A stretch of 64,000 nt of DNA from the NCBI RefSeq assembly GCF_018389385.1, contig NZ_CP062698.1, positions 1,863,501 to 1,927,500 on the forward strand, given 5' to 3'. Positions 1 to 64,000 of the stretch are shown in pieces. The notes under the pieces were generated by a model. The model did no database searches, was not told where the DNA came from, and saw only the letters and a list, made by a program, of their open reading frames with translations. Within the stretch, counting starts at the first letter, position 1. Every line of letters starts with the position of its first letter. The position numbers and the translations under genes were made by a program. The DNA comes from Anthocerotibacter panamensis C109. Lineage in GTDB: Bacteria > Cyanobacteriota > Cyanobacteriia > Gloeobacterales > Anthocerotibacteraceae.

Positions 1-1
1 C

Positions 2-46
2 GATCCCCGGCAGGGCATCGTCTATTCGGGCACCCCTGAGGGGTAA
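2..46 (+). CDS. C-terminal end of an unidentified upstream gene (partial)
   Basis: From base 2 an open frame runs 14 codons to TAA at 44-46 (residues DPRQGIVYSGTPEG). It enters from the left edge and precedes a plus-strand terminator at 163-189, which fits the tail of a plus-strand gene. It is too short to name, and the other two frames cannot be excluded. Confidence 0.25.
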   Translation, partial: DPRQGIVYSGTPEG

Positions 47-162
47 CCAGCCGCTTCATCTGAAGTTTATGGAATCCACATCCCTGGTTTATTGAACGAT
101 AGAGCGGCTAGGGAATTTTAGAGATGAGTGGATACTACGTGTACCCCAAAGGTTAATTCAAC

Positions 163-189
163 CCCCGCCCATCCCCCGGCGGGGTTTTT
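163..189 (+). terminator. Rho-independent terminator
   Basis: A 7-bp GC-only stem (CCCCGCC 163-169 with GGCGGGG 178-184) and an 8-base loop are followed by five T at 185-189. It would end the transcript entering from the left edge and shields the convergent ribosomal protein operon. Confidence 0.75.
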
Positions 190-254
190 CGTACAGCAGA
201 GGATTTGCTTGAGCCTGAGATCTAATTCTTTTTAGTTGGAAAACCTAATCCATG

Positions 255-286
255 CAGAAGGGGGCTATCAAAATAGCCCCCTTCTG
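255..286 (-). terminator. Strong hairpin after rpmE, probable terminator
   Basis: A perfect 14-bp inverted repeat (255-268 with 273-286) with a 4-base loop lies about 20 bases past the rpmE stop codon. No clean T-run follows on the minus strand, so it may end the rplM-rpsI-rpmE message or only protect its 3' end. Confidence 0.5.
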
Positions 287-305
287 TTACCTGCTGAAGT
301 TGAGG

Positions 306-548
306 TTACTTTTTGGGCTGGGCGCGGCGTTGCGCCATGGCCTCGCGGCTGTACTTCTTATTGAAGCGGTCCACACGGCCCTCGGTGTCCACCAGACGCT
401 GCTGTCCTGTGTAGTAGGGATGGCAGGCGGCGCAGATCTCGACGGAGATGTTGGAGGTGCTGGTAGAGCGCGTGTTATAGACTGTTTTGCAGCCTGCGCA
501 GGTAATCGTGATCGGGTTGTACTTGGGGTGCAGGTTTGCCTTGGGCAT
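306..548 (-). CDS. rpmE: 50S ribosomal protein L31
   Basis: 80 residues starting MPKANLHPKY, the usual L31 start and length for cyanobacteria and plastids. The cysteines in CAGC and CAAC look like the zinc-binding pairs of the C+ type. The start is ATG at 548-546; longer readings of this frame only shadow rpsI. It is the last gene of rplM-rpsI-rpmE, 26 bases after rpsI, and sits at the surface of the large ribosomal subunit. Confidence 0.95.
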   Translation of the reverse strand: MPKANLHPKYNPITITCAGCKTVYNTRSTSTSNISVEICAACHPYYTGQQRLVDTEGRVDRFNKKYSREAMAQRRAQPKK

Positions 549-574
549 CGGAGACCTCACGGGGTAGTAGAGAT

Positions 575-979
575 TTAGCGTTTGGAGTACTGTTTGGCCT
601 TGCGAGCTTTGCGCAGACCGTACTTCTTGCGCTCCACAGCGCGTGGGTCGCGGGTCAAATGTCCCTCGCGCTTGAGCGGAACGCGGTTGTCTGGGTCCTG
701 GTCGAGCAGAGCACGGGCAACACCGAGCCGGATGGCCCCCGCTTGACCGGAGACGCCGCCACCGTGGGCTGTGACGATGATGTCGTAGGCGCTCTCCAGC
801 CCGAGGGTCTCCAAGGGTTGGCGAGCAAAGGAGATCAGGTTTTGGCGATAGTGCAGGTATAGATCCCCAGGGACGCCGTTGATGGTCATAGTGCCATCTC
901 CTGGCATGAGGCGCACTCGGGCGACGGCCTCTTTGCGGCGGCCCGTACCCATGTAGACAGCGGTGTTGACAGGGCTCAT
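575..979 (-). CDS. rpsI: 30S ribosomal protein S9
   Basis: 134 residues with the S9 signatures: [14 protein letters not shown] near the N-terminus, [14 protein letters not shown] in the middle, and a basic C-terminus ending KQYSKR that reaches the P-site tRNA in the ribosome. The ATG at 979 overlaps the rplM stop codon by four bases (ATGA), the translational coupling usual for the L13-S9 pair. Confidence 0.97.
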
Positions 980-1428
980 GAACTACCTTCCACGGTATAT
1001 ACGGTGGGTTGTTGGGCATCGTGCGGGTGATGGGGGCCTTTGTACACCTTGAGCTTGGTGTACTGCTGACGGCCCAGCCGAGTGTGGGGTATCATCCCCC
1101 ACACAGCCTTCTCGATGATGCGCTCCGGCAGACGAACTTGGAGGTGCGCGAAGGTCTCAATCTTCATCCCTCCAGGTCGCCCGGAGTTGCGCCGGTACAG
1201 TTTTTGGGTGGATTTCTTGCCTGTCACGACTACTTTTTCAGCATTGATGACGATGACAAAGTCTCCGGTGTCCTGAAAGGGGACAAAGTTGGGCTTATGT
1301 TTGCCCCGCAACAAATTTGCAACCGCCGTCCCCAAGCGCCCCAAGTGCAGACCCGTGGCATCGATCAGGTGCCAGCGTCGGTCCACCGTCTCAGGGGTGG
1401 GGAGGATGGTCTTTTCTACAGCAGGCAT
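976..1428 (-). CDS. rplM: 50S ribosomal protein L13
   Basis: 150 residues of normal L13 length with the conserved [18 protein letters not shown] stretch and a VVVTGKK motif. It is the first gene of the minus-strand operon rplM-rpsI-rpmE. In many cyanobacteria rplQ and truA precede rplM; here the preceding gene is divergent, so the operon promoter must lie in the ~100 AT-rich bases at 1429-1527. Confidence 0.97.
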
Positions 1429-1527
1429 GACCGCTTCCTTTAACGCTCCTCAAGAGCAGAAAATTTAGGCACAAGTATAAATCATACCAAATGGTGACAA
1501 ACCAAGACAAGGTCAATTTTGTAATAA

Positions 1528-2397
1528 ATGTGGGGAGAGGCACAACAGTACAATAGCGAGAAGCAGTGCGGGATTGCGGTGGTTGAACGATTTGCTCTGC
1601 GCTTGGATGTAGAAGACGGGGCGTTAGCCGGTGAATTGGTGGCAGGAGCACCGCCTGGGGTCGTCTTTGCCTGCGGTAGTGCCTTGGCAGACCGGGATGG
1701 CAATGACCAGGATGTGGGATTTGCGCCCTTAGGACAGTTAGCGCTGCAGCTAGGGGACCAAGGAGTGAGTTCTTTGCGCTTTGACCGTCGGGGGGTGGGG
1801 GAGAGTGCAGGGAATTTTGCGGGGCCGCAGCAGGCGGTCGAAGATTTCCTCAAGGTGGTGGAACAAGCAGCCCAACTGCCGGAAATCGGCCCGGACCCCG
1901 TGCTGTTGGGTCATGCCGAGGGCGCGGGCATGGCCGTTGTCGGGGCTGGGCGCACTGCTGTGCGTGGGCTTGTCCTCATTGCTCCCCCGGCGACCATGAT
2001 CCATGAACTCATCAGCTATGGCAGTCTGGCGCAAGCGGCCCTAGCGCAAGCTCCCCTTGAGGAACATCCCGACGTGCTCCAGAAACTTCAGGACGAATAC
2101 CGGGCACGGTCACGGCCCTTTCTTTTTCGCCCTGTGCTCCGGGTGGCCTGTCCGGTCTTGATTCTCCACGGAACGATGGATTGGGTGTTTCCGCCCGCAG
2201 AAGCTGAGCAAATCGCTGCTGAGTTGGAGCGCTCCGGCAGACGAGTTACCCTGGAAATCCTGCCCGGTCTCGACCACTGGCTGGTCTCCACCCGACACTG
2301 GCGCGCGTTGGAGGACAACTTGAGCCCTGGTTGGCCGGTAGACCCGAGCGTTGCTCAGCGCATTGCTCACTGGATTTGGGAACTGAACGCCACGTAG
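1528..2397 (+). CDS. alpha/beta-hydrolase fold protein lacking the serine nucleophile
   Basis: 289 residues with the hydrolase-fold landmarks SLRFDRRGVGES (~82-93), acidic residue D218 in HGTMDW and histidine H250 in LDHW. The nucleophile elbow reads LLGHAEGAG, with alanine (codon GCC, 1915-1917) where the family has serine. As written it should not be a serine hydrolase; it could be a binding or structural pseudo-enzyme, or the base could be an error or a new mutation. The ATG at 1528 is the longest start; GTG or TTG codons near 1579 would remove a poorly conserved leader. It is divergent from rplM and upstream of psb30. Confidence 0.8.
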   Translation: MWGEAQQYNSEKQCGIAVVERFALRLDVEDGALAGELVAGAPPGVVFACGSALADRDGNDQDVGFAPLGQLALQLGDQGVSSLRFDRRGVGESAGNFAGPQQAVEDFLKVVEQAAQLPEIGPDPVLLGHAEGAGMAVVGAGRTAVRGLVLIAPPATMIHELISYGSLAQAALAQAPLEEHPDVLQKLQDEYRARSRPFLFRPVLRVACPVLILHGTMDWVFPPAEAEQIAAELERSGRRVTLEILPGLDHWLVSTRHWRALEDNLSPGWPVDPSVAQRIAHWIWELNAT

Positions 2398-2443
2398 CGG
2401 CCCCTGAGGTTATAATTTTCCGTATCCGCAGCGAGTATCCATC

Positions 2444-2542
2444 ATGCAAACCCTCGTTTCTCTGTTTCTGCTGTTTTTGATCCTCAGCGCTGGTCCTCTG
2501 GTGATTGTTTTTTGGAAGCTGCGTACCCAACGCACCCTGTAG
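2444..2542 (+). CDS. psb30: Photosystem II small subunit Psb30/Ycf12-like
   Basis: A 32-residue reading frame with one membrane helix. The stretch ILSAGPLVIVF closely follows the Ycf12/Psb30 pattern (LxxLxGPLVIxxL), and the short polar tail after the helix also fits. Psb30 is a single-helix subunit at the periphery of the photosystem II core. The ATG at 2444 lies 46 bases after the hydrolase stop codon, with a purine-rich GCGAG upstream. The identification rests on a short motif; another single-helix photosynthetic peptide is possible. Confidence 0.65.
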   Translation: MQTLVSLFLLFLILSAGPLVIVFWKLRTQRTL

Positions 2543-2618
2543 GATTGGCGGCTGCCGGCTAAAAGTTGATAGAAAATAGCACAGCGCGTGTATTCTTAGG
2601 CCCGGAGGCAATATAACG

Positions 2619-3836
2619 ATGTGGAAGCAACGACTGACTTGGTTAGCCATCTCTGGCTTTGTAGCAGGCGTAAGTTTTGTAGCAGGCTCTTCTAGTAGTC
2701 GTTGGGTCCAAGGCGCTCCGGCTCCGGCTGCGCCGGAAACCTCTTATCAGGTCAGTAACGCCAGCATTTCTACCAACCGCGCCGCCACTGCACTCGGCCC
2801 AAATTTCATCGCCGACGCTGTTGAGAAAGCCTCTTCGGGGGTTGTGAGCATCAATATCGAAAAGAATGCCCCCGCAACGCGCTCTCGTGAGAACAGCGAA
2901 CTCCCCCCGTTCTTGCGCGATTTCTTCGGCAACCGGGGCGGACGCACGCCGGGGCGTCAGACACCAGAGCGGGGTCAGGGTTCGGGCTTTATCATCGACA
3001 GCACCGGCATCCTCATCACCAATGACCACGTAGTCGATGGGGCGGATAAAGTCACTATACTCCTGAAAGATGGCACGAGTTTGAAGGGCAAAGTCCTCGG
3101 GGTAGACCCCCTTACGGACATCGCAGTGGTCCGCATTCAGTCTGACAAACCCCTGCCCACAGTGGAGATGGGCGACTCCGCCCGCTTGCGTCCTGGGGAG
3201 TGGGTCATTGCCTTAGGAAACCCCTTGGGCTTCAGTAACACGGTGACCGCCGGGATTGTCAGTGCGCTCAACCGCTCCAGTAGCGAGATTCAGATTGCTG
3301 GGGACAAACGGGTGGACTTCATTCAGACCGACGCCGCCATCAATCCAGGTAACTCTGGCGGTCCGCTCATCAATATTTATGGTGAAGTGATTGGCATCAA
3401 CACCGCCATCATCAGTGGCGCTGAAGGTATCGGCTTCGCCATCCCGATCAACAAAGCTCGGGAGATCGCCTACAAACTGATCAAAGACGGCAAGGTGATC
3501 CGCCCTTACGTCGGGGTCAGTATGGTAGGGCTCACCCCTGAGATCCTAGAGCAGATGAAAGAAGACCCTGACTTCAAGCTGCCCATCCCTTCGACGGCTA
3601 AAGGCGTCTATGTCCGGGAGGTCGTCAAGGGCTCTCCTGCCGAAAAAGGTGGCGTCCTCAAAGGGGATATCATTATTGCTGTGGACGATAAAGAAGTCCT
3701 CGATGCACGGGCAGTCCAGGATGCTGTGGGCAACCGCAAGGTTGGGGACCCGGTAGCGTTCACGCTGCTGCGAGATAAACAGACTAAAAAGCTTTCAATC
3801 CGTACCGTCGAACTCCAGCCTACACCCACAGAGTAA
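2619..3836 (+). CDS. HtrA/Deg-type serine protease with PDZ domain
   Basis: 405 residues. An N-terminal hydrophobic segment (~8-25) acts as signal or anchor, followed by a trypsin-like domain with the full triad: H137 (NDHVVDG), D167 (LTDIAVV) and S246 (NPGNSGGPL). A single PDZ domain follows (~290-395, with GSPAEKGGVLKGDII). This is the layout of cyanobacterial HhoA/HhoB/HtrA periplasmic quality-control proteases; which paralogue cannot be told from the sequence alone. The start is ATG at 2619 after GGAGG at about 2602. A terminator follows at 3867-3886. Confidence 0.95.
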   Translation: MWKQRLTWLAISGFVAGVSFVAGSSSSRWVQGAPAPAAPETSYQVSNASISTNRAATALGPNFIADAVEKASSGVVSINIEKNAPATRSRENSELPPFLRDFFGNRGGRTPGRQTPERGQGSGFIIDSTGILITNDHVVDGADKVTILLKDGTSLKGKVLGVDPLTDIAVVRIQSDKPLPTVEMGDSARLRPGEWVIALGNPLGFSNTVTAGIVSALNRSSSEIQIAGDKRVDFIQTDAAINPGNSGGPLINIYGEVIGINTAIISGAEGIGFAIPINKAREIAYKLIKDGKVIRPYVGVSMVGLTPEILEQMKEDPDFKLPIPSTAKGVYVREVVKGSPAEKGGVLKGDIIIAVDDKEVLDARAVQDAVGNRKVGDPVAFTLLRDKQTKKLSIRTVELQPTPTE

Positions 3837-3866
3837 GGCGGTCCCTGAACCTCTATAGACCCAATT

Positions 3867-3886
3867 GAGCCCGATACCGGGCTTTT
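3867..3886 (+). terminator. Rho-independent terminator after the Deg protease
   Basis: A 6-bp stem (AGCCCG 3868-3873 with CGGGCT 3878-3883), extended by a G-U pair, with a 4-base loop and a TTTT tail, 30 bases past the protease stop codon. Confidence 0.7.
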
Positions 3887-4595
3887 GTGGTCTGTCTGCC
3901 GGAAGCTGCGGCAGCGAGAACGGTTCGCATCCACGTCCTTGAGAGATTTAGCTGAAACAAAATAAACTTAGAATGTAATTTAAATTTATTCGGAATGAGC
4001 TTAATTGCATGGTTGCTCCAGGTAGGCTTGACTCTGAATTAGACCTTAACAGAATGAACAGTCTGTTATTTTCGAGGTCATTTTCAGGGGTGATAGATTT
4101 GCTGCGCAGGTAAAGAGGCAGCTTGAATTTTTGCATCATCGGGGCGGAATAAGGCTCTCTTGCAATCAAAACAGTCCTGATCCAAGAAGTAGCCGGTCTA
4201 CTCGGACAGGACGGGTTTGGCTGGCGCTATTCAGAGGGGACAGACATTAGGTTGAAGGCCCAAAAAGCTTGTGTAGAGCGACTTTACTAGACTGACGCAC
4301 CATTTTATAGCACTGGTATAGAAGCATACCTCTTAGGTTGAGCAGGGTCTTCCCTCAAGACCAAACTATGGCTCTAAATTCCAGAAGTGATAGTAAAGCA
4401 TAAGAGGGTAGTGCCATGGTCTTGGATTTACTTGGGGTCAGTATGTAGTTTTGACGAGAAAAAGTGGCATGGGATGTTAGTGGGTATACTATTCACTCAG
4501 TAGTTGCAGTGATACGCTTCGGTTGGAATCCTCGTCGATTCCAGCAAGTTCCCGGTCTAGTTCTCTTGCCTAGTCTTCGTTCTGCGCGAGCCCCC
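3887..4595. other. Gene-poor leader before the synthase operon
   Basis: About 700 bases that are clearly AT-richer than either side, especially 3950-4150. No convincing gene is present. A 73-codon minus frame at 3948-4169 has no recognisable features. A short plus frame ending at TAG around 4290 (includes LLGQDGFGWRYSEG) has a coding-like look but no start, and may be a gene relic. The operon promoter probably lies here; TTGACG at 4451 and TATACT at 4485 are 28 bases apart, too far to pair as -35 and -10. Confidence 0.4.
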
Positions 4596-7500
4596 ATGCA
4601 CCACTTCTCGTGTCTTTCGGTCACCCCTCTGGCTTTGGCCCACCCTGGATTAGCTGTCGCAACCATACGCGCGGGGGGCGTTGGTATCCTAGACCGGGAA
4701 TTTTGTACTGAGGCTGACCTCGCTCAGGCCAAAAGCAACTTGCAGATGCTACTTCAGGAGCGCGGGAAAGCTGGAGGGCTGGGTCTGCGCCTCAGGTGCG
4801 ACCAAATCGCCGCCAGCACTGACCTATTGGAACTCCTAGCTCAGGTCCCCCACTGGCTTATCCTCAGCGGCTGGGACGCCACTACGCTCCCGGAAGCTCT
4901 TGCCGCGCTACCGGAACACCCGGAGCGCACGCTGCTGATGGAGGTTATCGCGGTTGGGCAGGTATCCGTGCTGGATGCGGTACCCTGTGCAGGGCTGGTC
5001 GCCCGAGGCCATGAGAGCGGGGGTTGGGTCGCAGAGGACCCGGCATTTATCCTCACGCAAAAACTGTTAGCCAGCCAATCGCGCCCTGTCTACGTGCAGG
5101 GGGGAATTGGGATTCATACGGCGGCGGCTTGCCGCATGGCGGGGGCGGCGGGGATCGTCCTCGATGACCAGTTGTGGCTGATGCCTGAGTCGCCGCTCCC
5201 GGCCTCCTGGCAGCGCCACCTCAAAAATTTGAGCGGTCAGGAAGCCATCGTCCTTGCCGAACGCCTTACGCCATCTTGCCGCGTCCTTGCCCGCCCAGGA
5301 TTCCATGCTATCGCTGCGCTGCAAAAGCTCGCCGACCATGGGGAGTTGGCGGATGCTTCTGGCTGGCAACAGAGTGCCCAACCCCTGCTGGGCTGGGGCG
5401 AACCGAGCGACTTAGCTTGGCCGATGGGGCAGGCTGTGGGGTTGGCGGACCCCTTGCACGAGCGCTTCAAAACGACAGGACGTCTGATCCAGGCACTGCT
5501 CCAAGCGAGTGCCGAGCATATCCAGACCGCCCAGCGCCTGCAACCGCTCCAGCCCGGAGCCCCACTCGCTCAGGCCCACAGTACCCGCTACCCGATTGTC
5601 CAGGGGCCTATGACGAGGGTGAGCGACACGGCTGAATTTGCCCATGCTGTAGCCTGTGCCGGGGCTTTGCCCCTGTTGGCGCTCGCGCTGTTGCGCGGCG
5701 TGCAAGTCGAGAGCCTGTTGCGCAAAACCCGTGACTTGATGCAGGGAGCCGCTTGGGGCGTCGGGATTTTGGGCTTTGTCCCCCATGCTCTGCGCGAAGA
5801 GCAGACCAAAATTGTCCAAGCGATCAAGCCGCCTTTCGCCCTGATTGCCGGGGGGCGTCCCGACCAGGCCAAGCAGTTTGAGGCTGAGGGTATTGCTGCT
5901 TATATCCATGTCCCTACGGCAAGCCTGCTCAAGCTGTTTTTGGAACAGGGTGCCCGACGCTTCGTTTTTGAGGGGCGTGAGTGCGGGGGACATGTGGGGC
6001 CGTTGAGCAGTTTTCTGCTCTGGGAGAGCATGATTGAGACTTTGCTCCATCTGCCTGCCGGGATTGAGCCCCAAGCGATCCATGTACTCTTTGCCGGGGG
6101 GGTCCACGATGCCCGTTCGGCGGCCATGGTGAGCGCGATGGCGGCCCCTCTGGCTGAGCGGGGGATCAAGTTTGGTGTGTTGATGGGGACGGCTTATCTT
6201 TTTACGGAGGAGGCGGTGGCCTGCGGCGCGATTGTCAAGGGTTTCCAGGAAGAAGCCCTCCAATGCACCCGCACCATCAACCTTGAGACCGGGCCGGGTC
6301 ACGCAAGCCGCTGTGCGGTGACCGCCTTCGCCCATGAATTTTATGCGACGCGCCGCCGTATGGCCCTCTCCGGTAGCCCCGCCGAGGACATCAAAAACAC
6401 TCTCGAAGACCTGACCCTGGGCCGTCTACGGATCGCATCCAAGGGTCTGACCCGCGATGCTGAGGGCAAAATCATTCAGGTCCTGGAGGAGCGGCAACAC
6501 CGCGACGGCATGTACATGATTGGTCAAGTGGCGACGATGCGCGACCGGGTCTGTACGGTGGAGTACCTGCATCAAGAGGTCTCTGAAGCCAGTACCCGTC
6601 TGGTCTGTGAAGCAGAGGGTGGGGGTGAGGTGGTTCCTCCGTCACGCCCCTCTGACATCGCTATTGTCGGCCTTAGCACCCTGGTCCCCAAAGCCCATCG
6701 CCCTGAAGACTACTGGAAAAACATCCTTGAGCGCGTCAACGCCATCACCGAGATCCCCGCCCACCGTTGGGATTGGCGGCTCTTTTATGACGAGGACCGC
6801 AAGGCGCGCGACCGCATTTACTCGAAGTGGGGCGGGTTTATTGAGGACGTGACGTTTGATCCCTTGCGCTTTGGTATCCCCCCAGCTTCGCTCAAATCGA
6901 TTGACCCGATTCAGCTATTGGCGCTAGATGCGGTCCAACGGGCGTTAGCTGATGCGGGATACGACCGGGGCGACTTTGACCGCGAACATACTTCTGTGAT
7001 CTTTGGGGCAGCCACTGGTGCTGGGGATTTGGGGCATCAGTACGCGACTCGTTCTCACCTACCCCTCTTTGTGAGTGACCCGGCTACTCAAGCTTTTGAC
7101 CGTCTGCCGGAGTGGACCGAGGAATCCTTCCCCGGACTGCTGCTCAATGTGGCTGCCGGTCGGGTCGCCAACCGCTTTGACTTGGGCGGGACCAACTACA
7201 CGGTGGATGCTGCTTGTGCCTCGTCGTTGGCTGCCTTAAATCTGGCTATCGAAGAACTAGAGACTGGACGCAGCAATATTGTCATCGCCGGGGGGGTCGA
7301 TACCGGCCAGAGCCCCTTCGCCTATCTGACGTTTTGTAAAACCCAGGCCCTATCCCCACGCCAGCAACCCAAGGCTTTCGATAAAACCACCGATGGGATT
7401 GTGATCAGCGAGGGGATCGCAGTCGTCATCCTCAAGCGGTTGGCAGACGCCGAGCGCGATGGGGACCATATTTATGCGGTGGTTAAGTCGATGGCGGGCT

Positions 7501-10286
7501 CCAGCGATGGCAAAGCCATGGGTCTGACCGCGCCACGTCCGAGCGGACAGATAAGAGCTTTAGACCGGGCCTATCGAAAGGCGGGCTTCTCCCCCAATAC
7601 CCTGGGGCTCTATGAGGCCCACGGCACCGGAACCGCCGCCGGAGACCGCGCTGAACTGGAGACCATTGTCAAAACCCTCAAAACTCATCGCACCCGCAAC
7701 AAATCCTGCGTCGTTGGCTCGGTCAAGACGATGATCGGTCACACCAAGAGTTGTGCTGGGGTGGTGGGCCTTGTCAAAGCCGCGCTGGCACTGTACCACA
7801 AAGTTTTGCCCCCGCACATGGGAGTCGAAAAGCCCCTCGACCCCTTGGCGGACCCAGAGAGCCCAGTCTACCTGCTTCAGGAAGCCCGCCCCTGGTTTCG
7901 CCATCCCGACTATCCCCGCCGTGGCGGCGTGAGCGCCTTTGGCTTTGGCGGAACCAACTTCCACGCCGTCCTTGAAGAATATCAAGGCAGTCTCAAAGAG
8001 CCGGTTTTGGGGGCGAAAGCTTGGCCTCAGGAACTCTGCGTGCTCCGGGCTGCTGACCGGGCAGCCTTGATCCAGGAAATCCAGACGCTCCACACCGCCT
8101 TGGTAAAAGGGGCACAGCCCGCTTTGGGGGATTTGGCGTTTAGTCTGGCTGAGCGGGCGCAGGAGCGCTGGGATCAAAACGCCTGTCTATGCATCATTGC
8201 TCGGGACCTCACCCATCTGGGCGCCTGTCTAGAACAAGCCTTGACCCATCTAGAAGGCGCAGCGGACCCCTTACCCCTGCACATTCTGTTCAGCGAAAAG
8301 GCTGCCCTGCATAACCGTCACGTGGCCTTCCTCTTTCCAGGGCAGGGCTCCCAATACCCGGACATGGCCCGTGAACAGGCGCTTTACCTGCACGAATTGC
8401 GGGCTGCGGTCGAAGGAGCCGACCGCCAACTCCAGGAAACGTTCCCCGACCTGTTGAGCCAATACATCTATCCGCCTAGCCCCTTCTCCCCGTCCGATGA
8501 GGCGCGCCATCAAGCTCGCTTGATGGATACTCGGATAGCACAGCCCGCTTTGGGGACCATAATGGTGGGCTATTTGGACTTTTTAGCCCGCTTGGGGATC
8601 GACCCATCGATGTTGGCGGGGCACAGCTATGGAGAGTACGTAGCCCTCTATGGCGCAGGAGCCCTGGGGCGAGCAGAGTTCCTCGCACTCTCAGCTACAC
8701 GGGGGCGGGTCATGGCTACCGCCTGTGCCGCGCAGGGAGGAGCCATGGCTGCAGTCCAAGGCGACCGGGCTCAGGTCCTGGAATATCTCCAGGGTATGCC
8801 AGGAGTTACCCTCGCCAACCACAACAGCCCCCAACAGTCCGTCATCTCTGGCACCCGCGAAGCGGTGCAGACCGTCGTGGACCGGCTCAAGGCCCAGGGG
8901 GTCCAGGCAAAACTCCTTGCGGTGACGGGGGCTTTTCACACGGCACTGGTAGCTGAGGCTCAAGGCCCTCTGGCTGAAGCTATCGCCCAGTCTGCCCTCA
9001 CCACGCCCCAGATCCCGGTCTATGCCAATGCCGACGCCCGTCCCTATCCCTTAGACGAAGAAGCGGTACGCCGCCAATTGAGCCAGCACCTGACGAGCCC
9101 CGTGGAATTCGTCGGTCAGGTCCGGGCGATGCACGCAGACGGAGCTAGGGTCTTTCTGGAGGTTGGCCCCAAGAGCGTCTTGACCAAGCTTGTCGGCCAG
9201 ATTTTAGTAGGCCAAGAGCATATAGCGGTCGCTCTAGATGGTCATGGGGGTGGGCTCAGGGGTCTGCTCCTGGCTTTGGGGACCCTGATCACGCAAGGCG
9301 TGGGCCTCAAACTAACCGCCTTGTTTGAAGGGCGGACCCATCGTTCTTTAGACCTCAAGCGGCTTTTGGAGCAGACCTGCCCTGCTCCTCTACCGCCCGT
9401 AGCTTGGTTAGTCAATGGGGGCAATGTCCGCCCCTACAGCCAGTCCGTTGGTCACCCCGGCAAACTTCCGCCCCTGGATGTGACTACTGCTCAGACCGAG
9501 GCTCATGCCCAGCGTAATGGTTCGAGCCCGTCTGTAGCCCCTGTCGCGCTACCTGCTGCTAACCAGACACAGCCCCCGCTTCCTGTAGTTGCCGCAACCG
9601 TTCGCCCGGTTGCACGCGCTCCCCACAAGTCTTCTACCCCACCCAATCTAGCCATGGCATCCCAAACACCCCAGCCCGCTCATCCAGCCCCCGTTTCACC
9701 CCCGTCGCATGTAGCTCTAGCCGGTTACCAAGCCTACCAGGAGACCATGCGCCAGTTCCTGAGTCTCCAGGAGCGCGTCATGGTTCAGTTCCTGAGCGGG
9801 GTGCAGCCCGCGCCGGGAGCGCTCCCGCAACCTGCTGCACCCATCGCGCTTCCAGCAGCCCGTCCCAGCGCGGCGCTCCCCGTTGCTCCTGCGCCGCCAT
9901 CCCGCCCTGCCCCTGTGGTGGTCACGGCTCCCGCTCCCCCGACTCCAGCTCCTGTGCCCCCTGTAGCTGCCGCGGCAGCCCTACCCGCCCGTGCCCAGTT
10001 GACCCAAACTTTGCTCCATCTGGTGAGCGAGCGTACCGGCTACCCCGCCGAAATGCTGGGCCTCGACCAGGACATGGAAGCGGAGTTGGGCATCGACTCG
10101 ATCAAGCGCGTCGAGATCTTCGGAGCCCTCCAGAAAAATCTACCCACCGCGCTGGCTAGTCGCGTCCAAGACGAGATGGAGTCCTTCACCCAGGTCAAGA
10201 CCTTGGGCGGTATCGTCGATGCGCTTTTGTCCTCAGCACCCGCTACTCCCGCTGCGGTCGCCGGGGGAGCTGGCCTGGGAAAGTAA
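4596..10286 (+). CDS. PfaA-like synthase, front half: NPD-NPD-KS-AT-ACP
   Basis: Multidomain iterative PKS/PUFA-synthase-like protein of 1896 residues from ATG 4596 (GTG 4464 would add 44 atypical residues). Domains: two FabK/PfaD-like nitronate-monooxygenase barrels, ~5-290 (degenerate) and ~330-640 (YPIVQGPM, GGHVGP, FAGGV); ketosynthase ~685-1120 with C874 in DAACASS, HGTGT and the KTMIGHT histidine; acyltransferase ~1240-1560 with GHSYGEY; a Pro/Ala-rich linker with a short helix (MRQFLSLQERVM); one acyl carrier domain ~1798-1875 with the phosphopantetheine serine S1835 in LGIDSIKRVEI. Enoyl reductase is normally a separate PfaD protein; here NPD domains are fused in front. The frame ends at TAA directly behind a slippery heptamer, and its missing KR-DH half continues in the -1 frame. 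The product is not predictable. Confidence 0.9.
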   Translation: MHHFSCLSVTPLALAHPGLAVATIRAGGVGILDREFCTEADLAQAKSNLQMLLQERGKAGGLGLRLRCDQIAASTDLLELLAQVPHWLILSGWDATTLPEALAALPEHPERTLLMEVIAVGQVSVLDAVPCAGLVARGHESGGWVAEDPAFILTQKLLASQSRPVYVQGGIGIHTAAACRMAGAAGIVLDDQLWLMPESPLPASWQRHLKNLSGQEAIVLAERLTPSCRVLARPGFHAIAALQKLADHGELADASGWQQSAQPLLGWGEPSDLAWPMGQAVGLADPLHERFKTTGRLIQALLQASAEHIQTAQRLQPLQPGAPLAQAHSTRYPIVQGPMTRVSDTAEFAHAVACAGALPLLALALLRGVQVESLLRKTRDLMQGAAWGVGILGFVPHALREEQTKIVQAIKPPFALIAGGRPDQAKQFEAEGIAAYIHVPTASLLKLFLEQGARRFVFEGRECGGHVGPLSSFLLWESMIETLLHLPAGIEPQAIHVLFAGGVHDARSAAMVSAMAAPLAERGIKFGVLMGTAYLFTEEAVACGAIVKGFQEEALQCTRTINLETGPGHASRCAVTAFAHEFYATRRRMALSGSPAEDIKNTLEDLTLGRLRIASKGLTRDAEGKIIQVLEERQHRDGMYMIGQVATMRDRVCTVEYLHQEVSEASTRLVCEAEGGGEVVPPSRPSDIAIVGLSTLVPKAHRPEDYWKNILERVNAITEIPAHRWDWRLFYDEDRKARDRIYSKWGGFIEDVTFDPLRFGIPPASLKSIDPIQLLALDAVQRALADAGYDRGDFDREHTSVIFGAATGAGDLGHQYATRSHLPLFVSDPATQAFDRLPEWTEESFPGLLLNVAAGRVANRFDLGGTNYTVDAACASSLAALNLAIEELETGRSNIVIAGGVDTGQSPFAYLTFCKTQALSPRQQPKAFDKTTDGIVISEGIAVVILKRLADAERDGDHIYAVVKSMAGSSDGKAMGLTAPRPSGQIRALDRAYRKAGFSPNTLGLYEAHGTGTAAGDRAELETIVKTLKTHRTRNKSCVVGSVKTMIGHTKSCAGVVGLVKAALALYHKVLPPHMGVEKPLDPLADPESPVYLLQEARPWFRHPDYPRRGGVSAFGFGGTNFHAVLEEYQGSLKEPVLGAKAWPQELCVLRAADRAALIQEIQTLHTALVKGAQPALGDLAFSLAERAQERWDQNACLCIIARDLTHLGACLEQALTHLEGAADPLPLHILFSEKAALHNRHVAFLFPGQGSQYPDMAREQALYLHELRAAVEGADRQLQETFPDLLSQYIYPPSPFSPSDEARHQARLMDTRIAQPALGTIMVGYLDFLARLGIDPSMLAGHSYGEYVALYGAGALGRAEFLALSATRGRVMATACAAQGGAMAAVQGDRAQVLEYLQGMPGVTLANHNSPQQSVISGTREAVQTVVDRLKAQGVQAKLLAVTGAFHTALVAEAQGPLAEAIAQSALTTPQIPVYANADARPYPLDEEAVRRQLSQHLTSPVEFVGQVRAMHADGARVFLEVGPKSVLTKLVGQILVGQEHIAVALDGHGGGLRGLLLALGTLITQGVGLKLTALFEGRTHRSLDLKRLLEQTCPAPLPPVAWLVNGGNVRPYSQSVGHPGKLPPLDVTTAQTEAHAQRNGSSPSVAPVALPAANQTQPPLPVVAATVRPVARAPHKSSTPPNLAMASQTPQPAHPAPVSPPSHVALAGYQAYQETMRQFLSLQERVMVQFLSGVQPAPGALPQPAAPIALPAARPSAALPVAPAPPSRPAPVVVTAPAPPTPAPVPPVAAAAALPARAQLTQTLLHLVSERTGYPAEMLGLDQDMEAELGIDSIKRVEIFGALQKNLPTALASRVQDEMESFTQVKTLGGIVDALLSSAPATPAAVAGGAGLGK

Positions 10287-10342
10287 CAACGGTAGAGGCT
10301 ACCCCCCGCTACCATTTCCAGCCGCGCCCCGAGCCTCTACCG
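10263..10342 (+). promoter_or_regulatory. Candidate programmed -1 ribosomal frameshift signal
   Basis: Four elements lie in order. A purine tract GGGGGAG at 10263-10269 could pair with 16S rRNA. Seven bases later comes the heptamer GGGAAAG at 10277-10283, in the correct phase (G GGA AAG). The zero-frame stop TAA follows at 10284-10286. After a 6-base spacer, an 11-bp perfect stem pairs 10290-10300 with 10332-10342, around a 31-base loop. GGGAAAG is the heptamer used by the phage lambda G-GT frameshift, and an upstream SD plus downstream stem is the arrangement known from dnaX. A -1 slip joins the ACP end to KR-DH, giving a 2740-residue fusion. Confidence 0.75.
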
Positions 10343-12817
10343 AAAACGGCACCCCTCATACCCCAGGGACTGTTCCTCATCACAGAAGACGGTCTATCTG
10401 TCGCGCCTCGGGTTGCGGAACTCCTCCAGCGCTTGGGGGCTAAAACAGCCCTCCTCCCCACGACTTTGCTGCAATCACCGGAAGCCTTGGCCCAGGAGGT
10501 CGCTCGCCTGCGGTCCAGTCTGGGAGCGGTGGCAGGCATTGTTCATCTAGCCGCCTTGCTGCCTATGCCCATGCCCGAACGTCTTACGGATTGGCGCACG
10601 TGCACCCAAATCCAGGCTAAGAGTCTCTTCCATTTGGTCCAGACCTGCGCTACCGATCTACACGCTGCCGGGGCCAGCAATTGCGGACAGGTGGTGGCCT
10701 GTGCGCTACTCGGGGGCGCGTGGGGGCGCAATGGCACCTCGGGGGCGGGCCTACCCACTGGGGGTGCAGCCAATGGCTTGCTCAAGACCCTACGCATCGA
10801 ATGGCCTGCGGTTCCCGCCAAGACCATCGATTTTAATGTGAGCCTCCCGCCCGAGCACATGGCCCAGTGCATCCTGGATGAACTGCTCCACCCCAGTCTG
10901 CACACGGAGATTGGCTATCCCACAAAGGTGCGTACTGTCTTTGATCCGGCTCCTGCGGTACGCACACCCACAGGCCCGGTCCAGCTCGAACCCCAGCGCG
11001 ATTGGGTGGTTCTGGTGACCGGAGGAGCGCGGGGGATTACCGCCGAGATCACCGCCGAACTGCTCGTTCCGGGGATGACTTTGATCCTGGTGGGCCGCGC
11101 CCCCGAACCCCAGCCCGAAACCCCGCTCACCGCAGGCATCGAAGACATAGCCCGACTGCGGCAGGTCTTCCTGGAGCAGGCGAAGCGCAAGGGTGAAGCG
11201 CTCAAGCCCGTGGCGATTGAGCAAAATATCCGGGACCTCCTCCGGGACCGGACGATCCGCACCAATCTGGCCCAGTTTCGGGAGCAGGGCGCCCTCGTCG
11301 AATACTGTCCGGTGGACGTGACCCATGAAGCCGCTTTGGGGGAACTCATCGCGGGGATCTACCAGCGCCATGGTCGCTTGGATGCCGTGATACATGGGGC
11401 GGGGATCATTGAAGATAAGCGCATCGTGGACAAAAACCCCCGTTCTTTTGACCGGGTTTTTGACACTAAGGTGGATAGTATCTTTTTACTTAGCCGTTAC
11501 CTGCGCCCCGAGCGCTTGAAACTGTTGGTACTTTTTGGCTCGGTGGCGGGGAGTTTTGGCAATTTGGGTCAGGTGGACTACGCTGCTGCGAACGAGTTGG
11601 TCAATCGTTTTGCCTGGTATCTGGACCGCCAGTGGCCTCAGACGCGGGTGGTGGTGCTCAATTGGGGGCCTTGGGATGTCACGGGCATGGCCTCGGACGC
11701 AGTCAATGAGCAATTTAAGGCGCGGGGCGTCATCCCTATCACTCCCGCCTCCGGTCGTCGTTTCTTCGCTGAAGAGATCCGCTACGGGCACAAGGGCGAC
11801 ACTGAGCTGGTCGTCGGCACCTTTGAAGGTCCTTCCCAAGAAGCTTATGCTGTTGCTGCCCTGCCTATTCCTTCTTCTGCCCTTCACCCTTCTGCCCTTC
11901 ACCACCGACCCTTCTTGTATACCTCCGAGCCCCAGATCCAGCCGAACAGCACCATCACGCTTGAACACACTTTTTCTCTAGCCAACGATCCCTACCTGGA
12001 GGACCACTACCTGGACGGGAAATTGGTTCTGCCCGCAGCGGGAGCCCAGGAATGGCTTGCCCAGTTTGTCCAGCAGGCTTGGCCCGAGTGGATCGTCTGG
12101 GGTATACAGGAACTCAGGGTCCTCAAGGGGATCAGTTTCCCTCGTGAAGGAAGCCAGTCGGTGGTGCTCCGGGCTAGAGCAGCCAGTCACGCCGATGCCG
12201 AGCAGCTAGAAGTCCAGGCGGAGATCCTGGACCCTGCCCGCAAACTACCTTTTTACCGGGGGACCGTCTTGCTCCGGTCGCAGCCGCCCCCGCCCGCCCC
12301 ACCGCAGTTTCCTTGCCTAGCCGGGGGGACAGAACTAGATGCCCGCCAACTCTACCCTGACTATCTTTTTCATGGCCCTCGTTTCCAACTCATCCAGGCC
12401 ATCTGTATGGATAAGACGGGAGCTGATGTCACTGTCCTCCCCAGCCGCCCTCAAGATTGGGTTACGGGCTACACGCCAACCCCCTGGCTATTTGATCCCG
12501 GAGTGATGGATGTCTCGCTTCAGGTGGCCCTGGCTTGGTTGCGGATCTATGGCGGGGTCAGCGGGCTTCCCACTTGTTTCGGTAAAGTCCTACGCTACGG
12601 GCAGGGTGCACTTGTCGGTCCGCTGCGGATAAATTTCTGTGGTCGGGAATTTAACGGCCAACACTTTCGCTACGAGGCCGAAGTTTTGGATGCAAACGGG
12701 GCTTTATGCCTGCAACTTTTGGATATTGAAGGCTCCTGTAGCGCCCAACTCAACCGGCTCAACGCCCGTTGGCGCGAGGAGAATGGCTATACATCCCCCA
12801 ATGGGAGCAGTCTATGA
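10283..12817 (+). CDS. PfaA-like synthase, rear half: KR-DH (read by -1 frameshift)
   Basis: 844 residues in the -1 frame relative to the preceding gene. After the in-frame stop at 10157 there is no ATG, GTG or TTG until TTG 10433. Yet the codons before it already encode a typical ketoreductase structural subdomain (GLFLITEDG, VAELLQRLGAK), so translation most likely enters by frameshifting at 10277-10283. The KR domain has VTGGARGI for nucleotide binding and the catalytic serine and tyrosine in FGSVAGS and QVDYAAANE. Next comes a hotdog PKS dehydratase, with histidine in DHYLDGKLVLP (~12003) and aspartate in DVSLQ (~12506). It would reduce and dehydrate beta-keto intermediates on the ACP. 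Its stop overlaps the next ATG (ATGA). A 795-residue protein from TTG 10433 would lack part of the KR fold. Confidence 0.88.
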   Translation, partial: VTTVEATPRYHFQPRPEPLPKTAPLIPQGLFLITEDGLSVAPRVAELLQRLGAKTALLPTTLLQSPEALAQEVARLRSSLGAVAGIVHLAALLPMPMPERLTDWRTCTQIQAKSLFHLVQTCATDLHAAGASNCGQVVACALLGGAWGRNGTSGAGLPTGGAANGLLKTLRIEWPAVPAKTIDFNVSLPPEHMAQCILDELLHPSLHTEIGYPTKVRTVFDPAPAVRTPTGPVQLEPQRDWVVLVTGGARGITAEITAELLVPGMTLILVGRAPEPQPETPLTAGIEDIARLRQVFLEQAKRKGEALKPVAIEQNIRDLLRDRTIRTNLAQFREQGALVEYCPVDVTHEAALGELIAGIYQRHGRLDAVIHGAGIIEDKRIVDKNPRSFDRVFDTKVDSIFLLSRYLRPERLKLLVLFGSVAGSFGNLGQVDYAAANELVNRFAWYLDRQWPQTRVVVLNWGPWDVTGMASDAVNEQFKARGVIPITPASGRRFFAEEIRYGHKGDTELVVGTFEGPSQEAYAVAALPIPSSALHPSALHHRPFLYTSEPQIQPNSTITLEHTFSLANDPYLEDHYLDGKLVLPAAGAQEWLAQFVQQAWPEWIVWGIQELRVLKGISFPREGSQSVVLRARAASHADAEQLEVQAEILDPARKLPFYRGTVLLRSQPPPPAPPQFPCLAGGTELDARQLYPDYLFHGPRFQLIQAICMDKTGADVTVLPSRPQDWVTGYTPTPWLFDPGVMDVSLQVALAWLRIYGGVSGLPTCFGKVLRYGQGALVGPLRINFCGREFNGQHFRYEAEVLDANGALCLQLLDIEGSCSAQLNRLNARWREENGYTSPNGSSL

Positions 12818-15800
12818 ACCAAGATATCGCCATCGTGGGGATGTCCGCCCTCTTTCCGGGGGCTGGGGATCTGGCGAGCTATTGGCACAACATCGTGCGC
12901 AAGGCCGATTTTGTCACTACGGCGCCCCCCGCATGGACTGGACCCTACCTAGACCCCCATACCGATGCCCTAGAGCGGATCTACACCGACCAAGTAGGGC
13001 TTTTGGGCGATTTGGCGGAATTTAATCCCCTTGACTTTGGCATCCCCCCCAATACGGTGGATGGGTCTGAGCCGGACCATTTCCTGGCTATCAAGCTCGC
13101 CCGCGATGCCCTGTGGGATGCTGGGTACCAAAACCGCCCCTTCGATGGCGCGCGGACAGGGGTGATTTTGGGGCGGGGCTCCAATCCCAACCGCGGTCAT
13201 GCAACCGGCTTCCAGTACGGGCTGGCGCTCGATCAGACCATGGATATCCTCCATACGCTGCTGCCGGACCTGGATACAGAAACCCGAGTGCGGCTGCGGC
13301 AGGAACTCCAGGCCAGTCTCCCTCAGGTCCGGCCTGAGGCAGCGCCGGGGCTCGTCTCCAATGTCGCCACCGGACGCATTGCCAACCGCCTCAACCTGAT
13401 GGGGCCAAACTATATGATCGACGCGGCCTGCGCCTCTTCGCTCATCGCAGTCGAACTCGCTATCCGCGAGTTGTTGCATGGCTCCTCGGACATGATGCTT
13501 GCCGGGGGCTGTCAGGGTTCGATGCCGCCGCAGATCTACATGCTCTTCTGCCGAATTGGGGCTTTATCGCGCGGTGCGATCCGGCCTTTTGATCGGCTGG
13601 CTGGGGGGACGCTTTTGGGGGAGGGAGTCGGGTTTTTGGTGCTCAAGCGACGGGCTGATGCCGAGCGCGATGGGGACCGGATTTACGCCATGCTCAAAGG
13701 GGTGGGAACTTCCAGTGACGGCAAGGCGCTGGGGCTACTCGCGCCGCGCTTTGAGGGGCAGGTGTTGGCTCTGGAGCGGGTTTATCAGCAAACAGGTCTG
13801 GACCCGAAGACGCTCACCTTGGTCGAGGCTCACGGCACCGGCATTCCCATAGGCGACCAGACTGAGATTCAGACCCTCAAGCACATCTTTGGTCAGCGTG
13901 AAGGGCTCCTGCCCACTGTTGGCCTCGGTTCGGTGAAGTCGATGATTGGCCACTGCATCCCCGCCTCAGGCGTGGCGAGCCTCATTAAAATGGCCCTCTC
14001 CCTGTACCACAAAGTTTTGCCGCCGACCCTGTGCACCGAGGTCAATCCCCAACTCGGGATCGAGCACACGCCTTTCTATATCAATACAGAAGTCCGCCCC
14101 TGGATTCACGGGAATCCTGAAGCGCCGCGCCGCGCAGGAGTCAATGCCTTTGGATTTGGGGGGATCAATGCCCATGCGGTCTTGGAAGAATATACCGGAC
14201 CTCAACCGACATGGGCGCGGCAAGTCCTGCGTCAGTGGCCTACGGAGTTGCTCCTCTTCTCTGGAGCTAGCCCCCAAGCGCTCCTAGCGCTGATCGAGCA
14301 GGTGCAACAAACCCTCCAAGCCCGCCCTGTGCCCTTGAGCGATCTGGCCTATACCCTGGCCCAACGTCCCGCAGCCCGCCATCGCCTCGCCTTGGTCGTA
14401 GAATCTAGCGCCGATGCCCAGAGCAAGCTCGAAAAAGTGGCCAAAAAATTGCGCGAATCCAGCCGGATTCCCAACCGAGCAGGCATCTTTTCTGCCCAGA
14501 CCGCAGAGGTAGCGGGCAAAGTCGCTTTTCTCTTTCCGGGGGAAGGGTCGCAGTATCCAGGGATGCTCGCCGATCTTTGCCTGTACTTTCCGCAGGTACG
14601 CTCCTGGTTTGATCAGTCCGACCGCTCGTTTTGGGGGCGTTGGGCGTATCTGCCCAGCCAGATCCTCTTCCCCCCGCCCACAACCCTGGGCACTGAAGCC
14701 CAAAAAGATCTGGCCGAGCAGATCTACTGGATGGATGTGGCGACGGAGACCGTTTTTACCTGCGGGATGGCCCTCTACACGCTCCTGAGCGAATTCGGCA
14801 TTCGTCCCGACGCCATGGTCGGTCACAGTACTGGCGAACACACCGCCCTCATCGCTTCCGGGACCATCCAGTGGCAGTCCGAGGCGGATCTGGTCACGAT
14901 GAAGCACAATCTCAACCAAATGTACAAAGACCTGGATGCCACCGACCGCATTCCCAGGGGCGTCTTGATCAATGTCGGAGCCATTCCAACGGGTTTTCTC
15001 GAGGCATTGGTCGCACATTCCCCAGACGACTTCTATCTGGCTATGGATAACTGCCCTAACCAAGCCATTCTCTTCAGCCGCCCCGAGACCAGCGAAGCCG
15101 CCCTCGCCAAAATTAAGGCTGCCGGAGGAATTTGCACCCTACTCCCCTTTGACCGTCCCTACCATACGCCCTGGTTCAAGGATGTCGAGATGGCCCTTAG
15201 GGGACTCTACGCCCATTTGGAGATGGGTCCCGGCCACACGCCCCTCTACAGTTGCGCGACCGGTGCCGCCTTCCCGTCCGCGCCCGACGCCATCCGCACC
15301 GTAGCAGCCAAGCAATGGTCCTGCCGGGTGCGCTTCCGCGAAACGATAGAAGCGCTCTATGCCGAAGGGGTGCGGACCTTTATCGAAGTAGGGCCGAGCA
15401 GTAACCTGAGTGCTTTTGTGAAAGACATCCTCCATGGGCGCGAACACCAGATCCTCCCGAGCAATGTCCAGCGCAAAAGCAGCCTCGAACAGATTCATAA
15501 CTTGCTGGCACGGCTGTGGGTCAGTGGCATGACCCTGGACCTCAGCCCTCTCTACCGCGAGCGGGAACTGTGCGAAATCGCCCTCGACAGCCAGCCTGCT
15601 CCCCCTAAGCCCAAAGGCACGATGCCGGTGAACCTGTTGTTGCCCAAGATGCACCTACCAGCAGCGTTTACCCAGCCCGCGCAAATGCTGGTTCCTCCCG
15701 CCCTGGTGGTCCCGGAGCTGCATGTCGCCTCCCCTATCGCAGACTTTATCGTCCTGGAGGATGAGCTATTCCTTGACGACGACAGGGACGCGCCCGCAGA

Positions 15801-15951
15801 AAGCTATAGCCACGAGGTGGTCAAGGACCAAGACCCGCACCTCACCGCCCTGATGGGCCACTTTGACCTGATGCAGGAGTTTCTGGTCACCCAGGCCAGG
15901 GTCGCAGACTCCTTCTATGCGCAGCCGCCGGAGAAGAGCGATGACGGATAG
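12814..15951 (+). CDS. PUFA/glycolipid-synthase-like KS-AT protein
   Basis: 1045 residues from ATG 12814, which overlaps the previous stop codon by four bases and follows GGGAG. The ketosynthase (~1-430) keeps all three catalytic residues: C206 in DAACASS, the histidine of EAHGTG and the histidine of KSMIGH. It is therefore not an obvious chain-length factor. The acyltransferase (~570-880) has FPGEGSQYP and nucleophile motif GHSTGEH, plus YHTPW. The C-terminal ~150 residues are acidic and end in a helix (MQEFLVTQARV) like the post-AT helix of the first synthase, possibly a docking element. The layout resembles PfaB and the Hgl heterocyst-glycolipid KS-AT proteins; it would act with the first synthase on the same acyl chain. 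Confidence 0.9.
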   Translation: MNQDIAIVGMSALFPGAGDLASYWHNIVRKADFVTTAPPAWTGPYLDPHTDALERIYTDQVGLLGDLAEFNPLDFGIPPNTVDGSEPDHFLAIKLARDALWDAGYQNRPFDGARTGVILGRGSNPNRGHATGFQYGLALDQTMDILHTLLPDLDTETRVRLRQELQASLPQVRPEAAPGLVSNVATGRIANRLNLMGPNYMIDAACASSLIAVELAIRELLHGSSDMMLAGGCQGSMPPQIYMLFCRIGALSRGAIRPFDRLAGGTLLGEGVGFLVLKRRADAERDGDRIYAMLKGVGTSSDGKALGLLAPRFEGQVLALERVYQQTGLDPKTLTLVEAHGTGIPIGDQTEIQTLKHIFGQREGLLPTVGLGSVKSMIGHCIPASGVASLIKMALSLYHKVLPPTLCTEVNPQLGIEHTPFYINTEVRPWIHGNPEAPRRAGVNAFGFGGINAHAVLEEYTGPQPTWARQVLRQWPTELLLFSGASPQALLALIEQVQQTLQARPVPLSDLAYTLAQRPAARHRLALVVESSADAQSKLEKVAKKLRESSRIPNRAGIFSAQTAEVAGKVAFLFPGEGSQYPGMLADLCLYFPQVRSWFDQSDRSFWGRWAYLPSQILFPPPTTLGTEAQKDLAEQIYWMDVATETVFTCGMALYTLLSEFGIRPDAMVGHSTGEHTALIASGTIQWQSEADLVTMKHNLNQMYKDLDATDRIPRGVLINVGAIPTGFLEALVAHSPDDFYLAMDNCPNQAILFSRPETSEAALAKIKAAGGICTLLPFDRPYHTPWFKDVEMALRGLYAHLEMGPGHTPLYSCATGAAFPSAPDAIRTVAAKQWSCRVRFRETIEALYAEGVRTFIEVGPSSNLSAFVKDILHGREHQILPSNVQRKSSLEQIHNLLARLWVSGMTLDLSPLYRERELCEIALDSQPAPPKPKGTMPVNLLLPKMHLPAAFTQPAQMLVPPALVVPELHVASPIADFIVLEDELFLDDDRDAPAESYSHEVVKDQDPHLTALMGHFDLMQEFLVTQARVADSFYAQPPEKSDDG

Positions 15952-16624
15952 CCTGCTCTTTGCGCCCTCCTACACCCGACCTTGGTCGCCTGCGCCCTTC
16001 CCCTGCCGTCGCTTGGACCGGGATTTTCTGCTGGAGCCCGCCGCCCTCAAAACCCTGGCGGATCGTCTACTCACTGCGGCAGAGCGAGATTTCTGGGACC
16101 GTCTGCCCATCCGGGGACCGCGTGCCCGCGAGTGGCTCTTGGGCCGGGTTGCTGCCAAAGAAGCGCTGATGCAATGGTTTCAGCAAGAGCAGGGGGTCTC
16201 TCCCACTGACTTTACCCTCTTGCCCGATGCTCAGGGCAAACCCCGACTCCAGGGGACTCTAGCGCCCTTACCTGAGGTTTCCATCAGCCACAGCCGGGGC
16301 CACATCCTGGCTGCCGTCGCGCCCACCCCCCTCGGGGTAGACCTAGAGCGGCTGGATGTCGTGCGCTTCGACGACTGGTTCCACTTGGCCTTTGGCGCGG
16401 AGGAACTGGCGCTGATACCCGGTCGGGGGCCGTTGCTCGTCGGGGGCTGGTGCGCGAAAGAGGCTGCCGCGAAAGCCTGGGGCACTGGGTTTCAGGGGAA
16501 TCCTAAGGATTGGGTCATCACCAGCTTCACACCTGACGAGATCACCGTACAGCACGGGGATCAGACCTTCCGGGTCCGGTTGTGGTACGCAGCGCAGGAG
16601 GTGGTGGCATGGTGTCAGCGATGA
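15941..16624 (+). CDS. 4'-phosphopantetheinyl transferase, Sfp/HetI type
   Basis: 227 residues with the three Sfp-family signatures: SISHSRGHILAA, the magnesium-binding GVDLERLD and WCAKEAAAKAWG. It transfers phosphopantetheine from CoA to the serine of carrier domains, here presumably the ACP of the first synthase and the free ACP that follows. The ATG at 15941 has GGAGA upstream and overlaps the KS-AT gene by 11 bases; an earlier ATG at 15917 would add an unlikely Arg-rich leader. Location inside the operon indicates dedicated activation of the pathway. Confidence 0.93.
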   Translation: MTDSLLFAPSYTRPWSPAPFPCRRLDRDFLLEPAALKTLADRLLTAAERDFWDRLPIRGPRAREWLLGRVAAKEALMQWFQQEQGVSPTDFTLLPDAQGKPRLQGTLAPLPEVSISHSRGHILAAVAPTPLGVDLERLDVVRFDDWFHLAFGAEELALIPGRGPLLVGGWCAKEAAAKAWGTGFQGNPKDWVITSFTPDEITVQHGDQTFRVRLWYAAQEVVAWCQR

Positions 16625-16697
16625 GCAGTCCGGTGGGTGGTCCCGGATCACCCTTGAGGAGATGTTGTTGTTTTAGTAGGTGTGCCGAGGAGTGGAT

Positions 16698-16988
16698 ATG
16701 CCGATGCCAACCAAGCTTGAAATTGAGTCCTCGTTTCTGAGCATTCTGGAGGACATGACCCAGGATTGGGACCTGGATGTCGAAGAAATCACCTCAGAAA
16801 CCCAACTGGCGGCAGACCTTAATTTTTCTTCCGTGGATATTATCCATTTAGTCGTCTCGACTGAAGAGCAATTCGGACGGAAATTGGGTCTGGACCAACT
16901 GCTTATGAGCGATGGGCGCTATGTGGATGACCTGAGCGTAAGCCAGTGGGTAAATTTCATCACCCAAAAACTTGGAGGACCCTCATGA
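16698..16988 (+). CDS. Free-standing acyl carrier protein
   Basis: 96 residues with an ACP fold; the phosphopantetheine site is the first serine of LAADLNFSSVDII, where the usual DSLD is replaced. The ATG at 16698 follows GAGGAG. It overlaps the next gene by four bases (ATGA), so carrier and alkaline-phosphatase-family enzyme are translationally coupled. It probably ferries an acyl group between the synthase and a tailoring step rather than serving bulk fatty acid synthesis. Confidence 0.88.
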   Translation: MPMPTKLEIESSFLSILEDMTQDWDLDVEEITSETQLAADLNFSSVDIIHLVVSTEEQFGRKLGLDQLLMSDGRYVDDLSVSQWVNFITQKLGGPS

Positions 16989-18580
16989 CCCAGACCCTAT
17001 TTATCGGCTTAGACGGCGCGACTTTTACCGTGCTAGACGACATGATCCAGGACCTCCCTGGCTCGGGCGTCACCATGCCTTTCCTCAAGAAATTTATGGA
17101 AGAAGGCGTCCGCGCCAAGTTGCGCTCCACCCCCAACCCGCTCACCCCTCCTTCCTGGGTCTCGATCATGACCGGACGCACCCCCGCTCAGCACGGGGTC
17201 TATGACTTTGTGCGCTTCGAGGACAACGGGGATGACGTCTACTTCACGCTCTACGATGCCCGCGATGTACGCACCGAGACGATCTGGTCTATCGCAAGCC
17301 GCCAGAGTAAGACCGTCTGTGCCCTCAACTTCCCCTTCACCGCACCGCCCAAACCCGTCAACGGCTCTCTGGTCCCCGGTTTTGTACCCTGGAAGCACCT
17401 GCGCCGCAACAGCTACCCCAAGGAACTCTACGACCGCCTCAAAGAAATTCCCGACTTCGACCCCAAAGAGTTGGCCTGGGACTTTGAGCGCGAGAACCAA
17501 ATCCTGACCTATATGACCGGGGATGACCTCGAACAGTGGGTCATTTACCACATCGAGCGCGAAGAACAGTGGTTCCGGGTCGCGGAGAAACTCATGATGG
17601 AGGACAGCCCCGACCTGATGGCTGTCCTCTTTGATGGCACCGACAAAACCCAGCACCAAGTCTGGTTGATGCTGGACCCTGCGTTGATACCGGCTGATCC
17701 CGAGCCCTGGCAGCAGCGGGTGCGCGCCCGGTGCCTGGAATACTTCCGCAAGCTCGACGGCTATATCGAACGGCTGGTGGAATTGGCTGGACCTGATGCT
17801 CAGGTCTTTATGTGCTCCGACCATGGTTTTACGGCTACCACCGAAGTCGTCCGCATCAATGCCTTCCTCCATCAAAAAGGCTATCTGGTCTGGGCTGAAG
17901 ACGACGGCACGGTCCAACACCAACGCCGCGAAGAGTCGCAGATCGCCTACATGGACTGGCAAAAGACCACCGCCTACTGCCCGACCCCTTCGAGTAACGG
18001 CATCGCCATCCGCGTCGCCCACAACCCTGGCGATCCGGGGATCAGACCCGAGGACTATGAAACCTTCCGCGAGAAGCTCATCCGCGACCTGGAGAGCCTA
18101 GTGGATGAGACGACCGGCGAACCCATCATCCAAACCATCCACAAGCGCGAAGACATCTACGCTGGCCCCGCACTCTCGGAGGCTCCCGACCTAACGTTGG
18201 TCTTGCGCGACTATGGATTTGTCTCGGTGCGCAACGTCCTGCCTGTGGTCGAGCAGCGGGAAGCGCCCCAAGGTACCCACCACCCGGACGGCGTTTTCTT
18301 GTGCGGAGGACCAGGGATCAAGTCCGGCCTCAACGGGAAACGCTATAACGTAGCCGATGTCCCAGCGACCCTACTCTACAGTCTGGGCCTACCGGTCCCT
18401 GAGAACTTTGAGGGCCGGGTGGCGAAGACCTACTTCACCGAAGACTACCTGACCGTCAACCCCATCACCATGGGCGCTGTCACGGGGGAACGCTCTGGGG
18501 ATGCCACCGCCGAAGGATTGAGCAAAGCAGATAAAGATCAGATCCTCGCCCAACTAGCCATGCTTGGCTATATGGAGTGA
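16985..18580 (+). CDS. Alkaline-phosphatase-superfamily phosphodiesterase/nucleotide pyrophosphatase-like enzyme
   Basis: 531 residues. It opens with the metal-binding IGLDGATF, then PPSWVSIMTGRTPAQHG carrying the Ser/Thr nucleophile region, FDGTDKTQH, the metal ligands of CSDHGF and the late histidine of GTHHPDG. These are the landmarks of type I phosphodiesterases of this superfamily. No signal peptide or membrane helix is seen, so it is probably cytoplasmic. The ATG at 16985 overlaps the ACP stop codon. The substrate is unknown; coupling to an ACP suggests hydrolysis or transfer of a phosphate/phosphodiester head group on the lipid product (inference). Confidence 0.85.
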   Translation: MTQTLFIGLDGATFTVLDDMIQDLPGSGVTMPFLKKFMEEGVRAKLRSTPNPLTPPSWVSIMTGRTPAQHGVYDFVRFEDNGDDVYFTLYDARDVRTETIWSIASRQSKTVCALNFPFTAPPKPVNGSLVPGFVPWKHLRRNSYPKELYDRLKEIPDFDPKELAWDFERENQILTYMTGDDLEQWVIYHIEREEQWFRVAEKLMMEDSPDLMAVLFDGTDKTQHQVWLMLDPALIPADPEPWQQRVRARCLEYFRKLDGYIERLVELAGPDAQVFMCSDHGFTATTEVVRINAFLHQKGYLVWAEDDGTVQHQRREESQIAYMDWQKTTAYCPTPSSNGIAIRVAHNPGDPGIRPEDYETFREKLIRDLESLVDETTGEPIIQTIHKREDIYAGPALSEAPDLTLVLRDYGFVSVRNVLPVVEQREAPQGTHHPDGVFLCGGPGIKSGLNGKRYNVADVPATLLYSLGLPVPENFEGRVAKTYFTEDYLTVNPITMGAVTGERSGDATAEGLSKADKDQILAQLAMLGYME

Positions 18581-18583
18581 CGC

Positions 18584-19459
18584 TTGCCTACTGCCTGTCT
18601 GCCTGATGTCCAAGTAAACTACCTCCAACTTGGCCTAGACCGAGTTGGAGCAGCTCCCCTGGTCATGCTCCACGGCCTTGCTACCAATTTGGCCTTCTGG
18701 TATCCCTTAGCCCAAGTCTTCGCCGAGACCTATCCAACAACGCTCTTTGATCTGAGGGGTCACGGGCGCAGTTCTATGCCCCTCACGGGCTATACTCCGC
18801 CAGCGTTGGCGGAAGACCTGCGCGAACTGCTCGATCATTTGGGCATCATGCGGGCCAACTTCATCGGTCATAGTTTTGGCGGTTCGGTTTTGCTCTGCTT
18901 TGCTCACCGCTACCCCGAGCGCGTCCACGGGCTGGTCCTAGCCGATGTGCGCCTGAGGCTCTTGCAGCCCAGCCAGGAACCTAAAGCGTGGCCCAACTGG
19001 TCGCGCCTTGGCCCCAATCTCGAAAAAGTCGGGATTCATCTGGCAGACGACGAGCCCGAGGGCGGTTACCGCTTGCTGGAGGAGATGATGCGCTGGGAAC
19101 TCCGGGGCGGCCACAAAAGCAGCGATGGCCCCATCCCCAAAGTCCTAGAACAACTCCTTCCGCCCGGTGGGAGCCGCCGCACTGCCGAGCGTTGGGTACA
19201 ATTGCTAGAGGGAACCACAGCCCGTCAAGAATTTCTCAAGGGCGAACCTATGACCTGTGACCAGTTAGCCCAACTCCATAAGCCAACCCTGGCGGTCTAT
19301 GGAGAAAATTCACCGACGCTCCCTACCGCCCATGCGCTAAAAGAACTCTGGCCTCATACCCAATTTGAATTTGTGCCCCACGCCGGTCATTTCTTCCCTT
19401 TGTCAAAACCCGAACGCCTGCTCATCCCTGCCCAAAAGTTCCTTGCGGGCTGTCGCTGA
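18584..19459 (+). CDS. alpha/beta hydrolase, possible thioesterase or tailoring enzyme
   Basis: 291 residues with an intact fold: oxyanion HGLATN, FDLRGHGRSS, nucleophile elbow GHSFGGS, and the terminal histidine in PHAGHFFP. The start is TTG at 18584, three bases after the previous stop codon, with GGAG in the end of that gene. In a synthase operon that lacks an integral thioesterase it may release the acyl chain from a carrier, but esterase or acyltransferase roles fit equally. Confidence 0.85.
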   Translation: MPTACLPDVQVNYLQLGLDRVGAAPLVMLHGLATNLAFWYPLAQVFAETYPTTLFDLRGHGRSSMPLTGYTPPALAEDLRELLDHLGIMRANFIGHSFGGSVLLCFAHRYPERVHGLVLADVRLRLLQPSQEPKAWPNWSRLGPNLEKVGIHLADDEPEGGYRLLEEMMRWELRGGHKSSDGPIPKVLEQLLPPGGSRRTAERWVQLLEGTTARQEFLKGEPMTCDQLAQLHKPTLAVYGENSPTLPTAHALKELWPHTQFEFVPHAGHFFPLSKPERLLIPAQKFLAGCR

Positions 19460-19466
19460 GCCAACG

Positions 19467-20927
19467 ATGCGCCCCTTAAACCCAGAACCGCAGGGGGGCC
19501 TGAGCCTGACCAACTTTCGTAAAGTTTGCGAGAACGGCTTTGGTGACCTCAATAACGCCTATGCCCACTCCATGGCCTGGTGGGAAGACCGCCTCTATGT
19601 CGGGACGACCCGCGCCAATCTGGCCTTGATCAAAAGTGGCATGAAGTACGTCAAGATTGACTGCTGGCCCATCGAGTGCCCCTATCCGGTCTATACCAAA
19701 GAATTTGAAGAGCAGTGGGCACGAGCGGAGATCTGGCGCTACGACCCGTTGACTGAATTTTGGGAGCGGGTCTTTCAGTCTCCGATGGTCATGAGTAATG
19801 TCGGGGAGCCGATGGCGCGGGAGTTGGGGTTCCGGGGGATGAATGTCTTCCAGGGCACTTCTGACCCCAGACCCGTCCTCTACACGTCCACTTGGTCGCG
19901 CTCCCGAGGACCGGGTCCTTTGATCTTGCGTTCGGAGGACGGGCGTGACTTTGTTCCGGTTTCAGAACCAGGGATTGTGGGTCTACCCATCACCAGTTTG
20001 CGCCTGTTGGTGCCTTTCAAAGATCGTCTTTTTATTGCCCCATCCGGTGCCGCCAAAGGGATGGCGAATGCCTCCGGGGTGCCTTTGATCTTTGAGAGCA
20101 AAGACCCAGCTTCGGGTAAGTGGACCGTAGTCAATGAGATGGGATTTGGTGACCCGACCAATTTGACCATTTTTGAGATGCTGGGCTTTGGCGATTATCT
20201 CTACGCTGCTGCTGCCAACCTCAAGGGCTTCCAGCTCTGGCGCGCCAAAATCGAAGGCGAACCGCCCTATCAATGGTCCCTGGTCCTAGACAAAGGTGCA
20301 GGGCGCGGTCCGCTCAATCAGGGAGCAGCCAGTATGCGCGTCTTCAAAGATGCCCTCTATATCAGCACCGGCATCCAAAACGGAGGCTTCGACCAACTCA
20401 ATAAAATCGGTCCTGCTGGTGCTGAAATCATCCGCATCCACCCCGATAGCTCCTGGGATCTGATCGTGGGATTCCCCCGCGAGGGCCGCATCCCTCTGAG
20501 TGGAATCCTACCGGGCTTCAACAGCGTGTTTGGCGGCTATATCTGGAAGATGGGCATCCACAACGACTGGCTCTACGCCGGGACTTACGACTGGACTATA
20601 TTTTTGCGCTATACCAACTTCACCACCAAACCAGTCAGGATCTTTCGTCTTTTGGAGGAGGTGGGCACAGAGAATATCATCGAAAATCAAGCAGGTTTTG
20701 ACCTCTGGCGCACCTCCGATGGCGAAAACTGGATGCCCGTCACGCGCAACGGTTTTAACAACCCCTACAACTACGGCATCCGCAATATCGTCACCACGCC
20801 CCACGGCGTCTTTATCGGCACCGCCAATCCCTTTGGCCCCAAAGTCGCCCGTAAAATCAGCGAGGACTGGGAATGGGAGTACGTAGACAATCCACAAGGA
20901 GGGCTGGAGATCTGGCAGGGGACATGA
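19467..20927 (+). CDS. Conserved propeller-like protein of unknown function
   Basis: 486 residues from ATG 19467, last gene of the synthase operon. The sequence repeatedly shows short strands such as DRLYVGT, DRLFIAP, DYLYAAA, DALYIST and DWLYAGT, about 60-80 residues apart, the pattern of a WD/Kelch/sialidase-like beta-propeller. No signal peptide, membrane helix or catalytic motif is evident. A role in binding the product or scaffolding the enzymes is possible; the family is not one I can name. Confidence 0.75.
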   Translation: MRPLNPEPQGGLSLTNFRKVCENGFGDLNNAYAHSMAWWEDRLYVGTTRANLALIKSGMKYVKIDCWPIECPYPVYTKEFEEQWARAEIWRYDPLTEFWERVFQSPMVMSNVGEPMARELGFRGMNVFQGTSDPRPVLYTSTWSRSRGPGPLILRSEDGRDFVPVSEPGIVGLPITSLRLLVPFKDRLFIAPSGAAKGMANASGVPLIFESKDPASGKWTVVNEMGFGDPTNLTIFEMLGFGDYLYAAAANLKGFQLWRAKIEGEPPYQWSLVLDKGAGRGPLNQGAASMRVFKDALYISTGIQNGGFDQLNKIGPAGAEIIRIHPDSSWDLIVGFPREGRIPLSGILPGFNSVFGGYIWKMGIHNDWLYAGTYDWTIFLRYTNFTTKPVRIFRLLEEVGTENIIENQAGFDLWRTSDGENWMPVTRNGFNNPYNYGIRNIVTTPHGVFIGTANPFGPKVARKISEDWEWEYVDNPQGGLEIWQGT

Positions 20928-20968
20928 GAGGTAACGCCTCTTGCTTAATCGTGCGGAGGATTTCAAGC

Positions 20969-21637
20969 TCAACTTAGGGGCTCTATGCGCAGATGATCTT
21001 CCACCCGTTGCACCCCAGGGGCATGGCTGACCGCACCCAGAATAGCCCGTTTCTCCGGCCAGGAACCGACCCGTCCTGAGAGCGTAACCGTACCATTGTG
21101 TACCGCCACTAAAATGCGGTCAGCTTCCCGGTCAGCCCGACGTTCTAAGGCTCCCTCAATAACTTCTTTTACTTCGATAGCTCCGAGTGGAGAAGGGCTG
21201 ATCACAAGGTTATTGATCACCCCACGCACCCCAGATAGATTACGTACGGCCTGTTCAGCATCCTCCTGTTCCCGCAGTAGATTCACGGTGCCTTCGAGCA
21301 TCACCCACCCGTCGGCTACGGTGGAATGAATGTTATCTGCTGGCACCAGCACATCCCACTCCAGAGCATTGCGTACCGCCTGGGCGATGTCGGTGTCCGT
21401 CCGCCCCAAACTCCCAGGGATCTTTACCTCAATATCATTAGCCACATCCAGCACGCCGGCTACCCGATGGGCCGACTCAAGCGCGGCAAGCTTTTTGGCG
21501 TAGCTATCTACCGTGCCGGTCAGGGTGACCACTCCGAGGTCTACCTCGACTCCGACCTCTGTCTCACCAATGCGGGTGTCCCACTTGAGTTCTTGTAACA
21601 CCTCTTGATGAATTTGTGCATCATTTTTTTTGACCAT
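20969..21637 (-). CDS. Triple BON-domain protein
   Basis: 222 residues made of three BON repeats (about 5-75, 80-148 and 150-220), each ending in a strand like VTLTGTVDS, VMLEGTVN or VTLSGRVGS. No signal peptide is seen, unlike OsmY. BON domains bind membranes or ligands and often occur in stress proteins. GTG 21640 and ATG 21637 are adjacent starts behind AAGGG on the minus strand; ATG was chosen. It is convergent with the synthase operon, 41 bases apart. Confidence 0.88.
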   Translation of the reverse strand: MVKKNDAQIHQEVLQELKWDTRIGETEVGVEVDLGVVTLTGTVDSYAKKLAALESAHRVAGVLDVANDIEVKIPGSLGRTDTDIAQAVRNALEWDVLVPADNIHSTVADGWVMLEGTVNLLREQEDAEQAVRNLSGVRGVINNLVISPSPLGAIEVKEVIEGALERRADREADRILVAVHNGTVTLSGRVGSWPEKRAILGAVSHAPGVQRVEDHLRIEPLS

Positions 21638-21761
21638 CACTGACCCTTTCCCTTAGATAAATCCGTGGGGATGGCTGAGGATTATGCTGTCCGACTCAGT
21701 CCGCCCTGCGGTCTATCTCTGTTATCGTTCAACGCGGGGCCGCCTAAAACCCTCCCGAGAC

Positions 21762-22715
21762 TTAGACATCGAAGAGGCTGGCGAGGTCCACCTGAGGTAG
21801 CTGAATCGCTTCCTCCCCTTGTTTTTGGGTGCGCGTCGAGCCGACCACCTGTTCAAAGCGTGCATTGCCCACCAGACTCAGAAACTCGTTGCTGGTGCGG
21901 GCGAGGGCTCGTTTCGCGGGGTTGAGTTGGATGGCCTGCTCCAGACTGATCACAGCCTGCTCTATCTGCTCCGCTTGGGACTGAGCGACCGCGAGTAAGT
22001 ACCAAGCATCCGCGCTTTGAGCATCGAGCTTGAGAGCCGATTCCAGATTTTGGAGGGCGGGCAGGGTGTCTCCACTCAGGAGCAAGATTTTCCCGGCGTT
22101 GAAATAGCTCTCGAAGCTTGCAGTCGGGAGGGGGGCAGAAGGGGTTGGCGGGGCTTCCTTGAGCAGCCGGAGGGTTTGGTGTACCTGCTCTAATTCTTGG
22201 CTAAAGGTGCGCTGCCATTTGCCGAGGTCTGCCTGTAGCCGTACCACCTGCTCGACCAAAGCACTGATTTGGGCCTGTTCGGGGATCTCTTCGTGCAACT
22301 GGCTCAACCGATGGACCAATTCCTGCTGTTGGGTCTGAAACTGGGATTCTAGAAGGCTGAGGGCTTGTTGCATCGGTGCTTGTGTTTGGGTAAAGCTCTG
22401 GGTCAGGCTGTCTACCTGCTGGGCCAAAGTTTTGACTTGGGGCAGCAGGGGTAGCTGGCTCACCTGCGCAATCTGCAACTGGACTTCGTCGGCGAGGCGG
22501 GCGTTTTCCATGCGCAACTGGCACACCTCGGTGTTTAGCTGCTCGACCTGTTGACCGAGGGCGTGGATCTGGCGGAGGGGTTCGGGGTCTTCGAGGGCTT
22601 GGCTCAGATTCTCCTGGACGGCAAATACAGCCTGGACAATCAGCTCCTCCACTTCCTCCCGACTGGGCGAGGAAACCGTTGGTTTGGCAAAGAAATTTTT
22701 AAACTTAGCGAACAT
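21762..22715 (-). CDS. Coiled-coil protein with C-terminal TPR repeats
   Basis: 317 residues. The middle (~35-190) is Gln/Leu/Glu-rich coiled coil, and the C-terminal ~90 residues carry two TPR motifs (AGKILLLSGDTLPALQNLES and the next repeat). The ATG at 22715 (MFAKFKNFF) was chosen because the longer frame would run into the divergent rpe gene. Probably a protein-interaction scaffold; no enzymatic motif. Confidence 0.75.
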   Translation of the reverse strand: MFAKFKNFFAKPTVSSPSREEVEELIVQAVFAVQENLSQALEDPEPLRQIHALGQQVEQLNTEVCQLRMENARLADEVQLQIAQVSQLPLLPQVKTLAQQVDSLTQSFTQTQAPMQQALSLLESQFQTQQQELVHRLSQLHEEIPEQAQISALVEQVVRLQADLGKWQRTFSQELEQVHQTLRLLKEAPPTPSAPLPTASFESYFNAGKILLLSGDTLPALQNLESALKLDAQSADAWYLLAVAQSQAEQIEQAVISLEQAIQLNPAKRALARTSNEFLSLVGNARFEQVVGSTRTQKQGEEAIQLPQVDLASLFDV

Positions 22716-22822
22716 GCGCTCTATCAGCTCCCCTAAACGATCTATTGAGCAAGATACCCATATTTCTACTGTGATTCCACTACACTGGTAAGGTCGCACC
22801 AGGAAGGTTAGGAGGGTTTGGT

Positions 22823-23515
22823 ATGTGTGCAAAATCCGTGGTTGTTTCGCCATCCATTTTGTCAGCGGATTTTAGCCGCTTGGGCGAGGAAATCCGCGCT
22901 GTGGACGAGGCGGGAGCGGACTGGATTCATGTGGATGTGATGGATGGACGTTTTGTCCCTAACATCACGATTGGTCCGCTCATCGTCGAGGCGATCCGCC
23001 CGGTGACCCAAAAGATTATGGACGTGCATCTGATGATTGTGGAGCCGGAGAAGTATGTCCCTGACTTTGCGCGAGCAGGTGCGGACATTATCACGGTCCA
23101 CTGTGAGCATACGGCCTCTGTGCACCTCCATCGGGCTCTTGCGCAAATCAAAGAATTGGGCAAGATGGCGGGGGTTTCACTCAATCCCTCGACACCCCTT
23201 AGCTTTATCGAGTATGTCCTGCCCCTGTGTGATCTGGTGCTCATCATGTCGGTCAATCCTGGCTTTGGCGGGCAGAGTTTTATCCCGGAAGTGATTCCTA
23301 AGATTCAGAAGTTACGCCATATGTGCGATGAGCGTGGTCTTGATCCCTGGATCGAGGTGGATGGCGGGCTCAAGCCGTCCAATACCTATCGGGTGATCGA
23401 GGCTGGGGCGAATGCCATTGTGGCGGGTTCAGCGGTCTTTAAGGCCCCGAGCTATCAAGAGGCCATTGAGGGGATCCGTACTTCGCAGCGGCCTCGGGTT
23501 GCAGTAGGGGCCTAG
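22823..23515 (+). CDS. rpe: Ribulose-phosphate 3-epimerase
   Basis: 230 residues with the family motifs [41 protein letters not shown] and EVDGGL, and the metal ligands (H of HVDVMDG, D of the same motif, H of DVHLM, D of VDGG). It interconverts ribulose 5-phosphate and xylulose 5-phosphate in the Calvin and pentose phosphate cycles. The ATG follows AGGAGGG. Divergent from the TPR gene. Confidence 0.97.
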
Positions 23516-23526
23516 TTTTGGGTGGT

Positions 23527-23558
23527 GCGGGGGAGGAGCGCTGAAGTTTCTCCCCCGC
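23527..23558 (+). terminator. GC-rich hairpin after rpe
   Basis: A 9-bp stem (GCGGGGGAG 23527-23535 with CTCCCCCGC 23550-23558) and a 14-base loop, 11 bases past the rpe stop codon. No T-run follows, so termination efficiency is uncertain. Confidence 0.45.
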
Positions 23559-23649
23559 ATGTGTAGCGCATCTGCAAAAAGTATCCATACCATCAGATAG
23601 CGGCTTGCGAGCACTGTATGATGTTGAGCGGCTTACTTGGCTCGGTATT

Positions 23650-26600
23650 ATGCGCTTATTTCATGTTCCTATGCTGCTTTCGACCCTGGTGCTCAGCGCT
23701 GCTGTCCTGGCGCAGGTTCCAACAGCTCCTATCGAGGGGTTGCGCGACAATAGCCCCCGCATCCACGCCCTGACCAATGCCCGGATCTTCGTCGCACCGG
23801 GGAAGGTCATCGCCAAAGGAACTTTGGTTTTTCAAGATGGCGTGATCACCGCAGTAGGGGCGGACCTCAAGCCCCCTGCCAGTGCTCGGGTCTGGAATTT
23901 GGAGGGGCGGACCATCTACCCCGGCTTCATCGATAGCTATTCCCAATTGGGCCTGCCGAAAGACTACCAGACGACAAGTCGGGATGGGGCAGAGCAGGGC
24001 GGGGCAAAGGCGACAGAGGGTGGTGCGCAGTCCTGGAACGGACGGGTCACGCCCCAGCGCAGTGCCGCTGATGTGCTTAACTTGGACGCGAAGCAGGTGG
24101 AGAAGATGCGTCTGTTGGGCTTCACCGAGGCGTTGGTGGTCCCCGGACGGGGTGTCTTTCGCGGAACCAGTGCGCTCATCAACCTCAGCGGGGATGATGC
24201 CAATAAGAGTTTGATCCGCCCCCAAGTCGCGCAGCACCTCGCCTTTGAGCAGTCGGGGTTCCGGGAGGGCAGTTACCCCGGTTCGCTGATGGGCACGATT
24301 GCCCTCATGCGCCAGACTTTTCTCGACAGCGACTGGTACGCCAGGGCTCAGGCGGTCTATGCCAAACAACCCCAGGGACTGGAGCGCCCGGAGACCAACG
24401 AGGCGCTAGCCGCCCTCGAACCCGCGACGGGAGGCAAGCAGCCCGTCGTCTTTGAAGTGCACGACGAACTGGATGTCTTGCGCTCTTTACGCCTTGCCCA
24501 GGAATTTAAGCTCGCCCCGTGGCTGGTAGGCTCGGGTTACGAGTACCGGGTTCTGCCACAATTGGCAGCCAGTAAAGCTCCGGTCATCCTTCCGCTCAAT
24601 TTCCCGGCTGTCCCCGAGGTCGAGACCCCCGAAAAAGCCCTCGATGTGGATTTAGAAGAGCTAGAGCACTGGGAGCAAGCGCCAAACAACCCAGCCCTGC
24701 TCGCTCGGGCAGGTGTCCCCTTCGCGCTGACCCCCGCCCAACTCAAAAAGCCCGATGACTTCTGGCCCCGGCTACGTTTGGCTATCAAGCGGGGACTCAC
24801 CCCGGAGCAAGCCCTCGCTGCACTCACCACCACCCCGGCGAAGCTACTGGGCGTCTCAGGGCGCTACGGTTCTCTAGAAGCAGGTAAAGTGGCGAATCTG
24901 GTCGTGGCCGATGGCGACCTCTTCGACAAGGGGAATATCCTCAGCATCTGGGTGGACGGACAGTCCTATGAAACCGATAAGGGCAAGGAGACCGACCTGC
25001 GCGGAACCTGGGCGGTGGCCTGGAATGGCGTGCAGGCCGACCCGACCCTAGTCGTTAGTGGCGAGTCCAGCAAGCCCAAGGCCACCCTCGGCAAAACCGA
25101 TATCCCCACTGCGCTCCAGGGAGACCAACTCCTCCTCTTCGCGCCCGCTGAGAGCTTTGGGCAGACCAAGGGCACCGTGCGCCTCAGTGCCCTGACCGGG
25201 AGCGGTACCCTCCAGGGGACCGGTCAACTGCCCAACGGCACCGAATTTAGCTGGTCCGCCCAACGCACAGCCCCCTTCAAGCCCGCTGCCGAAACCAAAC
25301 CCAGCACCCCAGACAATCTGCTATCTTTGCCTGCGGCCTATCCCGCTGGAGCCTTCGGGATGGGAAAAGCCAATCAACCCGAGTGGGTCCTAGTCAAGGG
25401 CGCAACGGTCTGGACCTCCGGTCCTAAAGGTCGTCTGGAAAACAGCGATCTGCTCGTCCATCAGGGCAAGATTGCTCAAGTCGGGGCCAATTTAACGGCT
25501 CCTGCTGGCGCAATCATTATTGATGGGCGCGGCAAACATGTCACTCCAGGGCTGATTGATGCCCATTCCCACACCGCCATCTTCGGCGGCGTCAACGAGG
25601 CCACCCATGCCGTCACCGCCGAAGTCCGCGTCGGTGATGTGGTAGACGCCACCGACATCAATATTTACCGGGAACTAGCAGGCGGGCTCACTACTGCCAA
25701 CCTCCTCCACGGCTCTGCCAACCCTATTGGCGGTCAGAATCAGGTGATCAAATTGCGCTGGGGCGAATTACCTGAAGGGCTCAAGTACACCCCGGCTATC
25801 CCTGGGATCAAGTTTGCCCTGGGCGAGAACGTCAAGCAATCCAACCGTACCGACCGCTCCACTCGCTATCCCCAGACCCGGCAGGGCGTCGAACAGATTA
25901 TCCGTGACAGCTTCGCTGCCGCCCGCGACTACGAGCGCTCCTGGAATCTGTTCAAGCAGGGCAAGACAGTCATGCCCCCGCGCCGCGACCTGCAACAGGA
26001 GGCCATGCTTGAGATCCTCAAAGACGAGCGCCTTGTTCATATCCACTCCTACCGCCAGGACGAGATCTTGATGTTTGTGCGCCTCGCCCAGGACTTTAAG
26101 TTCCCGGTGGGGACGTTTCAGCACGTCCTAGAAGGCTACAAAGTCGCCGATGCCATCGCCGAAATCGGAGCGGGAGGTTCTTCATTCAGCGACTGGTGGG
26201 GCTACAAATTTGAGGTCTACGACGCAATTCCGACCAACGGAGCCCTCATGCGACAAGCCGGGGTGGTGGTTTCCTTTAACTCCGATAGCAACGAACTGGC
26301 CCGCCGCCTCAACACCGAAGCTGCCAAAGCCGTCAAGTACGGGGGGCTCAGTGAAACGGAAGCACTCAAATTTGTGACCCTCAACCCCGCCAAACAACTG
26401 CGCATCGACCGTTATGTGGGTTCTCTAGAGCCCGGAAAAGACGCCGATTTCGTCCTCTGGAGCGGCAATCCCCTCTCCACGTACTCGTTAGCCCTAGAAA
26501 CCTGGGTCGAGGGGCGCAAGTACTTCGACCGCGCCCGCGATGCCCAACTGCGTACCGAAGCCCTTGACCGGCGCGAAGCGCTGATCCAAAAAGCCCTCCC

Positions 26601-26763
26601 CGAGCGGCAAAAGGCCCTCGCCGCCGCCCCTACTGCCAAACCGTCCCCCGCTGCCAAACCCACCGCTGAGGAACTTGACTATGCCTTGGAATACCAGTCG
26701 CTCTACCATAGCGGCCAGGATCGCCACAATTGCTCTAACGCTCTGCATGACCACGACCTCTAG
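23650..26763 (+). CDS. Secreted fusion of two amidohydrolase domains
   Basis: 1037 residues from ATG 23650 (TTG 23605 is an alternative). A signal peptide (~1-22, cleaved after VLA) leads into two amidohydrolase domains. The first (~35-450) has lost metal ligands: GFIDSYSQLG stands where HxH is expected. The second (~600-1000) keeps HSH in GLIDAHSHT, histidines in HIHSY and TFQHV, and an aspartate in NSDSNE, so it should bind metal. A spacer of ~150 residues separates them. Probably a periplasmic hydrolase of unknown substrate (imidazolonepropionase-like class). It overlaps the next gene by 83 bases. Confidence 0.85.
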   Translation: MRLFHVPMLLSTLVLSAAVLAQVPTAPIEGLRDNSPRIHALTNARIFVAPGKVIAKGTLVFQDGVITAVGADLKPPASARVWNLEGRTIYPGFIDSYSQLGLPKDYQTTSRDGAEQGGAKATEGGAQSWNGRVTPQRSAADVLNLDAKQVEKMRLLGFTEALVVPGRGVFRGTSALINLSGDDANKSLIRPQVAQHLAFEQSGFREGSYPGSLMGTIALMRQTFLDSDWYARAQAVYAKQPQGLERPETNEALAALEPATGGKQPVVFEVHDELDVLRSLRLAQEFKLAPWLVGSGYEYRVLPQLAASKAPVILPLNFPAVPEVETPEKALDVDLEELEHWEQAPNNPALLARAGVPFALTPAQLKKPDDFWPRLRLAIKRGLTPEQALAALTTTPAKLLGVSGRYGSLEAGKVANLVVADGDLFDKGNILSIWVDGQSYETDKGKETDLRGTWAVAWNGVQADPTLVVSGESSKPKATLGKTDIPTALQGDQLLLFAPAESFGQTKGTVRLSALTGSGTLQGTGQLPNGTEFSWSAQRTAPFKPAAETKPSTPDNLLSLPAAYPAGAFGMGKANQPEWVLVKGATVWTSGPKGRLENSDLLVHQGKIAQVGANLTAPAGAIIIDGRGKHVTPGLIDAHSHTAIFGGVNEATHAVTAEVRVGDVVDATDINIYRELAGGLTTANLLHGSANPIGGQNQVIKLRWGELPEGLKYTPAIPGIKFALGENVKQSNRTDRSTRYPQTRQGVEQIIRDSFAAARDYERSWNLFKQGKTVMPPRRDLQQEAMLEILKDERLVHIHSYRQDEILMFVRLAQDFKFPVGTFQHVLEGYKVADAIAEIGAGGSSFSDWWGYKFEVYDAIPTNGALMRQAGVVVSFNSDSNELARRLNTEAAKAVKYGGLSETEALKFVTLNPAKQLRIDRYVGSLEPGKDADFVLWSGNPLSTYSLALETWVEGRKYFDRARDAQLRTEALDRREALIQKALPERQKALAAAPTAKPSPAAKPTAEELDYALEYQSLYHSGQDRHNCSNALHDHDL

Positions 26764-28051
26764 GGTCAGTGCGAATAACGTTATTCCGGCCCCGCCTCAG
26801 ACCCGCCCGATTCTTCTGACCGGAGGGACCATCCACCCTGTCAGTGGCCCGGTCCTCGAAAATGCACAGATTCTCCTGGAAGCAGGTAAAATCCGCGCCG
26901 TGGGCCAAAATCTCGCAGCCCCCCCCGGAGCCGAAGTCGTCGAGGTCAAGGGCAAGCATATCTATCCCGGCCTTATTGCTGCCAATACGGTTCTGGGCTT
27001 GGTGGAGATTGGGGCGGTCCGGGCGACAGTTGACCAGATCGAGCCCGGTGCGATCAATCCCAACGTCCGCGCCGAAGTCGCCGTCAACCCCGACAGCGAG
27101 CTCTTCCCCGTGACGCGCAGCAACGGGGTCCTGACCGCCCTGACGGTGCCCCAGACCCGTAACGGCCTACTGGCAGGGACTTCAGCTCTTTTAAAGCTCG
27201 ATGGCTGGACTTGGGAGCAGATGACGCTCAAAGCGCCGGTGGGGTTGGATATTTTTTGGCCGGATCTCGTCATCACCCATGACCCACGCTTCCCAAGGAG
27301 CCCCGAGGACCAGCAAAAGGATATTGACGAGCGCATGACCCAATTGCGTGAAGCCTTTGCCAGTGCCCGCGCCTACCAAAAAGCCAAACAAGGTAGCCCC
27401 ACGCCTATCAATTCCGACCTGCGCTGGGAAGCCATGATCCCGGTCCTAGAAGGCAAGCTCCCCGTCTTTATCCACGCAGACGAGGTCAAGCAAATCGAGA
27501 GCGCTATCCAATGGGCTGATCAAGAAAAAGTGAAGATCGTCCTCGTGGGTGGCAAGGATGCATGGCGGGTGACTGGACTGCTCAAAGCGCGGGATATCCC
27601 TGTGATTGTGAGCGATATTTTGAGCCTGCCGCTGCGCCGCTCCGACCCCTATGATGCCTCTTTTACCACCCCCTTAAAGCTTCAGCAGGCAGGGGTCCGC
27701 TTCTGTATCGCGGCTGGAGGAGATACGCACCTGGAGCGTAACCTGCCCTACCACGCCGCCACTGCTGCTGCCTATGGTCTCCCTAAAGACGAGGCACTCA
27801 AAGCCATCACCCTCTATGCAGCGCAAATCCTAGGGATGGGCGCCCGGTTGGGTTCTCTGGAGGCGGGCAAAGACGCAACCTTGATCGTGACCACGGGTGA
27901 CCCCTTAGAGATCACAACTCAGATCGAACAAGCCTACATCGAGGGCCGTCCCATCGACCTCACCAACCGTCAGACCCGCCTCTACGACAAGTACCGCCAA
28001 AAGTACGAACAGCTCAAGAAGGCTCCAGCAATCGAGACGGCGAGCCCGTAG
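26681..28051 (+). CDS. Secreted amidohydrolase-like protein with eroded metal site
   Basis: 456 residues. The ATG at 26681 lies behind GAGGAA inside the end of the previous gene. A signal peptide (~1-32, ending RVSA) is followed by an amidohydrolase composite domain. The first metal motif reads GLIAANTVLG, with no HxH. Later blocks (FIHADE, AAGGDTH and the terminal LGSLEAGKDATLI) keep the family shape. It resembles the inactive first domain of the upstream protein and probably forms a complex with it as a non-catalytic partner (inference). Confidence 0.83.
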   Translation: MPWNTSRSTIAARIATIALTLCMTTTSRVSANNVIPAPPQTRPILLTGGTIHPVSGPVLENAQILLEAGKIRAVGQNLAAPPGAEVVEVKGKHIYPGLIAANTVLGLVEIGAVRATVDQIEPGAINPNVRAEVAVNPDSELFPVTRSNGVLTALTVPQTRNGLLAGTSALLKLDGWTWEQMTLKAPVGLDIFWPDLVITHDPRFPRSPEDQQKDIDERMTQLREAFASARAYQKAKQGSPTPINSDLRWEAMIPVLEGKLPVFIHADEVKQIESAIQWADQEKVKIVLVGGKDAWRVTGLLKARDIPVIVSDILSLPLRRSDPYDASFTTPLKLQQAGVRFCIAAGGDTHLERNLPYHAATAAAYGLPKDEALKAITLYAAQILGMGARLGSLEAGKDATLIVTTGDPLEITTQIEQAYIEGRPIDLTNRQTRLYDKYRQKYEQLKKAPAIETASP

Positions 28052-28211
28052 TAGCCTTGTACTGAAGAAGCACTAGAAGCCGTAAGAGCCCCCAACCCCT
28101 ACCCTATTCCGACGGGGGGCGTTCCACAATTGAGTATATGCACGACTTGAGTTGCTGAAGTGGGCTCATTCATTCAGGCGATAATACGACAGGTGAAGTG
28201 GTACGAAGGCC

Positions 28212-29462
28212 ATGGATTTTGGACTCACGGGGACGCGGGTGGTGGACCCCTGGCGGGGGACTGACCGCCATGAAGAGGTTTGGGTCCGCCACGGAGAACG
28301 GGTGACAGGTCCGCTGGAAGCTCCGGTCACCGAGGGCCATGGTTGGGTGAGTGGTCCTGGTTTAGTGGACCTCTATGCGCACAGCGGTGAACCGGGTCAT
28401 GAGCGGCGAGAGACCCTTGAGAGCCTCGCTCAGGCTGCCCGCGCTGGGGGCTATACCCATATCACCGTCCTGCCCAACACTGAACCGGCGCTCGATCAGG
28501 TGAATCAGTTGCGCGCGCTCAGCAATAACGCTAGCCCCGCAACTCGCTTGCATCTGTTGGGGGCGATGACGCAGGGCTGCAAGGGTGAAAAGCTGGTGGA
28601 GGCGGGGGAGTTGAGCCCTTGGGTGGTGGGCTTCACCGATGACCGACCTGTGAGCAATTGGCAGCAATTACGCTATTTTTTGGAGTATACCCTGGCGATG
28701 GGGAAGCCGATTTTCGTCTGGCCCCGGCAGGCGCAACTCCACCGGGGCACTGCTCTGGAGAGCGCTACGGCCCTAGTCCTAGGGCTTACGGGCATTCCTG
28801 AAGCAGCGGAGACCACAGCCATTGAGATGCTCCTTGAACTGGTCCGCCTCACCGGGGCTCCGGTCCATCTCATGCGCCTGAGCACGGCGCGGGGCGTGGA
28901 TCTAGTCCGCAAGGGGAAGGTGCAAGGTTTGCCCATCAGTTGTAGCGTGACCGTGAGCCATCTGATTCACACAGAGGCTGAACTTTTTTCCCTGGACCCT
29001 CATTTGCGCTTCGACCCACCTTTGGGTAGCACGGCTGACCAACAAGCGCTCTGGGCAGGACTCCGCGACGGAACTATTGATGCCATCGCAAGCGACCACA
29101 CGCCTTGGACCTATGCCGAGAAGACCCTCCCTTTTACTCAGACTCCGCCCGGTGCCGTCATGCTGGAGTTGGCTTTACCGCTGTTGTGGTCCCGGCTAGT
29201 CGTTCCTGGACACCTCGATGCCCTGACCTTGTGGCGGGCGCTTTCGCTCAATCCTGCTCATATTCTGGACGCGAAGTTTTGTTCGGACCCGGAGCACACG
29301 GGCTGGATTGCTTTTGACCCGGAGCATACATGGCAAGTCAAAGAACGCAACCTCCACACGCTCTCGGCGGCTACACCCTGGTGGGGCAAGACGCTCAAGG
29401 GGCGGGTTGTGGCAGTCTGGCAGCAGAAGATGCATACGTCCTTAGCAGCAGGCACCCTTTAG
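28212..29462 (+). CDS. Dihydroorotase-like protein, probably non-catalytic (PyrC')
   Basis: 416 residues of the dihydroorotase family. Recognisable blocks are PGLVDLYAHSGEPG, TVLPNTEPALD, and ASDHTPW with QTPPGAVMLEL after it. The first metal histidine of HxH is replaced by tyrosine (YAH), and the usual carbamylated-lysine and second-histidine neighbourhoods are not evident. Such divergent DHOases can be partners of aspartate transcarbamoylase rather than enzymes; if this is the only dihydroorotase in the genome that view would need revising. The start is ATG 28212. Confidence 0.8.
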   Translation: MDFGLTGTRVVDPWRGTDRHEEVWVRHGERVTGPLEAPVTEGHGWVSGPGLVDLYAHSGEPGHERRETLESLAQAARAGGYTHITVLPNTEPALDQVNQLRALSNNASPATRLHLLGAMTQGCKGEKLVEAGELSPWVVGFTDDRPVSNWQQLRYFLEYTLAMGKPIFVWPRQAQLHRGTALESATALVLGLTGIPEAAETTAIEMLLELVRLTGAPVHLMRLSTARGVDLVRKGKVQGLPISCSVTVSHLIHTEAELFSLDPHLRFDPPLGSTADQQALWAGLRDGTIDAIASDHTPWTYAEKTLPFTQTPPGAVMLELALPLLWSRLVVPGHLDALTLWRALSLNPAHILDAKFCSDPEHTGWIAFDPEHTWQVKERNLHTLSAATPWWGKTLKGRVVAVWQQKMHTSLAAGTL

Positions 29463-29621
29463 TAAAACGTAAAACGCTTAGGGCGATGCTGCCACGAGAC
29501 CAACTGAGCCTAGAGGCATGGATGGTCAGGCAATCCCTATGGCTGAAGTGGCTGAAGCAGAGCTTGCAGTATATTCGGGGCAATCTCGATGGCTGGTCCG
29601 CAACCTATTGGAGGCTCTCTG

Positions 29622-30200
29622 ATGACGGTGCAAACTGCGTTTTTGTCTGTCCCTGTACTGGATGCTACGCCTGAGCGTGTGGCCCCCTACGGTCAACTCT
29701 TGGGGCAGGGGATGCTCGAACCGGAACTGCCGCTTCCTTTTTATAAAGAGCGCGTCAGAGAAGGAGCTACGGTGGACTTTGTGTACCGGGGGCGGGCGGC
29801 GTTCCGCACGGCTAAGATTTTGCCGGGGTACCCACCTGTGGTGTGGTTAGAGCGGCATGTACATACCACGCAGCTCTTCGTGGGACTGGGCGGGGAGCCT
29901 TTTATCCTGGTGCTCGCTCCTCCCAACCATGAAGCGAATCAGGATTTGCCCCGGCTGGAGCACTTGCGGGCACTGCGCTTTACGCCCGGTTCTGCGCTAC
30001 TTTTACATCTGGGGACGTGGCATGACTTCCCGATAGCCTGTGAGCGGGCGGTGGTGATCCTCACCGCTATCTCGCAGGAGGTACTGACGGCCCTGAGTCG
30101 GATGCAGGGCGAAGCGTGTGAGATAGACCAAGGGGATGTGTGTAAGATCAGCGTGCCGAAGCGGTTTGGCTGTGAGATTCACCTGGATGTGGGCGTTTGA
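29622..30200 (+). CDS. Ureidoglycolate lyase (AllA)-like cupin protein
   Basis: 192 residues with the AllA-type core: FVGLGGEPFILVLAPP, then LHLGTWHDFPIA, where histidines of the cupin-like barrel sit. AllA splits ureidoglycolate into glyoxylate and urea in purine breakdown. No other purine catabolic gene is nearby, so the substrate is uncertain. The ATG at 29622 has TTGGAGG upstream; an earlier ATG at 29589 lacks one. Confidence 0.7.
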   Translation: MTVQTAFLSVPVLDATPERVAPYGQLLGQGMLEPELPLPFYKERVREGATVDFVYRGRAAFRTAKILPGYPPVVWLERHVHTTQLFVGLGGEPFILVLAPPNHEANQDLPRLEHLRALRFTPGSALLLHLGTWHDFPIACERAVVILTAISQEVLTALSRMQGEACEIDQGDVCKISVPKRFGCEIHLDVGV

Positions 30201-30261
30201 GGTTGTTATTTGTCTGTCTGAAAATGGGCTCACAGCACTTACTCGAAAAGGTATATACGGG

Positions 30262-31203
30262 TCAATAGCCCTTGGCGGCCTTGAGCATGTGGTAGGTGAT
30301 GAGCAGTTGGGAGATAGCCAAAGGGTAGCTTTGCAGGACTTCACCGGTGGTCCCGGCGACCTTCCCGATTTCTGGATTGCGGCAAGCATCCCAAAATTGG
30401 GGCATATCATCGCACAAAAGACCCTGGAGTTGCCGGAACTGTTCTCGGGTGGCGTGCCCGTCTACTTCCAGGACATCGACGGGCTTGCCCATGTCGCGGT
30501 CGAGGCCCAACCGCACGGCGGACTGAGCGTCACTGCCGTCGAGTAGGGCAATCAGAAGCTCTGGGTGGGGAATGGTCGGCCTCAAAACCAAGCGTACATT
30601 GAGGGTGGGGTTGAGGGTGGGGTTGCTCTCCTCCGCTGTGAGATGGGTGGGTGGGTAGAAGCTCACCACCAGATCTGCCCAGCGTCGTTGGGGTCGAATG
30701 TACTGCTCGGAGTCCGTCTCACGCTTTTGGAGTTCGGCGAGGACCTGCTCCGGGGTGTAGCCGCGCTTGGCGGTGTCGCGCTTGACTTTCCATTGGGTGC
30801 GCAGTTCTTCGGGCGGGGCGAGATAGACTTTGACGTCGTAACACTCGCGCATCGCCCGCGTGGAGAAACCAAGCAGCCCTTCGACAATGACAAAACGTTG
30901 GGGTTTGATGTACTCGGGGGGATCAAACGTGCCGGTCTTATGGTTATAAATGGGTTTGAGGATCGGTTGTCCGGTTCTGAGCATAGAGAGGTGTTGCTGG
31001 ATAATATCCAGATAGTTAGATTCGGGAGCAAGGGCTGTTACGCCAAGTTCAGCGCGTTGGTGGCGGTCATAGCGGTGGTAGTCATCGGTGCAGATGACGG
31101 TGACCTGCTCTTCCCCGACAAGTTGCGCGATCCCCTTCGTGAGGGTCGTCTTTCCGGCAGCACTATCCCCGACGATTCCTAGGACTATCGGACGGTTGCT
31201 CAT
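30262..31203 (-). CDS. Phosphoribulokinase-family kinase without the P-loop cysteine
   Basis: 313 residues with Walker A GDSAAGKTT (~12-20), CTDDYHRYDR, KPIYNHKTGTFDPPE and VEGLLGF, clearly the PRK family that phosphorylates ribulose 5-phosphate. The cyanobacterial Calvin-cycle enzyme has GDSGCGKST with a redox-active cysteine; here that position is alanine, and the C-terminal cysteine pair is also absent. It may be a second, thioredoxin-insensitive PRK or a related sugar/nucleoside kinase. The ATG at 31203 is preceded by GGGGAGG; the longer frame is not needed. Confidence 0.85.
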   Translation of the reverse strand: MSNRPIVLGIVGDSAAGKTTLTKGIAQLVGEEQVTVICTDDYHRYDRHQRAELGVTALAPESNYLDIIQQHLSMLRTGQPILKPIYNHKTGTFDPPEYIKPQRFVIVEGLLGFSTRAMRECYDVKVYLAPPEELRTQWKVKRDTAKRGYTPEQVLAELQKRETDSEQYIRPQRRWADLVVSFYPPTHLTAEESNPTLNPTLNVRLVLRPTIPHPELLIALLDGSDAQSAVRLGLDRDMGKPVDVLEVDGHATREQFRQLQGLLCDDMPQFWDACRNPEIGKVAGTTGEVLQSYPLAISQLLITYHMLKAAKGY

Positions 31204-31290
31204 CAGTCCTCCCCATTCATAAGGTGAGATGATCTTAGATGCAGGGGTGCTAAGGCGCAATCAAATGGACGCTCCTGGTTGAGTGGCCTT

Positions 31291-31325
31291 AAGAAAACCC
31301 CCTCCATTGCTCGTTTGGAGGGGGT
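31291..31325 (-). terminator. Rho-independent terminator of the PEP-CTERM gene
   Basis: A 10-bp perfect stem (31297-31306 with 31316-31325) with a 9-base loop. The minus strand continues into TTTTCTT (31291-31296), 32 bases past the PEP-CTERM stop codon. It separates that gene from the PRK-like gene. Confidence 0.8.
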
Positions 31326-31356
31326 ATTACGTAGCTAACTATTCAAGTCAAGGTGT

Positions 31357-32250
31357 TTAATTTTTCTTCTTGCGACGGGCTGCCCACCCGCTCGCTCCCA
31401 ACACCAGCAAGCCTAAAGTCGAGGCAGGCTCCGGGACTGTAGCAGCAGCGAAGGTGGATTGGACCGCGCCTGGAGTGGTGCCAAAAGCTACGAAGGTCGT
31501 CCGGCTCACCGATTGACCTGCATCCAACGCCCCGAGGCCATAGGCCAAGTTGAGGCTAAGATCATCAATGGCTCCGTCAGGATCCACGGTACTGAGGTAG
31601 TCGTAGGGGTTGAGCCCTGGAAAAGCACCCAAAACACTAGCGAAGGCTCCCGCACCAACCGTCCCTAGACCAATGCTCCGTGCTCCACCAATGTCCCCTG
31701 CTGTAACCAAATTATTCAACCCCAGCGCACTTACGACATCATTGGTAGTACCAAACGGATTACTCAGTCCTTGGTCCACGCCCGGATCAGGGTTTAGGCT
31801 GTCCAGAAACGCGATGTTGTTGAGCGTCGCGCTTGTGGTGTTGGTAAAGGTCGTTGTAATAGCCAAGAAGCTGGAATTGGTATCAAATGTGACAGTCCGG
31901 GAGATATCCAGCCCGCTGAAATTGCCTTGCAGGAGCGCTGAAAGGGTATTGCCCGAGCCTGTGTCGGTCAAGGTGAAGTTGAAGGGGTTGGCCGGGTCGC
32001 CAAACTGAGTGGCGGCGCTACTGCCGTTGACCCCCACGCTGAAGGCATAACCCCCAGCCAAGACATAGTTGACGGCGACGCCATCGCCCGAGTTATAGCT
32101 AATGGGTCCGAGCGCACCATTGCTGCCAATATCAATCGTGAGGTTATTGCCCGTGAACGTTCCTGCTTGCGCCACAGCAGCCATTCCCGTTAAACCTATC
32201 AGGCAGAGGACCCGCAGAGCGGTCCGTAAGGGCCTATTCAAAAGATCCAT
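31357..32250 (-). CDS. PEP-CTERM sorting-domain surface protein
   Basis: 297 residues. A signal peptide (~1-30, ending AVAQA) is followed by a Thr/Asn/Gly-rich beta body. The C-terminus has the full sorting signal: VPEPAS, a hydrophobic helix (LGLLVLGASGWAA) and the basic end RRKKKN. Such proteins are processed by exosortase and go to the surface or the extracellular matrix. The ATG at 32250 has GGGAGGAG upstream. Three 11-base direct repeats lie about 100 bases upstream (32353-32385). Confidence 0.9.
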   Translation of the reverse strand: MDLLNRPLRTALRVLCLIGLTGMAAVAQAGTFTGNNLTIDIGSNGALGPISYNSGDGVAVNYVLAGGYAFSVGVNGSSAATQFGDPANPFNFTLTDTGSGNTLSALLQGNFSGLDISRTVTFDTNSSFLAITTTFTNTTSATLNNIAFLDSLNPDPGVDQGLSNPFGTTNDVVSALGLNNLVTAGDIGGARSIGLGTVGAGAFASVLGAFPGLNPYDYLSTVDPDGAIDDLSLNLAYGLGALDAGQSVSRTTFVAFGTTPGAVQSTFAAATVPEPASTLGLLVLGASGWAARRKKKN

Positions 32251-32352
32251 GCTGTGACACTCCTCCCGCAGCATGACCGTCGGAATCCTCCAGACCCAAA
32301 CGGACATGAACGCTTGCCTCAATAGATGTACGCCTAGGAGCTTATCTTTGCG

Positions 32353-32385
32353 TTATGGGTAGATTATGGGCAGATTATGAGCAGG
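32353..32385 (-). promoter_or_regulatory. Three 11-base direct repeats upstream of the PEP-CTERM gene
   Basis: Units at 32353-32363, 32364-32374 and 32375-32385 share TTATGRGYAGR, reading CATAAT on the minus strand. The 11-base period matches the spacing at which OmpR/PhoB-type regulators bind side by side; Pho boxes have this architecture. The location, 103-135 bases upstream of the PEP-CTERM start and past the end of cca, fits an operator. Confidence 0.5.
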
Positions 32386-32406
32386 TCCAAGGAAGGTAGC
32401 CGACCT

Positions 32407-33843
32407 TTAGGAAACTGCCGTGTCAGCCATGGGAACACGAACCTCCAACCAAGCCAACGCCCCCGCCAAATCCAAAAACTTCCCCTCGATCTGCGCCTCT
32501 AGCGCCTGCTCCAGAATGTTTTTAAACTGTGGCCCCGGCTTGAGCCCCCGGTATTCGATGAGATGCCGCCCCATCAAAATCGGTTGTAGGGGATTATCGC
32601 GCACTGCAAGCGTCTGGGCCTGCGTGAGTAGCCATTCCCCGCCTGGATCTTGATAGCTCAATGCCTCAGCGGTCGTTCGCCCGAAGTGGTCTGCGCGCGC
32701 ACAGAGGACCAATTCCCGGATATTGGTGAAGGGAGCTAGCCGGTTGGCGAGGCGACGAATTGCGCTGGGACCGGCTCCTTGGTGATGGAGCATATGGGGG
32801 TGGAGGTGATTGACCACCAGCCGGACCACCGCCTCGGTCAGGTCCCGGTTCTCGGTGATGCGCTGTAAGAGATGGCGGGTCGGTTCCTCCCCAGCCACGT
32901 CATGCCCCCTAGAGCGCCAGTGCCCCTCTTCAAAGACCGTGGTCGCCGGTTTGCCCAAGTCGTGACAGAGCGCTCCGTAGACCACCCGCCGCCGCACCTC
33001 GTGGGAAGCCCGATGGACCAACCTAGCCGCCTGATCCACAACCATGCAGGTGTGCACCCAGACATTTCCCTCCGGGTGCCACTCAGCGTCCTGGGGTACG
33101 CCGACTAAAGCCGCTAACTCAGGCCAGTACTTGAGCCAGCCGATACGCCGGAGCATTTCGAGCCCCAGACTCGGATAGAGGCCCTTGGTCAGCAGTTTGT
33201 CAAACTCCTCCTCAATGCGCTCGCGCGATAGAAACTCAGGGGTGAGCGTGCTACAGAGAGCCTCGGTTTCAGGCGTCATGCTCAGATTAAAGCGGGCCAG
33301 GAATTGAGCCCCCCTCAGCACGCGCAAGGGGTCTTCGACAAAAGCTGGTCCCACATGCTGCAAGCGCCGTTGGTCAAGGTGTAGACGACCGTGAAAAGGA
33401 TCGAGCCATTCCCCAGTCAGCAGGTGCAAGCCCATACTGTTGATGGTGAAGTCACGGCGGGCAGCAGCTTGCTCAAAAGACATATCCGGGTCGCCCATGA
33501 CCACGAAGTCCTGATGCCGGGGGCCATTTTGGCGCTCACGCCGGGGCACCGCCACGTCGAGGTCACCCATTTTAAAGACCCCAAAAGACTTCCCGACTTC
33601 GACCAACTCCTGACCCCGCTTGCGGGCGAAATCATGGAGGGCTCGTCTCAGAGATTCGGGATCGACGCGATAGACCTCTAGATCGATGTCCTTGATGGGG
33701 AGACGGTACCCAAAAGTCGCTTCAATCGCCAAGTCGCGCACATAGCCGCCCACCGCTACCACCTGAGAGCCAGGGAAGCGGGCTTCAAGAAAACGGGTCA
33801 AATCCTGAGCAAGCGCAAGAATCAACAGACAGGCACCGAGCAA
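32407..33843 (-). CDS. cca: tRNA nucleotidyltransferase / poly(A) polymerase family with HD domain
   Basis: 478 residues. The nucleotidyltransferase head has GGYVRDLA and the metal-binding DIDLEV (DxD), then the RNA-binding region with RRDFTINSMGL. A C-terminal HD domain follows (VHTCMVVDQ, ALCHDLGKP). This is the bacterial CCA-adding enzyme with HD phosphohydrolase. The TTG at 33843 is the annotated start; another TTG six codons in is equally plausible. It lies downstream of murI with a 92-base gap. Confidence 0.88.
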   Translation of the reverse strand: MLGACLLILALAQDLTRFLEARFPGSQVVAVGGYVRDLAIEATFGYRLPIKDIDLEVYRVDPESLRRALHDFARKRGQELVEVGKSFGVFKMGDLDVAVPRRERQNGPRHQDFVVMGDPDMSFEQAAARRDFTINSMGLHLLTGEWLDPFHGRLHLDQRRLQHVGPAFVEDPLRVLRGAQFLARFNLSMTPETEALCSTLTPEFLSRERIEEEFDKLLTKGLYPSLGLEMLRRIGWLKYWPELAALVGVPQDAEWHPEGNVWVHTCMVVDQAARLVHRASHEVRRRVVYGALCHDLGKPATTVFEEGHWRSRGHDVAGEEPTRHLLQRITENRDLTEAVVRLVVNHLHPHMLHHQGAGPSAIRRLANRLAPFTNIRELVLCARADHFGRTTAEALSYQDPGGEWLLTQAQTLAVRDNPLQPILMGRHLIEYRGLKPGPQFKNILEQALEAQIEGKFLDLAGALAWLEVRVPMADTAVS

Positions 33844-33935
33844 CTGTACTTATTTTATCGTCCAGGTTGAGGAGCAGGCCGCCGCGCTTCTTGACTGAGT
33901 TCTGTGCTCAAGACGTGAAGAGCATGGCGACAAAC

Positions 33936-34829
33936 CTACTCTTCCGGTTGCACCACCGCAGATACGGGCAGGTGTACCTGTTCGATCTGGGCATCGACAG
34001 GGAGAAAAGGGCGGGCTTTGTGCAAGAACTGCTCAGGGTCGCCCGTGACGCAGAAACGATAGCGGGCTGGTCCCTGGTGGGTGAGGCCGAGCGCTATCAA
34101 TTCTTGGGCCGCCGCTGCCACGGTGGGTACCGCTGGGTCCACACAAGGAAAGTCCCGGCCCAACCGTTCCCGGATCAGTGGCTCTAGAAGCGGATAATGC
34201 GTGCAGCCATAGACTAAAGTTTCCAGGGGCCAATCCTGGAGGGGTTCCAGGTAGGAGGCGACGACCTCGCGCAGTTCAGCGTGGCCGGGTGCCCCTAGGC
34301 GGTAGGCTCCCCGCTCGATCCAAGGAACAAACTCAGGACAGGCTACTGCTTGAACCAAAGCGCGGGGTTCTGCTTCGAGAACGGCACGCTCAAAGGCTCT
34401 GCTCCTGACGGTCCCCTCGGTGGCGAGAATCCCAATCCGGCGCCCCTGCCCCCCGGTCTGCTGGTGGAGCGTGCTGACTGCCTGCCGCGCTCCAGGGAGG
34501 AGAATGCCTACTATCGGAACAGGCACCTCGCCGCGCAACTGCTCTAGGACTAGAGCAGAACCGGTGTGGCAAGCCATGATCACCATCTTGACCCGCTCTT
34601 TGAGCAGCCATTGGACGATCTGACGCACAAACTGTTCGATTTCCCAAGTCGGGCGGGAGCCATAGGGTACCCGAGCCGTGTCGGCGAAATAAATTACTGG
34701 TTCTTGGGGCAGTTGGGTTTGTATCTGCCTGAGGACAGTCAGTCCTCCGAGCCCACTATCAAAGACACCAATCGGAAACCTGGCAGCACTATTCACCGCG
34801 CCCCGACTCCTCACACTACTCGCCTTCAA
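33936..34829 (-). CDS. murI: Glutamate racemase
   Basis: 297 residues with FDSGLGGLTV, YFADTARVPYG, the first catalytic cysteine in MACHTGSA (usually ACNTxSA) and the second in VYGCTHYPLL. It makes D-glutamate for peptidoglycan. The TTG at 34829 begins one base after the stop codon of the upstream amidase gene, with AAAGGAAA for ribosome binding, so the two envelope genes form an operon. The N-terminal ~18 residues before FPIGVFDSG are not conserved and a later start is possible. Confidence 0.93.
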   Translation of the reverse strand: MKASSVRSRGAVNSAARFPIGVFDSGLGGLTVLRQIQTQLPQEPVIYFADTARVPYGSRPTWEIEQFVRQIVQWLLKERVKMVIMACHTGSALVLEQLRGEVPVPIVGILLPGARQAVSTLHQQTGGQGRRIGILATEGTVRSRAFERAVLEAEPRALVQAVACPEFVPWIERGAYRLGAPGHAELREVVASYLEPLQDWPLETLVYGCTHYPLLEPLIRERLGRDFPCVDPAVPTVAAAAQELIALGLTHQGPARYRFCVTGDPEQFLHKARPFLPVDAQIEQVHLPVSAVVQPEE

Positions 34830-34830
34830 G

Positions 34831-36672
34831 TCAGCGTTTTCCTTTTATAAAACGGTCTAGGACCAGGGCAATTGATTCGGCCATCCGCTGTTGCTGGGCC
34901 CCATTAACTAGTTGACGGGCCTCGTATGAGTTTGTCACATAACCACTCTCCAGCAAAATGGCGGGCATCGACGTATAGCGAATGACATAAAAACGGGCCT
35001 GCCGCACGCCTCGGTCCGGGCGTCCACTGGTGCGGACGACAGCGCGGTGGACCAATCCAGCCAGACTGGAGCTATTGGGCCTGAGATAGTAGGTCTCGAT
35101 GCCCTGTGCCCAGGGACTGTCAGAGGCATTTTGGTGCAGGCTGATGAAGAGGTCGGCCTTGGCCTGCTCCGCCAAGTCCACCCGCCCTTGGAGCGTGACA
35201 AAGCGGTCATCGCGGCGCGTGTACCCCACCCGGTAGCCCAACTCGGTGAGGCGACGACCCACCAATAGAGCCAGACTGAGGTTGACGTCTTTTTCCTGAA
35301 TCCCATTGACTCCCAAGGCTCCGGGGTCAGACCCGCCATGGCCTGCATCCACAAAAACCAAGGGCTTACTCCCGTCGAGGTCGGGAGCTGTAGCTGGACC
35401 CGGAGGGCGGGCATCGAGGAGCGGGGACTGTCCCATACGGGCGAGCTTGACCACGAACTGACGGTTGTCGCGCTGGCGCTGGGCTCCGGCGACAAAGACT
35501 CCGGCGGGTAGTTTGAGGATGGCTGTCACGACTTTGTTGTCTGCTGGGAACAGACGCAGGCGGTCTAGGGGACTCGTCTCGGTCAGTTCTGGCCCCTGGA
35601 AGGCTGGGGAGAGGTCGGAGGCTGAAAACTGGACCTGATATTCCCGTGTGGTGCTGTTCCAGGTAGCCTGAAAATCGAGAGGTCCATCCGCATCAAAAAT
35701 GAGCTGGTCGCCTACGAGGGCCGCAGAGATGAGGTTGGTGCCTTGGCGGACTTCGGGCGGTTGGGTCAGTTTCCCGGCAGGGACGAGGCGCACGCCTTTG
35801 AGGCGCGGGTCATAGGCCGCTTCCCAGTCCCAAGTATCGTCGTGCACATCGAGGACGATGCGGGCAACAGGCGGGCGGGCTTCAAATTGCCCGATGCGCA
35901 CCTGCTCGACCCCGAGGCGGTTGGCGTTGATCACCCGCTTGGCAAAAGCGTTGGGAATGACGGTCCCCGGCAAGTCCACCACCAAGCGTGGCGGTCCGTC
36001 CAAGCGGCGGACACTGGCTTCGGTGGGGCCACTGGTGCGGATCAAGAAGCCTTCAGGGGTAAAGACGAAATTCTCTAGATAGGCGCTGGGCGGCACGGTC
36101 ACCGGTGGAGGAGCGGCACTGGCCGAGAGATTGGGGAGGACGGGGCTGGAGCGGACTGCTGGGGTCGCCTTGACGGGGCCTGAGGTCAAGGGGATCGCCC
36201 CGCCGATATAACCCGCAGCCGGACTGCTATCTGGGGCCGCTGGAAGGGGACGATTGACCGGAGGCAACTGCACCCGCCAGCGGTTGGCTTTGACCTGGAC
36301 CAGTCTCACCTGTTGCATATCCGGGGCGCTGGCTAGTTCCAGAACCAGACGGCCTGTAGCGGAGTTGATCTGCCCCGCCCGGACTTGGAGCACCTGAGCA
36401 TCCCGGACAGCGGTACGAAAAGAACGGGCTAACTGGACCCCCGGCAGATCGATGACCAGCCGCGAAGGAACATCATAAAAAGAGAGTTGGGGTGCACTTC
36501 CCCCACTTAAAGCAAATTCTAAAGCACGTAATTTCGGATCGTAATGCCAACCTAGTAACTGCGCCGTGCCCGCCTTTGCGGGGAGACCGTGACCCCAGAC
36601 CAGGGACAAAAGCAACGCTCCCGCAACGACAGAACGGTCCTTCACTTCTACACACCACCCAATTGAAGACAC
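34831..36672 (-). CDS. N-acetylmuramoyl-L-alanine amidase, AMIN plus amidase_3
   Basis: 613 residues. A hydrophobic signal segment precedes AMIN-type repeats that target the cell wall (~40-140, ~195-290 and ~310-400). A zinc amidase domain follows (~430-610), with ligands in VDAGHGGSDPGA, the glutamate of IQEKDVN, the histidine of ISLHQNAS and the catalytic glutamate of LLESGYVTN. AmiC-type enzymes split septal peptidoglycan during division. GTG 36672 is the longest start; GTG at 36645 gives a cleaner signal peptide. The stop codon is one base from murI. Confidence 0.93.
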   Translation of the reverse strand: MSSIGWCVEVKDRSVVAGALLLSLVWGHGLPAKAGTAQLLGWHYDPKLRALEFALSGGSAPQLSFYDVPSRLVIDLPGVQLARSFRTAVRDAQVLQVRAGQINSATGRLVLELASAPDMQQVRLVQVKANRWRVQLPPVNRPLPAAPDSSPAAGYIGGAIPLTSGPVKATPAVRSSPVLPNLSASAAPPPVTVPPSAYLENFVFTPEGFLIRTSGPTEASVRRLDGPPRLVVDLPGTVIPNAFAKRVINANRLGVEQVRIGQFEARPPVARIVLDVHDDTWDWEAAYDPRLKGVRLVPAGKLTQPPEVRQGTNLISAALVGDQLIFDADGPLDFQATWNSTTREYQVQFSASDLSPAFQGPELTETSPLDRLRLFPADNKVVTAILKLPAGVFVAGAQRQRDNRQFVVKLARMGQSPLLDARPPGPATAPDLDGSKPLVFVDAGHGGSDPGALGVNGIQEKDVNLSLALLVGRRLTELGYRVGYTRRDDRFVTLQGRVDLAEQAKADLFISLHQNASDSPWAQGIETYYLRPNSSSLAGLVHRAVVRTSGRPDRGVRQARFYVIRYTSMPAILLESGYVTNSYEARQLVNGAQQQRMAESIALVLDRFIKGKR

Positions 36673-36859
36673 TCTACACGTTATCGCCAGCTTAAGGAAG
36701 TCGTTTGAACGTAATTTTTATGGCTTAGTAACTATCTGGAATTCTGTGCCCTGTGAAGCTATCAATTTTGGGTCATCCCGCTGGGGGAAAACTGGAGGAT
36801 TTTGTCTAGACCGGGCGGGTCCGCCATAATAGAGCAGAAGACCTTCGCCACCCATCCTC

Positions 36860-38224
36860 ATGAAAGACCGCCTCCTCAGTGCCCTGAACGCCCGTAAACA
36901 ACAGGTAGACTACCTAGAACTCCGCCTGGAGCAGAGTGAATATACCGGCTTGAGTTTTCGGGGGCCGTTGATGGATGGCATAGACCGCAGTTTTGCCCTC
37001 AGGGGTAGTATCCGCGCCTGTCACCGGGGAGGATGGAGCTTCGTGACTTTCAACCGCCTTGAAGACCTGCCCCACCGCATCGAAGAGGCGATTCAGCAAG
37101 CCCATCTCGTCGGGGCGGAGACCACGCAACTCGCAGAGATTACTCCGGTCGAAGCGACCGTCCCGGTCACCTTGGGCAAAGACCCCCGAGGCGTTGCGCT
37201 GACCGAAAAACGGGCCTTGCTGGAGCGCTACAACCGCCTGTTATTGGAGGCGGACCCACGGGTGCAGACGACAATGGCGGGCCTTTCGGACGATTTTCGG
37301 ACCACATGGTATGTCAACACTCAAGGAGCAGTGATCGAGCAGGAGCGCCTGGATGTCAGTGGTCGCTTTGGGGTGATTGCCCGCGCCGGGAATGTGGTGC
37401 GCCAAGGCTTCGCCTCGGTACACTCACGCACCAGCTTTGATGTTTTAGAAAACTTGGAAGAAGAAGTGATGGGAGCAGCCCAACGGGCGCTCCGCCAACT
37501 GGAGGCTCAGTCGGTGAAGGGGGGGCAGTACACAGTGGTCCTCGACCCCTATCTCGCGGGAGTCTTTATCCACGAAGCCTTTGGGCATCTCTCGGAGGCG
37601 GATTTTATCTATGAAAATCCCCGGATGCAGGAATTGCTGCAATTGGGCAAACCCATTGCCCATTCGTCGCTCTCGGTAGTCGATGACGCAACAGTCCCCA
37701 ACCAACCGGGCAGTTTTGCCTACGACGATGAAGGTGTTCCGGCGCAGCGCAAGTACCTGATCCAAGACGGCATCCTCAACCAACGCCTGCACAACCTAGA
37801 GACCGCAGGCAAGTTACACGAGCGTCCCACCGGCAATGCCCGTGCCCTAGACGGCACCCATCCACCCTTGGTCCGCATGACCAATACCGGCATCCTTCCC
37901 GGAGATACGCCTTTTGCAGACATGATTGCCGGAGTCGAAGAGGGTGTCTACGCGGTACGGATGCTCGGAGGACAGACCAACGGGGAGATGTTTACGTTTG
38001 CCGCTGCCGAAGGCTTCATGATCCGCAACGGTCAACTCGCAGAGCCCGTCAGTGATGTCACGCTCACGGGGAATGTCTTCCAGACGCTCCAGGACATCGA
38101 TGCGGTCGGCTCGGACATGGTTTGGCTGACAGGCGGCTGCGGCAAGGGCGGGCAGTCCCCGCTCCCGGTAGCGGTGGGCGGTCCGCATATCCGCATCAAA
38201 AACGTGGTTGTGGGCGGGCGATAG
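36860..38224 (+). CDS. tldD: TldD-type metallopeptidase
   Basis: 454 residues of the TldD/PmbA family with the zinc motif HEAFGH (238-243, HExxxH) and a distal cysteine in LTGGCGKGGQ. TldD normally pairs with TldE/PmbA to degrade unstructured peptides; the partner is not in this window. The start is ATG 36860. Convergent with ffh, separated by 13 bases. Confidence 0.92.
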   Translation: MKDRLLSALNARKQQVDYLELRLEQSEYTGLSFRGPLMDGIDRSFALRGSIRACHRGGWSFVTFNRLEDLPHRIEEAIQQAHLVGAETTQLAEITPVEATVPVTLGKDPRGVALTEKRALLERYNRLLLEADPRVQTTMAGLSDDFRTTWYVNTQGAVIEQERLDVSGRFGVIARAGNVVRQGFASVHSRTSFDVLENLEEEVMGAAQRALRQLEAQSVKGGQYTVVLDPYLAGVFIHEAFGHLSEADFIYENPRMQELLQLGKPIAHSSLSVVDDATVPNQPGSFAYDDEGVPAQRKYLIQDGILNQRLHNLETAGKLHERPTGNARALDGTHPPLVRMTNTGILPGDTPFADMIAGVEEGVYAVRMLGGQTNGEMFTFAAAEGFMIRNGQLAEPVSDVTLTGNVFQTLQDIDAVGSDMVWLTGGCGKGGQSPLPVAVGGPHIRIKNVVVGGR

Positions 38225-38237
38225 AACGGGCGCGCAA

Positions 38238-39662
38238 TCAGCGACCAAAGCCCTTGCCCTTCTTCTTTTTAGCTTTTCCGCCACCGCTACTGGGCGGACG
38301 GGAGGAGGGTAGACGCGGGGGGCGACCGCCGCCCATACCCGGAAAACCGCCGCCCATACCCATCTGACCAAACTGCTGCATCATGGTGCGCATTTGCTCG
38401 AAGTCATTGAGCATTTTGCCCACGTCCTGAATCGTCACCCCCGAACCATGCGCAATTCGTTTCTTGCGCGGATTATTGATAATCGAAGGATTGCGGCGCT
38501 CTTCGCGGGTCATCGAGTTGATCATCGCCTCGGTGCGCTTGAGTTGCAGTTCGCCGTGCTCGATCTGGTCATCGGTGAGCTTGTTCATCCCTGGGATCAT
38601 TTTCATCACCCCGCCCAAAGAGCCCAAGCGCTTGATCATCCGCATCTGAGACACAAAATCTTCCAGGTTAAACTGGGCCTTGAGGATCTTCTCCTCCATG
38701 CGGCGGGCGTCGTTGACATCGATCTCTTCTTGAGCCTTTTCAACCAGCGTCAGGATGTCGCCGCTACCGAGGATGCGCGAGGCCATGCGGTCGGGATAAA
38801 AAGGCTGGAGGGCTTCGACTTTTTCCCCGACCCCGATAAACTTGATCGGCTGCCCGGAGATCGTGCGTACAGAAAGGGCGGCTCCCCCCAGGGTATCGCC
38901 GTCCATCTTGGTGAGAATCGCGCCGGTAAGCCCGATGCGCTCATGGAAACTGCGGGTGAGGTTGGCTGCCTCCTGCCCGGTCATGGCATCGACCACCAGT
39001 AAAACTTCGTCGGGTTGGACGGTATCTCTAATCCGGGCCAACTCCCCCATCAAGTTTTCATCGATCTGTAGACGACCGGCAGTGTCCACAATCAGATAGT
39101 CTGCGCCTTGCTCGCGGGCTTGTTGCAGGGCGTGCTCAGCGATGGTGACCGGGTCAGCGGCTGTTCCTTCGCTGTAGACAGGGACCTGGATCTGCCGCCC
39201 CAAGGTGACGAGTTGGTCGATAGCGGCGGGGCGATAGACGTCGCAGGCGGTGAGGAGCGCTTTCTTTTTTTCTTTTTTGAGGTAGAGGGCGAGCTTGGCG
39301 CAAGCAGTGGTCTTCCCGGTCCCCTGGAGTCCCGCCATCAGGATGACCACGGGCTTAAAACCGGGGCGGCGAGAGGAGTTAGCCAGGGGTACATTGGCCT
39401 CGCCCATGAGGTCTACCAGTTCGGTGTAGACCACATGCATAAACTGTTGGGTGGGCGACAGGTGCAGCAAAACTTCTTTGCCCAGGGCTTTTTCTTTGAC
39501 GTGGCTCTCAAATTGCTTGACGACCTGGAGGTTGACATCCGCCTCCAACAGCGCCCGCCGCACGGTCCGCAGGGGTTCTGTGATATTTTGTTCGGTCAGC
39601 TTTCCTTCGCCCTTGAGGGACTTAAAAGCACCTTCGAGTTTTTCTGAGAGCGCTTCAAACAT
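38238..39662 (-). CDS. ffh: Signal recognition particle GTPase Ffh (SRP54)
   Basis: 474 residues. An N-terminal helical domain is followed by the GTPase G domain with GLQGTGKTT, DVYRPAA, DTAGRLQ and TKMDGD, then the methionine-rich M domain (MRMIKRLG, GMNKL, GSGVTIQDV). The tail ends in Gly/Met repeats and lysines (KKKKGKGFGR). It delivers nascent membrane proteins to FtsY. The ATG at 39662 was chosen over the TTG three codons earlier. Confidence 0.97.
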   Translation of the reverse strand: MFEALSEKLEGAFKSLKGEGKLTEQNITEPLRTVRRALLEADVNLQVVKQFESHVKEKALGKEVLLHLSPTQQFMHVVYTELVDLMGEANVPLANSSRRPGFKPVVILMAGLQGTGKTTACAKLALYLKKEKKKALLTACDVYRPAAIDQLVTLGRQIQVPVYSEGTAADPVTIAEHALQQAREQGADYLIVDTAGRLQIDENLMGELARIRDTVQPDEVLLVVDAMTGQEAANLTRSFHERIGLTGAILTKMDGDTLGGAALSVRTISGQPIKFIGVGEKVEALQPFYPDRMASRILGSGDILTLVEKAQEEIDVNDARRMEEKILKAQFNLEDFVSQMRMIKRLGSLGGVMKMIPGMNKLTDDQIEHGELQLKRTEAMINSMTREERRNPSIINNPRKKRIAHGSGVTIQDVGKMLNDFEQMRTMMQQFGQMGMGGGFPGMGGGRPPRLPSSRPPSSGGGKAKKKKGKGFGR

Positions 39663-39742
39663 GAGCAACACCGACAGGACGTGTTTTTATTTTAAGCGCT
39701 CCATCGCGTTTGGCTCCTTCGCGGCTGAGAATGGGCGCTAGG

Positions 39743-40750
39743 TCAGCCCCGAGTGGTGCGGGTCGCGGCGAGGAACATAGCTGCTCCCAAAGCGCCTGCG
39801 GCTAGGATTTTCGCCAGGGGATTTTGGTCGAGCCATTGGGTAACGTTGGGGAGCGTCAGGTTTTTGTATTCCCCTTCGGTGCGGTCATAGCCGCTGATCG
39901 GTTGGTAAAGGTTGTCTGGGGCATCAGCGGATTTGGGCTGTTGGGTGTACTGCCCCTCAAAGGCAACGGCCATCAAAAAAGTATCAGCAAGTTGGGGCGA
40001 GAGGCGGTGCAAGAGGTCCAAAACCTTGCCGGTATCCCCTACGATCATCTCCCGCGTGGGGTTTTGGGCGACATAGAGAATGGCTTCGGCCACAGATTCA
40101 GGCGTATAGTAGGGCGGGACGCCCCGGAGCTTGACCCCGAGCTTGGTGCGCGCTTTGTCGAAAAAGGGGGTATTGATGGTCGAAGGCATGACATTGGTCA
40201 CGCTAATCGGAACTCGGTCATGGAGCAATTCGAGGCGCAGACTGTCCAGAAAGCCCTCAATCCCATGCTTTGAAGCCGCGTAGGAGCTTTGGTAGGGCAA
40301 GGAGCGGTGTGCCTCGACGGAGGAGACATGGATGAGCGCCCCTCTGCCGGTGCGCCGCAATTGGGGCAGAGCCGCCATCGCTCCATAGGCTTGACCCAGC
40401 AGATTCACCTCAAGGACGCGCTTAAATTCCTCGGGGGTCGTCTGCTCAAAAGAGGCAAAGACCGCCGTGCCAGCCAAGTGCACCCAAGTATCGAGCCTGC
40501 CGAAAGAGTCTACTGCTGCTTCGGCGACCGCCTGCACTTGCTGGAAATCGGAGACATCAGCAGGGATAGCCACGGCCTCATGCCCTTCTTTGTGGATCTC
40601 GTCCACCAAAGTCTGGAGCCCTTCCTGGCTGCGAGCTGAGACTACAACCTTGGCTCCACGCCGCGCAAACTGGCGTGCTGTCTCCCGGCCAATACCACTA
40701 GAGGCCCCCATGACAACTACAACCTGCTGGTCTACTGGTTTCAATTGCAT
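39743..40750 (-). CDS. Short-chain dehydrogenase/reductase with C-terminal hydrophobic tail
   Basis: 335 residues. The Rossmann motif GASSGIGRETA lies near the N-terminus, SSVEAH holds the catalytic serine, and the YxxxK pair is in YAASKHG. The C-terminal ~25 residues (KILAAGALGAAMFLA) form one hydrophobic segment that could anchor it to a membrane. Members of this kind are often annotated as SDR of unknown substrate. It lies upstream of ffh on the same strand. Confidence 0.88.
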   Translation of the reverse strand: MQLKPVDQQVVVVMGASSGIGRETARQFARRGAKVVVSARSQEGLQTLVDEIHKEGHEAVAIPADVSDFQQVQAVAEAAVDSFGRLDTWVHLAGTAVFASFEQTTPEEFKRVLEVNLLGQAYGAMAALPQLRRTGRGALIHVSSVEAHRSLPYQSSYAASKHGIEGFLDSLRLELLHDRVPISVTNVMPSTINTPFFDKARTKLGVKLRGVPPYYTPESVAEAILYVAQNPTREMIVGDTGKVLDLLHRLSPQLADTFLMAVAFEGQYTQQPKSADAPDNLYQPISGYDRTEGEYKNLTLPNVTQWLDQNPLAKILAAGALGAAMFLAATRTTRG

Positions 40751-40802
40751 GACATGTTCCGATACTACCTGCCACGCTAGACGCCCGCAGAACGACCTAG
40801 CC

Positions 40803-42074
40803 TCATGCTGATGGAAGAGAGCTTCCCTCGCGCCCGAGTACCAGAGACAACGGCAGATTCACCGGACCTACTTGCGGACGGGTGGCGCACAGCGGCAAGC
40901 GGATCTGGAGCCATGCCCCACCCTCAGGGCGGTTTTGGGCAGTGATCTCACCGTGGTGAATCTGGATAATTTCACGGACTAACGCCAAACCAAGCCCGGT
41001 GCCGCCCGTCAGACGAGAGCGGGCCGGGTCCCCCCGATAGAACCGCTGAAAGACCCGTTCGAGGTCTTCCACGAGAAACCCTAGTCCCTCATCCAGGACA
41101 TCTACCTGGACCCAACTCCCCATCCGTTCGACCATCACGGTGACCATCCCGCCTTCGGGGCTGAACTTGACTGCATTGTCCAGCAAATTGAGCAGCGCCC
41201 GGTACATCCCTGCTTGGTCCACTTCGATAGAGCATTCTTCTGGCCCTTGATAGCGAAAGTTGATAGACCGGAGTTGGGCAATCGGCTCTATCCCCAGCCA
41301 GCACTCGCGCAGCAGGTTTACCAGATCCAGCGGTTGCGCTTGGAGGGTGAGCGTGGGGTCGAGGGCGTATTGATTGAGCGAGAGGAGGTCTTCGACCAGT
41401 TGGGCTAGGCGCATGGCTTCTTTGAGTAAGCGCTCCAGCCAGAGGGCGTGTTTGGGTTCGACGCGTGCGACCAAAGTTTCGAGGACCAGACGGATCGAGG
41501 TCAGGGGGGTCTTGAGTTCGTGGGCTACATCCGAAGTCCATTGGTCCCGCTGGCGCGCTAAGTCTACTGCTTCACGGCGGTCCTCCAGGAGTACCCCTAC
41601 CACCCCGCCGCTGAGAGGGACGCCCGTGGCCCGTAGCGGCCACATCTGCCCGGAGGCGCTACGCAGGGTCCAGTCGCGCGACTGGCTCACCCCTTTTTCT
41701 CGCGTCCCCTCAATCAGGGTATCCAATTCCCAGGAGCGGACTACCTCCATCAGACGACGGCCATTGTGTTCGGTATAGACGCAATGGAGCAAGTCGCAGG
41801 CTGCCCGGTTCCAGGACTCCAGCCGGTTGTCAGCCCCGACCAGCAAATAGCCCAAAGGCATGTGTGCCACCAGACGCGCTGTATCCTCAAGCTGGCCTTG
41901 GAGTTGCTGTACCTGCTGACGGTTTTGATTGAGCAGGATCTGCAACTGACCAAGAATTGAAAAACCTGGAGTCGGATCGCTCGTCAAGACTGCCTGCAAC
42001 TGCTTACGCCACCAGAGGGTGCACCCCCACACCCCCAAAACCAGACCCATCAGGAAGACCAGCAAATATACCAT
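40803..42074 (-). CDS. sphS: SphS/PhoR-like sensor histidine kinase
   Basis: 423 residues. One N-terminal membrane helix (~3-22), a coiled stretch, a PAS domain (~65-170), HisKA with the phosphorylated histidine in VAHELKTPLTS, and HATPase with NLLDNAVKF and GTGLGLALVREI. The single helix and cytoplasmic PAS match SphS of cyanobacteria, which senses phosphate limitation through PhoU/Pst. The start overlaps the regulator stop codon by one base, so the pair is co-translated. Confidence 0.85.
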   Translation of the reverse strand: MVYLLVFLMGLVLGVWGCTLWWRKQLQAVLTSDPTPGFSILGQLQILLNQNRQQVQQLQGQLEDTARLVAHMPLGYLLVGADNRLESWNRAACDLLHCVYTEHNGRRLMEVVRSWELDTLIEGTREKGVSQSRDWTLRSASGQMWPLRATGVPLSGGVVGVLLEDRREAVDLARQRDQWTSDVAHELKTPLTSIRLVLETLVARVEPKHALWLERLLKEAMRLAQLVEDLLSLNQYALDPTLTLQAQPLDLVNLLRECWLGIEPIAQLRSINFRYQGPEECSIEVDQAGMYRALLNLLDNAVKFSPEGGMVTVMVERMGSWVQVDVLDEGLGFLVEDLERVFQRFYRGDPARSRLTGGTGLGLALVREIIQIHHGEITAQNRPEGGAWLQIRLPLCATRPQVGPVNLPLSLVLGREGSSLPSA

Positions 42075-42784
42075 CAGCCGAAGCGATAGCCGAATCCCCG
42101 CACGGTCATCAGGTACTCGGGTTGACTGGGATTGGCCTCCAATTTCTCACGCAGCCAGCGGATATGTACATCCACAGTCTTACTGTCGCCCATGAAATCA
42201 GGTCCCCAGACACGCTCCAACAGTTGGTCGCGCGACCACACCCGACGCGGGTTGCGCATAAATAGTTCCAGGAGGCGAAATTCCTTGGGCGAGAGGTCCA
42301 CCCGTTGGCTGCGCACGGTCACGCGGCATTCCTCAGGGTCCAGATAGATATCCCGGCAGCGCAGGATGGCAGGCGGGTGGATAAACTGCTGATTGCGCCT
42401 CAAGAGCGCACGGCACCGAGCCACCAACTCCCGCATCCCAAAGGGTTTGGCAAGATAGTCGTCCGCGCCCACCTCAAGCCCCATGACCCGGTCGCTCTCC
42501 GCAGACTTGGCGGTGAGCATCAGAATCGGGACCGTGTTACCCTCCTTACGCAGCAGCCGGCACATGTCGAGGCCGTTTAGCGTAGGCAGCATGAGGTCGA
42601 GGATCACCAGATCCAGTTGTTCAGCTTCGCGGATCGTGGTCAGCGCTTTGCGGCCATTGTCACAGATAAGGACGCGAAAGCCTTCATCCTCTAGGTTTAG
42701 GGCCACGGTCTCCCGTATCAAATCTTCGTCTTCCACCACCAGAATCGTCTGGGTCATGGAGGGTCTCGTGCGGGTTTCATTCAT
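42074..42784 (-). CDS. sphR: SphR/PhoB-like response regulator
   Basis: 236 residues: a receiver domain with acidic pocket (VVEDED), the phospho-acceptor aspartate in VILDLMLP and lysine in AKPFG; then a winged-helix OmpR-type DNA-binding domain with RVWGPDFMGDSKTVDVHIRWLREKLE. This fits SphR, the Pho-box-binding regulator. The first ATG at 42784 was used; ATG 42757 (MTQTILVVEDE) is closer to the family start. Confidence 0.88.
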   Translation of the reverse strand: MNETRTRPSMTQTILVVEDEDLIRETVALNLEDEGFRVLICDNGRKALTTIREAEQLDLVILDLMLPTLNGLDMCRLLRKEGNTVPILMLTAKSAESDRVMGLEVGADDYLAKPFGMRELVARCRALLRRNQQFIHPPAILRCRDIYLDPEECRVTVRSQRVDLSPKEFRLLELFMRNPRRVWSRDQLLERVWGPDFMGDSKTVDVHIRWLREKLEANPSQPEYLMTVRGFGYRFG

Positions 42785-42926
42785 AAAGTACCATGGGGCG
42801 GGCTTACTCTGGAGTGCTCAATGGCTACCTAATCCTAAAGAAAAACCAAACCACTATCCCGCCCGTCAATGCACCGGGATATCCACGGTAAGATGAATTT
42901 ATGAGAACTCTTGTGAAGAAATACAA

Positions 42927-43592
42927 ATGAAGACTGCCCACGGACATCCGGTGACCGCCCTGGAGCAGGTGCAGGAGTCGTTCAATTCCTTCTTCTCGCA
43001 CCAGGCATTTGCCCAAATTGCCCACTCCCCCGAGCTCAAGGTTGAATACCTCGCCCGGCTGCACTGGTTGGAGAGCTTCGCTGTGGGTATGCTCAAAGCC
43101 CGCATCGCCCACATGCCGACCCGCGAACTGCAACTCAAGGTCGCCCGCCACGCCGCCGACGAATTTAAACACGCTAAGTGGATCGCTGAGCGCCTGCAAG
43201 AGTTGGGCTACGAACCTAAAACGAGCGTCCAAGACCCTTATACCGCAGGCGTATTTGAGAACTATCCGCAGATCCCCTGGCAGCAGTTTTTTATTCAGCT
43301 CTATGTGGCTGAGACGCGGGGGGCTCAGGATATGACGATTTTGAAGTCTTACCTCGGGGATGACCCCGGCACCCGTACTTTGCTGGAGCGCTTGCTCACC
43401 GACGAAGTAGACCACGTCACCTATCTGGGGGTTGCCCTCAGCGAAGAATTTCACCACAACCCGGACCTCTTGAAGCAGTACTACAAAACGGTCTGGCGCG
43501 AGAAACTGTCCTATCTCGGGGCGATGACCCGGATCGTCAGCCTCTACCTGAGCGGCAACCGCGACGCTATTCCTTCTACGATGGCTTTTTGA
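42927..43592 (+). CDS. Ferritin-like di-iron protein, copy 1
   Basis: 221 residues, all helical, with the four-helix di-iron pattern: E49 (WLESF), E79xxH82 (DEFKH), E129 (VAETRG) and E160xxH163 (DEVDH). It resembles rubrerythrin or iron-dependent oxidase folds; no cysteine-rich rubredoxin part is present. Substrate unknown. It is a near-copy of 47216-47881, about 80-85 percent identical by eye with many silent changes. The ATG at 42927 lies divergently from sphR. Confidence 0.85.
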   Translation: MKTAHGHPVTALEQVQESFNSFFSHQAFAQIAHSPELKVEYLARLHWLESFAVGMLKARIAHMPTRELQLKVARHAADEFKHAKWIAERLQELGYEPKTSVQDPYTAGVFENYPQIPWQQFFIQLYVAETRGAQDMTILKSYLGDDPGTRTLLERLLTDEVDHVTYLGVALSEEFHHNPDLLKQYYKTVWREKLSYLGAMTRIVSLYLSGNRDAIPSTMAF

Positions 43593-43670
43593 GGTATTTC
43601 CCGTGCTCTACCCAGCTCTAGCTTTCTGTGGCTAGACTTTGAGTGTCAGTGCGCTTTAGCTGAGGTCCGC

Positions 43671-44504
43671 ATGAATGCACAGCAATGGTTGGAGCAAGCG
43701 GAGCAAAAGTTCCAAAACTTAGATCATCAGGGTGCCCTCGAAGATTACACCCATGCCCTATCCTTGAACCTGGATCTGGTTGCAGCCCATTTAGGGAGGG
43801 GGAGGACGCGACGTGTTTTTGTAGACCTGCTAGGTGCTATTGAGGATTACACTCAGGCATTAAACCTGGACCCTAATTGTGCCTCTGCTTACTTTGAGCG
43901 AGCCCGTTGTCACAGAGATTTACAAAATATAGAGCAGGCCATCGCTGATTTTACCCAAGGTCTGCGCTTACAGCCCGAGAGTACCCAGGCTTATCGGGAT
44001 CGCGCCGAGGCTCGTTACGCCAGCGGTGATTATCAGGGGTTCATCGACGACCTCCTAGAAGCAATGCGCTGCAATTATGATGATGAGCCAGATCTCAGGG
44101 TGCGCCAATTTCAGCAAGGATTCCTGCGGGGAAATTTCTTTGAACTGATGGGATGCGCCCATCTAGCCCTGGGAGACTATCATTCAGCCCTCAAAGACTT
44201 TGACTTTGCACTTTTTCATGTGCATTCACGTAGCGTCATCTATGCCGGTAAGGGAGATGCCCGCATGGGTTTGGGAAATTACCAGGATGCGATTCGGGAC
44301 TACACGCAGGCAATGGGCTGGTTCAATCGTCAGCCGCATCTATACGAGAAGCGGGGTGAAGCCTACGCCGCCATGGGAAATACTCGCGTCGCCCTGCGCG
44401 ACTTCAAAAAAGCAGCACTACAGTACGCAAAGGAACCAAAGCATGCTCCTCAGCATGCTCGTGTATTGGATCGTATTCGTACTCTTGGAGAGAAGCCCCG
44501 CTAA
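43671..44504 (+). CDS. TPR repeat protein
   Basis: 277 residues made of about six tetratricopeptide repeats, including ALEDYTHALSLNLDLV, AIEDYTQALNLDPNC, AIADFTQGLRLQPES and ALKDFDFALFH. No signal peptide or enzymatic domain. Codon use and base composition are more AT-rich than in the flanking genes, as in the rest of the island between the two ferritin-like copies. A scaffold role is likely. Confidence 0.85.
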   Translation: MNAQQWLEQAEQKFQNLDHQGALEDYTHALSLNLDLVAAHLGRGRTRRVFVDLLGAIEDYTQALNLDPNCASAYFERARCHRDLQNIEQAIADFTQGLRLQPESTQAYRDRAEARYASGDYQGFIDDLLEAMRCNYDDEPDLRVRQFQQGFLRGNFFELMGCAHLALGDYHSALKDFDFALFHVHSRSVIYAGKGDARMGLGNYQDAIRDYTQAMGWFNRQPHLYEKRGEAYAAMGNTRVALRDFKKAALQYAKEPKHAPQHARVLDRIRTLGEKPR

Positions 44505-44551
44505 AAATTGTCCTCTTTCAAAGACCTTGCTAAGGCAAAGTTCATACAAAT

Positions 44552-44892
44552 CTATAGGGCACCTCGATTAATTGCCGAATTCTCAAAGTGGGCTCATGGG
44601 GTGACAAGAGCCTTGAAAGCCTTACTGCGTAAGGATTTTCTGGCTCATAAGCTAAGAGAGATGGCAGGGCTTATTGACATCACGCTCAATTATTGGAGGC
44701 TGGAAGCCGCATTCTCTCGTTCCGCGCCTGAAAAATTGGTCCATATCTTTTGCAAAGATTTAGCCTGAACCCCATGCTAGGTAAGGCTTGCAGCTTGCTT
44801 GTCACCCCTTCAGCAAAGTGGGAGCTTAAAACTCTCCTCAGGCTGTCATCGTCCATTCTCAATAAGTTTGAATTTTTTGAGGTGCCCTATAG
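44552..44892. mobile_element. MITE-like insertion, 341 bp, with inverted repeats and target duplication
   Basis: Perfect 14-base terminal inverted repeats (CTATAGGGCACCTC at 44552-44565 and its complement at 44879-44892) are flanked directly by the 5-base direct repeat CAAAT at 44547-44551 and 44893-44897. No transposase is inside; an 86-codon frame starting outside at 44508 runs into it and looks accidental. Size, ends and duplication mark a non-autonomous DNA transposon, inserted 47 bases after the TPR gene. Confidence 0.8.
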
Positions 44893-44897
44893 CAAAT

Positions 44898-45074
44898 CGG
44901 GGTAGGAGCATAAATACGCTTCTATAGAATATTGCTTTTAGATTTTGTTTAACTGATTAGCAATTTAACTATCGCCCAGAGAGGTAATATTCTTGCTAAT
45001 CTTAATTTTTTCTTCATTTCATGCCAAAGGAAGTTCAGTTATGGTTACGAGCATAAAAACGGGAGTTTGCAGCA
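44898..45074. other. AT-rich upstream region of the FG-GAP gene
   Basis: About 180 AT-rich bases between the MITE-like element and the next gene. A promoter is likely here (TTTGTTTAACTG and further A/T runs), but no clear -35/-10 pair can be called. A short frame at 44993-45193 is not supported. Confidence 0.3.
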
Positions 45075-47030
45075 ATGGAACTAAAGTCATGCCGAGTAAT
45101 AATAGCCCTCCTCCAAAAATCAGTCTTTGCTTTAACCACTTTAATTGTCTTTGGATCTGTCACTCGACAAACTGTCCATGCCTACCCAGTTAATTTGGAA
45201 AGCAATGAAGATATAGTTGCCAATCCCTTTCTTTATAGATCTAATGACAGTGTGGTCAGGTCGCTTACCACCTTTGTTTCCCGGACAGGCCCCACAGGGT
45301 TTGATGCTGAACCCGAAACAGTCCGCATTGAATATGGGGTACCCCCATTCGTTTCCCCAAGTGGAAGAGGGCTTCGAATCTATCTTTTCTCAACTATCAG
45401 AACAAATGACAGTTTTCCCATACCTTCTTTTATAAGAAGGAAGGGAACGAATAACTATATCTATGAGGATTTCAGGAATCTCAGTAGCAATAACTCATAT
45501 ACCTTTCGCGCTTCATATCTACCGTTTTTTCTGTTCCCCCAGTACCTCAGTACCGCAGATAATTTGGTTGACCAATTCTACTTTGATGTCAGTAATGGAC
45601 TTTGGCTATCTTTTAACAGTAGCAATCAAACATGTACCTCGCTTTTCAACTATGGTGCTCCTCAAGCACCATACTACGATACTCCAGTTCCAGGAGACTA
45701 CGACCAAGATGCTCTAACAGATGCAGCAGTCTGGCGGCGGCAGACGGGGGAGTGGTTTACCCGTCTTGCCTCAACCGGCCAAAGCATATATAGGGGTACA
45801 TATGGAAGTGCCTACGCACCGTACAATGATGTCGCAACAGCGGCAGACTATGATGGTGATGGCTTCACCGATATTAGTGTATGGCGCACTTCTACAGGAG
45901 AATGGCTTTACAGGTCTACAGCGACGGGACAAGATTCCAATCTTGGGGCATTTGGTATCGCTGCTGCCCCCTATTACGATCTCCCTGTCCAGGCTGATTA
46001 TGACGGTGATGGAAAGACAGATTTAGCTGTTCGTCGCCGTCAAAGTGGCAACTATCAATTTATAGTTCGGTATAGTTCCAATGGACAGGTTAAAACGTAT
46101 AGTGAGCTTGGCACAGGTTCTTCCTACCTGCCTCAAGGCTACCCGGTACATGCTGATTATGATGGTGATGGCAAGGTAGATCCCGCTGTAGCCTCACTGG
46201 ATGCCAGCTTCAAGTATGTAGTTACGTACCAATCCTCAAGTATCGGTCAGGCTCTAACTAAATCGTTTCAATCCGCAGGTACAGGTGTCTCTGCAAGTGT
46301 AGGACCTAGGGTGGGAGATTTTGATGGTGATGGCATTGCAGATCCGGCGGTGTTTTATCCAAACAGCAGTTATATGCATTACCTCTCAAGTACAACGGGC
46401 AAGGTTGTAACCTATGCTAACAATTGCGGCAACGTTAATACGAGGGGCAACTTTACTTATCTAGGGCTGAATGCTGCCTTGAGCCCTATCATCATTGATA
46501 CAGCTGGAGATGGATTCGATCTGGTTGCAGCAGCCGATGGAGTTACTTTTGATTTTGAAGGCTTTGGCTTTGCTACGCGAAGTTCATGGACGAAGCCATT
46601 CAGCAATGATGCTTTTCTAGTGCTTGATCGCAATGGAAATGGTAAGATTGACAATGGTGGGGAATTGTTCGGAAACCATACTGTGCAGCCTGCAACAATG
46701 GACCCCAATGGTTTTATAGCCCTGGCAGAGTTTGATAAGCCTGCCCTTGGAGGTAATAATGATGGCCTAATCAGTTCAAAAGATGCAGTCTACAGTAAAC
46801 TGCGGTTATGGTTTGATATTTCTCACGATGGGAAATCGCAGCCAGCAGAGTTACAAACGCTGGTTAGTAAAGGCATTACTGCCCTGGATTTAGACTACAA
46901 GGAATCCCGGCGTGAGGATCAACACAGTAACCAATTCAAGTACCGGGCACGCGTCCTTGATATTAAAGGGGTACAGGCAGGGCGGTGGGCGTGGGACGTT
47001 TTCTTCAGTACTGACGACAGGACTGATTAA
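45075..47030 (+). CDS. Secreted FG-GAP/VCBS repeat protein with calcium-binding loops
   Basis: 651 residues. A signal peptide (~1-36, ending TVHA) is followed by a ~150-residue unique region. At least five FG-GAP-type repeats follow, each with a calcium loop (GDYDQDALTD, ADYDGDGFTD, ADYDGDGKTD, ADYDGDGKVD, GDFDGDGIAD) and tryptophan-containing strands such as VWRTSTGEW. The C-terminal domain has DTAGDGFDL and the EF-hand-like LDRNGNGKIDNGGELFG found at the end of large RTX/haemolysin-type secreted proteins. Likely surface or matrix protein. Base composition is lower in GC than the neighbours, suggesting transfer. Confidence 0.85.
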   Translation: MELKSCRVIIALLQKSVFALTTLIVFGSVTRQTVHAYPVNLESNEDIVANPFLYRSNDSVVRSLTTFVSRTGPTGFDAEPETVRIEYGVPPFVSPSGRGLRIYLFSTIRTNDSFPIPSFIRRKGTNNYIYEDFRNLSSNNSYTFRASYLPFFLFPQYLSTADNLVDQFYFDVSNGLWLSFNSSNQTCTSLFNYGAPQAPYYDTPVPGDYDQDALTDAAVWRRQTGEWFTRLASTGQSIYRGTYGSAYAPYNDVATAADYDGDGFTDISVWRTSTGEWLYRSTATGQDSNLGAFGIAAAPYYDLPVQADYDGDGKTDLAVRRRQSGNYQFIVRYSSNGQVKTYSELGTGSSYLPQGYPVHADYDGDGKVDPAVASLDASFKYVVTYQSSSIGQALTKSFQSAGTGVSASVGPRVGDFDGDGIADPAVFYPNSSYMHYLSSTTGKVVTYANNCGNVNTRGNFTYLGLNAALSPIIIDTAGDGFDLVAAADGVTFDFEGFGFATRSSWTKPFSNDAFLVLDRNGNGKIDNGGELFGNHTVQPATMDPNGFIALAEFDKPALGGNNDGLISSKDAVYSKLRLWFDISHDGKSQPAELQTLVSKGITALDLDYKESRREDQHSNQFKYRARVLDIKGVQAGRWAWDVFFSTDDRTD

Positions 47031-47215
47031 CTGACAAAACTCTTGAAACCTTTGCCCAGCAAGGATTCCATAAGTCAGGCTTTCCAAAAGCTTAAATCTA
47101 GTCAGAGTGAAGCTTTTAGAGATTTCCTGCCGAGATCTGTCAGATACCATCTCACCAGTCAATCAGGACGGCAGGGATAGATGGCTAACGAGCCGCTAAA
47201 TTAGGATGGGCTTAG

Positions 47216-47881
47216 ATGACAACCGCCCACGGACGCTCAGTGACCGCGTTGGAGCAAGTGCAGGAGTCGTTCAATTCCTTCTTCTCCCACCAAGCTTTCG
47301 CCCAAATCGCCCGCTCCCCCGAGCTTAAGGCTGAATATCTGGCTCGCCTGCACTGGTTGGAGAGTTTTGCGGTCGGGATGCTCAAGCACCGCGCCCAAAA
47401 TATGCCCACCCGCGAACTCCAACTCAAAGTCGCCCGCCACGCCGCCGACGAATTCAAACACGCCAAGTGGATTGGCGAACGGCTCCAGGAGTTGGGCTAC
47501 GAACCTAAAACCGGAGTCCAAGACCCTTACACCGCCGGAGTATTCGAGAATTATCCCGAGATCCCCTGGCAGCAGTTTTTTATCCAGCTCTATGTGGCGG
47601 AGACGCGAGGTTCTCAGGACATGGAGATTTTAAAATCTCATCTCCACGACGATCCCAGCACCTGCGACCTACTTGACCGGCTACTCGCCGACGAGCACAA
47701 CCACGTCCGTTATTTAGGAGAAGCCCTCAGCGAAGAATTCGACCGCGACCCGGATCTGCTCAGGCAATACTACAAGACCGTTTGGCGCGAGAAGCTCTCC
47801 TACCTCGGAGCCATGACCCGGATCGTCAGCCTCTACCTCAGCGGTAACCGCGACGCTATCCCCGCGACGATAGCTTTTTAA
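47216..47881 (+). CDS. Ferritin-like di-iron protein, copy 2
   Basis: 221 residues with the same iron ligands as copy 1: E49, E79xxH82, E129 and E160xxH163. The two proteins differ mainly in the helix before the last ligand pair (here DDPSTCDLLDRLLADEHNH). The copies are in direct orientation 4.3 kb apart with the AT-rich island between. It is convergent with ispD, three bases away. Confidence 0.85.
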   Translation: MTTAHGRSVTALEQVQESFNSFFSHQAFAQIARSPELKAEYLARLHWLESFAVGMLKHRAQNMPTRELQLKVARHAADEFKHAKWIGERLQELGYEPKTGVQDPYTAGVFENYPEIPWQQFFIQLYVAETRGSQDMEILKSHLHDDPSTCDLLDRLLADEHNHVRYLGEALSEEFDRDPDLLRQYYKTVWREKLSYLGAMTRIVSLYLSGNRDAIPATIAF

Positions 47882-47884
47882 ATA

Positions 47885-48571
47885 TCAGGGTTCTTTCGAT
47901 GCTAGCCGTTGTTCTAGGATGACCCGAGCCAGGATCAAGTCTAAGGGCGTGGTGACTTTGAGGTTGGTCTCTTCGCCGGGGACAATGGTGACCGGCAGGT
48001 CCAACTTTTCAAAAAGTGCCGCGTCGTCCGTGACATTCCAGCCCTCGTCCAGAGCGGTTTGGTGGGCTTTTTTGAGCAGCGGCACCGCGAAGCCCTGCGG
48101 TGTCTGAGCCGCCCAGAGCCGTTCGCGCGGCGGGGTGTACTGGATCTGGAGCGTACTGGAAGCGACTTCTTTGATCGTGTCCTTGACGGGGACTGCCGCG
48201 ATGAGCCCCGGAGTACTCAAAAGAGCATGCGCACAGCGGTCAATCAGATCCGGGGTGACCAGACAACGGGCTCCGTCATGAATCAGAACCTGCTCAGCCC
48301 CTCCAGGCAACGCCGCCAACCCCGCCGCTACCGACGCCTGTCGGGTCGCCCCGCCCTCGATCAAGACGATGGGCAGACCCGCTACTAATGCCTTGAAGGC
48401 CGGGTAATCGGTACGCGAGACCATCATCCCCACCCAGTCAATTGTCGTCGCCTGCATCACCGCATCCAGGGTCCAGGCAATGAGCGGGCGGTCCAAGAGG
48501 GGGAGCAGTAGCTTATTGCGGCTTGCTCCCATGCGTGAGCCGCTTCCGGCGGCGGCGATGAGCAGGTGCAT
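47885..48571 (-). CDS. ispD: 2-C-methyl-D-erythritol 4-phosphate cytidylyltransferase
   Basis: 228 residues with the IspD signatures AAAGSGSRMGASRNKLLLPL, HDGARCLVTPDLI, AVPVKDTIKEV and AQTPQGF. It forms CDP-methylerythritol in the non-mevalonate isoprenoid pathway, which feeds carotenoids, quinones and phytol. Three bases separate it from the upstream response-regulator gene, so the two are probably co-transcribed. Confidence 0.95.
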   Translation of the reverse strand: MHLLIAAAGSGSRMGASRNKLLLPLLDRPLIAWTLDAVMQATTIDWVGMMVSRTDYPAFKALVAGLPIVLIEGGATRQASVAAGLAALPGGAEQVLIHDGARCLVTPDLIDRCAHALLSTPGLIAAVPVKDTIKEVASSTLQIQYTPPRERLWAAQTPQGFAVPLLKKAHQTALDEGWNVTDDAALFEKLDLPVTIVPGEETNLKVTTPLDLILARVILEQRLASKEP

Positions 48572-48574
48572 CAG

Positions 48575-49264
48575 TCAATCCCGCAGGGCATAGCCCACAC
48601 CACGTACGGTTTGGATCAATTTCTTGTCCCCTTCGCGCTCCAGCTTGAGGCGCAGATAGCGGATATAGACCTCAATAATGTTGGACTCCCCCGGAAAATC
48701 CGCTCCCCAGACTTGGTGGAGGATCTGTTCGCGGGTGAGGACTTGCTGGGGATTTTCTAATAAAAACCGCAGCAAGTCGAATTCCTTGCCCGTCAGCTCA
48801 ATCGCCCGCTCCCCCCGTAAGACTTCGCGGGTCTGGCAGTTGAGGAGCAGGTCTTGGAAGCGCAGGCAATGGCTGTTGACTGAGGGCGCCCGAATGACCT
48901 GGGAGCGGACTTTAAAGAGCAGTTCACTGGCATCAAAGGGCTGGGGGACCAAATCACTGGCCCCGGCATCCAGGGCTGCCACCCGGCTATCTACATTGTC
49001 CTCATCCACCAACACGATGATCGGAACCTCGTGGCCCTGAATACGCAACTGACGGCACAGGGCGAGCCCTTCGGGTGAAGTCAACAGCAACAGATCGGCA
49101 GGATAGTTGCGCAGACTCTCCTGACACGCTTGAGCGCCTTGGGCGGTGCGCACCACAAAACCATAGGGAGCCAGTGCCTGCTGCACATGGATAGCCAGTT
49201 CAGGATCGCTACTCATGAGCAAGATGGTAGCGGTTTTGGATAGGGCAACCATGGAGCGGACCAT
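48575..49264 (-). CDS. OmpR-type response regulator with degenerate receiver
   Basis: 229 residues. The receiver domain lacks the usual phosphorylation residues: the acidic pair reads SSDPE, the acceptor region reads LLLLTSPEG with no aspartate and a short deletion, and the lysine position reads PQPFD. The C-terminal winged helix is intact (LTGKEFDLLRFLLENP, VWGADFPGESNIIEVYIRYLRLKL, TVRGVGYAL). It should bind DNA but not be switched by phosphorylation, like NblR-type atypical regulators. ATG 49264 and ATG 49252 are both possible starts. Confidence 0.87.
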   Translation of the reverse strand: MVRSMVALSKTATILLMSSDPELAIHVQQALAPYGFVVRTAQGAQACQESLRNYPADLLLLTSPEGLALCRQLRIQGHEVPIIVLVDEDNVDSRVAALDAGASDLVPQPFDASELLFKVRSQVIRAPSVNSHCLRFQDLLLNCQTREVLRGERAIELTGKEFDLLRFLLENPQQVLTREQILHQVWGADFPGESNIIEVYIRYLRLKLEREGDKKLIQTVRGVGYALRD

Positions 49265-49394
49265 AAGGACAAGACGAGATACGTAGTGACTACGATAGCG
49301 CCAACCTCAAGGAGCAGGAGCAGCTTTAATAGAATTCGCAGATTTCCTCCAGTCCAGACAGGTACCCTGGAAGTAGGTATCTAGGGAGAACAGC

Positions 49395-50312
49395 TTGGTA
49401 CAGACGTTTGTGGTAACTGGGGCGACCGGATTGGTAGGGCGGGCGCTGAGCCGTCAACTGCTAGAGCGAGGCGACCAGGTGGTGGTTCTGTCGCGCAATC
49501 CTGAGCAGGCACGCAGCCAAGTCCCTGGAGCCAGCGACTACCGCGCCTGGGGACCAACGAGTGTACCGCAAGAAGTTCTGGAAGGGGCTGATGGGGTCAT
49601 TCACTTAGCTGGGGCACCCGTCTTAGGGGAGCGCTGGAGCAAATCCTATAAAGAGCAGATCCTCACCAGCCGCACTGAAGGCACCCGAGCTTTGGTGGAT
49701 GCCATGGCTAGATGTACAGCCCCGCCTCGGGTCTTGGTCTCAGCCTCAGCGATTGGCTACTACGGATTTCGGGACGACACCGCGCTTAGGGAAACAGCCC
49801 CAGCGGGCAGCGACTTTTTGGCCCAAGTCTGTGTGCGCTGGGAAACTGAGGCCAACCGCGCTCAGACCCTGGGCATTCGGACGGTCATCCTGCGGTTTGG
49901 CATTATCCTCGACGCCGAAACAGGAGCACTGGCTAAGATGCTCCCTCCTTTTCGCAACTTTGTAGGGGGACCGCTGGGCTCAGGCAGGCAGTGGTTCTCC
50001 TGGGTACACCGAGACGATGTAGTGGGCGCGATCTGCTACGCGCTCGCCAGCCCCACTCTGAAAGGAACCTACAACTGCACTGCCCCCGAGCCCCTGACGA
50101 TGGTCGAGTTCTCCCAGGTTCTGGGGCAGACGCTTAGCCGACCCTCTTGGGCTGCAGTCCCCCGACTGGCCCTGGAAGTGCTTCTTGGGGAGGGTGCAGT
50201 CATCCTAGTGGAAGGGCAACGGGTCCTGCCGACCAAACTGGAGCAGGCGGGATACCGTTTTCGCTATCCTACGGCGGCTCAGGCACTCAGGGACCTGCTG
50301 GGTGAGGGATAG
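49395..50312 (+). CDS. TIGR01777-type NAD(P)-binding epimerase-like protein
   Basis: 305 residues of the extended SDR fold: TGATGLVG for the nucleotide, HLAGAPVLGERW, SASAIGYYG, and a C-terminal DUF1731-like part ending in YRFRYPTAAQALRDLL. Cyanobacterial members are often annotated as sugar nucleotide epimerase or cell-division-inhibitor-like; the real substrate is not known. The TTG at 49395 follows AGGGAG at good spacing. Confidence 0.9.
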   Translation: MVQTFVVTGATGLVGRALSRQLLERGDQVVVLSRNPEQARSQVPGASDYRAWGPTSVPQEVLEGADGVIHLAGAPVLGERWSKSYKEQILTSRTEGTRALVDAMARCTAPPRVLVSASAIGYYGFRDDTALRETAPAGSDFLAQVCVRWETEANRAQTLGIRTVILRFGIILDAETGALAKMLPPFRNFVGGPLGSGRQWFSWVHRDDVVGAICYALASPTLKGTYNCTAPEPLTMVEFSQVLGQTLSRPSWAAVPRLALEVLLGEGAVILVEGQRVLPTKLEQAGYRFRYPTAAQALRDLLGEG

Positions 50313-50394
50313 AGGGGCGATGTTATAGTGAGGAAACGCTGGAATACTGCGTATGGCTGAGGTGGCGAAACCACCCCTGTAGCAAGGAAAAGTC

Positions 50395-50667
50395 ATGAGT
50401 TTACCGCCCGCCCAAACACCCCTCTATAACCATCCGCTACACGCTCTGGAGGTTTGGTTGCGCGACCAGGGGTGTCACCAGGATGATGAAGTCGCCCATT
50501 GCTGGTACCTCAAGCACCCAGATTGGGAAGCCATCATCTACCTGGAGGAGACTGCATTGCGGGCTGAGTACCACTTCGACGAACAGACTCGGACGCTGAC
50601 GTTCCCCTACTCGTTGAGCCGTTGGGATGTGGAACAAGCGGTGTTTCATGCCAATCCTAAGGAATAG
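50395..50667 (+). CDS. DUF3143 cyanobacterial protein
   Basis: 90 residues that fit the DUF3143 pattern: LPPAQTPLYNHPL, WLRDQGC, HCWYLKHPDWEA and TFPYSLSRWDVEQAVF. The family is largely restricted to cyanobacteria and plastids, and its function is unknown. It overlaps the start of the downstream export gene by 20 bases, suggesting coupling. Confidence 0.85.
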   Translation: MSLPPAQTPLYNHPLHALEVWLRDQGCHQDDEVAHCWYLKHPDWEAIIYLEETALRAEYHFDEQTRTLTFPYSLSRWDVEQAVFHANPKE

Positions 50668-51745
50668 CTGCTACTCCCCTAAGTTTTGCCCAAAAGTATG
50701 GCCCTGCCCGCTTGTGGGGAGCATGGCCCTCGGACTTGTGCTATGGGTAAACCCTGTTCTGGCGCAAGGTACAACCGCCACCTTTGACCTGAGTGCCTCC
50801 AGCGATGCCTACCACCTAGGTGCGGGAGACCGCCTCAATATCACCGTCAGTAACCTGCCGGACCTCACCACCCCGGTCGAGATTGCCCCCGATGGCACCA
50901 TCTATCTACCCCTAGTCGGGAAGGTCCAGGTGGATGGGTTGACCAATCAAGCCTTGAAGCGCCGCCTGTTAGACCTCTACCAGACTTATCTCAAGGACCC
51001 CGAGGTAACCGTCGTCCTCGGCACGCCCCGCATGGTCCATGTCACCGTGTTCGGGGAGGTGCCCCAACCTGGTTCCTACGTGCTTCAGCAGAAACCCACT
51101 GCCTCTACCACTGTCTCTCAAGTACTGCAGCTAGCTGGAGGGGTGACGCCTACGGCTGCTGGACAAATCATTCTGGTGCGTCGCCTGCCCAATGGCGAGC
51201 ACCTCCGGCGGACGCTCGATCTGGTAGCCTTTATCGAGCGGGGCGATACCAGCCAAAACCCTACCCTTCAGGATGGAGATACCCTGCTTATCCCTAGGGC
51301 ACAGGGGCGGTTCCAGGATGCAGCAGACCCACTGCTTAACTCCAGCCTCACACCTGCGGGCTTTGAGGTGCGGGTGATCGGTGCGGTTCAGCGACCTGGC
51401 GTGGTGCGCGTGGCTCCCGATGCCCGGTTAGCTGACGCGCTTACCGCCTGCGGGGGATTTGCTACAGCGCAGCAAGCTACGCTCCTGCTGGTGCGCTTCG
51501 ATGAGTTGGGCAACGCCGGTTTGCGGACGCTGGAAGCCAACAGCCCCTTCACCGCTAATCTGCTCTTGAGCCCTGGAGACCTGCTGATAGCCCCGCGCCC
51601 CAGTCAGACGGACAGCGCGGCTAAAGCCAACTTCTTCACGGTCGTAGAAGGCTTGCTCACGACGCTGGACCATCCCCAGCCCACGGGTCAGGGGACCCTA
51701 GCCCAGCCCACCTGCAAAACTATTAAGGAATGCCCCCAAGAGTAG
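50648..51745 (+). CDS. Wza-type polysaccharide export protein
   Basis: 365 residues from ATG 50648 (ATG 50627 and ATG 50723 are alternatives). A signal peptide ends at PVLAQ. The Poly_export domain follows (YHLGAGDRLNITV, APDGTIYLPLVG, KDPEVTVVL), then SLBB beta-grasp repeats (VFGEVPQPGSYVL, VIGAVQRPGVVRV). Such proteins form the outer-membrane channel for exopolysaccharide. No cysteine lipobox is visible. A glycosyltransferase gene lies 1.6 kb downstream. Confidence 0.88.
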   Translation: MPILRNSCYSPKFCPKVWPCPLVGSMALGLVLWVNPVLAQGTTATFDLSASSDAYHLGAGDRLNITVSNLPDLTTPVEIAPDGTIYLPLVGKVQVDGLTNQALKRRLLDLYQTYLKDPEVTVVLGTPRMVHVTVFGEVPQPGSYVLQQKPTASTTVSQVLQLAGGVTPTAAGQIILVRRLPNGEHLRRTLDLVAFIERGDTSQNPTLQDGDTLLIPRAQGRFQDAADPLLNSSLTPAGFEVRVIGAVQRPGVVRVAPDARLADALTACGGFATAQQATLLLVRFDELGNAGLRTLEANSPFTANLLLSPGDLLIAPRPSQTDSAAKANFFTVVEGLLTTLDHPQPTGQGTLAQPTCKTIKECPQE

Positions 51746-51830
51746 CCTTCGCTACATACCTGGGTTAAGATAGCAGGGTCATGTCCCTAGGAGAAAATAC
51801 GGTGAAACACGTAGCGGGGGTACGAAGACC

Positions 51831-51862
51831 GTCTGCTTGGGGATAGCTTCCCAATTCCAGAC
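51831..51862 (+). other. Two-tier hairpin in the leader of the small membrane protein gene
   Basis: GTCTG 51831-51835 pairs with CAGAC 51858-51862, and inside it TTGGG 51837-51841 pairs with CCCAA 51850-51854, around an 8-base loop. It sits within a 196-base gap between the export gene and the 45-residue gene. It could be part of a structured 5' leader or a small RNA; no known riboswitch class is recognised. Confidence 0.35.
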
Positions 51863-51941
51863 TGTATTCCCACTCCAGCGCCCGTGGAAGCCGTCCCGAG
51901 GGCATGTGCTTTACTGGAAGTGAACGATTTTGGTTCCTCCG

Positions 51942-52079
51942 ATGCTTATCAAACAAGTGATCTTGCTCCTTACCGTCCTGTTCGTCCCCACGTTATTGTT
52001 TTTCACAAGCCGGGGTGGTTTTTATAATTCGGAACACTACACCGGGAATGGTTCAGCCCACGGAGTGACCGAGGAATAA
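51942..52079 (+). CDS. Small single-helix membrane protein, 45 residues
   Basis: ATG 51942 to TAA 52079 encodes a hydrophobic helix (QVILLLTVLFVPTLLFF) followed by a polar tail, RGGFYNSEHYTGNGSAHG. The tidy helix-plus-tail design, GTTCCTCC-flanked start and free intergenic space suggest a real gene, perhaps a small photosynthetic or respiratory subunit, but I cannot name the family. No strong ribosome site is seen. Confidence 0.55.
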   Translation: MLIKQVILLLTVLFVPTLLFFTSRGGFYNSEHYTGNGSAHGVTEE

Positions 52080-52122
52080 TCCCCTGCCCTTTCCGGCTTT
52101 TGCCTAGGGAGCGCCTTTGTCC

Positions 52123-53343
52123 ATGACTTCTGCCTTCCGCCGTCTTGTTTTGACCAACCCTGCTGTCTGGGTCACGGCTCTCCTGGCTACCACGGGAACA
52201 GCCCTCTACCTCATCCTGGTCCCCGCCTTTCTGCCCGCCAACAACAATTTGCCCATTGCTCAGGAGGCTCGCGAGCACCTGGAGGTCTACCTGGGGGATT
52301 ACGCGCAGCAGTTGGATACCTATCAGGCGGCGCTACAGTCTGGCAATGGCGCAGCGCTGGCTCGTGCCGATAGCTTCCTGAGTGGCCACCGCCAACAATT
52401 TGCCCAGGTTTTGGGGGCCTATCTCACGGTCCTGGCCCGCTTGCCCGAAGACCGGGAACCCTTAGTAGTGAAGTTGCAGACTCTGGCTCCCGACGAGCGG
52501 TTTCAGTTTGCGGTGGTCAGTTTAGAGGGTAAAAGCCATCTAGTACAGGTGAGCGTTGCCGAAAATGACTTTGATGTACGCCACCTCACACTTTGGCTCT
52601 CTAAGGACGAAGTTCTCGCACTCAATAATTATGAGACCGAGTGGCAGGCTCAAGTACGCGCAGTGCGGTTTGTCACTAGTGCCGGTCAGAAATTTTTGAT
52701 TGCCAACGGTCAGACCCAACAGCTTGAGGACCAGGCCCCCTTCCTAAAGGTATACCAGCGGGTGGGCTCCAACCTCCTCGACAAGACCCGGACCTATTTG
52801 CCCTCTGGGATGCTCGACGCCTTTGGGAGTAGTGAATTTATCGGGCAGACAGCCAACCTTAAGCTGGATGCGCTCCTGTTGGACCCCGAGGGCATTATGG
52901 CAGCTTGTGACAGTTGTGGTCTGGTCGGTCAGCGGTCATTGTGGCAGTGGACCGCCAAGGGTTATCAGGCGGTAGACCAGCAGATTTTGAATGAACCGGG
53001 GAATGCGCTCTATGCGGCCCTAGTGGTCTTGGTCCGCCGCGAGGGAGCCGGTGCCTGGACCAAGCCCTTTTTGGCCCCCCAGGTCCAGGCAACCATCGAA
53101 CGCTTCAAGGGCTTTGACCCCAAGCGTTATCCAGCCGTTGAACAGGGGCTGGTGGTGACCGCTTCTCAACCCTGGCAGAAGACGGGCTTTGAGTACAGCA
53201 TCGAAGGCCCGACCCAACTCAAGGTCTATGTCAAGCCCAATGCCCAGGGCCAGTGGCGGGCTGTGGAGGTCCGCGACCTCAAGCTCCAGCCTCCAGGGTG
53301 GTCGGTGCCCTATGTCCGCGACCGGGAGGTCGTGGCGGGCTAA
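52123..53343 (+). CDS. Conserved protein with N-terminal membrane helix, function unknown
   Basis: 406 residues from ATG 52123, with AGGGAG at about 52106. One membrane helix (~14-36) precedes a long soluble region with no motif I recognise. Mixed alpha/beta character and a mid-region cysteine pair (CDSCG) are visible. It ends one base before the glycosyltransferase gene, so the two are probably one operon with the export gene region. Possibly an envelope protein. Confidence 0.65.
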   Translation: MTSAFRRLVLTNPAVWVTALLATTGTALYLILVPAFLPANNNLPIAQEAREHLEVYLGDYAQQLDTYQAALQSGNGAALARADSFLSGHRQQFAQVLGAYLTVLARLPEDREPLVVKLQTLAPDERFQFAVVSLEGKSHLVQVSVAENDFDVRHLTLWLSKDEVLALNNYETEWQAQVRAVRFVTSAGQKFLIANGQTQQLEDQAPFLKVYQRVGSNLLDKTRTYLPSGMLDAFGSSEFIGQTANLKLDALLLDPEGIMAACDSCGLVGQRSLWQWTAKGYQAVDQQILNEPGNALYAALVVLVRREGAGAWTKPFLAPQVQATIERFKGFDPKRYPAVEQGLVVTASQPWQKTGFEYSIEGPTQLKVYVKPNAQGQWRAVEVRDLKLQPPGWSVPYVRDREVVAG

Positions 53344-53344
53344 T

Positions 53345-54394
53345 ATGCGCATTCTCTTCAATGGCAGTTATCTGAGCTTGCCCCAGACGGGCATTGCTAC
53401 CTATTGCCGTAACCTGCTCTATCACTGGCAGCATCTCAGCCCTGGGCTTGTCGCCTACTTGCCTGTGGACCGAGGCTGGGAGGAGTTTCCCGGCTTCCGG
53501 CCTGTGCCCCGGACCAACCATCTGACACGCCTCTTATGGAACCAAGGGCACGGGCTACGGCTCTCTGCTTATGGAGATGTGGTTTTTCATCCGGTGCCGG
53601 AGGGCGGTTGGACCCGAGCCAGGAACGTAGTCACCGCGCACGATGTCATTCCCTTGCGCTACCCTCAGTTCTACCCGCGCAAACTGGCCTATTTCCGCCA
53701 TTGGGTCCCCCTCTCCCTACGCTGTGCCCGACACATTGCCGCAGATTCCGACCAGACAAAGGCTGACCTCATGGAGTTTTATAACCTCCCCCCTGAGCGC
53801 ATCACCGTCATTCCCTTGGCCTATGACCGCGCCCACTTCCGCCCCGAGGCGAGCCATGAACCCCTGGTCCCCTATCTGCTATATGTCGGTTCTCATGAAC
53901 CCCACAAAAATCTGACCACCCTCCTCTCGGCTTTTCGCACGTTGAGCCGACAATGGCCGGGGGAACTGTGGATCGGAGGCCGTTTTGACCCCCGCTACAC
54001 TCCCTCCTTGCAGGCCATGGTCGAGGGTTACCGCGTGCGCTGGCTGGACTATGTGGCCTACGCCGAGTTGCCGGACCTCTACCGCAGGGCCACTGCCTTT
54101 ATTTTCCCCAGCCTCTATGAGGGCTTTGGACTACCGATCCTGGAGGCAATGGGCTGCCGGACCGCAGTGGTCGCCGCCCATATTCCAGCGCTGAGGGAAG
54201 TGGGTGCAGATGCGGTTCACTATTTTGAAGCCCAGTCGGTGGCTGACCTGACCCAGGCTTTGCGAGCGGTCATCGAGGACACAGCCTATCGCGCGCATCT
54301 CCAGGACCGGGGGCTAGCGCGGGCTCAGGAATTTGATTGGGCCAGGACTGCTGCCTTGACCCTCTCGCTGTGTCAGACCGTGGCGGGCAGTTAG
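53345..54394 (+). CDS. GT4-family glycosyltransferase
   Basis: 349 residues from ATG 53345, which follows the previous stop codon by one base. The C-terminal Rossmann half has the GT-B/GT4 features: YVGSHEPHKNLTTLLSAF, the glutamates of PSLYEGFGLPILEAM, and ALREVGADAVHYF. It transfers a sugar from a nucleotide donor, probably in exopolysaccharide or surface glycan assembly with the nearby Wza-type protein. It overlaps the convergent next gene by four bases. Confidence 0.9.
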   Translation: MRILFNGSYLSLPQTGIATYCRNLLYHWQHLSPGLVAYLPVDRGWEEFPGFRPVPRTNHLTRLLWNQGHGLRLSAYGDVVFHPVPEGGWTRARNVVTAHDVIPLRYPQFYPRKLAYFRHWVPLSLRCARHIAADSDQTKADLMEFYNLPPERITVIPLAYDRAHFRPEASHEPLVPYLLYVGSHEPHKNLTTLLSAFRTLSRQWPGELWIGGRFDPRYTPSLQAMVEGYRVRWLDYVAYAELPDLYRRATAFIFPSLYEGFGLPILEAMGCRTAVVAAHIPALREVGADAVHYFEAQSVADLTQALRAVIEDTAYRAHLQDRGLARAQEFDWARTAALTLSLCQTVAGS

Positions 54395-54861
54395 GGCTTG
54401 GGAGCAGGGGCGGGATCGGGCGGGGTGACGAGCGTCCGGCTCGGGTCATCGGGGGCGAGTTTGGGACGCGGTTGGTAGACAAAGATTACATACCCGATCA
54501 AGGCAGCGATCAGGACAAAGGTTGCGGTGTTAAAGATGCCCGCTCGGTATTCGTAGGCGCGATAAAAAAATAACCAGGGAAATTTCCCGCTCAGATAGGA
54601 GCGTAGATTCTTGTCTTGCCCCGCTTTGAGAGGACCGTTGGGGTAGTCCTTCATAAAAACTTGAAGGGCTTGCTCCCGAGTTCCTCCCGCAAGCTGTACC
54701 CACATGTTGTAATCGCCGAGGAGTTGCTCTCGGGCATTGACCACTGCTTCGTCGTCGTCATAGAGCCAACCAGGGCCAATATATTCTGGCTTTTTAGGCT
54801 TGGGTTGGGCCTCCTGTGCCGTCTCAGTCCCCTCTTGAGGGTTCTGCTGTGCTTCACTCAT
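54391..54861 (-). CDS. Small membrane protein of unknown function
   Basis: 156 residues from ATG 54861 (behind AGGT); ATG 54978 would add 39 residues. A charged, Pro/Glu-rich N-terminus is followed by a soluble motif (YIGPGWLYDDDEAVV, DYPNGPLKAGQDKNLRSYL), one or two membrane helices (~105-130) and a proline-rich end. I do not recognise the family. Confidence 0.6.
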   Translation of the reverse strand: MSEAQQNPQEGTETAQEAQPKPKKPEYIGPGWLYDDDEAVVNAREQLLGDYNMWVQLAGGTREQALQVFMKDYPNGPLKAGQDKNLRSYLSGKFPWLFFYRAYEYRAGIFNTATFVLIAALIGYVIFVYQPRPKLAPDDPSRTLVTPPDPAPAPKP

Positions 54862-55053
54862 GGGTCTACCTGGATGAAATTTCCCTTTCCCAATGGTACC
54901 GCGCACCTCCGGGAGCAGGTCATAGATAAACGTTTTTCCTGAACCGTAAAATTTACGTACCGCAGCGGATAGCGACATGAAATGGCTACCCGTTCTGTGT
55001 GCGGCATAAGCGCGGGCGCATGGAGTCCGTTTGGTTTTAGATTGCCCTAGGTT

Positions 55054-55296
55054 CTAGATCGTTCTAGCTAAGGATAGACGGCTAAAATTTCGGCTGAGAT
55101 TCGTCCTGCTGCCATCAGCCCCAAGGTCATGCCCACAGTCACCCGCTATAAAATAGTCTGATTGCTCGATATCCAAGCTCTGTAGCGCCACTGAAACCGC
55201 CCGTAGCGCCAATAGTTTCACCTCGTCATACAGCTTTGGGGATTTATAGAGTAACGCCAGATTATTGAGGCTAGAGATGACATCGGGGTGCTCTGT
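55054..55296 (-). pseudogene. Relic of a kinesin-light-chain-type TPR gene
   Basis: Just past the Uma2-like stop codon the minus strand is open for about 78 codons and encodes HPDVISSLNNLALLYKS, the hallmark of NB-ARC/kinesin-light-chain TPR units, then decays (RAVSVALQSL) before TAG at 55056-55054. No start and only about one repeat remain, so this is a fragment of a once longer gene. Confidence 0.6.
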
Positions 55297-56153
55297 TAAT
55301 CTAGTTCAATTCCCAATTCCCGCAGACGTTGGGCTAACTGTCGCGCCTGCTCTTCTGCTCTGAGTCGCTGTTGTTGCTCTTGTTCAATCTGCTCTTCTGC
55401 TCTGAGTCGCTGTTGTTGCTCTTGTTCAATCTGCTTTTCTGCTCTGAGTCGCTGTTGTCGCTCTTGTTGAACCTGCTCTTCTGCTCTGAGTCGTTGTTGT
55501 CGCTCTTGTTGAACCTGCTTTTCTGCTCTGAGTCGTTGTTGTCGCTCTTGTTCGGCGCGTTCTTTGCCTGTGGGCAGTACCATTCCCTCGCGGTCACACC
55601 AACGCAACCACAGGTCGTTACGCTCCTCAAATACTCCCTGCCACAAACTCAAACCTAGCCCCACCTGCTCCAACCACGGCTTAGCCAACGGCTCTAGGTG
55701 CGTCCCCCGCAACTCAAACACCTGTAGAAGTGGACCCCCCAACTGCTGCTGTGCATCAAACACTACGTAGTAACTCACGCGCATCTGCGCGTAGTCGTTT
55801 AACTTACTGCCCAACTCATTGCCTTTTAGGTTAGACACCAATTCAATCACTACTTCTGGTGGCTTGCCAAATTCCCAAACGAAATAGGAACGGTTGTTAT
55901 GCTCCCACCAATTCTGCGCTACCTGTACGTCCAAACTGAGAAATACATCCGGCACCACGGGCGGCTGAGTAGCTCGGGCGAAAACTCCTACATTGGCTGC
56001 GGCCAAGAAACTGCGTCCCGGCATCCAAGAACTATACAAAGCCTCGGTCAATAGGCGCTGTTGTTTCTCCGAGGGGAGGTTGTCCACGGGGGTGTCGTCC
56101 TCAGTGATGAGGGTGCTGCTGTCGGTTTCTAGGCTCAATTTGTGGTCAGGCAT
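55296..56153 (-). CDS. Uma2/DUF820-type nuclease-fold protein with coiled-coil tail
   Basis: 285 residues from ATG 56153 (GGAG upstream). The DUF820/Uma2 fold shows PDVFLSLD, PPEVVIELVS, KLNDYAQMRVSYYVVFD, with the D, E and K of the PD-(D/E)XK type. The C-terminal ~85 residues are a charged coiled coil built from five 14-residue repeats (RLRAEEQIEQEQQQ and variants). These genes are abundant in cyanobacteria; the function is unknown and mobility is suspected. The tail length would vary by repeat slippage. Confidence 0.85.
   Translation of the reverse strand: MPDHKLSLETDSSTLITEDDTPVDNLPSEKQQRLLTEALYSSWMPGRSFLAAANVGVFARATQPPVVPDVFLSLDVQVAQNWWEHNNRSYFVWEFGKPPEVVIELVSNLKGNELGSKLNDYAQMRVSYYVVFDAQQQLGGPLLQVFELRGTHLEPLAKPWLEQVGLGLSLWQGVFEERNDLWLRWCDREGMVLPTGKERAEQERQQRLRAEKQVQQERQQRLRAEEQVQQERQQRLRAEKQIEQEQQQRLRAEEQIEQEQQQRLRAEEQARQLAQRLRELGIELD
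55347..55556. repeat. Tandem repeat, five copies of 42 bp
   Basis: Units begin at 55347, 55389, 55431, 55473 and 55515, and keep the reading frame of the Uma2-like gene. Neighbouring units differ by only a few bases (CTC/TTC, TTGC/TCGC, TCAAT/GAAC), showing recent expansion. Confidence 0.85.
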
Positions 56154-56322
56154 GGCTGTACTCCAAAAGCCCACACTCTAAAATAACCCACCTTAATGTG
56201 GGTTCGGTTTAAGCTGGGAGTCAGTCAGTCTTTCCGTGCGTCGAACTCACGCTCCCTAGTTTCTGCTTTCCAGGAAGTTTAGATAATTAATCGTAGTTCC
56301 CCAAAAAAAGGATAAGAACTCG

Positions 56323-58020
56323 TTAACGCTTTTGCTTCTCTTTTTGGCGGGCTTTTTTCTCGGCGGCACGGATGGCTTTTTCGGAGGCTTCGGCTTCGAG
56401 GCGGGCTTTTTCTTTTTCCTCGGCAATCTTGTCTAAATAATAGGCATAGTTTCCTTCGTACACATGCAACTGACCGTCGCGGATCTCGACGATTTTATTG
56501 GCGACTTGGGAAATGAAGTAGCGGTCGTGGGAGACGATAATGGCGGTCCCATCGTAGTTCTGGAGGGCTTCCTCAAGCGTTTCTTTAGCCGGGATGTCAA
56601 GGTGGTTGGTAGGCTCGTCTAGGATCAATAAATTTGCGGGGACAAGGAGCATCTTGGCAAGGGCGAGGCGGGCTTTCTCTCCACCACTGAGGGCACTGAC
56701 TTTCTTAAAGACGGTATCACCGCTGAAGAGGAAACGTCCGAGTAACGTACGGACCTCTTCATTGGTCCATGTGGGCACAACGTCGTGGACGGTGGCGATT
56801 ACCGTCTGGTTGAGGTCGAGGGCTTCGGCTTGATTTTGCTCAAAGTAGCCAGGGATGACGTTGTGTTCCCCAAGCCGCACACGCCCCTCCAACGGTTCCT
56901 CCCGGCCCATCATCAGGCGCAGGAGGGTGGATTTACCCGCTCCATTAGGACCCAACAGGGCAACGCGGTCCCCGCGCTCAAGCAACAGATCCGCTCCCAA
57001 AAAGAGAATCTTCTCGTCGCACATATAGGTCAAATCTTTAATCACTACGACTTCGCGACCACTGCGCGGAGCGGGCGGGAAGCGAAAATGTAGCGTTCGT
57101 ACACTGCCCTCGGGGGCTTCGATGCGTTCGATTTTCTCCAGTTGTTTTTCGCGGCTCTTCGCCTGGGTGCTGCGCGTGGCACTGGCCCGGAAACGGTCCA
57201 CGAAGGTCTGCTGGCGCTCTAATTCTTTTTGTTGGCGCTCGTAGGCTCCCATTTGGGCCGCCCGTAGCTCCGCTTTGGTGGTCAGATAGGTGCTGTAGTT
57301 GCCCAGATAGGTGGTGGAGGTGCCCCGCTCGGTCTCGACAATCTGCGTACACAGGCGGTCAAGGAATTCCCGGTCGTGAGAGACGATAACCATCCCAGTG
57401 GTGAGTCCCTTGAGGTAGATCTCCAGCCAGGTGATGGTCTCAAGGTCGAGGTGGTTAGTCGGTTCGTCCAACAGCAAGATGTCGGGTTTTTGCAGCAGGA
57501 TTTTTCCCAATCCCATACGCATCTGCCAGCCCCCGCTAAAGGTGCTCACCAGCCGGTCTGCGTCGTCAGGAGCAAAGCCCATCTCCGGGAGAATCTTATC
57601 GATTCGCGTCTCTAGCCCATAGCCGCCTAGGTCTTCAAATTCTCCTTGCAAACGGCCCATACGGTTGAGCAAATGGTCCAACTGTTCGGGGCTGGCCGCT
57701 TCTAGGTCGCGGTGGACTTCGGCTAATTCCTGCTGTACCCGGTTTGCGTCCTTGAAGACAGTCCAGAACTCTTCACGCACCGTGCGCCGGGGGTCTACTT
57801 CAAATTCCTGGTTGAGGTAGCCGATATGTAGGCTGGCAGGACGGACGACCTGACCTGAAGTCGGTTCGACGGCTCCGGTAATAATTTTTAGTTGGGTGGA
57901 TTTGCCTGCCCCGTTGGCACCTACCAAACCGATGCGGTCCCCGGTCTTGACTTCCCAGGTCACATCCTTGAGCACTTCGCCCGTCGGATAAATTTTACTG
58001 ACATGTTCCAGGCGTAACAT
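56323..58020 (-). CDS. ABC-F family ATPase (EttA/Uup-like)
   Basis: 565 residues from ATG 58020. Two ATP-binding cassettes without membrane domains: Walker A GANGAGKST and GPNGAGKST, signature motifs TFSGGWQMR and ALSGGEKARL, Walker B LLLDEPTNHLD and LILDEPTNHLD. The region between them (~240-310) is the P-site tRNA interaction motif linker. The basic end (KKARQKEKQKR) is typical. These act on stalled ribosomes; an Uup- or YdiF-type role is likely. Confidence 0.92.
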   Translation of the reverse strand: MLRLEHVSKIYPTGEVLKDVTWEVKTGDRIGLVGANGAGKSTQLKIITGAVEPTSGQVVRPASLHIGYLNQEFEVDPRRTVREEFWTVFKDANRVQQELAEVHRDLEAASPEQLDHLLNRMGRLQGEFEDLGGYGLETRIDKILPEMGFAPDDADRLVSTFSGGWQMRMGLGKILLQKPDILLLDEPTNHLDLETITWLEIYLKGLTTGMVIVSHDREFLDRLCTQIVETERGTSTTYLGNYSTYLTTKAELRAAQMGAYERQQKELERQQTFVDRFRASATRSTQAKSREKQLEKIERIEAPEGSVRTLHFRFPPAPRSGREVVVIKDLTYMCDEKILFLGADLLLERGDRVALLGPNGAGKSTLLRLMMGREEPLEGRVRLGEHNVIPGYFEQNQAEALDLNQTVIATVHDVVPTWTNEEVRTLLGRFLFSGDTVFKKVSALSGGEKARLALAKMLLVPANLLILDEPTNHLDIPAKETLEEALQNYDGTAIIVSHDRYFISQVANKIVEIRDGQLHVYEGNYAYYLDKIAEEKEKARLEAEASEKAIRAAEKKARQKEKQKR

Positions 58021-58179
58021 CAAGGGTCTCCAGGAAGTGAGGCCCCAGGTCGGGGACCATAGGGATTGTAACAAATTCTTAATAGGTACGGGGAATTCCT
58101 TTCTTGTAAATAAAGAGCGCAGCAAAAAATAGACCTAGTGGTGCGGAGGATAGCTGATGCTGTCGCCTATGGGTACGGG

Positions 58180-59169
58180 CTAGGGGGTCTTAGCCGCAGG
58201 AGCAGAGAAGGCTGTCTTGACGAAACCGATATCGTAGAGCCGCTGGAAGGCGCGTTTGCCTAAATCGCGGTCAACGCCTTGAGAGACAACAATGCGGACT
58301 AAAAGAGGAACCGAGAGTTCCGGCTTGCCTTGGGCTTGGTGGGTGACCGCTAGTTGATAGCTCGCTTCGTCCCGGCGGACAGCGGCAGTCAGAGCCATGC
58401 GTTTCTCTTCATCGGCGATGCGTGTATCAATCCCGTTGAGCGATTTGGCGAGCGACTCGTGAAACGTCGAGATCTGGTTGAGCATCGTGACCGCCTGAGA
58501 GGTCTTGTCCACGGCCATAGCGAAGTCACTCGCCTGGGAAGCCTTCTCAGCAATTTCCAATAATTGATTGGCTGCCGCCATGCTCAAAATGCTCGTTTCG
58601 CCTTCCAGTTGGCGTGGCTGCGGGGTCGCAGGGGCCGCGGGTACATTTCCGCCATAGGGCGTTTTGACAAAGCCTAGTTCATAAAGCTGTTGAAAAGCAG
58701 CCTGACCGAGGGTACGGTCAATGCCCTGGGATGCTACTACCCGGACCAGTAGAGGCACGGCGAGTTCCGGTTTGCCCTGGGCGCGATGGATGACCGCTAG
58801 CTGGTAACTGGCCTCGTCGCGCTTGATAGCGGCGGTCAGGGCTTGCTGCTTGCTCTCTTCGGAAATACGATTGTCGATGCCGCTCAGCGCCTTGGACAGG
58901 GATTCCTGGAAGGCAGAGATCTGGTTGAGCATGGTGACCGCCTGGGTCGCCTTGTCAACTCCTAGCGAAAAATCATTGGCCTGAGCCGCCCGTTGGGCCT
59001 CTTGGATCAAGGCATTGGCTGCTGCCAGACTGAGAATACTCCGCTCGCTATCGACGGAGACTACAGGCTGCTGCTGCTGGTCAGGGGTTACGGCGGCCTG
59101 GGCCTGGGCTGACACCCCCGGACACAGCCACAAACCCATCACACAGGCATTCCACCATAACTGTTTCAT
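58180..59169 (-). CDS. Secreted protein with an internally duplicated domain
   Basis: 329 residues: signal peptide (~1-24) and two copies of a ~130-residue helical domain (~40-175 and ~185-320). Both copies begin SILSxAAAN and contain QAVTMLNQIS, KRDEASYQLAV or RRDEASYQLAV, AQGKPEL and GFVKT. The linker between is Pro/Ala-rich. It looks like an in-frame tandem duplication of a small cyanobacterial secreted protein of unknown function; it may form helical bundles in the periplasm. Confidence 0.75.
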   Translation of the reverse strand: MKQLWWNACVMGLWLCPGVSAQAQAAVTPDQQQQPVVSVDSERSILSLAAANALIQEAQRAAQANDFSLGVDKATQAVTMLNQISAFQESLSKALSGIDNRISEESKQQALTAAIKRDEASYQLAVIHRAQGKPELAVPLLVRVVASQGIDRTLGQAAFQQLYELGFVKTPYGGNVPAAPATPQPRQLEGETSILSMAAANQLLEIAEKASQASDFAMAVDKTSQAVTMLNQISTFHESLAKSLNGIDTRIADEEKRMALTAAVRRDEASYQLAVTHQAQGKPELSVPLLVRIVVSQGVDRDLGKRAFQRLYDIGFVKTAFSAPAAKTP

Positions 59170-59286
59170 AGGAAACCGAACCTTATGACCAGTTTTCCCA
59201 CGATACTATTTTGACCTACCCCTTGGGAAGCATTAGGCTACACTGTATACGCACACCGGCCTGTTAAAATCGACATAAGGCGGGGC

Positions 59287-61608
59287 TTGGGTTATGGCAT
59301 CTTGATGAAAAAACCTATCCCACTAAAGTTTAAAACCTGGAAATGCCGCTGGCCTGCAATGGGTCTGTCGTTTTTAGGGTTGAGTTCGTTGTTGTGTGCC
59401 TTGGGCTGGCGCATGGTCAACGAACCTCAACTCACCGTCGGAAGTTTTGCGCCTGAAACCATCCTGGCTCCGACCGATGCTGTCGTCATTGACCAGGAAG
59501 CGACCACGGTCGCTCGGGAGAATGTACGCCAACAGAGTATTCAGATTTTTCAAAACCTGGAAGACCGCAACGGACGGGTACTCCAGCGCCTAGAGGGGAC
59601 CTTACAGGAAGGGGATGGGCTTTTTGCTAGCTTGGGTGCTCTTCCTTATATGAATACAGCACTGGTCTCGACAGCCCATCAACAGGCCCTGAGAGCCCTC
59701 TCCTCTGCCACCTGGAGTGCGCTCAAGGCCAACCTGAGCGAGAGCGACCCGCCCGATAGCCTGGACCCAGACTTGATCAAGACCCTTGAGCGGCTCTCTC
59801 AGAACCGCCCTGCTCCGGTGGTCGCTGAGGCTCTAGCCCAAATTGAGGAAGCCCAGACCCGCTACCGCACAGCGATGCGACTATTGGCTTCGGCCCCAGC
59901 CAGTTTCACCCCTGAGACCCTCGAACTCACCCCCCAGCAGTGGGAGCAGGTGCGTCAGTCGAGCGTACAGGTCAGCCGCCAACTCCTGGCGGTAGGAATC
60001 ATTCCCGGATTGCCCGAGGAACTGCGCCTACGGGGCATCAATGCTCTCATCGACCCTCGGATCAACGGGATAAGCCGTCGCCTCATCACGGACCTTGTAT
60101 CTGCGGTGGTGGAGCCGAACCTCAAGGTGGACCGCTTCGCCAGCCTCATTGCCACGGACCTGCAAGCCCAATCGGTCAGTCCGGTCACGATACCCATCAA
60201 GCAGGGGCAACTCTTGATCCAGCAGGGTCAGCCTGTCACCCCTCGCCTCTTCGCCATTCTTGATCAGTTGAGCCTTACCAAGCGTCAAGTCAATGGGTGG
60301 GGCGTGTTCGGACTCGCCAGTCTCTTGCTCACGATGGCGATGGCCTTCCGCTGGGGACAAAAACTTCTCCAGGTCTCCCTCCAACTCAAAGACCTAGGGC
60401 TGCTCCAGGTCTTAGCTTTGACAACAGCACTGGCGGGTACGCTCCTGCCTGAAGGTTGGTCGCAACTGATTCCTTTGGCCCTCTTGGGACTCCTCGTCGG
60501 CAACTACTACGGTTCACGCCTCGGAGTCCTGACGGTGGTCTGTCTAACTCCACCGCTTCTGTTTAGTTGGAGCCTGACCCATCCTTGGACTGCCCTCCTG
60601 CCGATTGTATCGGGGGGTATTGTGGCCGCTATCCTTGTAGACTCGGTCCGCTCTCGGGCACAGATTGCCCTAGCGGGAGTAGGGGTAGCTACGGTCCAAA
60701 CTGCGCTACACCTGATGCTGGCTCTTTGGAGTCGGGGCTGGGCGGGCTGGGAAGAGCATCTGGCCCTCCCGGCTCTGTTTTATCTCGGAGGGGGACTGCT
60801 GTGGAGCGTGGTTGCACTGGGTTTGAGCCCCTATCTAGAAACCATTTTTGACGTGGTTACCCCGGTGCGCTTGGCCGAACTCTCCAACCCCAACTGCGGT
60901 CTACTGAAGCGGCTGGTGACTGAGGCTCCGGGGACGTATCAGCACACGTTGTTTGTGGCAAATCTAGCGACAGCGGCAGCTCAAGTGCTGGGTGACAATG
61001 CAGACCTTGTCCGGGTGGGTACGCTCTATCATGACATCGGCAAAATGAAGCGCCCCCAGTACTTTATCGAGAACCAGATGGGCCTGCCCAACCCTCATGA
61101 CCAGATGGATGACCCGTGGCATTCGACCCAGATCATCCGCGATCATGTGACAGACGGGCTCAAACTCGCCAAGCAATATAAGCTACCTCGGGTGATCCGC
61201 AACTTTATTCCCGAGCATCAAGGCACGATCTTGATTGCCTATTTCTACCATCAGGCCAAGCAGAGTAACGAACGCGAGGTACACGAAGAGGATTTTCGCT
61301 ACAGTGGACCCACCCCTCAATCCCGAGAGACAGGGCTTGTCATGCTGGCAGACGCCTGTGAGGCAGCCCTGCGTTCGCTCAACAACGCCCCCGGCAGCGA
61401 CCCTTACGGCATGGTCCGCCGGATTATTCAGGCGCGGTGGGCGGAGGGGCAGTTAGCCGATTCGGGCCTCAAAGAGCATGAACTCGACACCATTGCCTGT
61501 ACCTTCATCAAGGTCTGGAAGGAGACCAACCACCGCCGCATCCGCTACCCCAATCAACCGGGCGGCGTCGAACTGAGGCGTAGGAATCTGGCCTCTCAGT
61601 CTGCATAG
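59287..61608 (+). CDS. 7TM-HD phosphohydrolase, PgpH/YqfF-like
   Basis: 773 residues from TTG 59287 (AAGG at 59277; ATG 59305 is an alternative). An N-terminal membrane helix precedes a large extracytoplasmic region (~50-330) and then about seven membrane helices (~345-520). The cytoplasmic HD domain has HTLFVANLA, LYHDIGKM, HSTQIIRDHV and IPEHQGT. In Firmicutes, PgpH degrades c-di-AMP; the cyanobacterial protein probably does the same, controlling osmotic and potassium balance. Confidence 0.9.
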   Translation: MGYGILMKKPIPLKFKTWKCRWPAMGLSFLGLSSLLCALGWRMVNEPQLTVGSFAPETILAPTDAVVIDQEATTVARENVRQQSIQIFQNLEDRNGRVLQRLEGTLQEGDGLFASLGALPYMNTALVSTAHQQALRALSSATWSALKANLSESDPPDSLDPDLIKTLERLSQNRPAPVVAEALAQIEEAQTRYRTAMRLLASAPASFTPETLELTPQQWEQVRQSSVQVSRQLLAVGIIPGLPEELRLRGINALIDPRINGISRRLITDLVSAVVEPNLKVDRFASLIATDLQAQSVSPVTIPIKQGQLLIQQGQPVTPRLFAILDQLSLTKRQVNGWGVFGLASLLLTMAMAFRWGQKLLQVSLQLKDLGLLQVLALTTALAGTLLPEGWSQLIPLALLGLLVGNYYGSRLGVLTVVCLTPPLLFSWSLTHPWTALLPIVSGGIVAAILVDSVRSRAQIALAGVGVATVQTALHLMLALWSRGWAGWEEHLALPALFYLGGGLLWSVVALGLSPYLETIFDVVTPVRLAELSNPNCGLLKRLVTEAPGTYQHTLFVANLATAAAQVLGDNADLVRVGTLYHDIGKMKRPQYFIENQMGLPNPHDQMDDPWHSTQIIRDHVTDGLKLAKQYKLPRVIRNFIPEHQGTILIAYFYHQAKQSNEREVHEEDFRYSGPTPQSRETGLVMLADACEAALRSLNNAPGSDPYGMVRRIIQARWAEGQLADSGLKEHELDTIACTFIKVWKETNHRRIRYPNQPGGVELRRRNLASQSA

Positions 61609-61636
61609 GCTCCCGAGCCCCTCGCTCTTGCTTGAG

Positions 61637-62134
61637 CTACTTCTGGGGTGCTGTGGTGGCTGTTCCGACTACGGTTAAAGTCCCGACCATCCCTGCGCCT
61701 TTGTGCGGCTGACAGTAGAATGTGTAGGTGCCCGGTTGCGCCTGTGGAACCGTAGTGATATAAAAATTTCCAGGTTTACTGAGCAGTTTCTTCTGGGTCA
61801 TAGCCTGCGCTGAAGCTGGGTCTGGGGAGCCCTCAGCCGGGAAGATGACGTTGTGGGGACCGGCTTTATTCATCACCCACTTGATCTTGTCTCCAGGTTT
61901 GACCGTGAGCTTGTTGGGGGCAAAGATGAGTTGGCCTTTGTCACTCCCCATCTTGACCTCGGTTCCGTCGGCAGGCGTTGGGGAGGAAGGAGCCTGACTG
62001 GTCGTAGTAGGTTCAGGCGGGGCTGGGGGCTGGGGGCTGGTCGTGGTGGTTTGTTCTGGTTGAGGTCCCCCGCCACAGGCGACGAGTAGGACTAGCAGTC
62101 CACCAGTCAGTACAAATCGCAATTGCCGAACCAT
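61637..62134 (-). CDS. petE: Plastocyanin with lipoprotein signal
   Basis: 165 residues. The N-terminus is a lipoprotein signal with lipobox LVAC and cysteine 20, then a Thr/Pro/Gln-rich linker to ~58. The cupredoxin domain has all copper ligands: H94 (GPHNVIF), C141 and H144 (YCQPHKGAGM) and M149. Plastocyanin carries electrons from cytochrome b6f to photosystem I. A lipid anchor would tether it to the membrane, unlike ordinary soluble plastocyanin. An auxiliary blue-copper protein is an alternative. Its start ATG 62134 has GGAGAG upstream. Confidence 0.87.
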   Translation of the reverse strand: MVRQLRFVLTGGLLVLLVACGGGPQPEQTTTTSPQPPAPPEPTTTSQAPSSPTPADGTEVKMGSDKGQLIFAPNKLTVKPGDKIKWVMNKAGPHNVIFPAEGSPDPASAQAMTQKKLLSKPGNFYITTVPQAQPGTYTFYCQPHKGAGMVGTLTVVGTATTAPQK

Positions 62135-62543
62135 GGAAATCTCCTCTCTAAACTTTGTCTATTTCATAATCCCTTATCCAAAATGTCAGAACTACAGGCC
62201 ATCGACCAATGGCCTCAGTGCATAAATGTTTGCCAATGAGCGTAAATCCCGCAGGGGTGTGGACGTATTCCTATTCAAGCCATACGGAAATTACGGAGAA
62301 ACAGGGACTAAGCATTCATATTTTGTAGCTTAAGCTACTGGTCATTGCACTTCCTACGGGTTTATACTTACAGGGACACTTGGTTTCCAAAGTGGTCTCG
62401 TTCAAGCCCTCCACTAGGGGTGATGGGTCGTGCAATAGCTTTTCTAGAAGCTATAGCGTCCTAAGCCCCTCAAAACGTGGTCGTGTTTGTCTGTGATCTC
62501 ACGGTGCCCCCCCTAACCGCTAAGAGGCTGCAAAGACAACCCT
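62135..62543. other. Divergent intergenic region with two palindromes
   Basis: No gene is seen between plastocyanin and the CTERM-like gene. Two perfect or near-perfect palindromes stand out: GTAGCTTAAGCTAC at 62325-62338 and ATAGCTT(N6)AAGCTAT at 62435-62454, both containing AGCTT/AAGCT. They may be paired operator sites for a dimeric regulator of the divergent genes. Confidence 0.4.
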
Positions 62544-63221
62544 ATGGCATTCCCGAATACAAATTTTGGAAAACTCCTGACGCTAGGCATGCTCATCGGA
62601 GCTGCCCTCTCCTCCTTTCCCGCTCAGGCCATTACGCTCACCGATAATTCAAGCACCGATGCTGGTAGTACCCTCAGCACGGCTCTGCTTGCCACGGGTA
62701 GTGGTTCTCTGACCCAGATTGATGGCTGGGTTAGTTCCAGGGACGCGGACCTTTTTGGATTCTCTGTCCTTGGGGGGGCCTTATCGATCAACGTCACATC
62801 GGTGTTTCCGAGTAGTTTTGATACACAGCTCTTCTTGTTTGATGCGCTAGGACGAGGGGTTGCCTCCAATGATGATGCCAACAATACCCGCCTTTCTAGC
62901 CTTTCGTTTTCTAACCTTGCCGCAGGCACCTACTACTTGGCGGTTACCGGCTTCGACTACGACCCGGTCAGTAACGGGACGTACATTTTCTCCAATACCT
63001 ACACAGGGCAGCAAACTCCTTTGACCCAGTCGCCTTTGACCGGCTTTCAGTGCCGAACGGGGTCCTGTAATTATGGAGGAGATTACACGATCTTATTATC
63101 GGGTGCTCAGGCTATCCCCAGCACTCCGGCCCCAATCCCCGCTCCTGGTCCGGCGCTGGGATTGCTGGCTTTGGGTGGGATTAGGGGGCTAACGCGGCTC
63201 TGGGCACAAAGGTCCCGATGA
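62544..63221 (+). CDS. CTERM-like surface protein with pre-peptidase-type domain
   Basis: 225 residues. A signal peptide (~1-29, ending AQA) leads into a beta-rich region with DADLFGFSV, FDTQLFLFDALG and GTYYLAVTGFDYD, like PPC/DVUA0089 domains. The C-terminus has a sorting-type tail: PAPIPAPGPALGLLALGG, basic RSR end. The PEP box is replaced by PAP, a VPAP-like variant. Probably exported and surface attached. Confidence 0.8.
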   Translation: MAFPNTNFGKLLTLGMLIGAALSSFPAQAITLTDNSSTDAGSTLSTALLATGSGSLTQIDGWVSSRDADLFGFSVLGGALSINVTSVFPSSFDTQLFLFDALGRGVASNDDANNTRLSSLSFSNLAAGTYYLAVTGFDYDPVSNGTYIFSNTYTGQQTPLTQSPLTGFQCRTGSCNYGGDYTILLSGAQAIPSTPAPIPAPGPALGLLALGGIRGLTRLWAQRSR

Positions 63222-63328
63222 GCTATCTAAAGCCCTAGCTGTTACAGAATTAATAGCCCCGTCTTCCCTGTTTCTTCCCTCCTCGCCAGCGACCATGGAC
63301 CTATGCTGCATAGGGTAGGGATGGTTGA

Positions 63329-64000
63329 GTGTCACGTACTGCGTTAAGTGTTTGGGGGAGCATCTGCCTGTGGGTTAGTTTGGGGGCCTCCCTACCGGCA
63401 TTTGCTCAATCTTTTCCCTTGAGCTTGCGGGCAGCCCTTGAACAAGCTCAGGCGCACAATCCCCAATTGCTTGCTGCTGAGCGTGGGGTTGTCCTCGCTC
63501 AGTCTGGGATTTCTGTAGCCGGAGTCACGCCCAATCCACGCCTTGCCTTAGATATCCCATTTGGCGAGGCCGAGACTAAACGGACTCTGACGTTTGAGCA
63601 ACCCCTGGAATTAGGGGGCAAGCGCGAAGCTCGCCTCATCCTAGCCAATGACCAAGTTCGTCTAGCCGGAGTGCAATTAGAGCTGCTGCGCTGGCAAATC
63701 CGCACCGACGTCTACCGCAGCTACGCAGAGCTTGCCATCGCCCGCGCCGCCCGAGAACAGGCCGAACGCACCGTGGGTCTCAATCAGCGCTTGGTAGACA
63801 TCACGCAACGACGCCTTGCTACCGGGGATGTGGCCGAAGCGGAAGTTATTCAGGCGACCTTTGCTCTAGAACGTGCCCGCCAGAGGCTAGAGCCTGCGAC
63901 CAACCGGGTCCGGCAAGCTAACATTCGTCTCGATGGCCTGCTAGGACGTGCACCAAATGAATCCATCCAGGTGGAAGACCGGGGCGTTTTTAATCTGTCC
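63329..64000 (+). CDS. TolC/CzcC-family outer membrane efflux protein (5' part, cut by window edge)
   Basis: GTG 63329 opens 224 codons that run off the right end. A signal peptide (~1-26, ending AFA) is followed by LRAALEQAQAHNPQLLAAERG, FEQPLELGGKREARL and a helical TolC hairpin with RRLATGDVAEAEVIQA. EQPLELGGKR is typical of CzcC-type channels of heavy-metal RND pumps. The inner-membrane pump genes would be expected beyond the window. Confidence 0.85.
   Translation, partial: MSRTALSVWGSICLWVSLGASLPAFAQSFPLSLRAALEQAQAHNPQLLAAERGVVLAQSGISVAGVTPNPRLALDIPFGEAETKRTLTFEQPLELGGKREARLILANDQVRLAGVQLELLRWQIRTDVYRSYAELAIARAAREQAERTVGLNQRLVDITQRRLATGDVAEAEVIQATFALERARQRLEPATNRVRQANIRLDGLLGRAPNESIQVEDRGVFNLS

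Follow-up and report, generated by a model that had tools for sequence, protein, structure and literature searches.

A putative programmed −1 frameshift site between the ACP and KR domains of a PfaA-like synthase gene in Anthocerotibacter panamensis and its relatives

A change of reading frame within a synthase gene of Anthocerotibacter panamensis C109 raises the question of whether two separate proteins are encoded, or whether one gene gives rise to two products by ribosomal frameshifting. The gene lies in the window analysed here, a stretch of 64,000 nucleotides from a genome of one contig (4,187,797 bp); the host belongs to the family Anthocerotibacteraceae, which also contains Candidatus Cyanaurora. 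The locus displays a PfaA-type layout, with domains in the order KS-AT-ACP-KR-DH and an adjoining KS-AT gene and PPTase, and the frame changes between ACP and KR. For both halves of the gene the best long NCBIfam model is TIGR02813 (omega_3_PfaA), with 847 and 228 bits when the halves are scored separately; since both scores are below the curated cut-off of 1010, which applies to the whole chain, the gene is termed PfaA-like, not PfaA. At its N-terminus the first ORF additionally encodes an NMO/FabK-like ER region of the PfaD type (Pfam/NCBIfam), and the predicted short product is thus ER-KS-AT-ACP. Its GTG codon is the first start in the open frame 0; the position of the real start is uncertain.

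Coordinates of the PfaA-like synthase locus and of the predicted frameshift signal (positions within the window)
Feature	Coordinates	Strand	Evidence
Frame-0 ORF, ER(NMO/FabK-like)-KS-AT-ACP; short product without slip	4464..10286	+	domain and ORF evidence
ACP (PP-binding) domain, residues 1848-1902, last before the frameshift site	10005..10169	+	domain search
SD-like GGGGGAG, putative upstream stimulator	10263..10269	+	sequence and anti-SD duplex energy
Slippery heptamer G_GGA_AAG, predicted −1 shift site	10277..10283	+	sequence, phase, density test
TAA stop of frame 0, terminates the short product	10284..10286	+	ORF reading
11-bp downstream stem, 5' arm	10290..10300	+	RNA folding
11-bp downstream stem, 3' arm	10332..10342	+	RNA folding
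−1 frame part of the predicted long product: linker VTTVEATPR..., KR, PS-DH	10283..12817	+	ORF and domain search
Next operon gene, KS-AT (PfaC/HglC-like)	12814..15951	+	domain search; ATG/TGA overlap as ATGA
4'-phosphopantetheinyl transferase, predicted to charge the ACP	15917..16624	+	domain search

The anatomy and phase of the junction can be read directly from the window. Frame 0 ends CTG GGA AAG TAA, which places the heptamer GGGAAAG in slip phase with the stop right behind it. The flanking elements named in the original prediction are both present: the SD-like GGGGGAG is separated from the heptamer by 7 nt (CTGGCCT), and a perfect 11-bp stem starts 6 nt after it, with a minimum free energy of −22.9 kcal/mol compared with −10.0 (sd 2.5) for shuffled sequences (z −5.2; 0 of 200 shuffles as good). 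The SD-like site of the window is borderline on its own (p 0.05, anti-SD duplex). Throughout the 1943-codon frame the only strong heptamer (XXXAAA[A/G]) in phase is the one at the frame change. A tRNA set of 41 genes was detected in the genome by Rfam search and ARAGORN, in which tRNA-Lys(UUU) is the sole lysine tRNA and tRNA-Gly(UCC) is also present; these two are the only tRNAs available to read AAG and GGA, and after a −1 shift the first is able to re-pair with AAA and the second with GGG. In E. coli, G_GGA_AAG is highly shift-prone (PMC5009743). We regard a programmed −1 ribosomal frameshift at this heptamer as very probable for the window gene, and the relatives, which retain the signal in both polarities, support this interpretation.

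The comparison set consists of 27 loci of the gene across cyanobacteria, the window included. GGGAAAG is in phase at the matching spot in 22 of them, 161-224 nt downstream of the last ACP motif and always spelled NNG GGA AAG (CTG or TTG GGA AAG), while a strong heptamer is in phase in the ACP-KR linker of 26 of the 27 main-family loci. Sixteen loci are split like the window, with frame 0 closing 0-33 nt beyond the heptamer and KR lying in the −1 frame (the window, G021, G216, G374, G739, G678, G766, G634 from Trichocoleus FACHB-40, G589, G695, G758, G803, G833, G836 from Sphaerospermopsis, G854 and G874). In the 6 other GGGAAAG loci both parts lie in one fused frame, and slipping by −1 would lead to a stop 2-23 nt on, as in dnaX (G015, G056 with two copies, G292, G254, G387, and G596 from Prochloron). 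Four Gloeobacter-like loci are also fused and read CCA AAA AAA TCC, in which A_AAA_AAA and an overlapping C_CCA_AAA are both in phase; the −1 stop lies 14 nt on, and the stems are the strongest of the set (z −7 to −8) and contain two compensatory pairs.

Relatives with a continuous frame and neither heptamer nor stem had been named as potential evidence against programming. There are 11 in-frame relatives, and 10 of these keep a slippery heptamer with a −1 stop within 2-23 nt. The exception is Cyanaurora, the nearest relative of the window and the only one of the 27 loci without a canonical heptamer: the gene is fused and has GGGGGAG in place of the heptamer, with SD, stem and −1 stop retained. 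Because its A-site codon would be unable to re-pair properly, the signal in Cyanaurora is probably weak or lost.

An SD counterpart (AGGAGG or similar) is found in most relatives; in the anti-SD duplex test of 23 loci it was not significant in three (G021, G374 and G766). When folding was compared with shuffled sequences, a significant downstream stem was not found in many relatives, and stems were strong in the window and in Gloeobacter. In many relatives it is weak or absent, and the stem is not supported as a universal element.

A frame change of this kind might be artificial, if a base were missing from GGGAAAG owing to sequencing error, or if the gene were a pseudogene. A single frame would be restored by inserting one G or A into the heptamer, and short homopolymers are error-prone in long-read assemblies. 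However, 16 loci, each from its own assembly, change frame identically at this heptamer; several of these assemblies are complete, the single-contig G803 and G854 among them, and assembly error is therefore rejected. The KR-DH frame extends over about 830 codons without interruption in nearly all split loci, the heptamer is kept in fused genes, and the same split occurs in other phyla on complete plasmids of Persicobacter psychrovividus and Streptomyces albogriseolus. Taken together, these observations make an error or a decayed gene highly improbable.

Alternatively, KS-AT-ACP and KR-DH might be two separate proteins, with KR-DH produced by reinitiation or from its own start after the first stop and the heptamer merely incidental. 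In the literature, split pfaA is treated as a pair of genes (PMC3098273), and a stop/start overlap (TAATG or TGATG) is present at +33 to +42 nt in G216, G374, G739, G678, G695 and G874. No such overlap exists in the window. There a stop at 10157-10159 precedes the open −1 frame (10160-12817), whose first ATG, GTG or TTG is the TTG at 10433, 147 nt past the frame-0 stop; the lack of start codons noted in the original prediction is thus real, and no alternative start lies just past the stop. The first start is likewise distant in G021 (+84) and G758 (+54). Where the overlap does occur, its ATG encodes a Met that is conserved in fused relatives too, and the SD is located about 60 nt ahead of it, too distant to serve as its ribosome-binding site. 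Moreover, SD and heptamer are retained by the fused genes, where no start is needed. We consider it improbable that the two halves are expressed separately by these means, although reinitiation is possible as added expression in the relatives with TAATG or TGATG, not in the window.

Programmed frameshifting is also favoured by the statistical tests, in which loci were treated as independent and kinship was ignored, so that the codon, density and SD probabilities are overstated: for the 22 loci the product of the per-gene frequencies of xTG, GGA and AAG is 10^-34.8 (10^-25.5 for GGA and AAG alone); the density of in-phase XXXAAA[A/G] is 0.0139 per codon in the ACP-KR linker versus 0.00075 elsewhere in the same ORFs (69 loci); and the best anti-SD duplex 5-14 nt upstream has a mean of 8.9 kcal/mol versus 2.5 at positions drawn at random in that codon phase (Fisher p 1e-19; 23 loci). 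For this reason we place more weight on the invariance of the codons and on the changes of polarity (split versus fused). The conserved string might conceivably reflect no more than a protein motif, Leu-Gly-Lys, in the linker, and LGK is indeed conserved in the 22 loci. However, the synonymous sites of the LGK codons are invariant, the heptamer is still present in Gloeobacter where PKK replaces LGK, and in 16 loci there is a real frame change at the heptamer. The SD is also kept though the residues that it encodes vary (QEE, QEA, GEE, TGGE). The probability that selection on the protein motif accounts for the string is close to negligible.

Polarity changes 6 times on the best tree, with at least 3 of the changes on well-supported branches. 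A split gene, that of the window, and a fused one, that of Cyanaurora, form a sister pair (support 99/98), and the fused gene of Prochloron groups with two split loci (support 100/97). The repeated change of polarity with the heptamer kept is an argument that does not depend on the independence of loci.

Judging from the sequences, the phenomenon is wider than the window gene, since reversed polarity, paralogs and other phyla are all represented. Paralogs in the window genome and in Gloeobacter genomes are split at the same ACP-KR joint, likewise into the −1 frame. Five of these (L098-L102) have A10 tracts, with frame 0 ending KKN* or KRGLTP*; in L103-L105 the joint reads GCC AAA AAA AAG, which includes the dnaX heptamer A_AAA_AAG, with GGAGGGA 9-10 nt upstream. 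In the hgl-type genes L136-L138, A_AAA_AAG is followed after two bases by a −1 stop. As negative controls, the linkers of the hglE2-like L110-L123 and L132, of the Streptomyces genes L143/L144, and of L146-L148 (the last five loci being PfaA-like genes from outside cyanobacteria) were searched for a strong in-phase heptamer, and none was found; its absence from many hglE2-like and some actinobacterial relatives counts against programming.

The A tracts bear on a further explanation, namely that the second frame results from transcriptional slippage and not from ribosomal frameshifting. Tracts of A8-A11 occur in the paralogs L098-L102, L124, L133 and L134, and are of the kind on which transcriptional slippage relies, as in Thermus dnaX (PMC5009743); transcriptional slippage is possible at these genes. 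By contrast, the longest run in GGGAAAG is three, the ribosome is the target of the conserved upstream SD, and the spelling of the heptamer matches tandem tRNA slippage. Slippage by the polymerase is therefore unlikely at GGGAAAG, and we give it very little credence as the source of the second frame.

Beyond cyanobacteria, plasmid-borne PfaA-like genes were compared. That of P. psychrovividus is split at G_GGA_AAG, and this heptamer recurs in the fused gene of Persicobacter JZB09, where the −1 stop comes at +2. The S. albogriseolus gene is split at C_CCA_AAA after GGAGGTGG, and that of Rhodococcus opacus is fused with C_CCA_AAA and a −1 stop at +2. Genes of Beijerinckia and Methylosinus are fused and have A_AAA_AAA. 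We lean slightly towards the view that a slippery ACP-KR site is an old and general device of PfaA/Hgl-type synthases in Cyanobacteriota, Bacteroidota, Actinomycetota and Alphaproteobacteria, yielding short KS-AT-ACP and full chains in about equal amounts. The ‘split pfaA’ and the long pfaA might then be two polarities of one dual-product gene, and the working enzyme might be a mixed complex of both forms.

From these features we infer the following course of translation. The ribosome would translate ER-KS-AT-ACP up to G_GGA_AAG, where GGGGGAG would pair with the 16S anti-SD behind it and the stem-loop, where present, would stand ahead. A fraction of ribosomes would slip from GGA AAG to GGG AAA and read on into KR-DH, giving the full PfaA-like chain; the others would stop at TAA and release the short form. 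In the fused relatives the signal would act in reverse, with frame 0 giving the long form and slipping the short form. Mixed assembly of short and long chains might set the number of condensing and ACP units per reducing (KR-DH) unit. Because polarity has flipped repeatedly with the signal kept, an efficiency near 50% is predicted, at which a flip would barely change the ratio; the predicted short:long ratio is accordingly close to 1:1, as in dnaX and csoS2 (PMC5009743).

Frameshifting with SD, heptamer and stem is already known, including dnaX in both polarities (PMC5009743), and so is the split pfaA arrangement (PMC3098273). For PKS, Pfa and hgl genes, a literature search, with most subscription papers outside its coverage, turned up no description of frameshifting. 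The texts of a survey of hgl islands (PMC11804610) and of one of hybrid Pfa clusters (PMC13291983) do not mention it, and the only related term in the main text of the GeneTack survey (PMC3711429) is a polyketide cyclase. Expression and purification of Rhodococcus erythropolis RerA yielded a 219-kDa protein (PMC11563203). As far as this search showed, the site would be the first programmed frameshift in a fatty-acid or polyketide megasynthase. If so, some PUFA-like and related lipid synthases would consist of two isoforms of one gene, masked by annotation as one gene or two, and recoding or codon optimisation of pfa-like clusters would silently drop one product. The recurrent flips of polarity would also provide a natural test of which product ratio is held by selection.

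Several known systems resemble the family described here. The G/GT tail-assembly frameshift of phage lambda uses the same G_GGA_AAG and makes its long product by the shift, as predicted for the split genes, but concerns a tail chaperone of unrelated function and has a low efficiency. HglE-type heterocyst glycolipid synthases are related KS-AT-ACP-KR chains, some paralogs of which have slippery tracts at the same joint; the hglE2-like genes lack the site, and the window gene belongs to a separate subfamily. In split pfaA of Types D and H the break between KS-AT-ACP and KR is at the same joint (Type D comprises pfaA1 [KS-AT-ACP5] and pfaA2 [KR]), but these are described as two genes (PMC3098273), whereas in the window a slippery site links the halves and the N-terminus bears a fused ER region. 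csoS2 of alpha-carboxysomes is one gene with two products in about equal amounts, made by −1 frameshifting near 50% (PMC5009743); it differs in encoding a structural protein, in that the shift yields the short form only, and in that no 5' SD stimulator is described there. The likeness to dnaX (tau/gamma) comprises an SD-like element about 10 nt upstream, an X_XXY_YYZ heptamer, a downstream stem in the window and in Gloeobacter, two predicted proteins with a common N-terminus and both polarities among bacteria (PMC5009743). The window family differs from dnaX in its gene and enzyme class, in having GGGAAAG as the main heptamer and a stem that is not conserved throughout, and in showing several changes of polarity within one family.

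The stop codon of the KR-DH frame overlaps the start of the next gene as ATGA, and for this reason the sequence suggests that the downstream KS-AT gene may be translationally coupled to it. The TTG at 12769, which was called mechanically as the start of the KS-AT gene, is probably not the true start.

Two further PfaA-like synthases are encoded in the same genome. In the second (L098), a frame-0 stop lies 15-18 nt past an A10 tract, and KR is in the -1 frame. In the third (L097), coding resumes in the same frame beyond the TAA that breaks the KR region; this codon may reflect decay, readthrough or a gene boundary.

Positions of features in the window and in the compared loci (split, KR in the -1 frame after the frame-0 stop; fused, ACP and KR in one frame)
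Feature	Location	Position	Remarks
PfaD/FabK-like enoyl-reductase region	window	5586-6570	residues 374-709 of first ORF
ATGA overlap, KR-DH stop with next gene's start	window	12814-12817	
A10 tract at ACP|KR joint, second PfaA-like synthase	L098 (G000:C1 24000-40000)	8306-8315	reverse complement
In-frame TAA inside KR region, third PfaA-like synthase	L097 (G000:C1 3803000-3822900)	13427-13429	reverse complement
GGGAAAG twice, both in phase, one linker	L064 (G056)	8035 and 8059 (oriented)	
A_AAA_AAG (dnaX heptamer) at ACP|KR joint	L103-L105 (Gloeobacter)	about 8871 / 9895 / 10062	reverse complement
C_CCA_AAA at ACP|KR joint, split	L141 (Streptomyces albogriseolus pSALBX2)	about 6655-6668	
C_CCA_AAA at ACP|KR joint, fused	L145 (Rhodococcus opacus pRho-G13)	about 3676	
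KR homology interrupted, with frame change	L106 (G018)	7996-9243	reverse complement

Within the main gene family, the fused locus L064 carries two GGGAAAG heptamers spaced 24 nt apart (linker peptide LGKSEVNGLGK), perhaps a small duplication. The two actinobacterial loci share the heptamer C_CCA_AAA with opposite polarity, L141 being split and L145 fused.

Two hgl-type loci (L134 and L131) contain A10-A11 tracts, and their ACP-to-KR frame offset is reversed, such that +1 or -2 would be required. Given the length of these tracts, transcriptional slippage, tract-length error and decay are all possible. In locus L106 the gap within the KR homology is about 1.2 kb, with different frames on either side; similarly, in many Nostocaceae hgl loci KR is shared between two ORFs (residues 1-221 and 232-707).

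In a further Gloeobacter synthase paralog (L103-L105), which is split into the -1 frame, GGAGGGA lies upstream of A_AAA_AAG, the heptamer also found in dnaX. PfaD is a separate protein in the canonical PfaA system, whereas in the first ORF of the window a PfaD/FabK-like enoyl-reductase region is fused N-terminal to KS.
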